Source: Lactobacillus sp. (GTDB lineage: Bacteria > Bacillota > Bacilli > Lactobacillales > Lactobacillaceae). Taken from it: a stretch of DNA of 64,000 bases. How positions within the stretch are numbered: position 1 is the first letter of the stretch; each line of letters opens with the position of its first letter. Under the pieces are notes generated by a model. That model was not told the DNA's origin, made no database searches, and saw only the letters and a list, made by a program, of their open reading frames with translations. The position numbers were made by a program, and so were the translations under genes. The DNA lies in the NCBI GenBank assembly GCA_022484695.1, contig JAKVKU010000002.1, positions 186,001-250,000 on the forward strand, given 5' to 3'. Shown here piece after piece: positions 1-64,000 of the stretch.

Positions 1-2
1 GA

Positions 3-239
3 TTTAAATATCTAAAGGGTAACGCCACGGCTTCTCAATTGATTGACTTTGTACCGCCCGTTATCTTGATCATCATCTCTTGGATTTTCTCAAAACAACT
101 CTTAGGGATCAATATTGCCACGGTCTTTTCCATGGCCTTCAATGGGGTCATTATCGCCTGGTCCGATGAACATATCTGGGGTCATTTAAAACATAACTTC
201 AAGCTCCCCGAAAATGTTAAAAAAATTGTTGATAAATAA
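3..239 (+). CDS. C-terminal fragment of a multi-pass membrane protein, truncated by window start
   Basis: Frame is open to the window edge (FKYLKGNATASQLIDFVPPVILIII...), hydrophobic segments, stop at 239; the listed ORF start at 39 is probably internal. Confidence 0.6.
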   Translation, partial: FKYLKGNATASQLIDFVPPVILIIISWIFSKQLLGINIATVFSMAFNGVIIAWSDEHIWGHLKHNFKLPENVKKIVDK

Positions 240-369
240 TTTCAAGTAACTGGCTGTCTGTTGAAGATGGCCAGTTTTTGCTTAAACTCATTCCAATCTA
301 GGGCTTCTTAGTTCCGCTGGCCATTGAGAATTGCTATGATAGATAAAAGATAACGTTGGAGGCGAATGA

Positions 370-1614
370 ATGATGATTAATTATTTCCAACCGATAGCTG
401 CTCCAGGTGCCGTGGGTCGCGAATTCGGCAGTCCCATGTCTGATCTATTAGAAGATGGGCTAATTTCCAGTGACACCTTCGATGCTTACTTTAATGACAC
501 CCTGCCAGAAGCACAAACTGCTGCCTTAACTGCCTTTAATGCTGGCCAATTCGACGGTCAGCGGCCAAAGTTTGCCCATTTGCTAGCGGTAACCTTTGAA
601 TTCAAATCTGGCGCTGCTTTGACTGTTGAGCCTGAGGCAATCACTAATCTCAAAATGATCGAGCCTGAGCAGATTCAGCCGGATTGCTATCAAATCATGG
701 GCTTTTCCTGTACTTTCAAACCTGAATCCCCTGAAATTGCTGAGAAATTTCAAAACCAACGTGATCTTACCTTTATCCATCTCAAGTTTCCTAGAGGCTT
801 AGTGCCCTGCCGCTTAGTGTGGTCCCCACTGGCTGATACCACCACGAATCCCAATCAAAATGTTGTCGTTTTAGACGATACCGTCTTTATTTTCGCCCAA
901 GCCGTCCATACCTTTAACTTAACGGAACTCGTAAAAGCCGCCTATCAACCTGAGTATTTACAAATCATGGCGAAAACTTACCAAGACAGATTTGATCAGG
1001 ATCTGACCAAAATCACTGCAAGCCTAGTCCGGCAACTGGACGAGTTGTCCAAAGCAAAAGCCGCTTCGATGGCGGGCCATGAATATATTCTACTGATGGA
1101 TTACGCCCCCGAAGCAACCTCGGATTTGAACGATAACCCCTGGGATCCAGTACTTTTGGATCAAGTAACTGGTGAAAAATATGGGGGCATTAACCTAGAA
1201 TCCTACCCAGCTTTGTTGGCCATGCCCGTTCGTTGCGACAACATCAAGGATTTCTGGGAAGGCTTTGCTTGGCTTTTGTGGGAAATATCCTGGTTTGGCA
1301 TTGATACCCAAGAAAGAGATCAAAAGATCCAGGAATTCACTGATAGTTTAACCGCCAGCGAAGCCGAATCTGAAGCGTTTCATGCGGCCACCGCTAAAAT
1401 GAAACGCTTTATCGACTGGTATGTGCACCAACATATCGCCGACCCCACGCTGCCAGACTTTGTGGCTACATACTGGCCCTTAACTGCTGGCCGTCGGGAA
1501 AAATTTGACGATGGTACCCCAGATGGTTGGATGATGACTGTCACTGAACAAGATCCAAAATTACTGCAAAACTTCATGGCCCATTATGGCTCAGAATTTG
1601 ATACCTTTGAATAA
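370..1614 (+). CDS. hypothetical protein, 414 aa
   Basis: Long ORF with upstream ggaggcgaatga SD region; acidic soluble protein; no family recognised. Confidence 0.8.
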   Translation: MMINYFQPIAAPGAVGREFGSPMSDLLEDGLISSDTFDAYFNDTLPEAQTAALTAFNAGQFDGQRPKFAHLLAVTFEFKSGAALTVEPEAITNLKMIEPEQIQPDCYQIMGFSCTFKPESPEIAEKFQNQRDLTFIHLKFPRGLVPCRLVWSPLADTTTNPNQNVVVLDDTVFIFAQAVHTFNLTELVKAAYQPEYLQIMAKTYQDRFDQDLTKITASLVRQLDELSKAKAASMAGHEYILLMDYAPEATSDLNDNPWDPVLLDQVTGEKYGGINLESYPALLAMPVRCDNIKDFWEGFAWLLWEISWFGIDTQERDQKIQEFTDSLTASEAESEAFHAATAKMKRFIDWYVHQHIADPTLPDFVATYWPLTAGRREKFDDGTPDGWMMTVTEQDPKLLQNFMAHYGSEFDTFE

Positions 1615-1738
1615 AACCAAAAAAAAGTGATAAACATCAACCCCATGGGATCAACGTCTATCACTTATGTTAGTCTATTTGAGTGTTGGTAATTATCTAC
1701 CGGCACTCTTTTTTAGACCACTCTTGGCCACAAAAGAA

Positions 1739-2677
1739 CTAATGGGCAGATGCTAATAACTCAGCGGCGTTATCATGGAAAATAGCCTGTTTCTGTGCAG
1801 CGGTTAATAAGTCAGTTTCCGCCAATGCTTGGTTCAACTTGGCTGCCCTTTTTAAAGATGTATACGGAATATCACTGCCATAAAGGATATGGCTTTCATC
1901 CGCCAACGTCAATAAAGCCGGTAATTGTCGAGGTAATACGGCGCCGGCAGTATCGAAATAAACCTGCTTCATGACTTTATAAATATCGGTATCGTACTCG
2001 CTTTGGACGTATCCGGCAACCCGATCAGTCAGGATCGCCAGAAATGCCCCGGCATGGGGAACAATCAATTTAATATCCGGAAAACGCTCAAAAAAGTGAT
2101 AATGTAACAGATTCATAAATGTCATAGTAGTATCCATGAAGAACCCTAGAAGTGGGGTCGGCAGGCCAGGGGCAACATTTTCCGGCAATGCACTGGGTTC
2201 ATTGGGATGCAGCGTGACAATAGCGTGGCGGTCATTTAATGCTTGATAGACTTTATCCAGCGAAGGTGAGCCAAAGTAGGTGCCCCGGCTGTTAGTGGGA
2301 ACGGTGACACCGAGTGCCTGGTATTGGTCAAAGGCCCGGTTAACTGCAGCCACAGATTCGGCCTCATAAGGAAAAGGTAGCGTTGCAAAATAACCCAGCT
2401 GTTTAGGGTACTTTGTTGTCAATTCACTGCCGAGTTGGTTGCTCTCTTCAGCTAAACGAAGGGTTTCGGCCTTATCGTTAAAATTTATATGGGGTGACGA
2501 AAGTGATAAAATTGAATAATCGATACCGTTTTGTTTCATAAAATTCAAAGTTGTGTCTACTTGCCACTCCGGGGTTGGCCAACCGTCGGGATCCCCGGCA
2601 ATGTGTTTCTTCAAAGCGGCCACGTAGCCCTTTGGTAGATAATGCGTGTGTAAATCGATTTTATTTTGAATCGTCAT
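1739..2677 (-). CDS. amidohydrolase family protein (ACMSD/gamma-resorcylate decarboxylase-like TIM barrel)
   Basis: IDLHTHYLP N-terminal metal motif, VPHAGAFL and LYGSDIPY motifs typical of amidohydrolase_2. Confidence 0.85.
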   Translation of the reverse strand: MTIQNKIDLHTHYLPKGYVAALKKHIAGDPDGWPTPEWQVDTTLNFMKQNGIDYSILSLSSPHINFNDKAETLRLAEESNQLGSELTTKYPKQLGYFATLPFPYEAESVAAVNRAFDQYQALGVTVPTNSRGTYFGSPSLDKVYQALNDRHAIVTLHPNEPSALPENVAPGLPTPLLGFFMDTTMTFMNLLHYHFFERFPDIKLIVPHAGAFLAILTDRVAGYVQSEYDTDIYKVMKQVYFDTAGAVLPRQLPALLTLADESHILYGSDIPYTSLKRAAKLNQALAETDLLTAAQKQAIFHDNAAELLASAH

Positions 2678-2780
2678 AAATAAACGCCTCTTCTTTTATT
2701 GAATAACTCTATTTTAGACCGTTTAAATTAAATAAGTAATCTACAAAAAAGCAAGAATTGTTCAGTTTGGAGCTGATTAG

Positions 2781-3392
2781 ATGAATTTAACAGGGACACC
2801 GGCGCAACTTAAAATGTTTGAAGCACTTGGGGTACTTTTGAACCAGCTGCCGATGCATCAAGTATCAATTACTGAAATTATCAAAACGGCGGGTGTGAGC
2901 CGCTCCACATTTTATCTGTACTATACTGATTTCTCGGCATTTATCCAAGATTTGGAAAACCGCCTGTTAAAACACGTCGACCAAACCCAAAAACGTGATT
3001 TAAAATCCGCCATCAATGCCACTGCAATCTCTCCGGATTTCAATACGGCCTATCCGGTTTTTCTAGCCCTGGTCAAAGGAATTGAAGATAACTTCCCACT
3101 ATTCAAAGCATTAACTGAGCAAGATAACAGTCGTCAATTTATCGAAACCTTTCAGTTGTCTTTGAGTGAAACATTGTTTGCAAATCTCGAAGAAAATATG
3201 GAAAATAAAGCCTTTTTCCAAGGCATCCCCGCCGACTACGCCATGCCAATATTTTTCAGCACCATTCTGACAATTATTCTGCACTGGTTGCACAAGAAGA
3301 ATCCAGAACCTGCAGCCATCGTGGCCCGATTAATCACAAGAAGCCGCTATGTGGCCCCCTACGAATTGTTTAAACCAAAAGCTGAGCCATAA
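2781..3392 (+). CDS. TetR/AcrR family transcriptional regulator
   Basis: N-terminal HTH ITEIIKTAGVSRSTFYLYYTDF; divergent from the amidohydrolase. Confidence 0.85.
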   Translation: MNLTGTPAQLKMFEALGVLLNQLPMHQVSITEIIKTAGVSRSTFYLYYTDFSAFIQDLENRLLKHVDQTQKRDLKSAINATAISPDFNTAYPVFLALVKGIEDNFPLFKALTEQDNSRQFIETFQLSLSETLFANLEENMENKAFFQGIPADYAMPIFFSTILTIILHWLHKKNPEPAAIVARLITRSRYVAPYELFKPKAEP

Positions 3393-3478
3393 GCGTGTCA
3401 AACAAGCGCGCCACAACAATGCATACCCCTGTATCCCTAATGACGATTCTAGACTGAAACTCAGTTGACCAAACAAAA

Positions 3479-3520
3479 AACTGAGTTTTCAAAAAAATGA
3501 AAACTCAGCGTTTTACTTTG
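3479..3520. terminator. bidirectional intrinsic terminator
   Basis: CTGAGTTTTCA-aaaaaa-TGAAAACTCAG hairpin with flanking A/T tracts between convergent genes. Confidence 0.7.
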
Positions 3521-3568
3521 CTAGGTCGTATCCTTTGTCTTGACCCGTTTTTATTGATGGACTTGTCG

Positions 3569-4426
3569 TTAGCCCTGGGTTGAATTATGGAAATGTTCGG
3601 GTGCTGTATCTGGCAGTTGGTTTAAAGTGGTCATATCCTCAGGACTGATGGTGAAGTCTAATTGGGTATTGGCCTTGATATGGGCTTCACCGGTAGCCTT
3701 AGGCAAAGGCAGAACGCCATTTTCTAAGCAAAAGCGTAAAGCCAATTGGGGCACACTGACTTGGTATTTGTCAGCCAGCGCTTTAATCTGGGCGTTGTGT
3801 AATAGATCGCCGGTAGCTAGGGGTGAATAAGCCTCAATTAAAATGCCCTGGGCTTGGGCCCGGCTAACGATTTTAGGTTCGGTAAAGCCAACGTAGTATT
3901 GAATTTGGTCCACCATTGGGGCAATTTTCGAAATCTTGGCCAAATTGTCCAAATCGTGCACGTTAAAATTAGAAACACCAATGGCCTTCACGCGACCACT
4001 TTGATAAATCTTCTCAAAGGCCCGCCAAACTTCCTGGTTACCCTTGTCATGTTCACTACCAATGGCATCCCAAGGCCATGGGGCGTGGATCAAGTAAAGA
4101 TCCAGGTAATCCATATCTAAAGCAGCCATGGTTTTATTAAATTCATCTAAAGCCCCGTCAAAGGTTTTAATGGCCCCCGGTAATTTAGATGTGACAAAAA
4201 CTTCGCTACGATCCACATCCGATTCCCGGATAGCCCGGCCAACTGAGGCCTCATTACCATAAGCCCGGGCCGTATCAATATGGCGATACCCCAGCTTCAA
4301 GGCATTACTAACGGCATTATAAGCCACTTGACCATCGGGAATCTGCCAAGTGCCAAAACCGACTTTGGGGATCTTGACCCCATTTGTTAACGTATAAGTG
4401 TCATTTAAAACACCCACTAAAATCAA
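3569..4426 (-). CDS. aldo/keto reductase
   Basis: GFGTWQI, YRHIDTARAYGNEASVGRAI, GVSNFNVHDL and PLPKATGEAHI AKR motifs. Confidence 0.9.
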   Translation of the reverse strand: MILVGVLNDTYTLTNGVKIPKVGFGTWQIPDGQVAYNAVSNALKLGYRHIDTARAYGNEASVGRAIRESDVDRSEVFVTSKLPGAIKTFDGALDEFNKTMAALDMDYLDLYLIHAPWPWDAIGSEHDKGNQEVWRAFEKIYQSGRVKAIGVSNFNVHDLDNLAKISKIAPMVDQIQYYVGFTEPKIVSRAQAQGILIEAYSPLATGDLLHNAQIKALADKYQVSVPQLALRFCLENGVLPLPKATGEAHIKANTQLDFTISPEDMTTLNQLPDTAPEHFHNSTQG

Positions 4427-4453
4427 CTCCTTTATGGATTATTATAACCTTTT

Positions 4454-5440
4454 TTATAATTCCTGAGTCTGTTCGTGACTATGGCTGCGGGTAAAGTGGG
4501 CCCGTACCACACCGTTGATCAATAACGCCAAACAGCTGCAGCCCAGTAATGCTAAATTTGGGTAGACACTGGTGATGGTTAAATAAAACCGGTCTAACAA
4601 TATGCTAAAGATAAGTAGCAGCACGCCCAAAAATACCAAATTACCTAAAAGCACTAGCCAGCTGCGTAACCGGCGATATTGGCGCACACTTTGGCCATCC
4701 GGATGGCGCTGGTGCCACAGGCTGTTAGCCAGTTGATAAAGCAACCAGATACCACCGGTAATGCCCAGCCAAATTCCGACTTGGCGCCACCTTAAACCCT
4801 CATTAAAGGCAGTCTGATTCCTTTGACGGCCTACCATCGCTGTGTAACGGTTGAAATAAGTCTGAATATTGTGCGGCGATACTTTGTGCCGACTTAAAAA
4901 CAATTGGGTATAAAACATTTGAAAATCCGTTAAAACAGCCTGGTTGGTACCAGCCGGGGCAAAGGCAATTTGATAATGACCCTTGTAGGGAAAAACAAAT
5001 AATATGGAAATATATCGCTGTATTTCAGCTGCCGTCTTATAAATCTTATCTTGCTGGACCTCGCCGCCGGTGATACCGGTGGTGACCCCTTGATCAGCTT
5101 TTTGTTTAAATCGCTGCTGCAGTTCAAAATTGACCCTTAGAACTTGTTTGCGATAACGGCTTAATCCACTGTTTTGGCTGTTATTACTTAAACCAGGTTC
5201 AAAATGCAATTGACTGGGTTTGTGTTTGTATATGTAAACCCAGACTTGTTGCTTGGAACCCGCCGTTAGTAAGTGAGCATTGACTGCCCGCATGTGATTA
5301 ATATCAGTGGTACTTAAAATACCTAGATCATCATGTACGCGTTCCGTAGCCCATACCCGTTGCGGTGATAAACAGAAAACCATTAAAATTGTTAATAATC
5401 CCAATAAGCTACAATAAATAAATCGCCCACGTTGATTCAT
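4454..5440 (-). CDS. secreted/membrane TPM-domain-like protein
   Basis: Signal-peptide-like N-terminus, VHDDLGILSTTDINHMRAVN resembling TPM-domain starts, two C-terminal TM segments. Start taken at MNQRG. Confidence 0.6.
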   Translation of the reverse strand: MNQRGRFIYCSLLGLLTILMVFCLSPQRVWATERVHDDLGILSTTDINHMRAVNAHLLTAGSKQQVWVYIYKHKPSQLHFEPGLSNNSQNSGLSRYRKQVLRVNFELQQRFKQKADQGVTTGITGGEVQQDKIYKTAAEIQRYISILFVFPYKGHYQIAFAPAGTNQAVLTDFQMFYTQLFLSRHKVSPHNIQTYFNRYTAMVGRQRNQTAFNEGLRWRQVGIWLGITGGIWLLYQLANSLWHQRHPDGQSVRQYRRLRSWLVLLGNLVFLGVLLLIFSILLDRFYLTITSVYPNLALLGCSCLALLINGVVRAHFTRSHSHEQTQEL

Positions 5441-5517
5441 GTTTATAACTCCCATATCACAATCTCAAAATAATTTTAAGTGCGTCACTATCATAAGTAT
5501 AGGCCAATTGTCATTTT

Positions 5518-5838
5518 TTAGCCATGACCATGGTAAGGGTCAAAGTTCATCGGCGGCACCGCATTGATCAAGTGTCGGGTATCCCGGATCTCGATGCGCA
5601 ATTGCGTATGCGCTTTTAACGTGGCTAAAATACGTTGATACGTCGCCGTATCCCCTGGCAGAATGCCCAGTTCATGGGAAATAACCACTTGTTGTCGTAA
5701 TTTTTTGCTATACATAAAAACATTGTTGGTGTTATCAAAATGGTCCCGGACCACGACCAGCCAATATAAGGTATTCCGCTGGCCCAGAAAATAGTGATCG
5801 AAACGTGCCAACAGTTGTTTGAATTCATTTTGCGTCAT
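5518..5838 (-). CDS. hypothetical protein, third gene of the Y-family polymerase operon
   Basis: 106 aa ORF immediately downstream of the polymerase gene on the same strand. Confidence 0.7.
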   Translation of the reverse strand: MTQNEFKQLLARFDHYFLGQRNTLYWLVVVRDHFDNTNNVFMYSKKLRQQVVISHELGILPGDTATYQRILATLKAHTQLRIEIRDTRHLINAVPPMNFDPYHGHG

Positions 5839-5853
5839 AATAAACTCACTCCT

Positions 5854-7149
5854 TTAAGCTTGATGGCCCCCCACCAAACTACTGCGGGCAATGGCCGTTC
5901 CACCTTGGGTCAGACTACTGGCCCGCATCAAGGCTTTATAACCAAATCTAACTTGAATTCGGTCAATGATTTGATCTAAGTTGGCCCGATTGACGGTCTT
6001 TTGTTGATCTTGAAATAAATTCAATTGCAAACCTAACTGCTTGGAGATACGACTGCATCGGACCCCCACATTGCGAATCGGGGCGCCGTTCCACTTTTTT
6101 TGAAATAAATAGGCCACCGCTGCTTGCAATTCATTGGTCAAATTAGTAGGATTCAGCTTCATTTGTGCGGAAAAATGTTTGTTGCCCTCATTGGCATAAC
6201 CAATCCCGATGCCAACCACGCTGGTTTGTACGTGGTGTTGCCGCAAACGGGTGGCAACTTGGGCGGCAGTCTCCTTTAAAACCGTTAAACAGTCCCCAAG
6301 GGTCACATAATCACGTATCAAGACTTGACTGTTGCCATAGCCCTTATTCTCCGAACGCACCAGATAGCGGCGTTCTAGATTGGAATAGTCAATGCCCCAG
6401 GCATGGTAATACAACTGTTCGCCCATAACCCCAAAGCGCTTTTTCAATAAATTGACATCAGCATGGGCCAAGTCATAAACTGAATAAATTCCCAATGCCT
6501 GCAAACGCTTGGCATAGCGGCTGCCAATGCCCCACATGGCATCTAGCTTGGGAATTTGCCAAACGGTATCGGCAACTTGATCATAATCCCAATAGGCCTT
6601 CCAAGGTGCTGCTTCTTTGGCGGCATTATCTAAGGCAAGTTTGGCCAGTAACATGTTGGGCCCCATCCCCACTGTGGTCACAATCCCGGTTTGATCCAAG
6701 ACCTTTTGTTGAATAGCACTGGCAATATCCCAATTGCTGCCAAAAAGCCGGTGGGAACCAGATACATCCAAAAACGACTCATCAATTGAATAAGGAAACC
6801 AATGAACATCATCAGTAAACTGGCGATAAATATGATTGATCTCTAAATTCTTATGAATGTAGTCCGCCATATGGGGCTCCACTAACTCAAGGTGCATCTC
6901 TGGGCGAATCTCATATTTGCGGGTACCCAAACCCACATGATAATGGGACTTACTATAAGGTGACGCCGCTAAAATCAAGCCGCCTTGCGACTCCTCTCGG
7001 GATAACACGGCAATGTTAGACCCCAATGGATTGATCCCATGTTTAATAGCTTCCGTACTGGCGTAAAAGCTTTTGCAGTCGATACATAAGATGTCCCGCC
7101 GGGGGAGGGCCCGGGGATCTGATAAAGGTGTTTTTTCAATGTTAGGCAT
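5854..7149 (-). CDS. Y-family DNA polymerase (UmuC/UvrX-like)
   Basis: ILCIDCKSFYASTEAI, PYSIDESFLDVSG catalytic motifs, MWGIGSRYAKRLQALGI helix-hairpin-helix. Confidence 0.92.
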   Translation of the reverse strand: MPNIEKTPLSDPRALPRRDILCIDCKSFYASTEAIKHGINPLGSNIAVLSREESQGGLILAASPYSKSHYHVGLGTRKYEIRPEMHLELVEPHMADYIHKNLEINHIYRQFTDDVHWFPYSIDESFLDVSGSHRLFGSNWDIASAIQQKVLDQTGIVTTVGMGPNMLLAKLALDNAAKEAAPWKAYWDYDQVADTVWQIPKLDAMWGIGSRYAKRLQALGIYSVYDLAHADVNLLKKRFGVMGEQLYYHAWGIDYSNLERRYLVRSENKGYGNSQVLIRDYVTLGDCLTVLKETAAQVATRLRQHHVQTSVVGIGIGYANEGNKHFSAQMKLNPTNLTNELQAAVAYLFQKKWNGAPIRNVGVRCSRISKQLGLQLNLFQDQQKTVNRANLDQIIDRIQVRFGYKALMRASSLTQGGTAIARSSLVGGHQA

Positions 7150-7552
7150 AGTTATCCATACCTTCTTTATACCACTTGTCTGGATCTAACAACGTCACAT
7201 GCCGAATATCGGCAATGGCAATGATGTGCTGCTGACGACTACCATAAACAACGATTTGATCCGCACCACCAATGCCTTCCAGTGTGCCCACAATATCCGG
7301 GCCCGGTTGATTATTGACCAGAACATTCAATTGCAGTTTAATCGGGCCATATACCTTAAAAGCGGCCTCTAACAAGCGTCGTATTTCGCCATCACTTTGT
7401 TGCGGTTCAATAACTTGGGGTTGCCCCTTTTTAGCATCAACTTCCAAGGCCAGACTATGATCGCTTAAAAACCAGCCTTGCCATTTAAGCATCCCGCGGT
7501 CATTGTAAAGCCACAATGCCTTGGGAGGATCATAAACCGTCATAACACTCAC
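7142..7552 (-). CDS. YolD-like family protein
   Basis: 136 aa ORF overlapping the polymerase start; this position and size are typical of YolD-like proteins. Confidence 0.7.
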   Translation of the reverse strand: MSVMTVYDPPKALWLYNDRGMLKWQGWFLSDHSLALEVDAKKGQPQVIEPQQSDGEIRRLLEAAFKVYGPIKLQLNVLVNNQPGPDIVGTLEGIGGADQIVVYGSRQQHIIAIADIRHVTLLDPDKWYKEGMDNYA

Positions 7553-7580
7553 CTCAAATCCAGTTTACTAAGTTATCTAC

Positions 7581-7630
7581 ATCATACAAACAGACATTCT
7601 GGTTGTCAAGTTAAAGTTAATATTTACTTT
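7581..7630 (-). promoter_or_regulatory. promoter of the YolD/Y-polymerase operon with upstream inverted repeat
   Basis: Minus strand TTGACA (7604-7609) - 17 bp - TATGAT (7581-7586); AAAGTTAATATTTACTTT inverted repeat at 7613-7630 just upstream of -35. Confidence 0.75.
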
Positions 7631-7880
7631 TAATCGCTTATATTAAAGTGACAGCCATCGCTTGTGGTTATAATAAAATCCGACTTCTTGTTTAAATTCA
7701 ATAATAGTTGTTATAATTAATAACCTATTATTTTTTAAATTGAACTAGTTGCCATTTATTTTCAGACCTGCGCCGGATGCCATTTCAGACCACTCGAATG
7801 CTACAATAAAGTTGTCCTGAAAAGGGCACTTCTTCCTTCAAGATTTAAAAGACTCATGCAAGTTATTTCTACCGCGCCAA

Positions 7881-7916
7881 AAAGGAACGCAACCAATGCA
7901 GCGGTTGCGTTCCTTT
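7881..7916 (-). terminator. intrinsic terminator of the TauE/SafE gene
   Basis: AAAGGAACGCAACC / GGTTGCGTTCCTTT 14-bp perfect stem, 8-nt loop, T-tract on minus strand. Confidence 0.85.
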
Positions 7917-7935
7917 GCGTTACTCATATTTAAAT

Positions 7936-8730
7936 CTAAAAGAAAGCTTTGATAAATAAATCCACAGCCAAACCGAAAGCACAAAGACTGATGACGATTT
8001 TTAATGGCCGTGCTGGTACTCGCCGCACGATTGCCGGGCCAATGTAGCCGCCAATGGCTAAGCCGATACCTAAGGGGATGGCGATATGCCAATAAATATG
8101 GGATTCAAAGCTATAAATTACTGTCCCCACCATATTAGAAGCACATAGGGTAATATTTTTAATGGCATTGTAGACAGGAAAATGTTCATCACTGGTGATC
8201 GAGAAAATCGCCAACATAATGACCCCACCAGCGGCCCCAAAATACCCCGTATAAGCGCCAACCAGGAAAATACTAAGGCCATAAAGCACCAGCCTTAACC
8301 AGCTGGGTAACAGTTGCCGTTTAGTGCCAAAGCCCACCTTTGCAATCTGTTCATCCCGATCCCGCCGGCTGGGCATCAACAATAACACCCCCGCTGTGGC
8401 AATAAAGAATGGCACAATGTGTTCAAAAGTAGAGGCCGGGGCAATCAGCAATAAAAAGCTACCAAAAACACTACCGGTGATCGTTAGGACTAAAATTTTA
8501 AGCAAATCTCGCCCATGGCCGTGGAGTTCTTTTCGAGAACCCAAACCCACACCAACGCCAGTGAAAATTAAGCCGGCAGTATTGGTCACATTGGCATAAA
8601 GGGGTGGCAGACCAATTGCTAATAAAAATGGATACGAAATCAAAGATGCCATCCCCACCACTGAACTTAAGATCCCAGCGGCGATGCCGACAAAAACAAG
8701 CATGTAAACCGAGCTGAATATGGCTGACAT
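7936..8730 (-). CDS. TauE/SafE family (DUF81) membrane transporter
   Basis: Multi-pass protein with GILSSVVGMASLISYPFLLAIGLPP and AYTGYFGAAGGVIMLA repeats. Confidence 0.85.
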   Translation of the reverse strand: MSAIFSSVYMLVFVGIAAGILSSVVGMASLISYPFLLAIGLPPLYANVTNTAGLIFTGVGVGLGSRKELHGHGRDLLKILVLTITGSVFGSFLLLIAPASTFEHIVPFFIATAGVLLLMPSRRDRDEQIAKVGFGTKRQLLPSWLRLVLYGLSIFLVGAYTGYFGAAGGVIMLAIFSITSDEHFPVYNAIKNITLCASNMVGTVIYSFESHIYWHIAIPLGIGLAIGGYIGPAIVRRVPARPLKIVISLCAFGLAVDLFIKAFF

Positions 8731-8835
8731 TATGTAGTTTCCTTCTTTTTAGTAAATTATGATAATTTTCATTTTAGCATTGTAATATTCGTGATACAAT
8801 GCTAAATATTTTCCGTAGTTCCTTATTCTAGACAA

Positions 8836-8884
8836 AAATCTCAGATTCTTGAAGTCCTATTGGCCAAGATCTGAGATTGTTATT
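8836..8884 (-). terminator. terminator downstream of GH28 gene
   Basis: AATCTCAGAT...ATCTGAGATT arms. Confidence 0.6.
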
Positions 8885-10198
8885 TTATTTATTTGTAATT
8901 TGCTGGTTATTTATTGAAAAATTTGAAACATTAATGGCTTTAATACCCCGATCATCATCATGAAATAAGCCATCCGTCATTTCTGCATGATCTGTACTTA
9001 AAAGTTGATTCTTTGTTGCTAAGTGCCAATGATAATCATTGATTTTAACATTAGTTATTTTTGATTCAGGTAATCCAACAATAAAGGCTGCGACTGCTCG
9101 GACATTTGTCGCTACAATGTTGTTAATTTCAATATGCTGAATATGTGGTGTCCCAGCATTGACTGCTTGCGGTGCCAAAGAAAGCACATAGGCACGCTCA
9201 CTATTTCGAATGCCTGGTGTGTAATACATTTGCAATGCAATCGGACACCAGCAACGATCCATTTTAAGATTTTTCAAAAAAATACCTTCGATTGTCCCAC
9301 CACGGGTCCGCCGTGATTTCAAGCGAATACCTCTTTGCGTCCCCTGAAATTCACAGTCTTCAACATGAACATCCCGAATACCTGCAGCTGTTTCAGAACC
9401 AATTGCAACCCCGCCATGACTCTCCATAATCTTGCAGTGTGCGATATTAACACGTTGCGTTGGAATATCAACTCGTAGACCATCTTGCCCCGCACCAGAT
9501 TTGAGCGTAATGCCATCATCACCAACATCAATTAAGCAATTTTTAACGCGAACGTCTTGGCTTGAGTCAATATCGATCGCATCTGTATTGAAAGCATCTT
9601 TAGGATTGGAAAAAGTAACATTGTCAACAGTAAGTTGCTGCGAATAAAGCAAGTGTAGCGTCCAAAAAGGAGAATTCTTTAAGGTTATATCGCGAACTTC
9701 AACATTTCTAGACTGGTAAAATTGGACTAAAGGTGGGCGTAAAAATTGTGTATTCGGGCGACCACCCCCACTGGTTCTAGTGGCGTAATCAGGATTAAGG
9801 GCAGCTAAACGACGTTCATACACTTCTTTTGGTTTGTTCCGCTGGGTATCAATAATATCCTTGAACTTCAACCACCAGCCTTGCCCATTGCCATCAATTA
9901 TTCCCGGGCCTTGTATTATAACATTCTCAACATTTTTCCCATAAATCAGAGGTTGCAGCGCATAGCATTCAACACCCTCCCAACGACTCCAGACGGGCGG
10001 ATAAAGATTTGGATCATCCTCAAATTTTAGAACTGCACCTGATTCAAAGGTCATTGTTAAATTTGATCGTAACGTCAGCGGCCCAGATAAATAAGTGCCC
10101 TTAGGTACCAATAAGTCTAAATTTTGCGCTTCCATATTAGCATCAATCGCCGCCTGAATTGATTGATAATCACACACATTAATTGTTGTATTCATCAC
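8885..10198 (-). CDS. glycoside hydrolase family 28 (polygalacturonase-like), no signal peptide
   Basis: NTDAIDIDSSQDVRVKNCLIDVGDDGITLKSG and SHGGVAIGSE motifs of GH28 beta-helix enzymes. Confidence 0.9.
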   Translation of the reverse strand: MMNTTINVCDYQSIQAAIDANMEAQNLDLLVPKGTYLSGPLTLRSNLTMTFESGAVLKFEDDPNLYPPVWSRWEGVECYALQPLIYGKNVENVIIQGPGIIDGNGQGWWLKFKDIIDTQRNKPKEVYERRLAALNPDYATRTSGGGRPNTQFLRPPLVQFYQSRNVEVRDITLKNSPFWTLHLLYSQQLTVDNVTFSNPKDAFNTDAIDIDSSQDVRVKNCLIDVGDDGITLKSGAGQDGLRVDIPTQRVNIAHCKIMESHGGVAIGSETAAGIRDVHVEDCEFQGTQRGIRLKSRRTRGGTIEGIFLKNLKMDRCWCPIALQMYYTPGIRNSERAYVLSLAPQAVNAGTPHIQHIEINNIVATNVRAVAAFIVGLPESKITNVKINDYHWHLATKNQLLSTDHAEMTDGLFHDDDRGIKAINVSNFSINNQQITNK

Positions 10199-10328
10199 TT
10201 AGCCACCTATATGTTAAATCGAAATTTACACCACAAATAGTTTAATCTTTACTGCTGAGGATATTAGTTTTGTTATTTGTATTGAAATTTAAGATTTTCC
10301 CAAATATCTTCCAATAATCCGAGCTGCT

Positions 10329-11453
10329 TCAATCAAGCCGCTGTTTCATCTCATTACATAGCATCAAAAATGGTCCGACACCTTTATGGTCATTGGTAAC
10401 AATCGGTTCGCTCATATAATAAGCAAAAGATCCATCCCGTTGATCAGGTCCACCTAGGCCACCTACATGGGCAATTTTATTGACGTTGACATATTGATGG
10501 CGGTCAATTGAAATAAATTGTGCCAGTGCATTCGGATAGGCTGTATCTAAAAATGTGCCCCAATCCGTTTCAGTTAAATAACCTTTACGTAACGCTTTGG
10601 CAATGGCATTTAGAATCATGAGACTTCCCGAAGATTCTAGGTAATTCATTGGTCGACCGCCCTCATCGGTAATTTGATACCACAACGATGTTTGCGGATC
10701 CGCAACCTTTCTTAAAGCGTTCAACAATGCCTTTAAGTTCGCCAGTATTTCAGCACGACCTGTTAAATCTTCTGGCAGATATTCTAAAACATCCACCATA
10801 GCCATTACAAACCAACCAATACTACGGGTCCAAAAATGTGGAGAATGACCAGTGTCCTTATTCGCCCAGAATTGTTGCCGTTTTTCATCGTAGGCATGAA
10901 AGCAAAGCCCAGTTTTAGCATCATAGGTTACATCATAAGCACCTAAGAATTGTTTAACCACATCATCTAAGTTATCCTGAATACCAAATAGTTTTTGATA
11001 GCGGGCATAAAAGACTGACCCCATATAAAGGCCATCCAACCAAACCTGGTAAGGATAAATTTGCTTGTGCCAAAAGATACCGGAATCGGTTTTGGGTTGA
11101 TGCAACAGTTGATCATACAATGTGTCGGCGGCAATTTTATATTTTTCTAAATGGGTTTCTTCGTATAAATCTAAAACAGCTTTCCCATTGTTAATATGAT
11201 CTAGATTAAACTCTTCACGGTGATAGCCTTTGATTTGACCCTGGTCGTTAATAAAACGATCCAGATTATCTTGAATGTACTGTAAGTACTGCTTTTTACC
11301 AGTAGCCTCATAAATGGCATACACGCCGTTTAACATCAGACCGTCTTCATATTCCCATTTACCTTTAAGATTCATATTAGGTTCTCGACTGACCATGGTT
11401 TGTGCTGCTAAATTAGGCCAATCGGTTTTAATATCGCCATATTTTGGATACAT
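10329..11453 (-). CDS. glycoside hydrolase family 105 (unsaturated rhamnogalacturonyl hydrolase, YteR/YesR-like)
   Basis: WLDGLYMGSVFYARY, FWTRSIGWFVMAMVDVLEYLP and SGSLMILNAIAKALRKGYL resemble GH105/GH88-type (alpha/alpha)6 enzymes. Confidence 0.88.
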   Translation of the reverse strand: MYPKYGDIKTDWPNLAAQTMVSREPNMNLKGKWEYEDGLMLNGVYAIYEATGKKQYLQYIQDNLDRFINDQGQIKGYHREEFNLDHINNGKAVLDLYEETHLEKYKIAADTLYDQLLHQPKTDSGIFWHKQIYPYQVWLDGLYMGSVFYARYQKLFGIQDNLDDVVKQFLGAYDVTYDAKTGLCFHAYDEKRQQFWANKDTGHSPHFWTRSIGWFVMAMVDVLEYLPEDLTGRAEILANLKALLNALRKVADPQTSLWYQITDEGGRPMNYLESSGSLMILNAIAKALRKGYLTETDWGTFLDTAYPNALAQFISIDRHQYVNVNKIAHVGGLGGPDQRDGSFAYYMSEPIVTNDHKGVGPFLMLCNEMKQRLD

Positions 11454-11497
11454 AAATTAACACCCCTTTTATCAAAACAACTCAAACGCTTACAATT

Positions 11498-13024
11498 TTA
11501 ACCAACCTGTTTTACGGGTTCGGGCGTTTCTTTATCATGATACCCAACGTTATTATGTCCGAAGCAGTCTTCATACTTAAACCCAGTCAATTCTTCAACA
11601 ACAGCTTTCGTCTCAGGCGTAACATCGGCCATTTTGCCGCCGTTATGAACACGGTCTAATTCAGCTAGGATAACTTTATGAGTTTCGTGGTTTAATTTCA
11701 TCCGGTGGGAGAAGAACATGCCTAATAGTGCCATACCAATAACCCCAATTAATAAGACGCCAATAATCGCATTGATAGCGCTCTGTGGTTGGGTTGTAGC
11801 GCCTTCTTTAAACCCGAATTGAGATAAAACGACCCCTAAGATAAACACAATGGTAGCCCGAATTAATTTACCACCCATGGTCATGGCCCCGGAGTAAATA
11901 CCTTCTCTACGACGATTGGTGACGACCTCGTCCACGTCAGCCATAAATGTATAAACTGTCCAAGGAATATAATAAACACCACCGGTCCCAATGCCAAACA
12001 GGGCGGTTATCCCAACAACTAACCAGGTTAAATGTGGAATGTGGAAGAAATAGATCACAACATAAGCTAATACGGCAGAAATGACAATGCCTAAAGCAGC
12101 TGAGAATGGTTTTGTGAAACCTTTTTTAGCACAAATAATAATGAATACAGCGGTTGATACTAATTGCAAAATACTGCTCATACTATTCATTTCAGAGACA
12201 AATGTAGAAGGCCGTTGTAAGACGAATACAACAAAGTATGTGAATGTGGCTGTAAATAGCCATTCAGAGCCAAAACCAAATAGATACATCCCCATATGAT
12301 CTCTAAATGCCCGGATTCTAAATGTAGAAATAATGTCTACAAATATTTTCTTGAGGCCTTTCAAGAAGCTGCCGACATGCTCTGAAGCAACCTCGCTAGC
12401 AGGCCGTTCCCATGAATTAAAGTATAAGAATGTCAGTGATGCCAACATGATCACACAGTAAACGGCACCTGTTGCTAAAAATGAGTAAGGTGAATTTTTG
12501 CCTAAAACTGTGAAGAAAATCCCAGGTAGCGCAGCAGCTATAAAATTGGCACATTTACCAAACATTGCTTTAAATCCGGTTAAATAAGTACGTTCGTCAA
12601 AACTAGTTGTCATCTCAACAGCTAAAGTTTCATAAGGAATCATAACCATTGTGTAAGTCATTTCAAAAGCAATATATGTGAAAAGATAATAAAAGAAATT
12701 CATACCAGTAACCCATAAGGCCGGGTATAAAAGCATGAGTGGAATCCCAAGCATAATGAAGAAACGCCGCCGACCAAACTTCTTACCCAAACGCGTGTTA
12801 TAAAAATTATCCGTGATAAAACCCATCAATGGATTTAAAATGACATCTAAATATGTGGAGATTGAAAAAATAAGGGCTGCTTGCACAACTGGCAAACCAC
12901 AAAACGTCGTGTAAAAGAAGAGTAACCAAGCACCTGAAATACCTAAAGCGCCACTGCCCAACATATTCCCACTACCATAAGCTAGTCGAGTAAGTAAAGT
13001 GATTTTACGTGGTTTTGCTTCCAT
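11498..13024 (-). CDS. GPH family (glycoside-pentoside-hexuronide:cation) MFS transporter
   Basis: Twelve TM pattern, YGSGNMLG start, GFITDNFYNTRLGKKFGRRRFFIMLGIPLM motif, C-terminal cytosolic extension. Confidence 0.88.
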   Translation of the reverse strand: MEAKPRKITLLTRLAYGSGNMLGSGALGISGAWLLFFYTTFCGLPVVQAALIFSISTYLDVILNPLMGFITDNFYNTRLGKKFGRRRFFIMLGIPLMLLYPALWVTGMNFFYYLFTYIAFEMTYTMVMIPYETLAVEMTTSFDERTYLTGFKAMFGKCANFIAAALPGIFFTVLGKNSPYSFLATGAVYCVIMLASLTFLYFNSWERPASEVASEHVGSFLKGLKKIFVDIISTFRIRAFRDHMGMYLFGFGSEWLFTATFTYFVVFVLQRPSTFVSEMNSMSSILQLVSTAVFIIICAKKGFTKPFSAALGIVISAVLAYVVIYFFHIPHLTWLVVGITALFGIGTGGVYYIPWTVYTFMADVDEVVTNRRREGIYSGAMTMGGKLIRATIVFILGVVLSQFGFKEGATTQPQSAINAIIGVLLIGVIGMALLGMFFSHRMKLNHETHKVILAELDRVHNGGKMADVTPETKAVVEELTGFKYEDCFGHNNVGYHDKETPEPVKQVG

Positions 13025-13042
13025 AATGTAATGCCTCCATTT

Positions 13043-13885
13043 TTAATAAGAATCTAAATTAACAGTATGTTTGACGGCCGTAATTGCCGCTGGTATCTGC
13101 ACTTCCTGTATACCTTCAAGGGTGGCAAAGGTATGGGGATTGTTTTGATCAATCAGTTCAAGATAAAACTCATGGGCCAGTTGCCCCTGGCCAAATGCCA
13201 CCGTTGAAATCGTGTTGTTTTGCACAATAAAATCCTTTAAATGAAATGACACAATCTTATTTGAAAATCTAGCCATAAAGTCTGAAATAATAGCACGTTG
13301 CTCTTTATAGTTCTCTAGTGTCATTAGATTCACTGGATCAAAAACTAACTTTAAACAAGGGCTTGGGACGGCTTTCAAAAGTTTAGCAACCATATCTGCA
13401 TCGTAAAGGGGATGATTCACACCAGGCTCTACCGCAATGATGGCGCCAACTTTTTCTGCGAAGGTAGTTAATCTTTGAACAGATGTGACCATCTGGTTAA
13501 ATGCAGTTGCTGTAAAGTTCTGTTCGGTATAACCTGCCGTACTTAAACTACCAGTCTCAGTGGCAATAACACAGTTGTTAAGCCATTTTGAAGCTGTAAT
13601 TCCTGCTTCAAAGTATTGCAATTCCTGTTCTCGAATAGCCGGATCTGGATGGATCATATTGATGTAGCAACCTAAAATCGCAATGCTCAGATCATAGTGC
13701 GTGAGTCTCTTCTTCAAATAATTAGCTGCGCCCGGATTAGCAATTGAAATCTCAAGGCCATTTTTTTGAAGTCGACGCGGCGCAAGTTGAATATCAAGAA
13801 ATTTGTCCGCTTTAATTTTTGAAAATAGTTCCGTGATTGAATCTGCTTTCATGTCATGGGCACGAATGCCAAGTCTAATACTCAA
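13043..13885 (-). CDS. sugar phosphate isomerase/epimerase (xylose isomerase-like TIM barrel)
   Basis: VIATETGSL, IIAVEPGVNHPLYDA, LKLVFDPVNLM, SFHLKDF motifs. Confidence 0.85.
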   Translation of the reverse strand: MSIRLGIRAHDMKADSITELFSKIKADKFLDIQLAPRRLQKNGLEISIANPGAANYLKKRLTHYDLSIAILGCYINMIHPDPAIREQELQYFEAGITASKWLNNCVIATETGSLSTAGYTEQNFTATAFNQMVTSVQRLTTFAEKVGAIIAVEPGVNHPLYDADMVAKLLKAVPSPCLKLVFDPVNLMTLENYKEQRAIISDFMARFSNKIVSFHLKDFIVQNNTISTVAFGQGQLAHEFYLELIDQNNPHTFATLEGIQEVQIPAAITAVKHTVNLDSY

Positions 13886-14156
13886 AGTAATCCCTTCCCT
13901 TTTATAGCATTTTCAAAATTGTATTCCCGTGATCATGTTCAAAAACATCCTTGTCCTGTCTGCTTTTACTGAATCTACCTGAAATCAGTAATACATCATT
14001 AGATTTTAGTCAATTTAATGTTCACGATAACATTTGATGGTAAAAAAATATGATTTTCTACTGATTCATGATGCAAACGCCTTAAGTATGATCACTAACT
14101 AGCCTTCGCCTCCATTTAGTATTTTGATATAAAAGTGTGTTGACGAGCACGACAGC

Positions 14157-14234
14157 AATATTTCTTAATTAGAAATATTATTTCTTTTTGCACTTAAAGT
14201 ATAGCAATTCACAAGCAAAATGCAAGCGTTTTCC
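14157..14234 (-). promoter_or_regulatory. promoter, cre-like site and operator-like inverted repeat for the GH28/GH105 cluster
   Basis: Minus strand -35 TTGCAT (14220-14225), 16 bp, -10 TATACT (14198-14203); GGAAAACGCTTGCA (14221-14234) near cre consensus; AATATTTCT-taatt-AGAAATATT at 14157-14179. Confidence 0.6.
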
Positions 14235-14368
14235 TACTAATATATCAGTTTTTTTCTTTGTAGAAACCTTGGTAAAAGCCATTTAAAAAATAGAATATAT
14301 TAACTTGGGTACCTCTTTACATTATTAATTTTATCGTTCACATATCTATCTTAAATTACATTCAAAAA

Positions 14369-14424
14369 TCCCTCCGGCTCAATTAGAGAAACTGCGCTTT
14401 CTCTGCCCGAATCGGAGGGATATC
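14369..14424 (-). terminator. terminator of ppdK
   Basis: Outer arms ATCCCTCCG / CGGAGGGAT with inner AGAGAAA/TTTCTCT stem, T-tract on minus strand. Confidence 0.8.
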
Positions 14425-14440
14425 AATATTAATTATTTTT

Positions 14441-17101
14441 TTAAGCTGTCACAGAACTTGCCTTATATTCGACACCATTCTTTTCAGCTTCCTGACGGAG
14501 TTGTGTTTGCGCACAGATCAGGCGGGCTTGTGGTACCCGGAATGGGGAGCAAGAAACATAGTCCACGGGTAGCGTGTTGATAAATTCAATGGATTCGGCA
14601 TTCCCACCGACTTCACCACAAACCCCAACTTTTAGTTTTGGATTGGCGGCCTTACCCTTGGTTGCTGCCATATTCATCAACGCACCCACACCTTTGGTAT
14701 CCAACACTTGGAAAGGATCATTAGGTAAGAGATGGTCTTCTAAATAAGTTGGCAAGAATTTATGGGCATCGTCTCTGGAATAGCCAAAGGTCAACTGGGT
14801 CAAATCATTGGTCCCAAAGCTAAAGAAGTCGGCATCTTGGGCCAATTCGTCGGCAATCAAGCAGGCTCTTGGCATTTCAATCATCGTACCTACCTTATAG
14901 TCTAAGCGCTTACCGGTCTTTTCAAAAATCCCTTCAGCGGCGTCGACACAAAGTTTTTTGGCCATTTCTAATTCTGGGGTAACCCCGATCAATGGAATCA
15001 TGATTTCTGGGACAATGTTAACTTGGTGGGCTTCACTGACCAGGATGGCTGCTTCAATGATAGCTTCCACTTGCATTTGATAGATTTGTGGTAGCGTAAC
15101 GGCTAAGCGCACGCCCCGCAGTCCCAACATTGGGTTGACTTCCCGCAAAGCAGCGGCTTTAGCAGCCACCCAATTGTAGTCTTTATGGATAGATTGGGCT
15201 AATTGTTGCAAGTCAGCTTCTTTAGTTGGTAGGAATTCATGTAATGGTGGATCTAACAGGCGAATGGTGCAAGGTTTGTCCAGCAGGGTTTCAAACATGG
15301 CTACGAAGTCACCTTTTTGTTCGCCTTTGATGTAGGCCAAAGTTGAGGTGATATCAGCGTCATTTTCAGCCAAGATCAATTGGCGCATGGCCTTCAAGCG
15401 GTCTGGTTGGAAGAACATATGCTCTGTTCGGGCCAAGCCAATTCCCCGGGCCCCTTTAACAATGGCTTCGCGAATATCTTTCACGGTTTCCCCATTGCCA
15501 AATACTTGTAAGCGGGCATATTCATCACAGACGGCTAAAATTTTATTGAGTTTATCTGATACGGACCCAGCGGTTGTCTTGATAGTCCCTAAATAAATTT
15601 TACCATTGGTCCCATCTACGGAAATGATGTCCCCTTCTTTTAAGACACCGCCGGTATAATGGGCCACGGCACCGGCTTCATCGACTTGTAAGTCTTGACA
15701 GCCAACTACACAGCAAGTCCCCATGCCCCGGGCAACTACAGCAGCGTGGGAGGTCATCCCCCCACGGGAAGTCACGACGGCTTCACTGACGGTCATCCCC
15801 ACGATATCTTCTGGGGAGGTCTCATTGCGCAGCAAGACCACATGGTGGCCCTTTTCAGCGGCGACTTTAGCACCTTGGGCCGTGAAGACCACTTCCCCGG
15901 TAGCCGCCCCAGGACTTGCTGGCAAGCCTGAAGCGATTGAATCATGCTTCGCCAAGTCAGAAGCTAAGAAACTAGGGTGCAATAATTGTTCGATCATGCC
16001 TGGTTCAATCCGGCTGATCATTTCTTGCGCAGAAATTAATTTTTCTTCATAAAGATCATAGGCAATATTAACGGCCGCATTTGGCGTCCGCTTGCCATTT
16101 CTAGTTTGCAACATATACAAGTGGTTGTCTTCAACGGTGAACTCCACGTCTTGCATATCTTGGTAGTGTTTTTCTAATTTTTCAGCAATGGTCTTCAGCT
16201 GTTGATAGACCTGGGGTTTGCTGGCTTCTAAGTTGGCGATGGGATCTGGGGTCCGGGCGCCAGACACGATATCTTCCCCTTGGGCTTGGGAGAGGTACTC
16301 CCCAAACAACCCAGGGGCGCCGGTGGCTGGATTACGGGTAAACATGACCCCGGTGCCAGAATCTTTGGAATAGTTGCCAAAGACCATTTGTTGGATATTA
16401 ACGGCGGTCCCTAGATCGTCGGGAATATTATGTAACTGCCGATAAACCTTGGCCCGGTCGTTATCCCAACTCTTAAAGACGGCTTCCACCGCGATGAATA
16501 ATTGGTCGTAGACATCTTGTGGGAATTCTTGACCAGCTTGAGCTTGGAAGACTTGTTTGTACTGTTCAATAACTAATAGCCAATCCTGCCGGGTGAAATT
16601 AGCGGAGCCGTAACCCCTTACATTTTCGACTTTATGAAAAGCTTCGTTGAAATCTTTAATATCAATTTCAAAAACCACATTCCCAAACATCTGGATCAAA
16701 CGGCGGTAACTGCCATAAGCGAAAGCCAGATTTTCAGTTCTTTGGGCTACCCGTTGGACGGTGACGTCATTTAAGCCTAAGTTCAAAATCGTATCCATCA
16801 TCCCGGGCATAGAGAATTTGGCGCCACTGCGCACGGATACTAACAAAGGATCCGCCCCATGGCCAAAAGTTTTACCGGTCATTGTTTCTAAGTCAGAAAC
16901 CCGGGATCTAATTTCAGTGACTAAATCATCAGTGAGTTCATGCGCTTTTAAATAAGCGCGACAAGCTACGGTGGAGACCACAAAACCCTGTGGCACAGGG
17001 AGGCCAAGATTCGTCATTTCACTAAGGTTGGCACCTTTCCCGCCTAAAATGTCCCGGAGATCCTTGTTACCTTCTGCAAATGCATACGTTAAATTAAACA
17101 T
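14441..17101 (-). CDS. ppdK: pyruvate, phosphate dikinase
   Basis: ILGGKGANLSEM, GGMTSHAAVVARGMGTCCVVG (catalytic His), VGVCGEVGGN. Start set at MFNLTYAF (17101) with GGAGGAAT SD instead of the ORF-track start 17194. Confidence 0.95.
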   Translation of the reverse strand: MFNLTYAFAEGNKDLRDILGGKGANLSEMTNLGLPVPQGFVVSTVACRAYLKAHELTDDLVTEIRSRVSDLETMTGKTFGHGADPLLVSVRSGAKFSMPGMMDTILNLGLNDVTVQRVAQRTENLAFAYGSYRRLIQMFGNVVFEIDIKDFNEAFHKVENVRGYGSANFTRQDWLLVIEQYKQVFQAQAGQEFPQDVYDQLFIAVEAVFKSWDNDRAKVYRQLHNIPDDLGTAVNIQQMVFGNYSKDSGTGVMFTRNPATGAPGLFGEYLSQAQGEDIVSGARTPDPIANLEASKPQVYQQLKTIAEKLEKHYQDMQDVEFTVEDNHLYMLQTRNGKRTPNAAVNIAYDLYEEKLISAQEMISRIEPGMIEQLLHPSFLASDLAKHDSIASGLPASPGAATGEVVFTAQGAKVAAEKGHHVVLLRNETSPEDIVGMTVSEAVVTSRGGMTSHAAVVARGMGTCCVVGCQDLQVDEAGAVAHYTGGVLKEGDIISVDGTNGKIYLGTIKTTAGSVSDKLNKILAVCDEYARLQVFGNGETVKDIREAIVKGARGIGLARTEHMFFQPDRLKAMRQLILAENDADITSTLAYIKGEQKGDFVAMFETLLDKPCTIRLLDPPLHEFLPTKEADLQQLAQSIHKDYNWVAAKAAALREVNPMLGLRGVRLAVTLPQIYQMQVEAIIEAAILVSEAHQVNIVPEIMIPLIGVTPELEMAKKLCVDAAEGIFEKTGKRLDYKVGTMIEMPRACLIADELAQDADFFSFGTNDLTQLTFGYSRDDAHKFLPTYLEDHLLPNDPFQVLDTKGVGALMNMAATKGKAANPKLKVGVCGEVGGNAESIEFINTLPVDYVSCSPFRVPQARLICAQTQLRQEAEKNGVEYKASSVTA

Positions 17102-17114
17102 ACTATTCCTCCAA

Positions 17115-17125
17115 TGTGTCATACT
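17115..17125 (+). promoter_or_regulatory. putative CcpN-type operator, perfect match
   Basis: TGTGTCATACT fits the Bacillus CcpN consensus TRTGHYATAYW (recalled). Confidence 0.5.
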
Positions 17126-17202
17126 ATTTGCCGCAATTTCAATATAGCGTGTCACATTTAAAAAGTCAAGAAATTTATGACCCACTGTAGACATATTTTT
17201 GT

Positions 17203-17213
17203 CATGCTATATA
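17203..17213 (+). promoter_or_regulatory. putative CcpN-type operator, 10/11 match
   Basis: CATGCTATATA versus TRTGHYATAYW; same divergent ppdK/ccpN intergenic region. Confidence 0.4.
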
Positions 17214-17249
17214 ATAAAAACTAGTCATTATTAGAAGGGGGATTATGGA

Positions 17250-17873
17250 TTGGAACTCACAAAGCGGCAATTAAAAATTGTAGAAATCGTCAAAAAAAAT
17301 CAGCCCATCAGCGGCGAAAAAATCGCCGAAGCCGTGGGCCTATCCCGCGCAACGCTACGTAATGACTTTTCTATTTTGACCATGACCGGTGTCTTACAGG
17401 CCCGGCCCAAAGTGGGCTACGTGTATGCGGGCAATGGGGTCACCACCAAAACCATTGACGATTTTTTAGCCGTTCCCATCAAAGCGGTGATGATCCCGCC
17501 ATTGATCATCAAACAAGACCAAACCATTTACGATGCCATCACCGTCTTATTCATGTACGATGTGGGCTCACTTTATGTGACCAATGATGCAGATAAATTA
17601 GTGGGTTTATTATCCCGTAAAGACCTGCTGCGGGCGTCTTTGAACAAGAATATCGAAGCTACCCCCGTGGCTGTCGTCATGACCAGATCGCCCCATATTG
17701 TCACCGGCACCAGTGATATGACCCTACTGCAGGCCGGTCAATTGCTGGAGGAATACCAAGTGGATTCCTTACCCATTGTGGCTAAAAAAGATGCCACTAA
17801 AGTCATTGGTAAAATCACCAAGACTAGAATTCATAATTATATAATTGAACATGCAAACGCAACCGAGGAGTGA
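17250..17873 (+). CDS. ccpN: CcpN-like transcriptional repressor (HTH + CBS pair)
   Basis: N-terminal HTH KRQLKIVEIVKKNQPISGEKIAEAVGLSRATLRNDF and two CBS-like repeats; divergent from ppdK and next to the DUF299 gene. Confidence 0.85.
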   Translation: MELTKRQLKIVEIVKKNQPISGEKIAEAVGLSRATLRNDFSILTMTGVLQARPKVGYVYAGNGVTTKTIDDFLAVPIKAVMIPPLIIKQDQTIYDAITVLFMYDVGSLYVTNDADKLVGLLSRKDLLRASLNKNIEATPVAVVMTRSPHIVTGTSDMTLLQAGQLLEEYQVDSLPIVAKKDATKVIGKITKTRIHNYIIEHANATEE

Positions 17874-17879
17874 CGCATT

Positions 17880-18689
17880 TTGCCAGATAAAGTATATTTC
17901 TATGTTATTTCAGATTCATTGGGAGATACCAACCAGGCGGTGATCAATGCCGCCATGGCGCAATTTCCCGAAATCACCAATGCTGAAATCAAACGTTTCC
18001 CCCTAGTCCGGGATCAAAAAACCTTAGCTGATGTTTTAAAGCAAGCCGAAGATGACAAGGGAATTATTATCACTTCTTTAGTTCAAAAGGACTTGCTGGC
18101 TTACACAAAGGCCTTTGCAGCCAGCCATGATTTGAAACATTTAGATATTATTGAATCGTTGATCGACATGATCCAAAGCCAAACAGGTTTAACGTCTAAA
18201 GAAGTCCCTGGTGCCCTACATAAACTCAACGACAGTTATTACACCAAGATGAACGCCATTAACTTTGCCTCTAAGTACGATGATGGTAAAGATCCTAAGG
18301 GCTTTTTAAAAGCGGACTTAGTAATTTTAGGCCCTTCTCGGACCTCTAAAACGCCACTGAGCATGTATTTGGCCAATAACCATTCCTTAAAAGTAGCAAA
18401 CTTGCCTTTGATTCCAGAAGTCGCTTTACCAGAAGAAATTTATGAAATGGACCCCAAAAAAATGGTGGGCCTCATGACCAATACTGAATATCTGCAAAAA
18501 GTCCGGACCAATCGCCTGCACTTCTTAGGGCTCACGGCCACAGCCAGCTATTCGGACCCGAAGCGGATTCAAATTGAGCTTAATTACGCCAAAAAAGTGA
18601 TGACGGATCTATCCGTCCCGATTTTTGACATCACCAATCAGTCCATTGAAGAATCTGCCAATAAAATCTTAGAAAGTTTAAGTCTGTAG
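17880..18689 (+). CDS. pyruvate, phosphate dikinase regulatory protein (DUF299 kinase/phosphotransferase)
   Basis: FYVISDSLGDTNQAV start, LGPSRTSKTPLSMYLAN P-loop, LTATASYSDPKRIQIELNYA. Confidence 0.93.
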   Translation: MPDKVYFYVISDSLGDTNQAVINAAMAQFPEITNAEIKRFPLVRDQKTLADVLKQAEDDKGIIITSLVQKDLLAYTKAFAASHDLKHLDIIESLIDMIQSQTGLTSKEVPGALHKLNDSYYTKMNAINFASKYDDGKDPKGFLKADLVILGPSRTSKTPLSMYLANNHSLKVANLPLIPEVALPEEIYEMDPKKMVGLMTNTEYLQKVRTNRLHFLGLTATASYSDPKRIQIELNYAKKVMTDLSVPIFDITNQSIEESANKILESLSL

Positions 18690-18777
18690 CCTGATTATCC
18701 CTTAAATGCCCGTAATCTGTGGTAATTGGGTATAATAAGGACAATATTGCTATCAAGTTATCCCGGGGAGGAAATTT

Positions 18778-19905
18778 ATGATGTTTCGGAAAAAAATAAT
18801 GCGCCATGCCTTATTGCTGGCAGCAGCTTTCATCGCCTTGGGTGCGCCTTTGTCAGGCTTCGCGCCCCTGGGCAGTCCCACACCCCAAGTGGTTCAAGCT
18901 GCTGAAAATACCACCACTGGGACCTTATTGGGGGATCAAGTGCTCTACGACGGCTACGGCCCCACGGCACAACCAAGTCGCATTTTACCGAATCAAAGTC
19001 GCTGGCAGGTCTTTTACGCCGTTGTGGCTGAAGACGGGCAGCAATGGTTCAATCTCGGGGGCAATCAGTTTGTCAAAGATGCCGGCATGGTACTGGATCA
19101 ATACTACTGGATCCCTGTGAAAACTGCCCAAGAACTCTTAGAGGCAACGCCGGCAACGGTGACCACCACCCAAGCCGTCACCCTCTACCAAAACTGGGGT
19201 GCCGCTGCTGTTCCCCTCCGGCAATTGCCAGCTGGGCAATGGCTGGTCACCGCTGGCGCCAATATTGAGGGCCAGGGTATCTGGTATCAAGTGGGCAACA
19301 ATGAATGGGTCAAGCCAAATGTGGGCACCAGCACCGGCAATTTTGCCAAGCTGCCTTTGATCAATGGCAATCCCCTGGTTGCCGGGGCCAGTCCCATCGG
19401 GCATCAATATGTGGATAAAACCATGTACTACCGCATCGACAGCACCACACCCGCGGCCAAAGTTGCTTTATTCAACCGGGCAATTGCCGCCATCAATGCT
19501 TTGGGTATTGTCCAAGTTAAGCCGGCCGCCGGCTCTGGTTATAAGGCCGATACAGTCCTTTACTACACCAATGCTGATAATCTAGGGACCAATCCAGATG
19601 GTACTATTGACGGTGGTCTAGGGTCACAGGCCATCGACATCGTCCATTTGAAGAATGGCGTTATTAACCACTCTAAAGAATACGAAGGCAGTGGCATCGC
19701 CGCGGTGATCAATCCCAAAGACGAATTCTCTGATCCCGTGGTTTATCACAATATGTTGCATGAATTAGGCCATGCCCTGGGCTTAGATCATAATAAGTTC
19801 CCCGGCAGTATCATGTACCCAGTGACTGATTCTAATGCCAGTTGGGCCGATCCGGCCACCGATCCCGATTATACCCAGGCCTTAAAAGCACTTTATAACG
19901 AATAA
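18778..19905 (+). CDS. secreted matrixin-like zinc metalloprotease with two N-terminal surface-layer-like repeats
   Basis: Signal peptide, two ~60-aa repeats (ending WFNLGGNQFVKDAG and WYQVGNNEWVKPNVG), HELGHALGLDH zinc motif followed by SIMYP Met-turn. Confidence 0.88.
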   Translation: MMFRKKIMRHALLLAAAFIALGAPLSGFAPLGSPTPQVVQAAENTTTGTLLGDQVLYDGYGPTAQPSRILPNQSRWQVFYAVVAEDGQQWFNLGGNQFVKDAGMVLDQYYWIPVKTAQELLEATPATVTTTQAVTLYQNWGAAAVPLRQLPAGQWLVTAGANIEGQGIWYQVGNNEWVKPNVGTSTGNFAKLPLINGNPLVAGASPIGHQYVDKTMYYRIDSTTPAAKVALFNRAIAAINALGIVQVKPAAGSGYKADTVLYYTNADNLGTNPDGTIDGGLGSQAIDIVHLKNGVINHSKEYEGSGIAAVINPKDEFSDPVVYHNMLHELGHALGLDHNKFPGSIMYPVTDSNASWADPATDPDYTQALKALYNE

Positions 19906-19920
19906 TCAAATATACTCAAA

Positions 19921-19976
19921 AAGTCATGCGCTTTAGCAGCAACAGTTACGTTGCCGGGGAGCGCATGACTTTTTTA
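19921..19976. terminator. bidirectional terminator
   Basis: AAGTCATGCGCT...AGCGCATGACTT flanked by A- and T-tracts between convergent genes. Confidence 0.8.
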
Positions 19977-21209
19977 TTAGAGTTTAATTTTAGTTTTCAA
20001 AAACCGTAGGGACAAGAATAGCGCCACAATGGAGAAAATACCGATCCAAATATCAATTTGGGCTAGGATCAAAACTGGGTGTTGTTGGCCTAGTGACACA
20101 ATGACCATCCCCACACTGCCAAAAATAGTCCCCGCAGCACTATACAAAGAAGACGCGGAGCCGTTATCTTGATCTTGTTGTTTCAAAATCAGATAGGTAG
20201 CTGGAGGCCGCACCCCACTGCTGGCCACGGTGGCTGGAAATTGCGTTAAAGCAAACGTCCAAGGACTTAAGGCACCACAAGCGAGTAGTAAAATCCCCCC
20301 TAGAATACTGATGCCAAAACAGGTATAAATGACCTTGATACGATCAACTTTTTCAGAAACCTTGATATAAACCAGAGGCGCCAGCAGCATGCCTAAAGCA
20401 TTAAAGGAGAAGAAGAAACTGTACATTTGACTGCTGAGTTTAAAGGTGTTTTGGAAAATATACGAGGATGAGGAAATGTAGGCTAACGAAACAATACTCA
20501 TCACTGAAAAGGTGACCAGTAAGGCGCTGAACCCCGGATTACGCAAAACCACCCCTAGGCGGCCAATGGCTTTGATGACGCCACTGGCATTATCCCGCTG
20601 GTGATTGGTTTCCGTATAAACCACCGACCCGATCACCACGGTTAACCCCAAAATCGCCTGGGTGAAAAAAATCCCCCGCCAAGAAATGAATTGCAACAAC
20701 AACGCCCCAATAACCGGGGCTAAAGCCGGGGAAATCACCACCATGGACTGCACAATGGCCAGAGTATCTTCTTGTTGCTTCCCCCGGTACACATCTTTAA
20801 TAATAGCTGTGGCAATAGTGGTGGCCGTCCCACCGCCAATGGCCTGGATAATCCGGAAAACGATGATTTGCGGTGCATTTTGGGCCAGGCCACACAACAC
20901 ACTGGCCAACATATAAATCGTTAAGCCAATGAGTAAAATTGGGCGGCGGCCAAACCGATCACTTAAAGGCCCCCAAATCAAAGTGGCGCCACTGTAGAAA
21001 ATGAAAAATAAAATCAACGTTAAATTCATGACAAATTCATTCACCGCAAAAAATCGCCCCATGGTCGGCAGTGCCGGTAAATAAAGATCAGTGGATAGTG
21101 GTACAAAGGCACTCAATAGTGCTAGAAAGATAATAAAGCTTTTTGGTCCTAAGACTTTTTGGCTGCTAGTTGCTTGCTTAGCCATGCGCGATCCCTCCGA
21201 GATAATCAT
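19977..21209 (-). CDS. Bcr/CflA-like MFS drug efflux transporter
   Basis: LSTDLYLPALPTM, WGPLSDRFGRRPILLIGL, RIIQAIGGG motifs. Start may be at MAKQATSSQ. Confidence 0.88.
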   Translation of the reverse strand: MIISEGSRMAKQATSSQKVLGPKSFIIFLALLSAFVPLSTDLYLPALPTMGRFFAVNEFVMNLTLILFFIFYSGATLIWGPLSDRFGRRPILLIGLTIYMLASVLCGLAQNAPQIIVFRIIQAIGGGTATTIATAIIKDVYRGKQQEDTLAIVQSMVVISPALAPVIGALLLQFISWRGIFFTQAILGLTVVIGSVVYTETNHQRDNASGVIKAIGRLGVVLRNPGFSALLVTFSVMSIVSLAYISSSSYIFQNTFKLSSQMYSFFFSFNALGMLLAPLVYIKVSEKVDRIKVIYTCFGISILGGILLLACGALSPWTFALTQFPATVASSGVRPPATYLILKQQDQDNGSASSLYSAAGTIFGSVGMVIVSLGQQHPVLILAQIDIWIGIFSIVALFLSLRFLKTKIKL

Positions 21210-21597
21210 ATCCGATTATCATCGGTCCAACAGGGGTAAAAGTAAAGCAAAAAGGCCTAAAAACCATGGCCAGTCTGCTTTATGAGCAATTTAATAGCAA
21301 AAATAATAAATCACTGAGTTAAAAATTTGATGACAAAAAAATTTAAAATAGTGACCACATCAAATTTTCTGTAAAATGTCTATAATTTTAACTTATCTCA
21401 AAATTATTCTCCGTATTTTGAATCTTTTAGCCCTGATAATAAGTTCATAATTACCATATAATAATTACGGATTTATGGTAAAAATGAGAAGCTTATTTTT
21501 CATGAAAAACCTGTTGACTTGCCCTTTTCTGGCTGTTAGTATATTCAAATTCGAGTTAAAGCCTCGAGCATTTCAAAGCGAAGGGATGTTAAACATT

Positions 21598-22140
21598 ATG
21601 AAATTAATTCAAGCGCAATTAAAAGATAAAAACACGATCATGACTATTTTACGGGATGGCAGCCGTCAACTTGCCAAGCAAGGGATTGACCAGTGGCAAG
21701 GGGACTACCCTAATGAAACCCAGGTCTTAGCCGATATTCAAGCTGGTCACAGCTATCTATACCAAACCGATGCCGGCCAGACTGTCGGGTCAATTGCTGT
21801 TGCCCCATCCCCGGATAGTTCCTATGATACCTTAGAGGGCTCTTGGCTGGTGAATACCGACAGCTTTGCCGTCATTCATCGGGTCGCTGTTTTGTCTGAG
21901 TGTACAGGTCATGGTTATGCCACGACCCTATTACAATCTGGGATTAATCTTATTCAAGCTAAACATCCCCATGCGGCCAGTGTGCGTATTGACACCCACC
22001 AGCATAATCAGGCCATGCAGCATTTGATAAATAAATTAGGTTTCAACCAGGTAGGCCAAATCTCTGGCGTTTATACCGACGCTGATGTGAGTTTTGTTTA
22101 TGAAAAACCCATCAGACAATTGGTTGGTATTGCCCGTTAA
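21598..22140 (+). CDS. GNAT family N-acetyltransferase
   Basis: VIHRVAVLSECTGHGYATTLLQSGI acetyl-CoA motif A, C-terminal LGFNQVGQISGVY. Start taken at MKLIQAQLKD rather than 21475. Confidence 0.82.
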   Translation: MKLIQAQLKDKNTIMTILRDGSRQLAKQGIDQWQGDYPNETQVLADIQAGHSYLYQTDAGQTVGSIAVAPSPDSSYDTLEGSWLVNTDSFAVIHRVAVLSECTGHGYATTLLQSGINLIQAKHPHAASVRIDTHQHNQAMQHLINKLGFNQVGQISGVYTDADVSFVYEKPIRQLVGIAR

Positions 22141-22155
22141 TCATTATCATTTAGG

Positions 22156-22184
22156 AGCAACGCCTTTGGGCGTTGCTTTTTTTA
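22156..22184 (+). terminator. intrinsic terminator of GNAT gene
   Basis: AGCAACGCC-TTTG-GGCGTTGCT-TTTTTTT. Confidence 0.9.
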
Positions 22185-22195
22185 TTGGGCCCACT

Positions 22196-22642
22196 TTACC
22201 GCAAGGCGTCATCAACTTGCGCCCTTAAATTGTCTCCGGTAGCCAGCGGCTGTTCCGGATAGGCTTGAATCAATTCAACGGCCTGCTCTACCAACCTCTC
22301 TCGGGCTTTTTGAACATTCCAGGGCACTTTTCGCTTAGGATCCACATAGGCTAATTCTGTGCGAAACAACAATATATCGATGGTTTTGTCAATCGATTGG
22401 GGCCCAGGCAACGGTTCTTCAAATGGGTCCGGATCATCAATCCGTATGCCAAAAGCAGCTATCATCCGGTCGACCCAACGCAACGAATAGATGCCATGAT
22501 GATCATAAACGCGTTTGCGCATTTTCCGGGATAATTTCCCCCGCCTCTTCAATCTGTCGTCCATGGCAAAGATGACCTTGATTTCTTTTCTGAATAAATA
22601 GATTAGACTGTCTACTTTTGCTTGGTCAATTTGATTTAACAT
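22196..22642 (-). CDS. hypothetical protein, paralog A of a tandem pair
   Basis: MLNQIDQAKVDSLIYLFRKEIKVIFAMDDRL... aligns along its length with 22846-23268. Confidence 0.8.
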   Translation of the reverse strand: MLNQIDQAKVDSLIYLFRKEIKVIFAMDDRLKRRGKLSRKMRKRVYDHHGIYSLRWVDRMIAAFGIRIDDPDPFEEPLPGPQSIDKTIDILLFRTELAYVDPKRKVPWNVQKARERLVEQAVELIQAYPEQPLATGDNLRAQVDDALR

Positions 22643-22665
22643 AACAATGCCTCATTCCATGATTA

Positions 22666-22704
22666 TTTTAGTGTTGGTGATCACCTGTCATAACCATATC
22701 ATGG
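22666..22704 (-). promoter_or_regulatory. conserved upstream element of paralog A containing GGTGATCACC palindrome
   Basis: TTTTAGTGTTGGTGATCACCTG..ATAACCATA shared with 23296-23330. Confidence 0.65.
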
Positions 22705-22767
22705 AATACCGGCTGAAAACGTTGCTGCCTGGTTATTTATGATAATACTCTGGCAAGTTTTTCAAAA

Positions 22768-22828
22768 ATAAAGGGCAGCTCAGGTCACCATCGTTTGAAT
22801 GGTCACTAAGCTGCCCTTTGATTTTTTA
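22768..22828 (-). terminator. terminator of paralog B
   Basis: AAAGGGCAGCT...AGCTGCCCTTT long hairpin with inner ACCAT/ATGGT pairing. Confidence 0.75.
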
Positions 22829-22845
22829 ACAATTTGATACCGCTG

Positions 22846-23268
22846 TTAGAAAGCAGTCTCGTCAGTTTCTTCTGCCAGTTCGGCATAATCGGACATCAGC
22901 AATTCGATTTGTTCAACCCAGGCATCCCGATCTGCCCAAATATCGTCCGTATAAGTTGCCTTAGGGTCAAGATAAGGCAGCTCAATGCCCAGCATTAAAT
23001 AGTCAATGGAGCTTTGAACTTCAATTGGCCCGGCAAATTCTTTTTTAGCGAAGGTGTCATAAAAAGGATGGACCCCAAACGCTGCCATGAGCCGCTGGTC
23101 CCAACGCAATGCGTAATTTAAATGTTGGTTGTAAACACGTCTGCGAACTTTTCGAGGCAACTTGTCATATTTTGCCAAGCGATCATCGGCTGCAAAAATC
23201 ACCTTGGTTTCTTGACGAAATAACGCCACTAACTTATCTAATTTTGCCTGGTTGTTTTGATTGAGCAT
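22846..23268 (-). CDS. hypothetical protein, paralog B of a tandem pair
   Basis: MLNQNNQAKLDKLVALFRQETKVIFAADDRLAKYDKLPRKVRRRVYNQH... clearly related to 22196-22642. Confidence 0.8.
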   Translation of the reverse strand: MLNQNNQAKLDKLVALFRQETKVIFAADDRLAKYDKLPRKVRRRVYNQHLNYALRWDQRLMAAFGVHPFYDTFAKKEFAGPIEVQSSIDYLMLGIELPYLDPKATYTDDIWADRDAWVEQIELLMSDYAELAEETDETAF

Positions 23269-23295
23269 TTGATATTACCGCCTTTACGATTATTT

Positions 23296-23330
23296 TTTTA
23301 GTGTTGGTGATCACCTGAAATAACCATACC
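23296..23330 (-). promoter_or_regulatory. conserved upstream element of paralog B containing GGTGATCACC palindrome
   Basis: TTTTAGTGTTGGTGATCACCTGAAATAACCATACC; same element as 22666-22704. Confidence 0.65.
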
Positions 23331-23438
23331 ACGAGCTGACCCGCTTTGACGGCGATTTGCAAGGGTACATGATAATATTGGAAAATACATGATAATAATG
23401 CTGGTTATTTGCCGGCAATTTAAATGGTCGCGGCGCTA

Positions 23439-24482
23439 TCAGGCAACTTTGGCCTGCCCTTTAGCCCGCCTTTCCCGATACCACCACCAGAAGCCAAAGC
23501 CTAATATCATGAGACTTAAAATTGCGTAGGATAACCCATAGCTGTAAAGTAACCAGTTGCCAAAACTATAGGGCAGTGTGAGTAACGCATAGCCAATAAT
23601 GACCCAACGTAAATTCGGAATCAGTAAAATGTTATGCTCATTTTCAGTTGAGATACGTTGGAATAGACGCTGACTCACAAAGTAAGCAATAGCGACGGCC
23701 ACAATCACAATGGTTAGCCCAATCAGGAATTTATAATCATTAGATTTAGGCGTTGCTGGTAATAATTGGCGCCAAGTTTGACTGATGCTCAAACGACTAA
23801 GGGCCCCACTGCCCATCCAAGCCCCCACAACAGCGAATAAAATCATCCAGAACAAACTGGCAAAGAAAGTGCCTACCACAAGCCCAGCTGTGTACAAGAA
23901 AACCACCAATTCTAAATTCATCAATATTAGGCCCAAAACATTTAGAGCACTCAAGCCCACATATAATGGCGGCAAGAATAAGTAATAGCCTAAGACATGA
24001 ATGCCGACGCTTACAATAGTTGTAACTGCCACTGCGGCTAGTCCATACAAGTAGCGGGTCTTGAAAAGCCCGCGCCGCTTAAAACCACTGCTGAACAATA
24101 TGGTGTTGAAGCCACTGAGATTATCCTTACTGGCTAGAATTAGACCAAATAAGAAGGCAACAATGCCCGCTAATACAGACTGAAATAAGCCAATATTATT
24201 CTTCTCTGGAATCAATCTATTTTGTGCTGCTGGCATGTAGATATACCGTTGCTGATCACGGTAATCCTGATAACTCATGCCATCATATGCGTGATTATAA
24301 TATTTATTCTCTTTCATTAATTCAAAACTTCTGGCGCTGACTGTGTCATTGCGGAGTTGGTGATAATTTGAAATATCATTGCTCACCGAGACTGCTGTAA
24401 ATAATAACAAAATAGCTGCCATGGCCCAAACAAGTGCCTTATGTCGAATGCGAATCAAATTTAATAAACGCTTACCTGCCAT
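23439..24482 (-). CDS. ABC transporter permease
   Basis: Multi-TM protein directly downstream of an ABC ATPase gene. Confidence 0.75.
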   Translation of the reverse strand: MAGKRLLNLIRIRHKALVWAMAAILLLFTAVSVSNDISNYHQLRNDTVSARSFELMKENKYYNHAYDGMSYQDYRDQQRYIYMPAAQNRLIPEKNNIGLFQSVLAGIVAFLFGLILASKDNLSGFNTILFSSGFKRRGLFKTRYLYGLAAVAVTTIVSVGIHVLGYYLFLPPLYVGLSALNVLGLILMNLELVVFLYTAGLVVGTFFASLFWMILFAVVGAWMGSGALSRLSISQTWRQLLPATPKSNDYKFLIGLTIVIVAVAIAYFVSQRLFQRISTENEHNILLIPNLRWVIIGYALLTLPYSFGNWLLYSYGLSYAILSLMILGFGFWWWYRERRAKGQAKVA

Positions 24483-25370
24483 CTAGACCGCCTCCCCGTG
24501 CTTACTGCGAAATTCAACTTTAAATAAATCAGCCAGCGAAAGCGGCAGGGCCTCGTTAAGGACCGGCTTTTCTGCCGCCAAAGCAGCTTCAACTTCCGGT
24601 GTGAAGTTGGGAAAGACCGCTTCGATCACCCGACCCCGGACGCTTAAAATACGGCCGTTAGCCGTGACTGCAACAGGAATTGATTTTGATGGAAAGACCA
24701 GTTGTAATTTAACGGCAGTCTTTCGAACTGCCTCTAGGGTCAGATCTTGGCTGATCCGACCGGCTTTAACAAATAAGACCCGATCGGATAAACCATCTAA
24801 TTCAACTAAATTATGAGAAGCAATCAGAAAAGTCCGGGTGCCATCACTGACAGCATCCACCACCAAATTCACAATGCGTTCTCGGATCAAGATATCTAAG
24901 CCATCAAAGGGTTCATCCAAAAAGACGTATGGCGCTTTACTGGCTAATGCCAAGGCGATTAGGGCTAGGGCTTGATATCCCTTAGATAAACTGCTGAAAA
25001 TTTGCTTGGGTTGCAGGCCAAAACTCGTTATTAATTTACGGCAGGCCGCTGTATCAAAATTTTGATACATGAGATCAAAGATTTGCATCACTTTATCCAG
25101 GCGATAATTCTTGAAAAATAAGTGTTGATTATCCAGATAAAAGATTTGTTCTCGCAGTTGGGCCTGGGCCTTGATGCTCTGCCCGGCTAGTAAGACATCC
25201 CCGCTATCCGCCACATATTGCTGGGTCACCGTTCGTAAAATCGTTGTCTTGCCAATACCATTCGGCCCAACCAGACCGACAATTTGGCCCGGTTCTAAGG
25301 TGAAGTTGATTTCTTGAAGGACTGGTCGATCACCGATAACTTTTTTTAAATTTTGAATGGTTAAACTCAT
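24483..25370 (-). CDS. ABC transporter ATP-binding protein
   Basis: Walker A GPNGIGKTT, signature-like SLSKGYQALALIALAL, Walker B YVFLDEPFDGLD. Confidence 0.93.
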   Translation of the reverse strand: MSLTIQNLKKVIGDRPVLQEINFTLEPGQIVGLVGPNGIGKTTILRTVTQQYVADSGDVLLAGQSIKAQAQLREQIFYLDNQHLFFKNYRLDKVMQIFDLMYQNFDTAACRKLITSFGLQPKQIFSSLSKGYQALALIALALASKAPYVFLDEPFDGLDILIRERIVNLVVDAVSDGTRTFLIASHNLVELDGLSDRVLFVKAGRISQDLTLEAVRKTAVKLQLVFPSKSIPVAVTANGRILSVRGRVIEAVFPNFTPEVEAALAAEKPVLNEALPLSLADLFKVEFRSKHGEAV

Positions 25371-25732
25371 ATATTTCCCTCCGCTTCATTCAGCCATTGG
25401 CGCAATAAATCCACGCTGATACCCAGACTTTTAGCTTCGACGACGATGGCCTCAAATTTAGGTCGAAATGCCGCAATTGCAGTCGTGCTCACCTTGGTTA
25501 ACGGTTCTGCGATAAATGTTCCCCGCCCCGGCTCAACGTAGGTTATCCCATCTTGATCAAGCTGTTTATAAGCCTTGGCCACTGTATTGGGATTTAGCTG
25601 TTCTTGCTTGGCCATTTCTCGAACCGATGGTAGCCTATCCCCAGGAAGCAATATGCCTTGTAAAATCTGGGTTTTAATTTGCAGTACCAGGCGTTCATAA
25701 TAAGCCAAATGGGCGTATGAATCAGTTGCCAT
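25367..25732 (-). CDS. GntR family regulator, YtrA subfamily
   Basis: ILQGILLPGDRLPSVREMAKQEQLNPNTVAKAYKQLDQDGITYVEPGRGTFIAE. Start taken at MATDSYAHL. Confidence 0.9.
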   Translation of the reverse strand: MATDSYAHLAYYERLVLQIKTQILQGILLPGDRLPSVREMAKQEQLNPNTVAKAYKQLDQDGITYVEPGRGTFIAEPLTKVSTTAIAAFRPKFEAIVVEAKSLGISVDLLRQWLNEAEGNI

Positions 25733-25759
25733 GAGCACACCTCTTTTCCTTTGTATGAT

Positions 25760-25782
25760 GTGTACTATTATACATAGTACAC
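25760..25782. promoter_or_regulatory. putative GntR/YtrA operator
   Basis: GTGTACTAT-TATAC-ATAGTACAC, 9-bp perfect arms upstream of the gntR start. Confidence 0.65.
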
Positions 25783-25921
25783 TGATGGAAAGCAAATACG
25801 CTTTTTGATGCCAAGCAACAAATGTTTTTCAAGTTAGGCACTATATTCTTGATAGCATTGACAGACTGCCTTCACCAGCGCTATGTTAAATGTAATTTTT
25901 GATGAATAGGAGGGCGCAATC

Positions 25922-26602
25922 GTGGTAAAACCAGCCAATATAAATGTTAGCAATCTTACAATTAATTGTTTAGGGGATTCTTTGACCTGGGGAGACAACG
26001 GTATTAATAGTGGTGGCCCAGCAATATCTTGGGTACAGCACATTCAGAGCATCCTTGCTTTCAAAGCTATGCGCAACTATGGTGTCTGTGGCTCTCGAAT
26101 TGCCATTACCCCCGATCATAATGACAGTTTCGTTGAGCGCTACGCCACGATGCCAGATGATGCCAATATTATTATTGTTTTTGGCGGTGTGAATGACTTT
26201 CAACACGATGTCCCTTTAGGTACAGCAACTGGGCGTGATACCAAAACGTTTCATGGTGCTCTAAACACCTTAGTAACAGGACTCACCGCTAAATATCCCG
26301 ATAGTAACCTGATTTTTATGACACCGCCAAAGAATGATTTTCATTCTGAAACAAAACATTATCCCACAACTTTTCAAAAAAATAAGTTGGGCCATACCCA
26401 GCTTGATTATGTAGCTGCGATGAAAAGAGTCTGCAGTTATTACAGTTTACCGGTTATTGATCTTTACGAAATCAGTGGTATTTCACCATTTCTGCCAGAA
26501 CATATGCCTAGATATATGCCTGATGGCCTGCATTATTCTGATACCGGTTATGCCCGTTTGAGTCACCGCATCGCCGGGGCATTGTTGCCATATTTGTTAT
26601 AA
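25922..26602 (+). CDS. SGNH/GDSL family hydrolase
   Basis: CLGDSLTWGDNG block I, VFGGVNDF block III, PDGLHYSDTGYARL block V. Confidence 0.88.
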   Translation: MVKPANINVSNLTINCLGDSLTWGDNGINSGGPAISWVQHIQSILAFKAMRNYGVCGSRIAITPDHNDSFVERYATMPDDANIIIVFGGVNDFQHDVPLGTATGRDTKTFHGALNTLVTGLTAKYPDSNLIFMTPPKNDFHSETKHYPTTFQKNKLGHTQLDYVAAMKRVCSYYSLPVIDLYEISGISPFLPEHMPRYMPDGLHYSDTGYARLSHRIAGALLPYLL

Positions 26603-26642
26603 ATTTCTCCGTTACATATGATTTAAATAAACGCTTCAACTG

Positions 26643-26687
26643 AAAAAGACTGCCAACTTTATTTTTTAAAAGTTGCAGTCTTTTTTA
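26643..26687. terminator. bidirectional terminator
   Basis: AAAAAGACTGC-AACTTT...AAAGTT-CAGTCTTTTTT. Confidence 0.75.
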
Positions 26688-27809
26688 GTTCAATTCAAAC
26701 CCATGACCCTTCAAGTCTAAGAAATGCACGGCCATATTTAACTCTAAAGCCTGTTCCCCATTGGCTAATTCAACACCAAGGGCGGCTTCAATTTTATTCA
26801 AGCGGTACCGCAGGGTTTTGGGATGGATAAAAATTGCATCGGCCGCCCGGGTAATATTTTGATTATGGCGAAAATATGCCAATAGGGATTCAAACAACTC
26901 TGGCTCTTGGTCGTACATCTGATTCAAAGCCGGCGTGACTAAGCAAGCACTTAAAGCCGTTGTCCCAGCGGTTAAAAATAATTTTTCAATCCCAAGGTCT
27001 TCATAGCTGGTAAAAGCTTGCAGTGGCCGAGCCAAGGCGATTTTTCGAGTACCCACCGCTTGTTCATAGGCTAGATTCAAATTCACCAGGGAAACCGGGG
27101 CACTGCCCACGAAATGCAAGTTGGCCCGGGGCGCCACCACCTGTTGTTTGAAAACTGCTAACTGATTGATGCCAGCCAAAACGATGGCCAAACAATCCTC
27201 TAAAATCACTAGGTTAGCCCGGGGTAAAACGTTTTGTAAAGCCTTAACCAGCGCTGTCAAATTCCCAATTTGGGACAATTTTTCAACGGTTAATAACACA
27301 TAGTTTTCAGTTCGAGCAGATAGACCCAGTTGCGTTTGACCAAACTCGATTTGTTCAGATGTGGCAATATTATTACATAGCGCTTTAAGGACGCGGGTAC
27401 TACTGGAATTAAACAGTAGCCCCAATGCGGATAATTCTTGTTGTTGTAATTGGCTAAAGGCCTGAATGATTTCGCGGTAAGTAATATGTCGAATCTGAAT
27501 CAAAGGCAAGCCCTGTTGTTCGCAATAATGGACCAGTTGGCTGGGCACTTGCTCTAAGAATTGATTGAGTTTGATCAACATCCCCGCCGCTTGATGGCTG
27601 ACCAATTCATCCACAATGGCTTTGCGGCTGGCCCAGTCCGTGCCGTAGAGGCTAGTCAAGATCAGTTCGCCCTTTAAGACCCAATTTTCAACATCAGGGC
27701 TAGCCATCACCATGACTTCTTGGATCTGATTGTTGCTATACTGCTGGCCAGCTAACCATGTATAGGCTGTCGGCGGCAAATCTGTGAGTAAATCCGTCAC
27801 ATTAACCAT
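26685..27809 (-). CDS. PucR family transcriptional regulator
   Basis: N-terminal PucR-like domain and C-terminal FRHNQNITRAADAIFIHPKTLRYRLNKIEAALGV HTH_30. Confidence 0.88.
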   Translation of the reverse strand: MVNVTDLLTDLPPTAYTWLAGQQYSNNQIQEVMVMASPDVENWVLKGELILTSLYGTDWASRKAIVDELVSHQAAGMLIKLNQFLEQVPSQLVHYCEQQGLPLIQIRHITYREIIQAFSQLQQQELSALGLLFNSSSTRVLKALCNNIATSEQIEFGQTQLGLSARTENYVLLTVEKLSQIGNLTALVKALQNVLPRANLVILEDCLAIVLAGINQLAVFKQQVVAPRANLHFVGSAPVSLVNLNLAYEQAVGTRKIALARPLQAFTSYEDLGIEKLFLTAGTTALSACLVTPALNQMYDQEPELFESLLAYFRHNQNITRAADAIFIHPKTLRYRLNKIEAALGVELANGEQALELNMAVHFLDLKGHGFELN

Positions 27810-27922
27810 TACAAACCTCCTTTAAAGCTTAATTATGTCATATTTTATCACACATGGCTAAAAACACCAGTTATTTTTAGCAGATCTGCCATTTCAATCA
27901 AAGCCAACAAGCGTATTATATG

Positions 27923-27940
27923 TTATGTAATATCACATAA
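27923..27940. promoter_or_regulatory. inverted repeat in the PucR/MFS divergent intergenic region
   Basis: TTATGT-aatatc-ACATAA. Confidence 0.45.
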
Positions 27941-27981
27941 GCTAATTACGAACTTACTTAATAACTTTGGAGGTTGCGTTT

Positions 27982-29277
27982 ATGGAAAAAGAACCCATCA
28001 GAACTGCACCAGTTTCGTTAACCTTACCCACCCCAAGATACAAGACAGTCACTGTTTCGTCTCATTATTGGTGGCAAGTTGTTGCCATTTGTTTTCTCGG
28101 TTGGGTCTTGATCTACGCTGACCGCACCATTTTAAATCCGGTGATGCCTCAAATCGCCAGTGCTTTTCACATCAACAATACCCAGTTGGGATTGATGAAT
28201 AGTATTTTCTTTTTAACATATGCCTTGGCCCAATTACCCTTTGGTATGATTGCTGACAAAATTGGCCGGCGTTACATGATTACCCTGGGCTTCTTAATTT
28301 TCGGCCTAATGACTTTCTTCTCGGGAATTGTCTCCGCCTTTGGAGCTTTCCTGGTGGTTCGGGCCACTGCCGGCCTTGGGGAAGCCAGTTATTATGGCCC
28401 TCAATATGCTTTATCCGGTGAAGCCATCCCGTTATCTAAGCTCACATTAGGAACTGCCATTATCAATAGCGGCATGGCCTTTGGTTCATCTGGGGGTTAT
28501 CTATTATCCAGTTACTTGGTTTTACAACATCACCAACATTGGAGCCTGCCATTTTTCATTATTGCTGTTCCCACAGTCATCGTTGGTATTTTGTTCAGTC
28601 TACTATTGAAAGAAAAGATTCAAGTCAAGAATCAACCAACGCCAGTCACACCCGAAACGACCCAGGCTGAACCAGCACAACACCAAATTCGGGCTATTTT
28701 TACCAATCGGAATTTAATTTTGACCTTTGCCCTTTGTTTTTGTTCTATCTACGCCTATTTTGTCGTTTTAACTTGGCTGCCCCAATTTTTGCAAACTGAA
28801 CGGGGTTTTCAAGGAACGGCCGTGGGCTTCATTGCCTCAATTGTCCCTTGGGCGTCCATTCCCGGTGCTTTGTTCTTTGCTAAAGTATATGACCGCTTCA
28901 GCCACACCAAGTTACTGGTTTGGATCTTGGTCCCCATTGCCGTCATTGCCTTATTAACAGTCGGATTCACCACCAATCGGGCCTTATTGATCGTGGCTTT
29001 GATTGCCTATGGTTTGACTGGCAAGCTGGCTATTGACCCCATCCTGGTAGCCTTTGTCACCCGGCAAGCCAAGGGGACTAAATTGTCCACCACGTTATCC
29101 GCTTATAACTTCATTGGCATGTCCGGCTCTATCTTAGCCCCTTATCTAACCGGCTATTTGGCTGATAAAGTTGGCACCATGACCATCGGCTTTTACCTAG
29201 GGGCCGCCTTATTGTTACTGGGCGCCCTGGCCTTTTCCTTTACAAAAACCCGTACATCTAACCAATTGGAGGCTTAG
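27982..29277 (+). CDS. MFS transporter
   Basis: YADRTILNPVMPQIASAF, LPFGMIADKIGRRYMITLGF, GEASYYGPQYAL. SD GGAGG before 27982. Confidence 0.88.
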   Translation: MEKEPIRTAPVSLTLPTPRYKTVTVSSHYWWQVVAICFLGWVLIYADRTILNPVMPQIASAFHINNTQLGLMNSIFFLTYALAQLPFGMIADKIGRRYMITLGFLIFGLMTFFSGIVSAFGAFLVVRATAGLGEASYYGPQYALSGEAIPLSKLTLGTAIINSGMAFGSSGGYLLSSYLVLQHHQHWSLPFFIIAVPTVIVGILFSLLLKEKIQVKNQPTPVTPETTQAEPAQHQIRAIFTNRNLILTFALCFCSIYAYFVVLTWLPQFLQTERGFQGTAVGFIASIVPWASIPGALFFAKVYDRFSHTKLLVWILVPIAVIALLTVGFTTNRALLIVALIAYGLTGKLAIDPILVAFVTRQAKGTKLSTTLSAYNFIGMSGSILAPYLTGYLADKVGTMTIGFYLGAALLLLGALAFSFTKTRTSNQLEA

Positions 29278-29280
29278 CTT

Positions 29281-30198
29281 ATGCCAAAAGACTTAGCAAA
29301 CATCGCAGTCGTTACCTTTAACGCCCAATGGGGTAAAAAGGCGCAAAATCTCAACCGTATTCTTGGTTTCATTGAAAGTGCCGCCAAACGAGGGGCCGAT
29401 TTTATCTTACTCCCAGAAATGGCCCTCACTGGTTATGATGACCAGCCAGAAATTCCTTTGGAAGAAAAGATGCAATATCAATTGGCCGAAACTATCCCCG
29501 GACCCGCCACTGATCAAATTGCCACCCTCACTAAAAAATACGGGGTTTATGCCTTCGTGGGGATGCCAGAACGGGATAAAACCACGGATACCATTTATAA
29601 CAGCATGGCCGTCTTTAGTCCCCAAGGGTTATGTGGGACTTATCGCAAGATGCACCTGCCAGGCTTAGAGCCCAACTGGGCCAAACGCGGCGACACGCCC
29701 TTGATCATTGATACCCCTTGGGGGCCAGTGGGCTGTGCCATTTGTTACGACACTTGGGCCTTTCCCGAACTCATGCGCTATTATGCCGCCAAGGGCTGCC
29801 GGCTTTACATCAACATCACCGCCACCGCCCAATGCCGGGGTAAATATTTGGCCAATACTAACATCGAAGCTGGTGTGATCCGGGACTGCATCTTTGTGGC
29901 GTCAGCTAACCTTGGCGGCAAAGACTTATATAACGATTTTTGGGGTGGCAGCAGTGTGGTAGGCCCCGGTCAAAATACCTTAGAAGCCTATTACTATGTG
30001 GGCGGGAAATACACCGATGACCAAGCTAATGAGACGAAGTTAAATCTCACCACGGTGGACCTCTCCTTAGCCTCCCGCTATATCTACGAACCCAACCGAC
30101 TATTAGCTGGGCAAACCGATTTCCGCCCTGATATTTACCAAAAACTATACACCGAACTCAGCACTAATAATCTGATAGGAAGTGATCAGCATGCTTAA
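29281..30198 (+). CDS. carbon-nitrogen hydrolase (nitrilase superfamily)
   Basis: Catalytic triad E (LLPEMALTGY), K (YRKMHLPG), C (VGCAICYDTWAFPE). Confidence 0.92.
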   Translation: MPKDLANIAVVTFNAQWGKKAQNLNRILGFIESAAKRGADFILLPEMALTGYDDQPEIPLEEKMQYQLAETIPGPATDQIATLTKKYGVYAFVGMPERDKTTDTIYNSMAVFSPQGLCGTYRKMHLPGLEPNWAKRGDTPLIIDTPWGPVGCAICYDTWAFPELMRYYAAKGCRLYINITATAQCRGKYLANTNIEAGVIRDCIFVASANLGGKDLYNDFWGGSSVVGPGQNTLEAYYYVGGKYTDDQANETKLNLTTVDLSLASRYIYEPNRLLAGQTDFRPDIYQKLYTELSTNNLIGSDQHA

Positions 30199-31375
30199 TT
30201 TAACCTCCCCTTTTACCGATGCCGACTTTCAACTGCCCAGTCAAACCCAAGGGCCGCTATCCGGCTATACCTTCGCCGTCAAAGATGTCCTCGCGGTCCA
30301 AGGCCATGTCACTGGCTTAGGTAACCCCACTTGGGCGAAAACCCACACGCCAGCTTTAAAAAATGCCGCTGTGCTGAATCGGTTATTGTTAGCGGGTGCT
30401 GATCTAGATGGCATTACGGTCAGTGATGAATTCATGTTTTCCATCAAGGGTAGCAATTGTCATTTTGGCGACCCGCTGAATGCCAAACATCCCGATTGCT
30501 TCACCGGTGGTTCCAGTTCCGGCTCTGCGGCTGCGGTGGCCGCCGGTTTGGTTGATTTCGCCTTGGGTACTGATACTGGCGGATCTGTACGGGTGCCGGC
30601 CAGTTATTGTGACCTCTACGGTTTTCGGCCCAGTCACGATCCCGCCAATCAGCTCAAGGGCGTTGCCCCGTTGGCCCCTAGTTTTGATACCGTGGGGGTT
30701 TTGGCGGCTGACCTATCGACCCTAAACAAGGTGAGCCAAGCTTTATACGGCCCCGGTCGGTACTTAAGCATCCGCCGCTACTATTATCTCCAAGACCTAC
30801 TGGCCACGGATGCTAGTGGTGCTTATGAAGCCCTGTTAAAAACCGCCTGCGTGGCTTTGGATATCACGCCCCAGCAGTTGACACCTATCCGCTTGCCCAA
30901 AGCCTTTACGCTGGCCAAACTTCATGGCGCTTTTAAACGCATTCAAGGCTTTGAGGCTTGGCAAAATTATGGCTCCTGGTTAAATAGCCATGACGCTCAA
31001 TTAGGGGTGGATATTGCCCAACACTTCGCTTATGCAAAAAGCGTGGCAAATGATGTCGCCTTGACCCAAGCCTATGGGTTAAAACAAGCCTGGGGCCGCT
31101 ATTTAAATATGCTATTAAACCAACAGGGCCTGTTATTGATCCCAACAACCAGTTCGCCAGCCCCTAACAAAGAAGCGGCTTTAGAATCTGCGGAACAGAT
31201 CCGCCAGCAAACCCAATATCTCACCACCATCGCCGGTTTAGCGGGCCTGCCCCAGGTTGCCTTACCCCTGAAGGTGGCTGGCCAGACCCGCAGTCTAGGT
31301 CTAATTGCCGGTAAGTGGCGGGATACTAACTTATTGAAATTGGCCACCCGTTATTTTGGAGCTGATAGTCTATGA
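30191..31375 (+). CDS. amidase signature family protein
   Basis: FAVKDVLAVQG, GGSSSGSAAAVAAGLVDFALGTDTGGSVRVPASYC: Lys-Ser-Ser triad. Start overlaps the upstream stop. Confidence 0.92.
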   Translation: MLNLTSPFTDADFQLPSQTQGPLSGYTFAVKDVLAVQGHVTGLGNPTWAKTHTPALKNAAVLNRLLLAGADLDGITVSDEFMFSIKGSNCHFGDPLNAKHPDCFTGGSSSGSAAAVAAGLVDFALGTDTGGSVRVPASYCDLYGFRPSHDPANQLKGVAPLAPSFDTVGVLAADLSTLNKVSQALYGPGRYLSIRRYYYLQDLLATDASGAYEALLKTACVALDITPQQLTPIRLPKAFTLAKLHGAFKRIQGFEAWQNYGSWLNSHDAQLGVDIAQHFAYAKSVANDVALTQAYGLKQAWGRYLNMLLNQQGLLLIPTTSSPAPNKEAALESAEQIRQQTQYLTTIAGLAGLPQVALPLKVAGQTRSLGLIAGKWRDTNLLKLATRYFGADSL

Positions 31376-32058
31376 AAATCATTGATCGGCAGCTCACTTA
31401 TTTAACCGTGGGACAAACTTTACTCATGGGGATGCTAGACGCCTATACCTTTAGCCATTTTGATGGCGCCTTTGCCAGTGCCCAAACCGGCAATCTCGTG
31501 GTCTTCGGGGTGGCTTTGAGCCAGCAAGGTTGGCGGACAGCCGCCAGTCACCTACCGATTTTTTTCGGCTTCTTGATTGGCGCTATCCTAGCCCAGCTGA
31601 TTCGCCAACAAGCAGCCCCCTTAAAACCGACGACCCGTTTAAAATTATTCACCGGCCTCAGCATCATTTTACCCTTGGCCTTGTTGGCGCTACAGCCTGG
31701 TCCCAAATGGCTCAGCTTGAGTCTGTTGGGATTGTTCGCCAGTTATGAATTAACCATTTTTAATCAAATCGGGACCACCACCGTCAATAATGGCATCATG
31801 ACGGGGAATATTAAAAACTTCGGCAATTCAATTTATACTTTCTTGAGCCACCCCAGTACCGCCACCGGATTGAAAGTGGGCCATTTTGCCATTGGTATTG
31901 GCACATTTATTTTAGGGGTGATCTTAGGCTGTAGTTGGTTCAATCAATCGCCGCAACTGATTCTTTTGGGCGGTGCGGTGATGAACCTCAGCTTTTTGAT
32001 CTACCTCACCGTGGTCAATCGCCAACCTGTTACCCTCTTGAAAAAGGATGAATTTTAA
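31372..32058 (+). CDS. DUF1275 (YoaK-like) membrane protein
   Basis: MGMLDAYTFSHFDGAFASAQTGNLVVFG; ATGA overlap with amidase stop. Confidence 0.85.
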   Translation: MKIIDRQLTYLTVGQTLLMGMLDAYTFSHFDGAFASAQTGNLVVFGVALSQQGWRTAASHLPIFFGFLIGAILAQLIRQQAAPLKPTTRLKLFTGLSIILPLALLALQPGPKWLSLSLLGLFASYELTIFNQIGTTTVNNGIMTGNIKNFGNSIYTFLSHPSTATGLKVGHFAIGIGTFILGVILGCSWFNQSPQLILLGGAVMNLSFLIYLTVVNRQPVTLLKKDEF

Positions 32059-32087
32059 ATTACCTAAAAAAATACACCAAAAAGCAC

Positions 32088-32130
32088 GTCACACTTAAAA
32101 GAGAAATTTAAGGATGGCGTGCTTTTTAAA
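32088..32130 (+). terminator. terminator-like hairpin of the nitrilase/amidase operon
   Basis: AAAAAGCACG...CGTGCTTTTTA. Confidence 0.6.
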
Positions 32131-32295
32131 GAGTCTAACAATAGAGACTGCCGCAAGGGGGACTTGCGTTTTAGAGCTATGAATTGAAGGGATCAATTGG
32201 AAATAATCCCTAAATAAATGATTAAAAAGTTATCATTTACTCAACATTATTATACAACAAAGTTAACCGTATTTAAATATCGTATCGCAAAATAC

Positions 32296-33138
32296 TTATA
32301 TTTTATAAGTAATTTTTTGCTGGAGATTTCGTAATAACTCGCTAAGCTGTAAGCCGTAGCGCCGTTCCCGCTCAGATGCTTGGGTTTGTTCCAAAGCTAT
32401 CCAAGTTAATTCATTGGCCGTGGTCACGGCTTGGGGCAGGGCCATGTTGTGATATAAAGCGCAGCTTAAGACCGCTGCAAAGGTATCGCCGGCACCAAAG
32501 AAATGGCCGTCTAATTTTTTCTGAATAAATTTTTCAATTTTTTGACCTTGGCCCAGATAGGTGGCGATTTGCCCGTGTTTTTGCGGGACACCGGTAATCA
32601 CCACGTCCGCCTTGGTCAATTGGGCCAGGTTGGCAAACAATTCGCCAACCTGGGCTTCAGAGACAACACTTTGCAATGGGGCCCCGGTCAACAATTGGGC
32701 CTCCGTTAAATTAGGGGTAATCACGGTGGCCTGCTGGATCAAATGGCGGATAGCTTGAATGTTGTCTGCCGTAATAGCTGGATATAAAGCACCGCTATCC
32801 CCCATGACTGGGTCAATCACCACCGTTGTCATGTGTTGTGTGGCTAAATAGCTGTCAAACAAGTCGACTAATTCGGTGTTGCCCAGATAGCCGACTAAGG
32901 CTCCTGATAATTGAATCTGCTGAGCCTGCCAATGGGCAAAGGTGGCCTTTAACCACTGGGTCATGGGATAGTTGACGGGCGTGCCAAAGCCTTCCGTTTG
33001 AGCAGACAGCAGGCTGGTGGGTGCTAAAGCCTGGGGGATATTACAAGCAGCAAAAATGGGGATTGCGCAGGCTAAAGAGATTCGACCAACGGCTGATAAG
33101 TCTTCCCCAATCAAAAAAGGTTCTACACTTTTGGCCAT
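32296..33138 (-). CDS. pyridoxal/pyridoxamine kinase-like PfkB/ThiD-fold kinase
   Basis: VVIDPVMGDSGALYPAIT, ITPNLTEAQLLTG, GHFFGAGDTFAAVLSCAL. Confidence 0.85.
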   Translation of the reverse strand: MAKSVEPFLIGEDLSAVGRISLACAIPIFAACNIPQALAPTSLLSAQTEGFGTPVNYPMTQWLKATFAHWQAQQIQLSGALVGYLGNTELVDLFDSYLATQHMTTVVIDPVMGDSGALYPAITADNIQAIRHLIQQATVITPNLTEAQLLTGAPLQSVVSEAQVGELFANLAQLTKADVVITGVPQKHGQIATYLGQGQKIEKFIQKKLDGHFFGAGDTFAAVLSCALYHNMALPQAVTTANELTWIALEQTQASERERRYGLQLSELLRNLQQKITYKI

Positions 33139-33140
33139 AA

Positions 33141-33650
33141 TTATGAATGGGACGGGTTTTTGACCCGGCTACGAATCCCTAAATAAACCGGATAAGCAAT
33201 CAAAGCGCCTAATAGACCCTGAATGCTGTTGGTAGGCAAGCCCACCAACCCAGTTTGAATTTGATACAACAGTGAATCGGCTAGGAAGTAACCAAAGACC
33301 ATCCAGACAATGCCCACGACCAAGCTGGCAATTTTGCCTAAGTGACCATACTTTTCAGCTAACCAACCCACTAAGAAACCTTCCAAACCATGGATGACCA
33401 GGGAGAAGATCATGTATTGAGAATAACCTGAAATTAGATCCAACAAAAAACCACTGGCGCCCCCAACAATGGCCCCTTGTTTCTTACCAAATAATAGCGC
33501 TGCAATAAATATGCCGGCGTCACATAAATTGACATTTCCGTGCGTCATTGGAACCGGAATTAAGAAAACACGTGAAATAGCTACTGTAACGGCAATCATG
33601 GCCGCCAAGTAAACTATTTCTTTGGTGGACATACGATGCTTTGACGTCAT
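33141..33650 (-). CDS. ECF transporter S component (predicted pyridoxine/HMP-type)
   Basis: VYLAAMIAVTVAISRVFLIP ... GNVNLCDAGIFIAALLFGKKQGAIVGGASGFLLDLISG; operonic with the kinase. Confidence 0.82.
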   Translation of the reverse strand: MTSKHRMSTKEIVYLAAMIAVTVAISRVFLIPVPMTHGNVNLCDAGIFIAALLFGKKQGAIVGGASGFLLDLISGYSQYMIFSLVIHGLEGFLVGWLAEKYGHLGKIASLVVGIVWMVFGYFLADSLLYQIQTGLVGLPTNSIQGLLGALIAYPVYLGIRSRVKNPSHS

Positions 33651-34097
33651 GCTAATTTACCTCCTCAGATAAATGGGTACTTATATTAATATTCCTTGAG
33701 TATTCTATCATACTTTTCCCATAAAATATCCAATTTTACTGTTTTATCAAGGATAAAGTTGCTTTTTACTGGCCCAATTGAGAATCGCTCTCAGTTTGTG
33801 AAATAATATGCTATTTTTATACGCAATCAGTCATTATTATTTATGAGATAAATTTTAAAATGTCTCATTGAATTATTTGGTTGCATGCAAGTTAATCAAG
33901 TCTGTATTATCGGGAATACATCCGCCGAAAATAAGGGTTTACCCTAAAAATATTTCATATTATTGTGTCGTATTTTCATCAGTGTTATGGTTGATTTGAA
34001 TTAAGTTGGTTGTATTTTTTGACAATATTTTTTTTATTTCGTTAATTAAATTGTGAAATAAATAACATGACGTACTATTTACCTATTGTCCGACCCG

Positions 34098-34119
34098 GGG
34101 TCACGCCTTGACGTGACCC
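34098..34119 (+). other. hairpin in the preT leader
   Basis: GGGTCACG-CCTTGA-CGTGACCC, 8-bp perfect stem, 31 nt before the preT ATG. Confidence 0.6.
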
Positions 34120-34150
34120 ACCAATCAATCACACAGGGAGTTTTGATTTT

Positions 34151-35380
34151 ATGACAATTGAAAAGTATCAACAAGAAGCTAAGGGCTATACTATGACCAC
34201 TGTCATGGCTGAAGCCGCCCGTTGTCTGCTTTGTCACGATGCACCTTGTTCAGCCGCTTGTCCGGCCCACACGGATCCCGCCAAGTTCATCCGCAGTGTG
34301 CGCTTTCGCAACTTCAAGGGTGCTGCTGAAACCATTCGGGAAAATAATGCCTTGGGTTCGATTTGTGCCCGGGTCTGCCCCACTGAAAAATATTGTGAAT
34401 TAGCCTGCACCCGCACCGAGATTGATTGCCCCATTAATATTGGTGGCATTCAACGTTTCGTGACTGATTTTGAGCAAAACGCTAACATGGACATCCTCAA
34501 AAAAGGCCCCGCTAATGGGCTGAATGTGGCAATTATCGGCAGTGGCCCTGCTGGTCTGCAAGCCGCCGCCACCTTGTTGACCCTGGGCTATGGGGTGGAT
34601 ATTTACGAGAAAAATGAAAAGGCTGGGGGCTATTTAACCTATGGTATCCCCGAATACCGCCTACCTTCCGACATCGTAGACGTTGAGATCCAACGTATTT
34701 CAAACCTGGGCGCCAACATCACCTATAACGTCACCGTTGGCCAAGATATCACCATGGCCGCTTTGAAAGCCGACCATGACGCGGTGATCATAGCTGCTGG
34801 GGCCAGTGTGGCCAAAACCTTGCCGCTATTTGCGGACAATCCTTACGTACAAAGTGCCGTTGATTTTCTAGCAGAAGTTAAAAGTAACCCCGCTGGCGTG
34901 GACTTGCCGACAAATGTCTTGGTAATTGGCGGCGGGGATGTGGCCATGGATGTGGACACCACCCTGAAATTATTAGACGTTAAAAATGTCACCGACGTGG
35001 TTTACGAAGAATTTGCTGAATTTAAAGCCTCTGATAAAGAATTAGCAGGGACCCAAAAACAAGGGGTCACCATTGTGGATGGCTATGTGCCCACAGCCGT
35101 TAATGGCAATACTGTGACCTTCAAACATCGCCAGCTTAATAGTGAACTGACGATTGAAGCCGACAAGATCATTCTAGCCGTTGGCCAACAAGCTGATGTC
35201 ACCAATTTAGGGATCGAACTTGAGAATAATGAACTGACCCATGGTGGTTTTCACACCGCTGATCCTAAGGTATTTGTCACGGGTGACTTAGCCCAAGGTG
35301 ATAAAACCGTGGTGGTTGCCGTACAAAAGGGTAAACAAACTGCTGAAGAGATCCATCGTGTGCTAGGAGGTCAAAACTAA
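34151..35380 (+). CDS. preT: NAD-dependent dihydropyrimidine dehydrogenase subunit PreT (FAD/NAD, Fe-S)
   Basis: [23 protein letters not shown] Fe-S motif, [22 protein letters not shown]. Confidence 0.88.
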
Positions 35381-36627
35381 TGATTAAAAAAGACTTATCC
35401 ATTGATTTCATGGGCGTTCATTTTGAAAATCCCTTCTGTTTATCTTCTTCACCTGTGGGTAATTGTTATGAAATGTGTGCCAAAGCCTATGATGAAGGCT
35501 GGGGCGGGGTTGTTTTCAAAACTATCGGCCCAGCGGATTTTGAAATCGACGAAGTATCGCCCCGCTTTGATGAATTGACCAAAGAAGATACGCCCTTTGT
35601 GGGTTTTAAAAATATGGAACAAATCGCCGAACATCCCCTAGAGGAGAATTTGGCTGACTTACGTCGTTTAAAAGACGCTTATCCCAACAAGGTATTAATT
35701 GCCTCAATCATGGGGACCAATGAACAGACTTGGGAAGAGTTGGCGGGGATGGTGGAAGCTGCCGGCGCGGATATGATTGAAATGAACCTGTCTTGCCCGC
35801 AAATGACCTCCCATGCCATGGGTTCCGATGTGGGGACGAATCCTGAACTTTGTAAAAAGTATTGTGAAGCCGTTAAACGGGGCTCTAAATTACCTATGAT
35901 GGCTAAAATGACCCCAAATATTACCGATATGGTCATCCCCGCCAAGGCTTGTATGGCTGGGGGTGCCGATGGGATTGCGGCCATTAATACCGTTAAATCC
36001 ATCGCCAATGTGGACTTGGATCGTAAAATTGGCTTGCCGATCATTAATGGGAAATCCTCAATTTCCGGGTTTTCCGGTAAGGCCGTTAAACCCCTGGCTC
36101 TGCGCTTTATCCAACAAATGCGGGATGCGGAAGGTTTAGAAAACTTACCAATTTCCGGCATTGGGGGTATTGAAACTTGGGAAGACGCCGCTGAATTTAT
36201 TCTCTTAGGCTCAAGTACCCTCCAAGTCACCACGGCCATCATGCAATATGGCTATCGCATCATTGAAGATTTAACCAATGGCCTCATGCATTACATGGCC
36301 GAACAAGGCGTGGAGCACTTGTCTGAACTAGTTGGTTTAGCCAACAAAAATATGATTCCGGCCGAAAAATTAGACCGGGATTATAAGGTCTTGCCTTACA
36401 TCGACTGGGATAAATGTATCGGTTGTGGTCGTTGCTTAATTTCTTGTTTTGATGGCGCCCACCAAGCCATCACTTGGGACGAAGCGACTCGGCGGCCAAC
36501 GGTGGACCCGGATCGTTGTGTAGGTTGTCACCTGTGCAAGCTGGTTTGTCCGGTGGATGCCATCAGTGCTGGTGAAGTTGTCATGAAAGCCGGCCGCGTG
36601 GGGACGGCCGCCAGTAAACAAATTTAA
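35380..36627 (+). CDS. preA: NAD-dependent dihydropyrimidine dehydrogenase subunit PreA with C-terminal ferredoxin domain
   Basis: DHOD-like barrel ([23 protein letters not shown]) and [11 protein letters not shown] / [12 protein letters not shown] Fe-S motifs. Confidence 0.92.
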
Positions 36628-36645
36628 TTATCCGCCAATTTTAAT

Positions 36646-36687
36646 AAGAGACCACCTGGGCAAAATAGCCTGGGCGGTCTCTTTATT
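36646..36687. terminator. terminator between preA and the GH3 operon
   Basis: AGAGACC...GGTCTCT hairpin with T-rich tail. Confidence 0.75.
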
Positions 36688-36709
36688 TATTGTCAGATGA
36701 ACATGTAAT

Positions 36710-39625
36710 TTAAGCTAATTTCTTATTTTTACGCCGGTATAACCAGATCACTAAGCCTTGAATTGCCAACAGCACTAGACCGCCAATAATATTGATGGTC
36801 GTCACTGTTTTTTGCCAAGGTAATTTATCGGTGGCACTGGCCGCATTACTTTTAGCGTAAGTGCGACTGTTAACGACCGTGTATAAAATATTGTGGGCGG
36901 AACTGCGCATGGCTTTGACCGCAGTGGCACTCTTCGTATCATCTAAACTAGCGCCAAAAGCGCCAGTGGTGGATAGCATCATGTCATTGCCGTTGCGCAC
37001 GGCTTTATCGGCATCCATGTAGCCCATACCCCCGAAGTAATCCGTAAGAACTAAGCCATTAAAGCCCCATTCATTACGCAGGACATTCTTTAAGAGTGGC
37101 GTACTGCCACCGGCCCATTGATTACCCACGTAGTTAAAGGCCGACATAACGGCAGTGGCGCCACCTTCTTTAACCGCTAACTCGAAAGGTTTGAGATAAA
37201 TTTCCCGGATTGCCTGTTCCGTGCTCCAAGTTAGTAACATATTGCCCCGATTGGTCTCTTGATCATTTAAAGCAAAATGCTTCAGATAGGCATAAACACC
37301 CTGACTCTTGGCACCAATGGTTTCTTGGGCGGCCATCATCCCAGATAGCGTGCCATCTTCAGAGTAATATTCAAAGTTCCGGCCGGCAAAGGCACTGCGG
37401 TGGATATTCATCGCTGGGCCGTACCAGCCGGAAATCCCCAGTTGATTGGCCTCTTGGCCCACGGCTTGCCCCCGTTGTTTAGCCAGGTCTTGGTTCCAAG
37501 TGGCAGCGATCATGGTTGCGGTTGGAAAAGCAGTGCCCTTGGTATCCACGAAGAAACTACTAATACCCGCGGGTCCATCAAAATCGTAAGTGTGCCCCTT
37601 GGCAACGGATTTCGCAGCCACAGTTTGGTAACCACCGTAAGTGATCAAGTTACTCATATCTTTGATGGTCATTTGATCCAACAACTTGTCCCACTTGGGA
37701 TCATTATATTTTTTATTGCGGAGATCCTGCAAGGCTAAGTTATTGTTCGCACCGGTCTGCGGCATTTTATCTTGACTATCATTTTTAATCTTGTAAGTTT
37801 TATCGTTGGTTAAGCCATTCTTTTCTAAAGCTGTTAGCGCCCGTTTTTCTGGGGCTGCTGTGGCAGTATTTAAGTTGGCGAAGTTGTCTTGCCGACTTAA
37901 ATAGGTCACTTCACCCCGAGTGAAGTTGGCGAATTGATTCTTAGCCACGATTTTATCCGACAGGCGTTTATGTTGTTGATCATAGGTGATGGTCGTCGGC
38001 ACATTCAAAGTTTTACTAGTGGTGATTTCATGGGCGTTATTATTCAAGGAAATACCATAATCCCCACTAGCTAGTACATAAGCGCCGCCATTGGCTTCAT
38101 CATAAGCAGCTAATTGTTCCTGGTTAAAACTGATGGTCAGCTTTTGACTGGCCCCGGGAGCTAGGGTTTTCGTTTTGGTAAAGGTCAGTAGATTGGTCGC
38201 TGCTTTTTCCACCCCACCATTTTCATAAGGCGGTTGGAAATAAGTTTGGACCACATCCTTGCCAGCTTTTTGGCCGGTATTAGTCACCGTCACATCAAAC
38301 TCAACTTTCCCATTGGCCCCCTGACGCAGGTCACTCATTTCCTGGGTGAAGTTGGTATAACTCAACCCATAACCTAGGGCATATTGCACCGCATCCCGAT
38401 AACCAGCTTCATTATTTTGATAATAAGTCTCATAGAATTTATAACCCACATAAATATTTTCGGCGTAATCTACCCGAGTATACTTGCTATCTTGATACTT
38501 GAAATCGCCAAAATTATGCCAAGTTGGTGTTTTCTTTAAATCATAGACATACGTGTCCACTAAGCGACCAGATGGGTTGACCTTCCCGGTTAAAATATCC
38601 CCTAACGCGGAAAAACCAACGGCCCCAGGGCCAGACATCCATAACGCACTGCGAATATTATCGTATTGATTGAGCCAACCTAATTCCATGGGATTAGCAG
38701 AGTTGACCAAGACCACAACGTCTTTGAAATTACTGGTGACCAACTGAACCATTTCCTTTTCGCTCTTAGATAATTGTAAGAAATGTTGGCCTTTTTTATA
38801 GTCACCCTTGTTGCCTTTATAAGTCACATTCTTAGCTGCCATGTCCGTTGGTAAATCCGCCCCTTCTCCCCCTACCCGGGAAATCACGATCAAGGCGGTG
38901 TCGGAAAAGTTTTTGGCATCAGAAACTAATTTATTGGAATAGTCTTTTTTCGCCGGTTCCACTAAGGTCCAATCTTGCTGCCTCATTTCAACCTTGGGCC
39001 GATCTTTGCGATACTTCGTGTAAAATTGGCTTAAATCGTTGTTTAGCTGAAATCCCGAATCTTTCAAGCTGTTTAAGATACTCGTGGCATTGCTGGTATC
39101 CACATTACCGGAGCCAGTGCCACCGTAGACTGGGTTGGTGGATGCCCAGCCGAAGACGTTTAACTTTTTGGTGTTGGCCTTTAAGGGTAAGAAGCCAGCT
39201 TCATTTTTCAACAATACCGTACCTTCTTCCGCAATATTGCGGGTCAGTTGCTGATGATCTTTTAAAGTAGCGGCTTGGATCGTATCTAGTTTGGCATAAT
39301 TTAAGTTTAATAGACTGGCCATGGGTCCAAACAAGATAACATTTAAAGTCACCATGATGGCCACTAGCAAGGCTAAAAGCGACTCCCATTTCAACCAAAA
39401 TTTAAAGCGCCAAGTGCGTTTCCTAAAGACAATAAGTGCCGCGATAATAATAACAATTAAAATAACCAACGGAATAAAATAATTAGCTACTTTACTTAAA
39501 GTGCCAAAAACGTCTGCAATATTTAGTACCGAATCTTGACTTAGTTTACGCCAGGCATAAAAAATCCCGGCCACGACTACCACGACGATAATTGCAGGGA
39601 CCCATATCTTTTTAGACTTTTTCAT
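36710..39625 (-). CDS. GH3 family beta-glycosidase, apparently domain-permuted, with N- and C-terminal transmembrane anchors
   Basis: GH3_C-like block (RNIAEEGTVLLKNEAGFLPL) precedes the TIM-barrel blocks (FDGPAGISSFF, NFEYYSEDGTLSG, LKHFALNDQETNR, GFNGLVLTDYFGG). Three N-terminal and one C-terminal TM. Start at MKKSKKIW. Confidence 0.88.
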   Translation of the reverse strand: MKKSKKIWVPAIIVVVVVAGIFYAWRKLSQDSVLNIADVFGTLSKVANYFIPLVILIVIIIAALIVFRKRTWRFKFWLKWESLLALLVAIMVTLNVILFGPMASLLNLNYAKLDTIQAATLKDHQQLTRNIAEEGTVLLKNEAGFLPLKANTKKLNVFGWASTNPVYGGTGSGNVDTSNATSILNSLKDSGFQLNNDLSQFYTKYRKDRPKVEMRQQDWTLVEPAKKDYSNKLVSDAKNFSDTALIVISRVGGEGADLPTDMAAKNVTYKGNKGDYKKGQHFLQLSKSEKEMVQLVTSNFKDVVVLVNSANPMELGWLNQYDNIRSALWMSGPGAVGFSALGDILTGKVNPSGRLVDTYVYDLKKTPTWHNFGDFKYQDSKYTRVDYAENIYVGYKFYETYYQNNEAGYRDAVQYALGYGLSYTNFTQEMSDLRQGANGKVEFDVTVTNTGQKAGKDVVQTYFQPPYENGGVEKAATNLLTFTKTKTLAPGASQKLTISFNQEQLAAYDEANGGAYVLASGDYGISLNNNAHEITTSKTLNVPTTITYDQQHKRLSDKIVAKNQFANFTRGEVTYLSRQDNFANLNTATAAPEKRALTALEKNGLTNDKTYKIKNDSQDKMPQTGANNNLALQDLRNKKYNDPKWDKLLDQMTIKDMSNLITYGGYQTVAAKSVAKGHTYDFDGPAGISSFFVDTKGTAFPTATMIAATWNQDLAKQRGQAVGQEANQLGISGWYGPAMNIHRSAFAGRNFEYYSEDGTLSGMMAAQETIGAKSQGVYAYLKHFALNDQETNRGNMLLTWSTEQAIREIYLKPFELAVKEGGATAVMSAFNYVGNQWAGGSTPLLKNVLRNEWGFNGLVLTDYFGGMGYMDADKAVRNGNDMMLSTTGAFGASLDDTKSATAVKAMRSSAHNILYTVVNSRTYAKSNAASATDKLPWQKTVTTINIIGGLVLLAIQGLVIWLYRRKNKKLA

Positions 39626-39714
39626 AATTTTTTCCTTTCTCCATAACCCTTCTAGATAACGCCTATATTTTGGCTGCCAGTACCCCTTTGCTGAGCCCAC
39701 TCAAAACAACGGAT

Positions 39715-40239
39715 CTACTGGACTTTCTTCATAATTTTGAATTTCATCATCGGATAATTGATGACCACTTGTAAGACAATGTTGATCACATTGGCAATGG
39801 TCGCCGCAAAGCCACCCACATAAGGGGAAATTTGCCCAATAATGTACGGTGGCAACCAGACGGAAATCAAGCCGGCAAAAACCACCGTGCCAATATACCA
39901 AGGCAATACTTTCCCAATTTGAATCGTTGCCCCAAACACAATTTTACGTTGCACGATAAAGTTGACAATTTGCGCACAGACATAGGCCAACAAGAAGCTC
40001 AAGAAGCCCCCTAGGCCGCCTTGGCCCTTGGGATAGTTAAAAATAAACCAATGAAAATTGATGCTACTCAGGCCTTTGAAAAACAGCCCGGTCCCTAACC
40101 ACAGGACGATAAAGTTAGTCACTGTAGCCACGTTACTCATAATATTAAATAGAATAAACTCATAGATGTCCGGATGCTTCTGTTTGTAATTGCGAATCGC
40201 GGTGATGACTTTGCTATTTTTAAAACCAGCCTTAGCCAT
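39715..40239 (-). CDS. GtrA-like family membrane protein (paralog 1)
   Basis: 174 aa, four TM; YEFILFNIMSNVATVTNFIVLWLGTG, AQIVNFIVQRKIVFG, INYPMMKFKI. Confidence 0.85.
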   Translation of the reverse strand: MAKAGFKNSKVITAIRNYKQKHPDIYEFILFNIMSNVATVTNFIVLWLGTGLFFKGLSSINFHWFIFNYPKGQGGLGGFLSFLLAYVCAQIVNFIVQRKIVFGATIQIGKVLPWYIGTVVFAGLISVWLPPYIIGQISPYVGGFAATIANVINIVLQVVINYPMMKFKIMKKVQ

Positions 40240-42638
40240 TAGGTCGCCGCCTTTCTTTGCCGCCGTTTATTGGCCCGATACGCCCGCCACAAACCGGGGA
40301 TACTGGTGAAAAAGTGGCCGTTGACGATGTTTAATAATTGAGCCAGCATAGCCGTATCCACAGCGCCGTTGGTCATCTTGGTCATTGCTCGAAAAGGCAT
40401 ATTGTAAATAAATAATAAATTCAAATCTGGCTGGCCCTTTTTGGCATGGCGCTTTAACAAGTAGGCTAACAGCCGCTGGCTTAAGCGGGCTAACCCGCTT
40501 TTGGCAAATTGCATATCTGACATGATGTTGTTGGCAGATAACTGAGTCACCTCGGTATTTTCCGGCAGGGGGCCACCATACAACGCTGCAAAATCGGCCA
40601 TGGTTAAAGCGTCAAAATGATGGTCATAATAGTTGGCTAGACTTGCTGGTGGTTTTGTGGAGGACACGCCTGCTTTTAAGTCATAGGCCACGGTTGCTGC
40701 TATATCGTGGGCATTGTGCCCCACCATCATTTGATAAGTTCCAGCCTCAACTTGCCAACTTTGGGTGGTGGTGTCGTAAAACCGGAATGTATATTCATCA
40801 AAGGGGATGTGAATTCGGCGTTGTTGGCCAGCTTCTAGGTAGATCTTTTGAAATCCCTTTAATTCTTTAGCCGGTCGAATGACGTTGCTGGTGGGTTTAC
40901 CCACATATAATTGCACCACATCCCCGCCAGCTACTTTCCCACTATTTGTGACGGTTACTTCTATGCCTTGTTCGGTGACCTGAAGATCTGCATAGGCAAA
41001 TTCGGTGTAACTCAACCCATAACCAAAGGGAAATTGAACCGGGATTTGGGCCGTCTCATAATAACGATAACCCACAAAGATACCCTCTTTGTAATAAGCT
41101 TGTTCTTGAGCCGTGGGGAATTCTGTTCCAAACAAGACATCTGTATAGGCCACAGGATAGGTCTCAGCCAAATGTCCGCTGGGATTATGTCGGCCACAAA
41201 GCACCTCTAACATGGCACTGGCCCCAGCTTCACCCCCCAAATAGCCATGAAGCAGACCGGCTACTTGCTTAAATTCCGGACAGGTGATCACCGAACCGGC
41301 GGATAAAACCACCACAATGGGCTTGCCGGTGGTCAGTAGGCGCTGCAGTAAATGGATTTGATTAGCCGGTAAAGCTAAAGTGGTTCGATCCACCCCTTCG
41401 CTTTCAGATATTTCATCTAAGCCAAGGTACAACAGCACAGCTTCACTGCCCTTGGTCAATTCCATGGCTTCAGCTTCTAAATCGGCTTGGCTAGCCGCAT
41501 TTCTTTGATAACCCTGGGCGTAACCCACCACGTTGATGGGATAGTCTTTGATCACATCCAAGGTACTTTCTAATTGCTTAGTATTCACCACCGAAGAGCC
41601 GGCCCCTTGATAGCGGGGCGTCTTGGCAAAATCACCAATCAAGGCCACGGGTACCTCACTGGCCAGGGGTAAAATAACCCCTTGGTTTTGCAACAGCACA
41701 ATACTTTCAGTTGCCGCATTTTTAGCTAATTGGTGGGCCTCGTCCCAATCAATGGTTTGCTGTTGGCCAACTTGATGTTGGTTTAAAATCACCTGCAGAA
41801 ATTCATCCACCCGTTGATCCAGGTCAGCTTCTGCTAAGGTCCCGTTATCAACGGCGGCAATGAGTTCTTCAGCGCCATTGATGCCTAAAGTTGGCATGGC
41901 TATGTTACTCCCCTCAGCCACCCCGGCCACATGGTCATTATCCCCACCCCAATCGGACACCACAAAACCTGGAAATTGCCAGTCAGCTCTTAGAATATCC
42001 TGCAACAAGTGCCTATTTTCGTTGGCATAGGTTCCATTAACAAGATTGTAGGCTGACATAATAGCCTGGGGTTGACCAGCTTTCACAGCAATCTCAAAAT
42101 TGGTGGTGTAAATTTCCCTAAGCGAGCGTTCGTCCACACAGGCGTTAAGGGCCATGCGCCGGTTTTCCTGATTATTCACGGCAAAATGCTTGGGACAAGC
42201 AATGGTGCCATTGGCTTGAATGCCGCGGATGCTGGCAGCTGCCATTTTCCCGGCTAAGTATGGATCTTCACTGAAATATTCAAAGTTACGGCCACATTTG
42301 GGATTCCGTTTGATATTTAACCCTGGTCCCAGGACAACTTGTACATCTAAAGCAGCCGCTTGGGCACCTAGGCCAACCCCGACAGATTCAATCAACGCCT
42401 CATCCCAACTATTGGCCAACGTTGCTGCCGTGGGAAAACAGGTCGCCGGTAAGCTGGCATTTAAGCCTAAATGATCCCCGGCCCCGGCTTGTTTGCGAAT
42501 GCCATGGGGCCCATCGGAGAAAAATATTTTCGGCACTAGACCGGGAATCTCAAAAGATTCCCAGGTGCTTTGACCAGACATTAAACTGGCCTTTTGGGGT
42601 AATGTTAATTGATCGATTAGCTTCTGATTGCGCAGCAT
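40239..42638 (-). CDS. GH3 family beta-glucosidase-type enzyme, canonical domain order, no signal peptide
   Basis: SDGPHGIRKQ, GRNFEYFSEDP, KHFAVNNQENRR, GFVVSDWGG, then C-terminal and FnIII-like domains. Start at MLRNQKLID. Confidence 0.92.
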   Translation of the reverse strand: MLRNQKLIDQLTLPQKASLMSGQSTWESFEIPGLVPKIFFSDGPHGIRKQAGAGDHLGLNASLPATCFPTAATLANSWDEALIESVGVGLGAQAAALDVQVVLGPGLNIKRNPKCGRNFEYFSEDPYLAGKMAAASIRGIQANGTIACPKHFAVNNQENRRMALNACVDERSLREIYTTNFEIAVKAGQPQAIMSAYNLVNGTYANENRHLLQDILRADWQFPGFVVSDWGGDNDHVAGVAEGSNIAMPTLGINGAEELIAAVDNGTLAEADLDQRVDEFLQVILNQHQVGQQQTIDWDEAHQLAKNAATESIVLLQNQGVILPLASEVPVALIGDFAKTPRYQGAGSSVVNTKQLESTLDVIKDYPINVVGYAQGYQRNAASQADLEAEAMELTKGSEAVLLYLGLDEISESEGVDRTTLALPANQIHLLQRLLTTGKPIVVVLSAGSVITCPEFKQVAGLLHGYLGGEAGASAMLEVLCGRHNPSGHLAETYPVAYTDVLFGTEFPTAQEQAYYKEGIFVGYRYYETAQIPVQFPFGYGLSYTEFAYADLQVTEQGIEVTVTNSGKVAGGDVVQLYVGKPTSNVIRPAKELKGFQKIYLEAGQQRRIHIPFDEYTFRFYDTTTQSWQVEAGTYQMMVGHNAHDIAATVAYDLKAGVSSTKPPASLANYYDHHFDALTMADFAALYGGPLPENTEVTQLSANNIMSDMQFAKSGLARLSQRLLAYLLKRHAKKGQPDLNLLFIYNMPFRAMTKMTNGAVDTAMLAQLLNIVNGHFFTSIPGLWRAYRANKRRQRKAAT

Positions 42639-42785
42639 GCACCTCACCCTTTCGTTTGATATAATAACTATAGCAATGATGTATGCGCTACCAAACCAAT
42701 CCAGCATAACTTGCCCACATTTCGACACAACCTGTCAAACGCCCAGGATTCAATCTATTTACTAACTAGGGAGGCAACCTATATC

Positions 42786-43496
42786 ATGAAAATTGCAATC
42801 GTCGAAGACGATTTGAACCAACGTACTAAATTACGACAACTAATCGAAAACTTTGCCACCACGAACGACCTTTCCACAACTATCAGTGAATTTGCAGATG
42901 GCTTAACCATTGTAGATCAGTTTCAGAATGATTTTGACGTGATTTATTTTGATATCCAGATGCCCTTATTAGACGGCATGTCCGCTGCTAAAAAAATTCG
43001 CCAGCAGGATCCTAATGTGCTGATCGTTTTCCTCACCAACTATGTCCAGTTTGCCATCGAAGGTTATGCGGTGAACGCCAGCGATTTCTTATTGAAACCC
43101 TTAACTGGCTTTAGCTTTCAAGCCCACTTTAAAAAGCTGGTGCAACAATTGCAGCAACAACAACCCCAGACCTATGTCATCAAAAATAAGACCGGTTGGC
43201 GTAAGATTGCCTTAGATGACTTAAGCTATGTAGAGTCCGAGGGCCATGCCTTATATTTCCACGTCCATGATGATGTGTACAGCACGCTGGGGGCCTTGAA
43301 AAATTTGGAAACAGAACTGGCCGAATCCCACTTTTTTCGCTGTAATAACTGCTATTTGGTCAATATGAAGCATGTTCAAGGTATCGATGGCCATACGTTA
43401 CACCTGGGTCAGTCTGATTTGACCATTAGCCGCCCCCGGAAAAAAGCTTTCATGGTGGCTTTGACCAATTATTTGGCCGATGGGGGGCAAAGCTGA
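42786..43496 (+). CDS. LytTR family response regulator
   Basis: MKIAIVEDDLNQRTKL, IYFDIQMPLLDGM, and LytTR domain (YVESEGHALYFHV, FFRCNNCYLVNMKHV). SD GGGAGG. Confidence 0.93.
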   Translation: MKIAIVEDDLNQRTKLRQLIENFATTNDLSTTISEFADGLTIVDQFQNDFDVIYFDIQMPLLDGMSAAKKIRQQDPNVLIVFLTNYVQFAIEGYAVNASDFLLKPLTGFSFQAHFKKLVQQLQQQQPQTYVIKNKTGWRKIALDDLSYVESEGHALYFHVHDDVYSTLGALKNLETELAESHFFRCNNCYLVNMKHVQGIDGHTLHLGQSDLTISRPRKKAFMVALTNYLADGGQS

Positions 43497-44800
43497 TGTC
43501 CCTGTTGCCAGATATTCCCAGATTGTATACGGCCCTGGCCGAATGGTTGGCCGTTGCCCTAATTGTTTACCAATTTCAAAATAGCCGTAAAAAACGTTTC
43601 GGCTTAAGCCTCCTGCTCATGGGGGCGGGCCAAGTCGCCTTACAACTTTGGGTAGGCACTTGGGGCTTGCAGTATTGGGTGTTGGGGATGATTTTAAACG
43701 TGGCCTGGATGTATGCCACCTTATTTGTCACGTTGAATCTCCCTTTATTGACCTGTAGCTATAATCTTTGTAAAGGATTCATTTTTGCGGAGTTTCTAGC
43801 CGCCATTTCTTGGCAGTTATACTGTTACTTTTTTATCGATATTGCCAAGATCACTACCTTTGAGCTGCCCTTTATGTTGATCAGTTATGTTGGTTTAAGT
43901 GCTATTTACCTAAGAATCGGATCCGGTCAACGCCATCAATTGACCCAGCGGCGAACAACGAAACGGGAGACCATGCTGGCAGCCGTATCAGCAGTGATTA
44001 TTTTTGCTGTAAGTAATTTAGGCTTTGTCCTCTCTAACACCGTCTTTACCCTAGGGGCGGTCCAAGCCATCTTCACTTTTCGCACCCTAGTAAATCTCTG
44101 CGGCCTATTAATTTTATACATCGAAGAAAACAGCCGTTATAATAGTCACCTGCGGCATGAGTTGCGGGCTATCAACAACGTGGTCCAATTCCAGCACGCC
44201 CAATATAAGGCCTATGAAGAAAGCAGTGCTTTGATCCATCAAAAATTCCATGACTTAAAACATCAACTGACCATTATCGAAGCCGAATCCCAAGCCACCA
44301 AACGCAAAGCCTACGTTACTGAACTTAAAAAAGACCTGATGGCTTATCAGGCCGCTGTAAAAACTGGCAATCCCGTGGTGGACACTATTCTCACGGAAAA
44401 AAACCGGTATTGTTTGCAAAAGAAAATCACCTTGAGTTGTTTGGTCAACGGCAAAGTCTTAAACTTCCTGGCAACCATGGATCTCTGCAGTTTACTGGGC
44501 AACGCTTTAGATAATGCCATCGAATCAGTTTTGACCAATGGGGATGTTGATAAACGCTTAATCAAGTTGCAAATCGATCAAAAAGCCAACTTTGTAGTTT
44601 TCAACTTAACCAACTATTGCGAAACCCCCCTGGCCTTTGAAGATGGCCTACCCACGACCACCAAAAGCGATGAAAAATACCATGGTTATGGCTTAAAAAG
44701 CATCCGCTACATTGCCCAAAAATATAACGGTACCGCTGTAGTGAATTTGGAAGATAATTGGTTTACCGTTAAGGTTTTATTACCACTATCGGCTTCATAA
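43496..44800 (+). CDS. sensor histidine kinase, GHKL/AgrC-like
   Basis: N-terminal multi-TM, HQKFHDLKHQLTI His box, LLGNALDNAIES N box, HGYGLKSIRYIAQKYNG G box. Confidence 0.92.
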   Translation: MSLLPDIPRLYTALAEWLAVALIVYQFQNSRKKRFGLSLLLMGAGQVALQLWVGTWGLQYWVLGMILNVAWMYATLFVTLNLPLLTCSYNLCKGFIFAEFLAAISWQLYCYFFIDIAKITTFELPFMLISYVGLSAIYLRIGSGQRHQLTQRRTTKRETMLAAVSAVIIFAVSNLGFVLSNTVFTLGAVQAIFTFRTLVNLCGLLILYIEENSRYNSHLRHELRAINNVVQFQHAQYKAYEESSALIHQKFHDLKHQLTIIEAESQATKRKAYVTELKKDLMAYQAAVKTGNPVVDTILTEKNRYCLQKKITLSCLVNGKVLNFLATMDLCSLLGNALDNAIESVLTNGDVDKRLIKLQIDQKANFVVFNLTNYCETPLAFEDGLPTTTKSDEKYHGYGLKSIRYIAQKYNGTAVVNLEDNWFTVKVLLPLSAS

Positions 44801-44895
44801 AACCCCTCAATTCGAAAATATCCGTTTACTTTTTTTATCCATGGATATATAATTTCTATAGTTAAGGAATTTATATTTACCCAGGAGGTATTTTT

Positions 44896-45468
44896 ATGAC
44901 AACAGTCGTGATGTTAGGCGGCAATGGCTATGTTGGCCGTACCGTCACTGAAAAGTGGTTAGAAAAAGACAAGACGGCGGTATTTTATATCGTTTCCCGT
45001 AGTGGTAACAATCAACTGCAAAATTCTAACATTCATAATATTCGTGCCGATGTCACGAACTATGAGGAGGTGGTCCAGGCCCTCCCCAACAAAATGGATT
45101 ACATTCTTGATTTTGTCGGTGCCCCTGATGACGATCCTCAAAAGCTTATTGCACGCAATGAAAGACCGGCCCAGGTCATGCAGCAAATTGCCGAAACTTA
45201 TCAGGTGAAGGCCATGGGCTTTATCGGTGGTAAATTAGGCCCTAAACCCTTCACGAAAATGAAATCTCAGATCATTGTAGACTTACAAAAGAGCCCGATT
45301 CGACTTGCCTACGTTGAACCCACCCTCATTTATGGTAACGGTCGCCAGGATAAGCTGACCAAAATGGTACTATTTTTAAAGTTCGCAGGCTTATTTTCAA
45401 AAAATTTAAAGCCAGTGCAGGTCAATGATGTGGCCGACGAACTGATTCATAAAATGATATCAGTTTAG
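44896..45468 (+). CDS. NAD(P)-binding SDR/epimerase-like protein
   Basis: VVMLGGNGYVGRTVTEKWL Rossmann motif. Confidence 0.8.
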   Translation: MTTVVMLGGNGYVGRTVTEKWLEKDKTAVFYIVSRSGNNQLQNSNIHNIRADVTNYEEVVQALPNKMDYILDFVGAPDDDPQKLIARNERPAQVMQQIAETYQVKAMGFIGGKLGPKPFTKMKSQIIVDLQKSPIRLAYVEPTLIYGNGRQDKLTKMVLFLKFAGLFSKNLKPVQVNDVADELIHKMISV

Positions 45469-45522
45469 CCTGTCTAAGTCGGGTATTTGAGGTACACTAA
45501 TTGATTGAAGGAGTTGCGTTGT

Positions 45523-45996
45523 ATGCACGTTAGCAAAAACTTTGAACAAGGCATTTTCGTTTTACTTATTTTAGCCACACAATTTGATCATCGCCCCCTA
45601 AAAAGTAACCAGTTAAGTCAGGTCATGCAGGTTTCCGACTCATCTTTAAAGAAAACCCTGCGCAAATTGGTGGTTGCTGATTTAATTGAATCGACGGCCA
45701 GCAAGGATGGTGGCTTTATTTTAAAGCGAACACCTGAAAAAATATCCTTGCTAGATGTCATGCAAGCCATCGATGCGCCGTTGATCAATTACACATCAAC
45801 ACAAGTCGCCCAAAGTATTTTCCCAGACACTGCCCACACGAAGCAAAGTGAACTAATTGTCCAACAAGCTCTTGAAAAGGGGGGCATTGCCTTTGGACAA
45901 GCCCTAGCCCAGGTTAAGTTAGATCAACTCCTGCAGACCGATAGCTGGTCAAAGGGCAGCATCGATTGGCGGCAACGCATAAACCCAGGACGGTAA
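45523..45996 (+). CDS. Rrf2 family transcriptional regulator
   Basis: Winged HTH ILATQFDHRPLKSNQLSQVMQVSDSSLKKTLRKLVVADLIESTASKDGGFIL. Confidence 0.82.
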   Translation: MHVSKNFEQGIFVLLILATQFDHRPLKSNQLSQVMQVSDSSLKKTLRKLVVADLIESTASKDGGFILKRTPEKISLLDVMQAIDAPLINYTSTQVAQSIFPDTAHTKQSELIVQQALEKGGIAFGQALAQVKLDQLLQTDSWSKGSIDWRQRINPGR

Positions 45997-46009
45997 AAAC
46001 GCCTCATAA

Positions 46010-46076
46010 CTAAAAAAAGAAGGACCCGTCATTATTAGACTTTCCATCTAATAATTGCCAGATCCTTCTTTTTTCG
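46010..46076. terminator. bidirectional terminator
   Basis: AAAAAAGAAGGA ... ATTATTAGA/TCTAATAAT ... CCTTCTTTTTT. Confidence 0.75.
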
Positions 46077-46094
46077 GATATTTTTTATTGGAAT

Positions 46095-46625
46095 TTAGAC
46101 TTTTTTCATAATTTTAAACTTCATCATTGGATAATTGATGGCGACTTGTAGGCAAATGTTGAACACGTTAGCCAAGGTTGGGGCAAAACTGCCGGCAAAA
46201 GGACTAACCAGGGCAATCACATAAGGTGGTAGCCAAATGGACAATAAACCTACAAAGATGACGGTGCCAATGTACCAAGGCATTACTTTGCCAATTTCCA
46301 CATCAGCCCCAAAGACGACTTTACGTTGGACAATGAAATTTACAATTTGCGCGGCCATATAAGCCAATAAGAAACTCAAGAAACCACCTAACCCACCTTG
46401 GGCAAGGCCATAGTTGAAGATAAACCAATGTAGCGAAATACTGCTTAACCCTTTGAACAGTAGCCCTGTTCCCAGCCATAACACAATGAAATTGGTCACC
46501 GTTGCCACATTCCCCATGATATTGAATAAAATAAATTCATACATGCTGGGATGTTGCACCTTATAGTGCTTGATCACTGAGACTAGCCGGTTTTGTTGCA
46601 ATTGTTTACGTTCCATGAAACTCAC
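46095..46625 (-). CDS. GtrA-like family membrane protein (paralog 2)
   Basis: Strongly similar to 39715-40239 (FILFNIM-NVATVTNFIVLWLGTGL-FKGLSS). Confidence 0.85.
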   Translation of the reverse strand: MSFMERKQLQQNRLVSVIKHYKVQHPSMYEFILFNIMGNVATVTNFIVLWLGTGLLFKGLSSISLHWFIFNYGLAQGGLGGFLSFLLAYMAAQIVNFIVQRKVVFGADVEIGKVMPWYIGTVIFVGLLSIWLPPYVIALVSPFAGSFAPTLANVFNICLQVAINYPMMKFKIMKKV

Positions 46626-46755
46626 TCCACTCTGTGCGAACCCTCATGACGTGACCGGTCATCCGATTCGACTTACCAGTCTATTATGCCACACTAAGAC
46701 CGATGTTTGGGGATTTATGCTCAAAAAATTAAAGCGGTTTCATAATCTTCTAGCA

Positions 46756-46798
46756 AAAAGGGATGTTACTGGCATTTCACCACTGACATCCCTTTAAA
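46756..46798. terminator. terminator of the PTS/GH13 operon
   Basis: AAAGGGATGT...ACATCCCTTT with flanking A/T tracts. Confidence 0.7.
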
Positions 46799-46802
46799 AA
46801 AA

Positions 46803-48500
46803 TTATTTCAAACTGTAAACTAAGCCGGCATATGGTTCCAGCTTAACCTGTCTAGCTTGAATCGATGCATCATGTTGACCATTAGCAAGCAACAATTTAG
46901 ACGTTTGATAAGCCACTGACTTCGGAATTTGGTAATCAATAGTTTTGTCTGTGAAATTCGCAATGACCAATAATTTTTGGTCAGCCCCTACACGCAGATA
47001 ACTATAAACATCCGGATTATCAGCATCTAGTAATTCATATTTGCCCGTGGTGACAACATCATAATCATGACGCAACTTGATCAGCTGTTGGTAGAAGTAA
47101 AAAACGGAATCAGGATCAGCCAAGGCCTTTTCAATGTTCACCGTTTGATAATTGGGATTTAACTTAAACCAGGGTTGGTCGCTGGTAAATCCGGCGTTTT
47201 TACCGTCATTCCAAGGTAGCGGTGTCCGAGCATTATCTCTGGACTTTAAGTAAATAGCCCGCATGGTACTGGCTTCATCAAAATGATGTTCTTGGGTGAA
47301 TTCTCGATAGATATTCTTGGTCTCAATATCCTGATAATCGTCGATAGATTTAAAAGCGGCATTGGTCATGCCAATTTCTTCGCCCTCGTAAACATAAGGT
47401 GTGCCTTGCAATAAATGCAAAACCAGGCCTAACATCTTGGCGGATTTAACCCGATATTCAGGCCGTTCATCCCCAAAACGGGTCACCGGTCTAGCCTGAT
47501 CATGATTGCTCCAGTAAAGACTGTTCCAACCATCATTGTCATACATCTTTTCCTGCCAGCGGGTCAAAACTTCTTTTAAGTCCACCAGCTTGAAGCGCTT
47601 TTCAGAAAACTTGCCATAATCCCCATAGTCTAAATGCATATGATCAAAGTTAAAGACCATATTCAATTCTTCCCGCTGGGCTTTGGCATACAAGACGCCT
47701 TCATCGGCACTGGTATGGGGTGTTTCGCCGACAGTCATAATATCATAATTTTTCAGGACTTCCCGGTTCATTTCATGTAAGTATTGGTGCACTTTGGGCC
47801 CATTGGCCGCCCCGGCATAGTAGCTACCATAATCTTTATTTTGAATGACCGGACCGTCAGGATAGGCGGGATCTTTAGAAATCAAAGAAATGACATCCAT
47901 TCTAAACCCATCAATACCCTTATCTAACCAAAACCGCATTAAATCATAGACTTCTTGGCGCACCTTAGGGTTTTCCCAATTCAAATCTGGTTGCTGTTTG
48001 GCAAATAAGTGTAAATAGTATTGTGCTAAATTCTCTTCATAAGTCCAGGTTGAGCCGCCAAAACTAGAGCCCCAGTTATTAGGTTCATGGCCATCAACGG
48101 GATCCTTCCAAATATAATAATCATGATAGGGATTATCTTTAGACTGTTTGGCTTGTTGGAACCAGGGATGTTGGTCCGAGGTGTGGTTCACCACTAAATC
48201 CAAAATAATCTTTAAGCCCTTGGCGTGGGCGGTCTGCAATAATTCGTCAAATTCCGCCATGGTCCCTAATTCCGGTTCAACTTCGCGGTAATTAGCGATG
48301 TCATAGCCATTATCCACTTGGGGGGACTTATAAATTGGGTTTAACCACAGCACATCCACCCCCAACTTCACCAAATAATCTAATTTTTCAGTGATTCCCT
48401 TCAAATCGCCAATGCCATCCCCATTGGCATCATAGAAACTTTTTGGATAGATTTGATAGACTACACTTTTTTGCCACCAAGGTATTGCTTTATTCATCAT
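46803..48500 (-). CDS. GH13 alpha-glucosidase / oligo-1,6-glucosidase
   Basis: SVVYQIYPKSFYDANGDGIGDLKGI, DLVVNHTSD, GFRMDVIS, TVGETPHTS, WSNHDQ. Start at MMTMMNKAIPWW region overlapping the EIIA end. Confidence 0.93.
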   Translation of the reverse strand: MMNKAIPWWQKSVVYQIYPKSFYDANGDGIGDLKGITEKLDYLVKLGVDVLWLNPIYKSPQVDNGYDIANYREVEPELGTMAEFDELLQTAHAKGLKIILDLVVNHTSDQHPWFQQAKQSKDNPYHDYYIWKDPVDGHEPNNWGSSFGGSTWTYEENLAQYYLHLFAKQQPDLNWENPKVRQEVYDLMRFWLDKGIDGFRMDVISLISKDPAYPDGPVIQNKDYGSYYAGAANGPKVHQYLHEMNREVLKNYDIMTVGETPHTSADEGVLYAKAQREELNMVFNFDHMHLDYGDYGKFSEKRFKLVDLKEVLTRWQEKMYDNDGWNSLYWSNHDQARPVTRFGDERPEYRVKSAKMLGLVLHLLQGTPYVYEGEEIGMTNAAFKSIDDYQDIETKNIYREFTQEHHFDEASTMRAIYLKSRDNARTPLPWNDGKNAGFTSDQPWFKLNPNYQTVNIEKALADPDSVFYFYQQLIKLRHDYDVVTTGKYELLDADNPDVYSYLRVGADQKLLVIANFTDKTIDYQIPKSVAYQTSKLLLANGQHDASIQARQVKLEPYAGLVYSLK

Positions 48501-48909
48501 CGTCATCATCCACCTGTAATTCATTAATATAAACAATTGCGTCTTTTGCTTGGTCAATAATCGCTTTGATGCGGTCATTTGAAATATAATCGGTCTTCGG
48601 CTCCATGGCTAAAGCTAGGGCCAAAGGCAAGTTCATCCCACTGATGATCTGGGTATGGGGCCGGGTGCGATAGACAAAGAACTTCTGGTTCACACTGCCA
48701 GCCATCATGTCCGTCAAGATGATCACTTCCGTGGCTGGGTCAAAATCCGCCATTATTTTTTGGACTTTGGTTTCAATTGGTTCATTGTCTAAATAAGCCG
48801 ACATTTCGATGATGTCATCTTTGGTGGCATCCCCGGTAATAAACTGTAAAGTATCCTTTAAGCCTTGGGCCATCCGATGGTGTGAGGCTAATATAATTTT
48901 TCGTTCCAT
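48490..48909 (-). CDS. PTS mannose-family EIIA
   Basis: MERKIILASHHRMAQGLKDTL (phospho-His), ILTDMMAGSVNQ; acidic tail VDDDDDE. Confidence 0.9.
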   Translation of the reverse strand: MERKIILASHHRMAQGLKDTLQFITGDATKDDIIEMSAYLDNEPIETKVQKIMADFDPATEVIILTDMMAGSVNQKFFVYRTRPHTQIISGMNLPLALALAMEPKTDYISNDRIKAIIDQAKDAIVYINELQVDDDDDE

Positions 48910-48919
48910 TTTTGATCTC

Positions 48920-49744
48920 CTATGCTTTGAATACCCCGAAGAATGAGCCAGCCAGGGCAATGACAATGACTAACAAAATAATTCGTGTTGGCGTCCATTG
49001 TTTATGGTCTAATAATTTGTAAACTAACAGCGTTAATAGCGCTGGCAACAAGGCTGGCATGATTTTATCTAAAACCCCAGACTGCAGCGCTAAGGCTACT
49101 TTCCCAAATTGGAATTTCAACGGTGTCTGAACTTTGACCACGGTGGCTACCAAAGCACCTACCACACTTAAACCCATGATAGAAGCTGACTCGGTGAAAA
49201 GCGTCATCTTGCTGCCTAAACTGGTCACCAATTTGGTCCCGGAGGTGTAACCCACTTCAAACATTTTGACCTTTACGAACCAAAAGACAATATTGGCAAT
49301 CAACCAAATAATCGCCCCAAGGGGATTACCTTGCAGGGCCATATAACCAGATATAGACCCCATAATTGTGGGCCACAGGACCCAAACTAACGTATCCCCC
49401 ACTCCGGCCATGGGTCCCATTAAACTGGTCTTTAAGGACTGCACGGCATCTTTAGCTTGAATGCCATCCTTGGCTTCCATGGCTGTGGTAGCCCCTAGGA
49501 TCATACTGGACATGACCGTGGTGGAATTAAAGTAGTTAAAGTGATTATCCATAGCTGCTTGATAATCGTCATCGTTTTTATAGATTTTCCGCAAAATTGG
49601 TGCCAAGGACCAAGCCACGGCAGGCCCCATCTGGGATTCATAGTTAAACAGATTCACTGCCATGAAGTTATAGCGCACCCCGGCGCGGCGTAAGTCTTTT
49701 TTCGTAATTTCTGGATTATTTTGTTTTTGTATTTGATCACTCAT
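48920..49744 (-). CDS. PTS mannose-family EIID
   Basis: LRRAGVRYNFMAVNLFNYESQMGPAVAWSLAPIL, GPMAGVGDTLVWVLWP. Confidence 0.92.
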   Translation of the reverse strand: MSDQIQKQNNPEITKKDLRRAGVRYNFMAVNLFNYESQMGPAVAWSLAPILRKIYKNDDDYQAAMDNHFNYFNSTTVMSSMILGATTAMEAKDGIQAKDAVQSLKTSLMGPMAGVGDTLVWVLWPTIMGSISGYMALQGNPLGAIIWLIANIVFWFVKVKMFEVGYTSGTKLVTSLGSKMTLFTESASIMGLSVVGALVATVVKVQTPLKFQFGKVALALQSGVLDKIMPALLPALLTLLVYKLLDHKQWTPTRIILLVIVIALAGSFFGVFKA

Positions 49745-50546
49745 CATAATCATCCTCATCATTATCTACAGGGGCATTGTTAGCGGTAGTTGCCGCAGCT
49801 GCAGTATCAGCTTTGCGGGATTCTGACGTGAAATACCAGTAAGCCCCGGCGAAACCAATCAATGCGATCCCTAATACAGGTACTTTTAAATAGGCTGCTA
49901 AAACAAAGCCCACGATAATATACGGTAAAAACTTCTTAACGGGCATATAATGCATCAGCATGGCAATCCCCACGACTGGTAGCATGCCCCCGGCGATGGT
50001 TAAGCCATTGGTGACCCACTTGGGAATCACGGTCAAAATAAACTTCACAATTTGTGGACCTACCAAGACAACCAAAGCGGTTGGTAGCGCAGTCTGTAAA
50101 CTAAACAGTAACGGTCCTAACCAAGCTTCCCGACGCATTTTGCCAAATTCATGATTATTGGTATCAGTTTGCATTTTATGGGCCAAGAAGTTACAAATGA
50201 TCCGGGCCAATACTTCTAATTGAATAGCGATCAAACCAACCGGTAATCCCACGGCAATGGCCGCATTGATCCCCGCACCAGTCCGAATGGCCACAAACGC
50301 ACCGACAATAGTAGCTAACCCATAGTTAGGTGCCGAAGCGCCACCCAGAGCAGCCACCCCCAGCATCATTAATTGGAACGTCCCACCAATGACTAGGGCC
50401 GTATGCAAGTCGCCCATAATCAAGCCGGTGATCGTCCCCACAATAACTGGGAACCAGGACATGATGACTAACCCATTTTGGTCAACCGTCATATACCCGG
50501 CTAAAAGTATAATTAAAATATCCTGTAATATTTGTATACCTGACAT
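49737..50546 (-). CDS. PTS mannose-family EIIC
   Basis: GLIMGDLHTALVIGGTFQLMMLGVAALGGASAPNYGLATIVGAFVAI. Confidence 0.92.
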   Translation of the reverse strand: MSGIQILQDILIILLAGYMTVDQNGLVIMSWFPVIVGTITGLIMGDLHTALVIGGTFQLMMLGVAALGGASAPNYGLATIVGAFVAIRTGAGINAAIAVGLPVGLIAIQLEVLARIICNFLAHKMQTDTNNHEFGKMRREAWLGPLLFSLQTALPTALVVLVGPQIVKFILTVIPKWVTNGLTIAGGMLPVVGIAMLMHYMPVKKFLPYIIVGFVLAAYLKVPVLGIALIGFAGAYWYFTSESRKADTAAAATTANNAPVDNDEDDYDE

Positions 50547-50563
50547 AGTTTTTCACCTTTACT

Positions 50564-51025
50564 TTAATAGTTTTCTTCAGGATCAGTGGGCACGTATTGA
50601 ATCACGACAGGAATTCCTTTTGATTTAATGGTCTCTAAGTCCGCCTTTTCGGTTTCATCTAACGCCACAAATTTAGTCACTGGCTTGCGCCCAGCTTCGT
50701 TAAAGATGATGCCTAAATCTACTTTCGGGATCTGAACGCCACCTTCAATTAATTTCAAGAGGGTTGCTGGTTCCTTGACCAGGATCAAAACCCGTTGGGC
50801 GTCATACTTGCCGGCATTGAAATTAGTGATGGCCTTTTGGGTATCAATAATGGACATCCCCGTCCCGGCCGGTTTAGACATGCGCATGCTGGCCTTAATG
50901 GTTTCATTTTGACTGAGCTCATCATCCACCACCATAAAGCGTTTGACTTGTAAGCTTTGGGCCCATTGGTTGACGATTAACCCATGAATTAAACGTTGGT
51001 CGATTCTTGCTAAAACTACTGTCAT
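50564..51025 (-). CDS. PTS mannose-family EIIB
   Basis: MTVVLARIDQRLIHGLIVNQWAQSLQVKRFMVVDDELSQNE. Confidence 0.93.
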   Translation of the reverse strand: MTVVLARIDQRLIHGLIVNQWAQSLQVKRFMVVDDELSQNETIKASMRMSKPAGTGMSIIDTQKAITNFNAGKYDAQRVLILVKEPATLLKLIEGGVQIPKVDLGIIFNEAGRKPVTKFVALDETEKADLETIKSKGIPVVIQYVPTDPEENY

Positions 51026-51098
51026 AATATAATTCCTCCATTTTGAAATTGATTTCAATCTATATACATCAATGTTTATAACGATATTATTGGTATTT

Positions 51099-51114
51099 TT
51101 GATATCGATACCAA
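51099..51114. promoter_or_regulatory. putative LacI-family operator upstream of the PTS operon
   Basis: TTGATATCGATACCAA; exact reverse complement of the 52208-52223 site. Confidence 0.75.
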
Positions 51115-51129
51115 AAATACTTTGAAAAA

Positions 51130-52137
51130 TTATGCCGATTCTCGCGGCACAATTTGTAGATCCAATTTAATTTTTTGTGCTGGTTCTGCCGTCCCTTTGA
51201 TATTATCGATCAATACCTCGGCGACTTGTTGGCCCATCTGCGTGATGGGTTGGCGAATCGTAGTCAAGGGATGACTTAAAAATTTCGCCAGGGGCTGGTC
51301 ATCTACACCCAAAACACTTAAATCCTGGGGAATTTTAATGTTCAAACTTTTGGCTAAACTCACGATCCCGGTGGCCACTTCATCGCTGCCCGTAATAATG
51401 GCATCGGGTTTTTGGGTCATTTGACTGAGTTGCTTTAAAATGGCTTGGCCGTCTTCAATGCTGTGGGCATTGGTGAATAACCAGGCGGGATTAAAACTCA
51501 AGTCATGGGCTTGTAAAGCGGTGGTAAAGCCCAGGTAACGATCACTATCAAAGTTTTTGCCCCGTTGTTGTAATATCAGACTATCCCGGCCGGTACAATA
51601 AGCAATCTTGGTTTTACCTTTGCTGATCAGATACTCAGTCCCTTGACGCAGGCCGTTAAATTGATCGCCGATCACCATGGGAATGGTATCTTCATCCACA
51701 TATTCGTTGCAAACGGCAATTTGACCATATTTCTGATAACCTTTGATAATATCCCAGTCATTTTCCAAGGCACATAGGATAATACCATCCACCTGATGTC
51801 GTTTTAAATAATCTAAGGCGGTCAATTCATTTTGCTTGCGGCCAAAGGTTTGAATGATCAAAGTTTTATAGTGCAATTTATCAACGGTTCGTTCAATGGC
51901 ATTAATCAAGTAAGAGAAAAACGGGTTGATGATTGCTGGCACAACGACGCCGATGGTCTGAGAGCCTGACCCCCGCATCTGCCGGGCAGCTTGCATGGGT
52001 ACATAACCCAATTTGTCCATGGCCCAAAATACTTTATCTTTCTTCGCTTTTGAAACATGGGGATAATCATTGATCACCCTAGAGACTGTTGTCACCGAAA
52101 CACCAGCTAATTGAGCCACTTCTGATATCGTTACCAA
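51130..52137 (-). CDS. LacI family transcriptional regulator of the PTS/GH13 operon
   Basis: MVTISEVAQLAGVSVTTVSRVINDYPHVSKAKKDKV; ligand domain ILCALENDWD, LSVLGVDDQPLAKF. Confidence 0.92.
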   Translation of the reverse strand: MVTISEVAQLAGVSVTTVSRVINDYPHVSKAKKDKVFWAMDKLGYVPMQAARQMRGSGSQTIGVVVPAIINPFFSYLINAIERTVDKLHYKTLIIQTFGRKQNELTALDYLKRHQVDGIILCALENDWDIIKGYQKYGQIAVCNEYVDEDTIPMVIGDQFNGLRQGTEYLISKGKTKIAYCTGRDSLILQQRGKNFDSDRYLGFTTALQAHDLSFNPAWLFTNAHSIEDGQAILKQLSQMTQKPDAIITGSDEVATGIVSLAKSLNIKIPQDLSVLGVDDQPLAKFLSHPLTTIRQPITQMGQQVAEVLIDNIKGTAEPAQKIKLDLQIVPRESA

Positions 52138-52207
52138 AATTTACCACCTCGCTTTATGTAATCGCTGACATCATTATAGCACGGGTTTTAAAAAATTCAA
52201 ATACTTA

Positions 52208-52223
52208 TTGGTATCGATATCAA
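52208..52223. promoter_or_regulatory. putative LacI-family operator upstream of lacI
   Basis: TTGGTATCGATATCAA. Confidence 0.75.
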
Positions 52224-52273
52224 TAATTCATTTCAAGTTACTAAATACTAACCAAATATTTTTTTGAATGTCC

Positions 52274-52933
52274 TTATGTTTGCTTAACTGAGCGTTGCCA
52301 ATCTTTGATTTTATTCAACGTCAAGTTTTCCACGGTCAGCTCGGAAATATGGGTGCTGATCCAGTTGATATCTTGATCCCACCAGGCAAACGCCGAAAGC
52401 GCCGTCCGAATCGCTGAAGGAAAGCGCATCTTAATAACAGTGGCCGGGTTGCCCCCAACAATGGCATAAGCTGGTACGTCTTTAGTCACCAAACTATTGG
52501 CGCCAATAATAGCCCCGTCGCCAATAGTTACCCCTGGTAACACGGTGACATTTTGGCCGAACCAAACGTCATTGCCCACAATTGTGTCGCCTTTTAAAGG
52601 TAAATCCGTTAACTGCGGGGTAAATTTCTCCCAGCCATTGGCGAAGATGTTAAAGGGATAAGTGGTGACCCCTTTTTGCACATGATTGGCGCCATTCATG
52701 ATAAACTCGATGCCCTTGGCAATGGCACAGAATTTACCAATAATTAATTTGTCCCCTAAGAATTCGTAATGATGGGTCACATGTTGTTCAAAATTCTCAG
52801 GGTGATCAGGGTCATCATAATAGGTATAGTCCCCCACCAAAATATTTGGCCGGGTGATCACGTTTTTAACGTAAACTACTTCTTTGATATTGGGATTAGG
52901 ATAAATTGCCTTTGGGTCTGGTCCAATCGTCAT
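52274..52933 (-). CDS. CatB-related/Vat-like xenobiotic O-acetyltransferase (left-handed beta-helix)
   Basis: ILVGDYTYYDDPDHPENFEQHVTHHYEFLGDKLIIGKFCAIAKGIEFIMNGANH and hexapeptide repeats VGNDVWFGQNVTVLPGVTIGDGAIIGANSLVTKDVPAYAIVGGNPA. Confidence 0.88.
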   Translation of the reverse strand: MTIGPDPKAIYPNPNIKEVVYVKNVITRPNILVGDYTYYDDPDHPENFEQHVTHHYEFLGDKLIIGKFCAIAKGIEFIMNGANHVQKGVTTYPFNIFANGWEKFTPQLTDLPLKGDTIVGNDVWFGQNVTVLPGVTIGDGAIIGANSLVTKDVPAYAIVGGNPATVIKMRFPSAIRTALSAFAWWDQDINWISTHISELTVENLTLNKIKDWQRSVKQT

Positions 52934-53009
52934 GTCGTCAACTCCTCATGTAGGCTATGTGTCTATTATTGTATGGCATGATTCGTTTTGCAATCCTTTT
53001 CAAAACTAT

Positions 53010-53054
53010 AAAAAAAGAATTGTTTGCTATCAGTCGAGATTGCAAACAATTCTT
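53010..53054 (-). terminator. terminator of the idn-type operon
   Basis: AAGAATTGTTTGC...GCAAACAATTCTT, T-tract on minus strand. Confidence 0.8.
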
Positions 53055-53063
53055 AAATGCTAT

Positions 53064-53843
53064 CTAACGTAACAGATAACCACCATCTACGGGTAGCATG
53101 ACCCCAGTGACATAATCGGACGCTGAGCTGGCAAAAAATACCATGGGTCCCATTAATTCTTCCGGTACGCCCCATTCGCCAGATGGAATATGCCCTTTAA
53201 TTTCCGGCCCACGCACGGGATCTTCTTGCAGAGGTTTGGTCATGTCCGTGCTGATATAGCCTGGTGCCAAACCGTTCACCTGAATGTTATACGGGGCTAG
53301 CGCATCGGCATAGGCTCTCGTTAACCCCAAGATGCCATGCTTGCTGGCGGCATAAGGAAAAATAAATTTACCCGCCCGGTAGGATTGCATGGAGCCAATA
53401 TTGATGATTTTCCCAGATTTTTGTTCGGCCATGACTTTAGCCGCGGCATGGGCTAAGAAATAACTGGCATTTAAATTCAAATCAATGACTTTCAGCCAAT
53501 CTTCGTCTTTGAAATCCAGCACGTCATTACGCAGTTGCATCCCGGCATTGTTCACCAAAATATCTAAATGGCCAAATTGCTTGATCACTGCGGCCACGAT
53601 TTTATCCGCTGCCCCAGGTTCAGTAATGTCTTGTTGTAAAAAGGCAATTTGTTGACCATTGGCGGCAACAGCTTCTTGCACCTCATCCCAGCCATCGCGC
53701 TTGCGGCTGACCACATAAATATCCGCCCCATAAATCGACAGGGCGATGGCATAATATTTGCCCAAGCCCTTGGCTCCCCCCGTAATTAAAGCCACTTTAT
53801 TTTTCAAAGAAAAACTATCACGATTAAATGTCATTATTTTCAA
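53064..53843 (-). CDS. SDR oxidoreductase, gluconate 5-dehydrogenase / 2-deoxygluconate 3-dehydrogenase-like
   Basis: ALITGGAKGLGKYYA, LVNNAGMQLR, YAASKHGILGLTRAYADAL. Confidence 0.88.
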   Translation of the reverse strand: MKIMTFNRDSFSLKNKVALITGGAKGLGKYYAIALSIYGADIYVVSRKRDGWDEVQEAVAANGQQIAFLQQDITEPGAADKIVAAVIKQFGHLDILVNNAGMQLRNDVLDFKDEDWLKVIDLNLNASYFLAHAAAKVMAEQKSGKIINIGSMQSYRAGKFIFPYAASKHGILGLTRAYADALAPYNIQVNGLAPGYISTDMTKPLQEDPVRGPEIKGHIPSGEWGVPEELMGPMVFFASSASDYVTGVMLPVDGGYLLR

Positions 53844-53849
53844 CTTCCT

Positions 53850-54863
53850 TTACATTTCAATAAGAACTTTGGCCGATTGATTACTATCTTTAGCCACTGC
53901 AAAAGCTTTGGCATAATCGGCAGCCTTGAATACCTGAGTCACTACATTTTTGATGGCCGCATTTTGGGAAAGAATCTGTAAAGCTTGATCAATTTCGTCT
54001 TTAAAGCGGAAACTGCCCTTGTAAGTCAATTCTTTGCCATTAATCGATGACATATTAACGGCTATATTTTGGTCCAGCATCATCCCCACTTGAATAATGG
54101 TGCCACCTAAAGCAGCGGCCTTAAAAGCGGCACTAATCGCCGGGGCAGCCCCGGAACACTCCAAAATAACATCATACGTGTTAGCTGGTAACTTGGCTTG
54201 GCTGACATTGATCACGTCAGTTGCCCCTAAATCCTTGGCCCGTTGCAAAGGGGTGTCTAACACATCAGATACCGTCACACTACTGGCACCTAAGGTCAAA
54301 GACCCACCGGCTGCCAATAACCCAATGGGCCCTGCACCGGAAACTAAGACTTTCTTCCCTTTAACACCGCCGGCCAAGGTAATGGCATGCAAACCCACAG
54401 CTAAGGGTTCCGCCAAGGCGGCCGTTTCTAGAGAAACATTATCCGGCACAAGCCGAATTTGATCCGGTCGTACCGCCATTTTCGTCACCATGCCACCTTG
54501 GGTATGGGGCAAATACTGGGCCGAGCCTAAATAACGACCATTGGGCCAAATCTCCGGTTGATCCGGCAAATTCGCCTGGGGTTCCCCAAATGTGGCCGGA
54601 TGGACAGTGATTTTAGCCCCCTTGAGTATTGTTTGGCCATTAACGACAACCGCTTCGTCCAATATGCCACTAACTTCATGGCCAGGAATTAGCGGTTCGC
54701 GAATGACCGATTGTCCCACTGACCCATCGGCCAGATAGTGTAAGTCAGAGCCGCAAATACCAATGAATTTGGGACTAAAAGTCACTTGATCGGCCGTGGG
54801 GACCACGTCAGGTACGTCCTTAAGCGCTATTTTACCTTTACCAGAAATAACAATTGCTTTCAT
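53850..54863 (-). CDS. zinc-dependent alcohol dehydrogenase, L-idonate 5-dehydrogenase-like
   Basis: GICGSDLHYLADGSVG, PGHEVSGI, VSGAGPIGLLAAGGSLTLGA; paired with the SDR. Confidence 0.85.
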   Translation of the reverse strand: MKAIVISGKGKIALKDVPDVVPTADQVTFSPKFIGICGSDLHYLADGSVGQSVIREPLIPGHEVSGILDEAVVVNGQTILKGAKITVHPATFGEPQANLPDQPEIWPNGRYLGSAQYLPHTQGGMVTKMAVRPDQIRLVPDNVSLETAALAEPLAVGLHAITLAGGVKGKKVLVSGAGPIGLLAAGGSLTLGASSVTVSDVLDTPLQRAKDLGATDVINVSQAKLPANTYDVILECSGAAPAISAAFKAAALGGTIIQVGMMLDQNIAVNMSSINGKELTYKGSFRFKDEIDQALQILSQNAAIKNVVTQVFKAADYAKAFAVAKDSNQSAKVLIEM

Positions 54864-54891
54864 AATGAGCCTCCTAATTGTAACCGCTTAC

Positions 54892-54921
54892 TATTTTAGG
54901 TGTATCGATACACCTAAAATA
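54892..54921. promoter_or_regulatory. 30-bp perfect palindrome, putative LacI-family operator
   Basis: TATTTTAGGTGTATCGATACACCTAAAATA is identical to its reverse complement. Confidence 0.85.
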
Positions 54922-55041
54922 TAAATCAGCTAATCCCATTTGTCAATCATTACTGTTCCCACAGTGGTCGTTGAATTGTAATTGTTTTCAAATTGCTTTA
55001 AACTCAATTTAATATAAACAATGATTATACGAGGTTTTTTA

Positions 55042-56034
55042 ATGGAAAATGTAACTATCGCCGACGTTGCTAAAGCTGCAGGGGTTTCAGTCACCACGGT
55101 TTCCCGCTTCATCAATCAAAACTATGGCAAAATGAGTCCGGCCACTAAATCAAAAATAGAAAATGTGATTCAAAAGCTCAATTACCACCCTTCTGCCTCC
55201 GCCCGGGGGATGCGGACCAAACACTCCAACTTAATTGGCGTGGTGGTCGGCGATATTTCGAATGTTTTTTCGTCACGTTTATTTAGTGGTATTTATGATA
55301 TCTTACAACCGCAAAATTATAGTGTGCTGTTGCTAAACGCCAACAACTCGGCCACTGAAGAAACCAAGGGTATTAATCGCCTGCTAGAACAGCAAATTGA
55401 TGGCTTAATTATTCAACCTAGTCAAAATGATTTTAAAAACTATCAATTTATCACAGCCGCTGACATCCCTTTTGTGACGGTGGACCGTTATTTACAAAAC
55501 CAGCCCCAGACCATTGCCAAAGTGACGACTAATAATTTTCAAGCGAGCCAGCAAACCGCTGCCGAGCTGTTGCAAGCAGGCTATCAGCGCTTTATTTTAA
55601 TCAGCGACTTAGCTGTCCCAACTTCCGCGCAGATTCCGCGAATCGCCGGATTCTCGGCACTGACCAACAATATAACCACGCTGAATGTGGCCAATCATCC
55701 TGATAGTTGGCTGACCGCCCAGCTTCAGCAGTTGTTGTCGGGCGTGACTGAAAAAACAGTCATCGTGTCTTTGATGGGTCCTTTATTATTCAAAACCTTG
55801 GCTAGTTTGCGGCAGCTCAAGCTCACTTTCCCAGATCAAGTTGGCCTAATAAGTTTTGATGACTGGAATTGGGCCCAATTTGTCAATAATGGTATCGATT
55901 TAATTCAACAAGACCCCTTTAAAATGGGGCAAAGTGCCGCAAAAGCTTTATTGGCCACGATGCAAAAGCAGCCATTAGTCAATGCAAATACCATCACTAT
56001 TCCCGCCCAGCGAATCAAGGGCCATTCCCTGTAA
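55042..56034 (+). CDS. LacI family transcriptional regulator, divergent from the idonate/gluconate dehydrogenase operon
   Basis: MENVTIADVAKAAGVSVTTVSRFINQNYGKMSPATKSKIE; LacI ligand domain. Confidence 0.92.
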   Translation: MENVTIADVAKAAGVSVTTVSRFINQNYGKMSPATKSKIENVIQKLNYHPSASARGMRTKHSNLIGVVVGDISNVFSSRLFSGIYDILQPQNYSVLLLNANNSATEETKGINRLLEQQIDGLIIQPSQNDFKNYQFITAADIPFVTVDRYLQNQPQTIAKVTTNNFQASQQTAAELLQAGYQRFILISDLAVPTSAQIPRIAGFSALTNNITTLNVANHPDSWLTAQLQQLLSGVTEKTVIVSLMGPLLFKTLASLRQLKLTFPDQVGLISFDDWNWAQFVNNGIDLIQQDPFKMGQSAAKALLATMQKQPLVNANTITIPAQRIKGHSL

Positions 56035-56124
56035 GGATTTATCGAATAACAAACTATATTTATTGATAAACAATAAATTTCATGCTATGATTGCTTTAAA
56101 AATAGGTGGGGGTCTGAGCAAGCC

Positions 56125-56604
56125 ATGAAAATCCGAACACTATTTTTAAAGGCTGTTTTAATTGGCGTTAGTATTATCGTCCTATTATTCGCAATCTTTA
56201 TCTTTCCCCATATTCCCCGCGTTGTTCATCAAGCTTATCCCAGTATTACTTGGGAACGGTTTGTCTTTATCAACAGTTTATATAGTTCTGCCCTTTGTTT
56301 TTACACCGCAGCCTTTTATGCTTGGCGTATTTTAAATTTAGTTGACCAGCACGCTGTTTTTTCCAATCAAACTCTCAAAGCGCTGACGGCGATCAAATAC
56401 CTTACCAGCGGCATGGGCTGTTGTTATTTACTGCTGCTGCCAATGGTTTATCACATTGCTCGTATCACCAACGCCCCAAAAATGCCCTTGATGGTTCTAG
56501 CAGTAGCGCTGGTGCCTTTTATTTGCGCCGTTGTGGCCGCTATTTTGACAAAGCTCTTCAAACAAGCGATATCCATGAAGCTGGAAAATCAACGTATTAT
56601 CTAG
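56125..56604 (+). CDS. DUF2975-like membrane protein, copy 1
   Basis: MKIRTLFLKAVLIGVSIIVLLFAIFIFPHIP, four TM. Confidence 0.8.
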   Translation: MKIRTLFLKAVLIGVSIIVLLFAIFIFPHIPRVVHQAYPSITWERFVFINSLYSSALCFYTAAFYAWRILNLVDQHAVFSNQTLKALTAIKYLTSGMGCCYLLLLPMVYHIARITNAPKMPLMVLAVALVPFICAVVAAILTKLFKQAISMKLENQRII

Positions 56605-56644
56605 CCGTCAATTAATCGTCAACAAATCAGGAGTTGTTTAGACC

Positions 56645-57124
56645 ATGAAAATTCAGACGTTATTCTTAAAAAGTGCTTTAATTGGGATTGGCGTGGTTGT
56701 TTTATTATTTTGTATCTTTGCTTTCCCCCGAATTCCCGGCGCACTTATCCGGGAATATCCCCACATTGGTTTAGAACGGCCGCTATTTATGGTGGGGCTG
56801 TACGGCTCAGCCCTGTTCTTTTACGTGGCTGAATTTCATGCCTACCATATCCTACAATTGGTGGACCATAATGATGTGTTCTCCGGCCAAGCCCTCAAAT
56901 CAATTGCCACGATCAAACATGTCATCTTTGCCATGGGAATTTGCTACTTGGCATTCCTCCCCTTAATTTACCGGGTGGCTGACTACGAAGATGCCCCAGG
57001 TCTGATTTTAATCGGCGGCGCAGTGGTTCTCGTTCCCTTTACTATCTCGGTTTTCGCGGCTATCTTGGAAAAGCTTCTGAAAAAAGCAACGGCCATCAAC
57101 CTTGAAAATCAATACACAGTGTGA
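56645..57124 (+). CDS. DUF2975-like membrane protein, copy 2
   Basis: MKIQTLFLKSALIGIGVVVLLFCIFAFPRIP; paralog of the preceding ORF. Confidence 0.8.
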   Translation: MKIQTLFLKSALIGIGVVVLLFCIFAFPRIPGALIREYPHIGLERPLFMVGLYGSALFFYVAEFHAYHILQLVDHNDVFSGQALKSIATIKHVIFAMGICYLAFLPLIYRVADYEDAPGLILIGGAVVLVPFTISVFAAILEKLLKKATAINLENQYTV

Positions 57125-57132
57125 GGATTATC

Positions 57133-57342
57133 ATGGCAATTATTGTAAATTTAGATGTGATGCTAGCTAAACGTAAAATGTCCGTCACTGAATTATCAAC
57201 CCAAGTTGGTATTACCATGGCTAATATTTCCATTCTCAAAACCGGCAAGGCCAAAGCTATCCGCTTCTCCACCCTCGATAAAATTTGTCGTGTTCTGGAG
57301 TGCCAACCTGGTGATATTTTGGAGTTTAAGAACACCGAATAA
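57133..57342 (+). CDS. YozG-like XRE/Cro family HTH protein
   Basis: MAIIVNLDVMLAKRKMSVTELSTQVGITMANISILKTGKAKAIRFSTLDKICRVLECQPGDILEF. Confidence 0.88.
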   Translation: MAIIVNLDVMLAKRKMSVTELSTQVGITMANISILKTGKAKAIRFSTLDKICRVLECQPGDILEFKNTE

Positions 57343-57355
57343 TTTAGTCCCTTTA

Positions 57356-57388
57356 AGTATGGCCGCGAGCGGTCATGCTTTTTTATTT
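57356..57388 (+). terminator. terminator of the DUF2975/XRE operon
   Basis: AGTATGGCCGC-GA-GCGGTCATGCT (G-T wobbles) followed by TTTTTT. Confidence 0.75.
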
Positions 57389-57495
57389 GATCTGTTTCCA
57401 AATAACCCCTTGATAATATCAAGGGGCCCATGTCTTTCACCAATGATGTTATTGTTATCTTGCAACATAAAAATGAATGCTGCCTAAGCTAAAAG

Positions 57496-58404
57496 TTAAT
57501 GCTTCTGAAAGTAGTAATCATCGAGTGTATACGTTTGTACCGGTGTGATATGCAGCTGATAACGTTCTACCAAATCAGCAATCTTACGCCCATCAATCAA
57601 GGTCACCGGCGTGTTTCGACCTTGCAAAGATTTGTTAATCGCTGATTCGGTGAAATGGGTGGTCGTGATAAAAATGCCATATTCCGCATTGAAACTATCC
57701 ATGGTCCCTTTGAATTTATCAATATCCGGTTCTGAAACCGCACTGTCAGTGTAACGTTTGCACTGGATTGCCACTCGGGAAGTCCGAAATTCATCCGAAA
57801 TAAAATAACCAAAGCCATCGATTCCATGATCCCTTGAAACGAGCTTGCCAAGATTGTCATCGATCCTCACACCCATTTTGGAAACGAGTAGCCGTGAAAA
57901 GCTTTCAAATTTTTGAGGTGGGAATTTCTTTAGTTGTTCTATCAGTTGAATTTTCCAATTATCTGTATCTTCGACTGATTCAGTTGTTACTTCAGAGACT
58001 TCGTCTGGCTCTGTTAACGTTTTGGCATTCTTCTTTTACACATTATCGCGATGTTTTTGTAGCCAATAAGTCTTAATTCTAGCCTGCTCCCGCTCCGTTG
58101 GAAAAGCGTCATGACTTTTCGAACGGCCCTTTTCAGTCAAAGTGATGTCGGCACCGCGCTTAGGTTCTTCAATATAGCCCAGGACCCACAGGTTACGTAA
58201 GCCAAAGTTGAAATCAAAATTAAACGGAATATAATTCTGACCCGATTTTGAAGTGATGGGCTCGAATATATCTTCATAAGAGAACCCACTATTTTTATCG
58301 TCAGCCATAGATTTTTTGATAGCTTCACGGGAAGCGGATCCTCCCAAGGTGCTTAATGCATCCAACATTTGCCGCCCTGCTTCTCTACGTTGATAGGTGT
58401 GCAT
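57496..58404 (-). pseudogene. mrr: Mrr-type restriction endonuclease interrupted by a single in-frame TAA (58036-58038)
   Basis: ORFs 58036-58404 (Mrr N-domain-like) and 57496-57876 (catalytic GIDGFG...IQCKRY) share one frame; the bridging sequence has no other stop. Confidence 0.85.
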
Positions 58405-58478
58405 TTATATTCCCCCCAAATTAAAGCGCTATTTTTGCCCCCTATTATACATCGTTCACACATTTTTAGAATGAAAAA

Positions 58479-58512
58479 ACCGTTGCCCCAGCAATTGCCA
58501 AGTCAACGGTTA
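58479..58512 (-). terminator. terminator of the GH65 cluster
   Basis: AACCGTTG...CAACGGTT with T-tract on minus strand. Confidence 0.75.
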
Positions 58513-58518
58513 ATGTAA

Positions 58519-59205
58519 CTAATCTTTTAATTGAGCTTTAAATTTGATATTTTCCAGCGTCAGCCGACTGGTATCTCTGAATACTACATCGGCAGCACTC
58601 AGCAAGTCAGCATCCCCGATACCAATGGAAAACTCTCCGGCACCATTTATCGCTGCAATTCCAGCAACGGCATCTTCGACACCAGCTACTTGGGCCACAG
58701 GCAACCCTAATAATTCAGCAGATTTCACAAAAATCTCTGGATCAGGTTTGCCATGATGCAATGTATTAGGATCCACCACACCTACAAACTTATTAGCTAA
58801 CCCCAATTTATCTAAAATAAAGGGGGCATTTTTGGAGGCTGAGGCAATCGCCATTTTGTAATGTTCCCGCTGTAATTCGGCCAAAAAATCCGAAATACCT
58901 GGCAAAATATCATCGGGGGTCAAAGTGGCAATCAAAGCTTGATAACGATCGTTTTTTTCTTGGGCGAGTTTTTCTTTTTCAGCTTGGGAATAATCATTTT
59001 CATGACCCCCAGCTTTTAAGATCAACTCCAAAGATGCCATCCGGCTGATACCCCGCAGGCTATCAGCTAGGTCTTGGGTCCAAGGTGTGCCGACCTTGTC
59101 GGCAGTTTGGCGCCAAGCCTGGCCGTGAAAACGGGCGGTATCTGTGATGACCCCATCTAAATCAAAGGCAAAACCTTTTATATCTGTAAACTTCATGGTC
59201 ATCAA
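58519..59205 (-). CDS. pgmB: beta-phosphoglucomutase
   Basis: GFAFDLDGVITDTARFHGQAWR, LRGISRMASLELIL, IASASKNAPFILDKLGL; overlaps the GH65 gene. Confidence 0.95.
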   Translation of the reverse strand: MMTMKFTDIKGFAFDLDGVITDTARFHGQAWRQTADKVGTPWTQDLADSLRGISRMASLELILKAGGHENDYSQAEKEKLAQEKNDRYQALIATLTPDDILPGISDFLAELQREHYKMAIASASKNAPFILDKLGLANKFVGVVDPNTLHHGKPDPEIFVKSAELLGLPVAQVAGVEDAVAGIAAINGAGEFSIGIGDADLLSAADVVFRDTSRLTLENIKFKAQLKD

Positions 59206-61463
59206 TCCTCCCGGGTTAAATTAAGGGAATCCCCTTCTAAATCAACAGTTAGTGGCTCCCCTTGGCGTAACTTCAACGTGGTGCCAGTGGCATCAACATT
59301 AACTTCGATCAAACGGCCTCTAAATAACACTCTAAATTGATAAGCCGTCCACTGCTTGGGTAAAAACGGTTTGAAATGCAACTTGCCATCACGGATCCGC
59401 ATCCCCGCAAAACCTTGGACAATCGCTAACCAAGCCCCGGTCATGCTGGTAATATGCAAGCCATCCTCGGTGTCGTTATTATAGTTGTCCAGATCCAAGC
59501 GAGCGGTGCGGGCATACATTTCAACTGCTTTGTCATCTTCATTTAAATCCGCCGCTAAAATCGCATGCACAGATGGCGACAAACTGGATTCATGAACAGT
59601 CAGAGGTTCATAAAAATCAAAATTGCGTTTCTTGGTAGCCATATCAAAATCATCGATAAAGTACCAAATCCCCTGCAGCACATCAGCCTGCTTGATAAAC
59701 GGCGAGCGCAACACTTTATCCCAGGACCAGTGCTGGTTGATCGGCCGCTCTTCCGGTTTCAAGCTTGAAGCTGGGCGAATATCCTTATCAAAAAAGTCAT
59801 CATTTTGAATAAACACACCAGTTTCTTCATCCACCCCCAGGTAGATATTAGCAATAATATCCTGCCAATGCTGGGCTTCTTCTGAGCTCACCTGTAACTG
59901 CGCTGCTTTTTCTGAACTGACTTGTGACAAGGTCGCCAACGTATATTTCAAGGTCCATTGGGCCAGTAAATTGGTATACCAGTTGTTGTTCACATTGTTC
60001 TCGTATTCATTGGGGCCAGTGACGCCATGGATCACATACTTTTGGCGCCGCTTAGAATAATGGACCCGATCAGCCCAAAATCGAGCAATGCCCACCAAGA
60101 CATCAATGCCCTGGGTCTTCAAGTAACTATCGTCGCCAGTATAGCGGGTATAGTTATAAATAGCATAGGCAATGGTGCCATTACGGTGAATCTCTTCAAA
60201 GGTGATTTCCCATTCATTATGGTTCTCAATGCCATTAAAGGTCACCATGGGATATAAGGCACCCTTTAAGCCTTGCTGCTGGGCATTATGCACCGCTCCA
60301 GGTAATTGCTGGTGGCGATATTCCAATAAGTGCCGGGCAACTTTAGGCTCACTGGTCCCTAAATAAACGGGCAGCGCAAAGGCCTCGGTATCCCAATAGG
60401 TGGCGCCGCCGTATTTTTCACCGGTAAAGCCTTTCGGCCCAATATTTAAGCGTTTATCTTCTCCGTAATAAGTGGAAAATAATTGGAATAAATTAAAACG
60501 GATCCCTTGTTGGGCTTCGGCGTCTCCTTGAATTTGAATGTCGGAAATCTGCCACCGCCGGGCCCAAACCCGGGCATGGGCAGCCAACAATTGCGCAAAA
60601 CTGGCACCAGAGACTTTGGCCAATAAGGCTTCCGTTTTACTTTGCAATTGATCCGTCTCATAGTCTCTAGAGGTGGTGACGATCACTTTCTTATCTAGGA
60701 CAACTGTGGCGTTGGGTGCCAATTGACCATTGAAGTCATTGGTCACTTCTAGATCCCCAGTCTTGGCTGCTTCGACATTTAAGCCTTGGACTTGATTGGT
60801 CATCCCCACCCCTAAAGTAAAGCGGGGTGTGCCGAAATTGTTGGGAATTGTTTCGGTAGCCATATAGCCAGTAGTTTCATGAGCCTCTTGCTGGGTCACA
60901 TTCCAAAAATGATCCCCATAGTTAGAATCCTCATTGACCACATCTGCATCTAAACTAGACTGTAATTCTAACACCACAGACTTGGCGCTTAAGTTAGTCA
61001 CCGTCACTTGCTGGACAGATAACTCTTTTTGAGCCAAGCTCAAGAAACGTTGGAATTTAAAGCCAAGGCGCAAATCGCCGCGGACTAATACAAAACTACG
61101 GGTCAATAACCCCTGTTTCATATCCAGATCTAATTTGAAATCGGTAATCGTATCCTTGGCTAAATCCAAGTGATGGCCATTGATCAGGGTATTAATTTTA
61201 ATAAAATTAAGGGCATTGATCACTTTGCCGAAGTATTCAGGGTAGCCATTTTTCCACCAGCCAACCCGGGTTTTATCTGGGAACCACACGCCCCCGATAT
61301 AAATACCAGGCAAAGAATCGCCGCTGTAGTCTTCTTCAAAGAAGCCCCGCATCCCCATATATTCGTTGCCTAAGCTTGTCATTGATTCTTGAAGCCGTCG
61401 ATCTTCAATACTAAATTTGTCGGTTGTAATATGCCACGGATCTATTTCAAAAATACGTTTCAC
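59202..61463 (-). CDS. glycoside hydrolase family 65 disaccharide phosphorylase (maltose/kojibiose/trehalose type)
   Basis: YGGATYWDTEAFALPVYLGT, GVTGPNEYENNVNNNWYTNLLAQWTL, followed by pgmB. Confidence 0.93.
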   Translation of the reverse strand: MKRIFEIDPWHITTDKFSIEDRRLQESMTSLGNEYMGMRGFFEEDYSGDSLPGIYIGGVWFPDKTRVGWWKNGYPEYFGKVINALNFIKINTLINGHHLDLAKDTITDFKLDLDMKQGLLTRSFVLVRGDLRLGFKFQRFLSLAQKELSVQQVTVTNLSAKSVVLELQSSLDADVVNEDSNYGDHFWNVTQQEAHETTGYMATETIPNNFGTPRFTLGVGMTNQVQGLNVEAAKTGDLEVTNDFNGQLAPNATVVLDKKVIVTTSRDYETDQLQSKTEALLAKVSGASFAQLLAAHARVWARRWQISDIQIQGDAEAQQGIRFNLFQLFSTYYGEDKRLNIGPKGFTGEKYGGATYWDTEAFALPVYLGTSEPKVARHLLEYRHQQLPGAVHNAQQQGLKGALYPMVTFNGIENHNEWEITFEEIHRNGTIAYAIYNYTRYTGDDSYLKTQGIDVLVGIARFWADRVHYSKRRQKYVIHGVTGPNEYENNVNNNWYTNLLAQWTLKYTLATLSQVSSEKAAQLQVSSEEAQHWQDIIANIYLGVDEETGVFIQNDDFFDKDIRPASSLKPEERPINQHWSWDKVLRSPFIKQADVLQGIWYFIDDFDMATKKRNFDFYEPLTVHESSLSPSVHAILAADLNEDDKAVEMYARTARLDLDNYNNDTEDGLHITSMTGAWLAIVQGFAGMRIRDGKLHFKPFLPKQWTAYQFRVLFRGRLIEVNVDATGTTLKLRQGEPLTVDLEGDSLNLTRED

Positions 61464-61483
61464 AAAACCAGCCTCCTGATATT

Positions 61484-62590
61484 TTAGTTGGAAATGACCG
61501 CTTCAGAATCCTTATCAAAGAAATGAGCCTTACTCATTTCAAAAGCCATTTCCACATGCTCTCCAGGTTTATGATAGTCTCTGGCATTGACTTGTGCAAC
61601 GAATTCCGTTTCACCGGTCTTGGAATAAAGCATTGAATCGGTTCCTAAGAATTCTGAAACCTCTACGTCAGCTTGGACCACCGCATCGGCCATGGCTTCT
61701 AAAGCAACTTCTTCGGTATGAATATCTTCTGGTCGAATCCCCACGATGAGGTCTTTGTCGTTATAGCCCTTGTCTAGTAAAGTCTTCAACCGACCTTCTG
61801 GCACTTTCACGCTCAGACCTTTACCGTTAGAGACAGTGCCGTCGTGTAAATGGGCATCAAAGAAGTTCATGGCAGGCGAACCCATGAAGCCGGCCACAAA
61901 TTTATTGACCGGTTTGTTATACAAATCATCCGGTGTCCCCACTTGTTGAATACTACCCTTGTTCATAATAACGATGCGATCAGCCATGGTCATGGCTTCG
62001 ATTTGGTCATGGGTCACGTAAATCATGTTGGTGGCTAAGCGCTGGTGTAATTGGGCAATTTCCGTCCGCATTTGCACCCGTAACTTCGCATCCAGGTTTG
62101 ACAGGGGTTCATCTAAAAGGAATAACTGGGCATCCCGCACAATGGCCCGCCCTAAGGCGACCCGTTGCCGTTGCCCCCCGGATAGGGCGCCGGGTTTACG
62201 TTGTAGGTACTCGGTTAACCCGAGAATTTCCGCCGCATCATTGACCCGCTTTTGAATATCAGCTTTAGGCATTTTCCGGATTTTTAACCCAAAGGCCATG
62301 TTATCAAAAACCGACATCTGGGGATATAAAGCATAGTTTTGGAAAACCATGGCAATATTCCGGTCTTTAGGATGGACTTTGTTCATGAGCTTGCCGCCCA
62401 TTTTCAAATCCCCTTTGGTGATATCTTCAAGACCAGCGATCATCCGCAGGGTAGTGGACTTACCACAACCAGAAGGCCCTACAAAAACCACGAATTCCCC
62501 ATCTGCAATTTCTAAGTTAAAGTCAATGACAGAATCACTATCATTGCCGGGATATCTTTTATATATATGTTCCAATGAAATTTCAGTCAT
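61484..62590 (-). CDS. carbohydrate ABC transporter ATPase (MsmK/UgpC family)
   Basis: GPSGCGKSTTLRMIAGLE, LSGGQRQRVALGRAIVRDAQLFLLDEPLSNLDAKLR, C-terminal TOBE-like domain. Start at MTEISLEHIY. Confidence 0.95.
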   Translation of the reverse strand: MTEISLEHIYKRYPGNDSDSVIDFNLEIADGEFVVFVGPSGCGKSTTLRMIAGLEDITKGDLKMGGKLMNKVHPKDRNIAMVFQNYALYPQMSVFDNMAFGLKIRKMPKADIQKRVNDAAEILGLTEYLQRKPGALSGGQRQRVALGRAIVRDAQLFLLDEPLSNLDAKLRVQMRTEIAQLHQRLATNMIYVTHDQIEAMTMADRIVIMNKGSIQQVGTPDDLYNKPVNKFVAGFMGSPAMNFFDAHLHDGTVSNGKGLSVKVPEGRLKTLLDKGYNDKDLIVGIRPEDIHTEEVALEAMADAVVQADVEVSEFLGTDSMLYSKTGETEFVAQVNARDYHKPGEHVEMAFEMSKAHFFDKDSEAVISN

Positions 62591-62617
62591 CTTAAACCGC
62601 TCCTTCAAAAGCTTTTT

Positions 62618-63262
62618 TTAGAGGTGTCTGATCAATTTATTGGCGAACCAGGCACTCAAAGACATACTGCATAATAAAAATAAGAAGAGTAAGTGGATTT
62701 GAATATTCAGACCTAACATCAAAATCACACCTAACGTGGCCCCGATAAAGCGTAGAGGCTGGGCTAACCATAGTTGCAGTGGCGCCACGGTCAATATTTG
62801 CCCGAAGACCACGCTGAGATAAGCCATCAGGGCTAATATCCCCAGGGCCATCAAGGCAGCCCCCAAGAGTGGATTAGCTTTCACCAGAACAAAAATTTGC
62901 AGCCAAGCCACACCCAGTAAAGCGGCCCCTAAATTCAACGGCCATTGTCTTAAAGCGGTCAAATACTGGCGCCAACTGGTTTTGAAGTAAGTGTTGTTAG
63001 CTGTTTGCAGCCAAGTCCGTACACTGGAAAAGACCGCCGTGGTGGCCGGGATAAGAAAACAGGCCCCACTTAACCACAACAAGACCAACACCATAGTGGC
63101 CACCAATCCCTGGGGCAGGGCCAGCCAAAAGATCAACATGATCCAAAAGGGCAACGTAATGGCAAACCACACCAGGTTAATGGAAATCAGACTGGTGAGC
63201 CAGTTGCCCACAGCCATGAGTTTTTGACCGAATTTTGATTGTAGATTGAGCATCTCCCTCAC
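62618..63262 (-). CDS. DUF624 (YesL-like) membrane protein
   Basis: LISINLVWFAITLPFWIMLIFWLALPQG with multiple TM; located within an ABC sugar operon. Confidence 0.75.
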   Translation of the reverse strand: MREMLNLQSKFGQKLMAVGNWLTSLISINLVWFAITLPFWIMLIFWLALPQGLVATMVLVLLWLSGACFLIPATTAVFSSVRTWLQTANNTYFKTSWRQYLTALRQWPLNLGAALLGVAWLQIFVLVKANPLLGAALMALGILALMAYLSVVFGQILTVAPLQLWLAQPLRFIGATLGVILMLGLNIQIHLLFLFLLCSMSLSAWFANKLIRHL

Positions 63263-63274
63263 CCTCTCTTATAT

Positions 63275-64000
63275 TTATTTCACAGCGCCATCGGTGACGC
63301 CTTTAATGATGTAACGTTGGGCAAAGGCGTAGAAGATGATGACTGGCAGAATGGATAATGCCAATCCGGCCAGCGCCAAATGCCACTGTTTGGTATATTG
63401 TCCAAAGAAGAAGAACATTTGTAATGGAATCGTATATTGATTTTGCGGTAAGACGAGGGATGGTAAGAGATAATCATTCCAAAGGGCGATAATATTCAAA
63501 ATACCCACGGTGGTGGTGATCGGTGTCAGCATGGGGAAGATGATTTTGAAGAATGTCTGTAGGCGATTTGCCCCCTCTAGCTCCGCTGATTCATCCATGG
63601 ATACTGGGATCGAGGCAATGGTCCCCTGATATAAGAAGATGGACAAGCTGGACTGGAAGCCGATATACATGAAAATCAAACCCCACATATTCAGCATGTG
63701 GACCCGACCGAAGTTGGCCGTCAAAGGAATCATGACGGTTTGGAAGGGAATCAACATGGCGGAGACAAATAACATTAAGATCCCGCCGGAAATTTTACTG
63801 TGATTCCGTTGTAGGGCATAGGCAGCCATGGCGGAGAACACAATAATCAAGATGACCCCCACCACGGTGATGATCAAGGAATTGCCCAAAGACCGGAGAA
63901 AATCTAAGGCCTTGAAAGAATTCACATAGTTATCGCCAGTGGCTGGGCTGGGCAGGCTCAAAACAGAAGCAAATATGCCCTTAGGCGTTTTGAATGAGTT
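63275..64000 (-). CDS. carbohydrate ABC transporter permease (MalG-like), 5' end truncated by window edge
   Basis: EAA-loop-like VSMDESAELEGANRLQTFFKIIFPMLTPI; frame stays open past 63961 to the window end (NSFKTPKGIFASVLSLPSPATGDNYV). Confidence 0.92.
   Translation of the reverse strand, partial: NSFKTPKGIFASVLSLPSPATGDNYVNSFKALDFLRSLGNSLIITVVGVILIIVFSAMAAYALQRNHSKISGGILMLFVSAMLIPFQTVMIPLTANFGRVHMLNMWGLIFMYIGFQSSLSIFLYQGTIASIPVSMDESAELEGANRLQTFFKIIFPMLTPITTTVGILNIIALWNDYLLPSLVLPQNQYTIPLQMFFFFGQYTKQWHLALAGLALSILPVIIFYAFAQRYIIKGVTDGAVK

Follow-up and report, generated by a model that had tools for sequence, protein, structure and literature searches.

We identified a GH3 enzyme of permuted domain order, predicted to be anchored in the membrane at both ends, in a 64,000-nucleotide stretch of DNA (the window) whose proteins resemble those of Agrilactobacillus composti (97% protein identity). 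Its gene lies beside one for a GtrA-like membrane protein (GtrA1), and in other genomes the two are accompanied by a particular soluble GT2 glycosyltransferase and by UDP-galactopyranose mutase (Glf). This gene set points to a surface-glycan system rather than to an ordinary food-digesting enzyme, and the reading we favor, with a probability of roughly 0.45, is an envelope-glycan system, regulated and acting on both sides of the membrane, whose anchored GH3 would trim or remodel a glycan after its export. As far as the literature we searched goes, neither the doubly anchored clade nor its gene cluster has been described, and no description of a GH3-GtrA pairing was found there; one paper lists bifidobacterial GtrA and GH3 genes as separate induced genes only (PMC11418510). 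Coordinates of the features are collected in Table 1.

Table 1. Features of the permuted GH3 locus, with positions numbered from the first nucleotide of the window
Feature	Position	Strand	Basis
Permuted, doubly membrane-anchored (predicted) GH3 enzyme, 971 aa	36710..39625	-	ORF, start codon and ribosome site, Pfam, model, fold match
Predicted C-terminal TM helix, residues 944-962, then basic tail	36740..36796	-	Hydropathy, model helices
Glyco_hydro_3 TIM-barrel domain, residues 696-881, nucleophile D862 (codon 37040-37042)	36983..37540	-	Pfam
Fibronectin III-like domain, residues 457-529	38039..38257	-	Pfam
Glyco_hydro_3_C, (alpha/beta)6 sandwich, residues 136-395, acid/base E254 (codon 38864-38866)	38441..39220	-	Pfam
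Three predicted N-terminal TM helices, residues 7-100	39326..39607	-	Hydropathy, model helices
GtrA-like membrane protein GtrA1, 174 aa	39715..40239	-	PF04138 in 17/17 subfamily members; weak DPM synthase fold match
Canonical-order cytosolic GH3, 799 aa from ATG 42638, basic C-terminal tail	40239..42638	-	Pfam; start from promoter layout
-10-like sequence TGCTATAGT	42667..42675	-	Position in promoter layout
cre-like (CcpA) element between repeats and -10 region	42680..42693	-	1 mismatch to TGWAARCGYTWNCW
Direct repeats CAGGTTGTG-N12-CAAGTTATG, LytTR-type candidate site, conserved across genera	42705..42734	-	
LytTR response regulator	42786..43496	+	PF00072 and PF04397
GHKL-type multi-TM histidine kinase	43496..44800	+	PF14501
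GtrA2, second GtrA copy, 72% identical to GtrA1, downstream of GH13 gene	46095..46625	-	

The ORF list takes the reading frame of the permuted GH3 to a GTG at 39700; we place the start at the ATG at 39625, which is preceded by a ribosome site (GGAGAAAGG) and gives 971 residues rather than the 972 of the preliminary description. Pfam places Glyco_hydro_3_C (E 7e-31) first, the Fn3-like domain (2e-10) second and Glyco_hydro_3 (2e-32) last, all three above their curated cut-offs. When aligned with the PDB sequence of T. neapolitana Bgl3B, both halves match in swapped order. An AlphaFold model built with 27 relatives as input (pLDDT 82.9, pTM 0.84) finds its closest PDB folds in the solved permuted enzymes 5wug and 5k6l-o; about 860 to 900 columns are matched to 5wug and 5k6o, as against only about 440, or about half, to canonical GH3s. 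These results agree with the preliminary description, which had placed a GH3 C-terminal domain and a fibronectin III-like stretch ahead of the TIM barrel and noted reversed GH3 order in some ruminal bacterial beta-glucosidases. The order itself is already known from GlyA1 (5k6l-o), BrGH3A and the P. barengoltzii beta-glucosidase (5wug), which share the arrangement of sandwich, FnIII and barrel as well as the catalytic Glu and Asp.

Both catalytic residues, the acid/base E254 and the nucleophile D862, are invariant in every alignment row that covers them. The aromatic residue after the nucleophile is a glycone-contacting (glucose-stacking) Trp in GlyA1 and BrGH3A (PMC5104943, PMC11233000), and the window enzyme has Y863 there; the position is Y, F or Q in all doubly anchored rows and Trp in none of the anchored rows. 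Likewise Tyr677, the subsite -1 Tyr of characterized permuted GH3s, corresponds to F830. These are specificity features and lie outside the fold definition of the permuted subfamily. Since the catalytic residues are kept and the glycone Trp is lost, the enzyme is probably active and presumably acts on a sugar different from that of GlyA1 and BrGH3A. The same genome (locus L071, G000:C4) carries a second permuted GH3 that is secreted, lacks TM anchors and keeps the canonical Trp. The best NCBIfam match of both GH3s in the window is NF041610, an exo-alpha-(1->6)-L-arabinopyranosidase family whose sugar is galacto-configured, although the scores (306 and 672) are far below its 1300-bit equivalog cut-off.

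Hydropathy peaks in the permuted GH3 begin at residues 7, 49, 82 and 944 and coincide with long helices of the model. From the distribution of positive charges flanking these helices (MKKSKK; FRKRTWRFKFWLKW; YRRKNKK), both ends are predicted to be cytoplasmic and the catalytic body to lie outside, which is the topology first proposed for this protein, with three TM segments before the body and one after it. The characterized permuted enzymes differ in this respect and in lacking the GtrA, GT2, Glf and two-component context; we looked for TM segments in the GlyA1 and BrGH3A papers and found none.

In a phylogenetic tree the doubly anchored permuted GH3s form one clade (support 94/92) adjoining a singly anchored clade, and those without TM anchors branch outside both. 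Singly anchored enzymes also adjoin a cytosolic GH3 gene but are without GtrA, GT2 and Glf. We rejected the idea that a membrane anchor as such tracks GtrA: the GtrA-less loci L053-L057 and Niallia L121 encode one N-terminal TM segment, so only the double anchor does. Because these pairs occur without glycan genes, the shared core appears to be a GH3 pair, with one enzyme outside the cell and the other in the cytosol. In GtrA clusters the cytosolic GH3 is extended at its C-terminus by a basic tail of some 25 residues, which is absent from GtrA-less pairs; the double anchor, this tail and the glycan genes thus occur together. Two GH3 relatives are plasmid-borne, and no plasmid-borne GtrA was found.

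The GtrA1 gene, co-directional with the permuted GH3 gene and 89 bp upstream of it, overlaps the canonical GH3 gene at the stop of the latter. Against PF04138 the window protein scores 25.5 bits, just below the curated cut-off of 26.1; all 17 subfamily members match at E<0.01, and several relatives exceed the cut-off. A fold search, in which the four-helix membrane fold was the feature compared, gave 9ep0 and 5mlz as its top two matches, a GtrA-bearing DPM synthase, with probabilities of 0.94 and 0.90 but weak E values (0.36-0.66). A search of solved structures by sequence with the GtrA profile produced no match. By homology, GtrA1 is a putative GtrA-type flippase. GtrA2 is located six kb away, downstream of a set of mannose-type PTS and GH13 genes, and has neither GT2 nor GH3 beside it. 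On the other side, the region preceding the permuted GH3 (27967-36627 of the window) encodes a pyrimidine-degradation-like set consisting of an MFS transporter, a C-N hydrolase, an amidase-like protein and a PreT/PreA-like dehydrogenase. The host genome carries separate ordinary GtrA/GT2 genes and one YfhO elsewhere, so that the GtrA1 system is an addition to those.

We surveyed 298 Lactobacillales genomes, of which 27 carry a permuted GH3. A GtrA1-type protein is present in 18, and all 18 also carry the permuted GH3 (Fisher 1.5e-22) and the particular soluble GT2 (18/18; 1.4e-19), with Glf in 17 (1e-7); the counts and Fisher values ignore shared ancestry, and the GtrA1 genomes span 11 genera. 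Glf lies within 5 kb of GtrA1 in 11 genomes of 7 genera. The single GtrA1 genome without Glf (G254) has a decayed cluster in which the GH3 is truncated and the canonical GH3 and regulator pair are missing as well. The same gene set recurs in G525, a genome from a different class of the phylum, where Glf belongs to another lineage (33% identity). The linkage to GtrA seen in the window extends through 11 genera of the order and, beyond it, to one or more genomes of another class.

Several clusters show decay or additional genes. A deletion runs from mid-GH3 to GtrA in L065 (G254), the permuted GH3 is truncated at 771 aa in L044 (G110), and several genes are frameshifted in L047/L081 (G252). In three loci of one genus (L045, L047 and L064) genes for an MprF-like lysyl-phosphatidylglycerol synthase and a VanZ-like protein adjoin the permuted GH3, a hint of envelope function. 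In two genera (L051:5845-8598 and L052:9881-12892) the permuted GH3 is followed by a large GH3, secreted or a lipoprotein, that has long DPYA-type tandem repeats close to its N-terminus. In some genomes of genus g21 (L092, L093, L101) an SSURE-domain LPXTG surface protein and a different regulator pair are encoded downstream of the GT2 homologue. The cluster of L110 (G440) encodes GH114-like and chemoreceptor-like proteins and a very divergent GtrA (29%).

The GT2 occurs together with Glf in 33 of the 35 genomes that have it, including 16 of the 17 without GtrA1, and because it tracks Glf we regard it as a candidate galactofuranosyltransferase. It has no TM helices and is closer to polymer-making GT2s than to DPM/GtrB lipid-phosphate synthases, and a lipid-phosphate product is therefore unproven. 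In several clusters the GtrA1 gene overlaps the GT2 gene by 4 bp; in the Agrilactobacillus genome of the window, both GT2 and Glf are encoded on other contigs, the latter within an EPS-like locus. These partners fall outside the 64,000 nucleotides and could not have been seen when the locus was first described. Among genomes without GtrA1, no common membrane partner is shared by the GT2 neighborhoods.

The LytTR/GHKL pair is divergent from the canonical GH3-GtrA1-permuted GH3 genes and lies upstream of the canonical GH3. Between the response regulator and that GH3 is a paired repeat of consensus CARRWTRTG-N12-CARRWTRTG, whose 21-bp spacing would suit a LytTR regulator, and the divergent response regulator presumably binds it. 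Ten loci contain the pair with 0-2 mismatches of 18, as good in 0/300 shuffles, and two further loci have it at a level equaled in 1/300. The whole genome of the window has one exact match, at the shared promoter upstream of the canonical GH3; in the distant G525 the pair was sought and not found (6 mismatches). In most loci a cre-like element separates the repeats from the -10 region; its match varies from strong to weak, and it is degenerate in some relatives. Such elements are typical of catabolic operons.

In the envelope-glycan system that we propose, Glf would make UDP-galactofuranose, and at the inner leaflet the soluble GT2 would add galactofuranose (Galf) or a related galacto-configured sugar to a lipid of the membrane or to a lipid-linked glycan. 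This product would be carried to the outer leaflet by the GtrA-like protein, and there the doubly anchored GH3 would trim or remodel the glycan by retaining double displacement (nucleophile D862, acid/base E254). The cytosolic GH3 would hydrolyze the same linkage inside, perhaps held at the inner face by its basic tail, while the divergent LytTR/GHKL pair would turn the operon on and CcpA would probably restrain it. We infer from the gene set that Galf is the sugar, that transport has this direction, that one common glycan serves all of the enzymes, and that the substrate and reaction of the permuted GH3 are as given, with hydrolysis rather than transfer. Counting for this proposal are the co-occurrence of GtrA1, GH3, GT2 and Glf, the recurrence in G525, the GtrA1/GT2 overlap, the double-anchor clade, the loss of the glycone Trp, the basic tail and the promoter repeats. 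Counting against it are the location of GT2 and Glf in trans in the window genome, the resemblance of this GT2 to polymer-making enzymes and the cre-like element; moreover, singly anchored GH3 pairs exist without glycan genes, so a GH3 pair can serve something else. The preliminary description had named an envelope glycan or lipid-linked glycoside as the target, a suggestion considerably strengthened by the conserved GT2 and Glf. Its further idea that GtrA presents this substrate to the GH3 is still presumptive, as is the identity of the substrate.

GH3 enzymes are mostly catabolic. It is conceivable, if rather unlikely, that the two enzymes scavenge glycosides of plant or microbial origin from outside the cell, the anchored GH3 cutting them at the surface and the cytosolic GH3 finishing the imported products, with GtrA, GT2 and Glf only loosely connected. 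The cre-like elements suggest carbon-catabolite control, singly anchored pairs of both GH3s exist without biosynthetic genes, and characterized permuted GH3s break down plant oligosaccharides (PMC5104943, PMC11233000). However, the cluster has no conserved sugar transporter, the association with GtrA, GT2 and Glf is near-absolute, the GH3, GtrA and GT2 genes overlap, and the glucose-stacking Trp is lost.

Known Gram-positive systems combine a GT-A enzyme, a GtrA-type flippase and a GT-C (PMC8035078). Because the cluster is without a GT-C, the usual third component, the GH3 may hold that slot. The anchored GH3 would then be an outer-face transferase, a retaining transglycosylase passing sugar from a GtrA-flipped lipid carrier to a wall polymer, which we consider unlikely. 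GT2 and GtrA are present, no GT-C-like multi-TM protein is conserved in the clusters, the sole large protein conserved at the outer face is the GH3, whose double anchor goes with GtrA, and the host owns ordinary GtrA/GT2 genes and a YfhO besides. On the other hand, the acid/base and all other hydrolase residues are intact, which makes hydrolysis the expected reaction; a GT-C gene could lie elsewhere in the genome, and in L. lactis one GtrA can serve several GT-Cs (PMC8035078). Less likely again is the specific version in which the GH3, controlled by a two-component switch of its own, would use a GtrA-flipped lipid-linked Galf donor for retaining transglycosylation and so decorate or reversibly edit a wall polymer. 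Chance adjacency of the permuted GH3 and GtrA in this genus, favored by nothing but the absence of GT2 and Glf from the window, is extremely improbable and is ruled out by the recurrence across genera, and in another class, found in the 298-genome survey.

The envelope-glycan system proposed here resembles the Gram-positive multi-component transmembrane glycosylation systems (GtcA/CsbB/YfhO, GtlA/GtcA/GtlB, and CsdA-F with CflA of L. lactis) in combining a GT2 of putative GT-A type with a GtrA-type protein, and it would share their outer-face action on envelope glycans. In contrast to these, the cluster has a soluble GT2, an anchored GH3 and no conserved GT-C-fold transferase, YfhO being encoded elsewhere in the genome; it also has Glf (implying Galf), two GH3s and a dedicated two-component system. 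In EPS1 of L. johnsonii (FI9785_241-242, GtrA-GtrB) a GtrA/GT2 pair is needed for a surface glycan and no third-component glycosyltransferase was found close by, but the GT2 is of the GtrB type and linkage to GH3, Glf or regulators is not reported (PMC7117936).

Permuted GH3s are known as plant-polymer degraders, and in the clade described here such an enzyme appears to have become membrane-integrated at the outer face, with links to a lipid-sugar flippase, a regulator and a probable galactofuranosyltransferase. Should the proposed glycan role hold, lactic acid bacteria, vagococci and additional genera of the Lactobacillales would possess Galf-dependent envelope decoration, and the GH3 would be a candidate for the missing outer-face component of GtrA systems without a GT-C.
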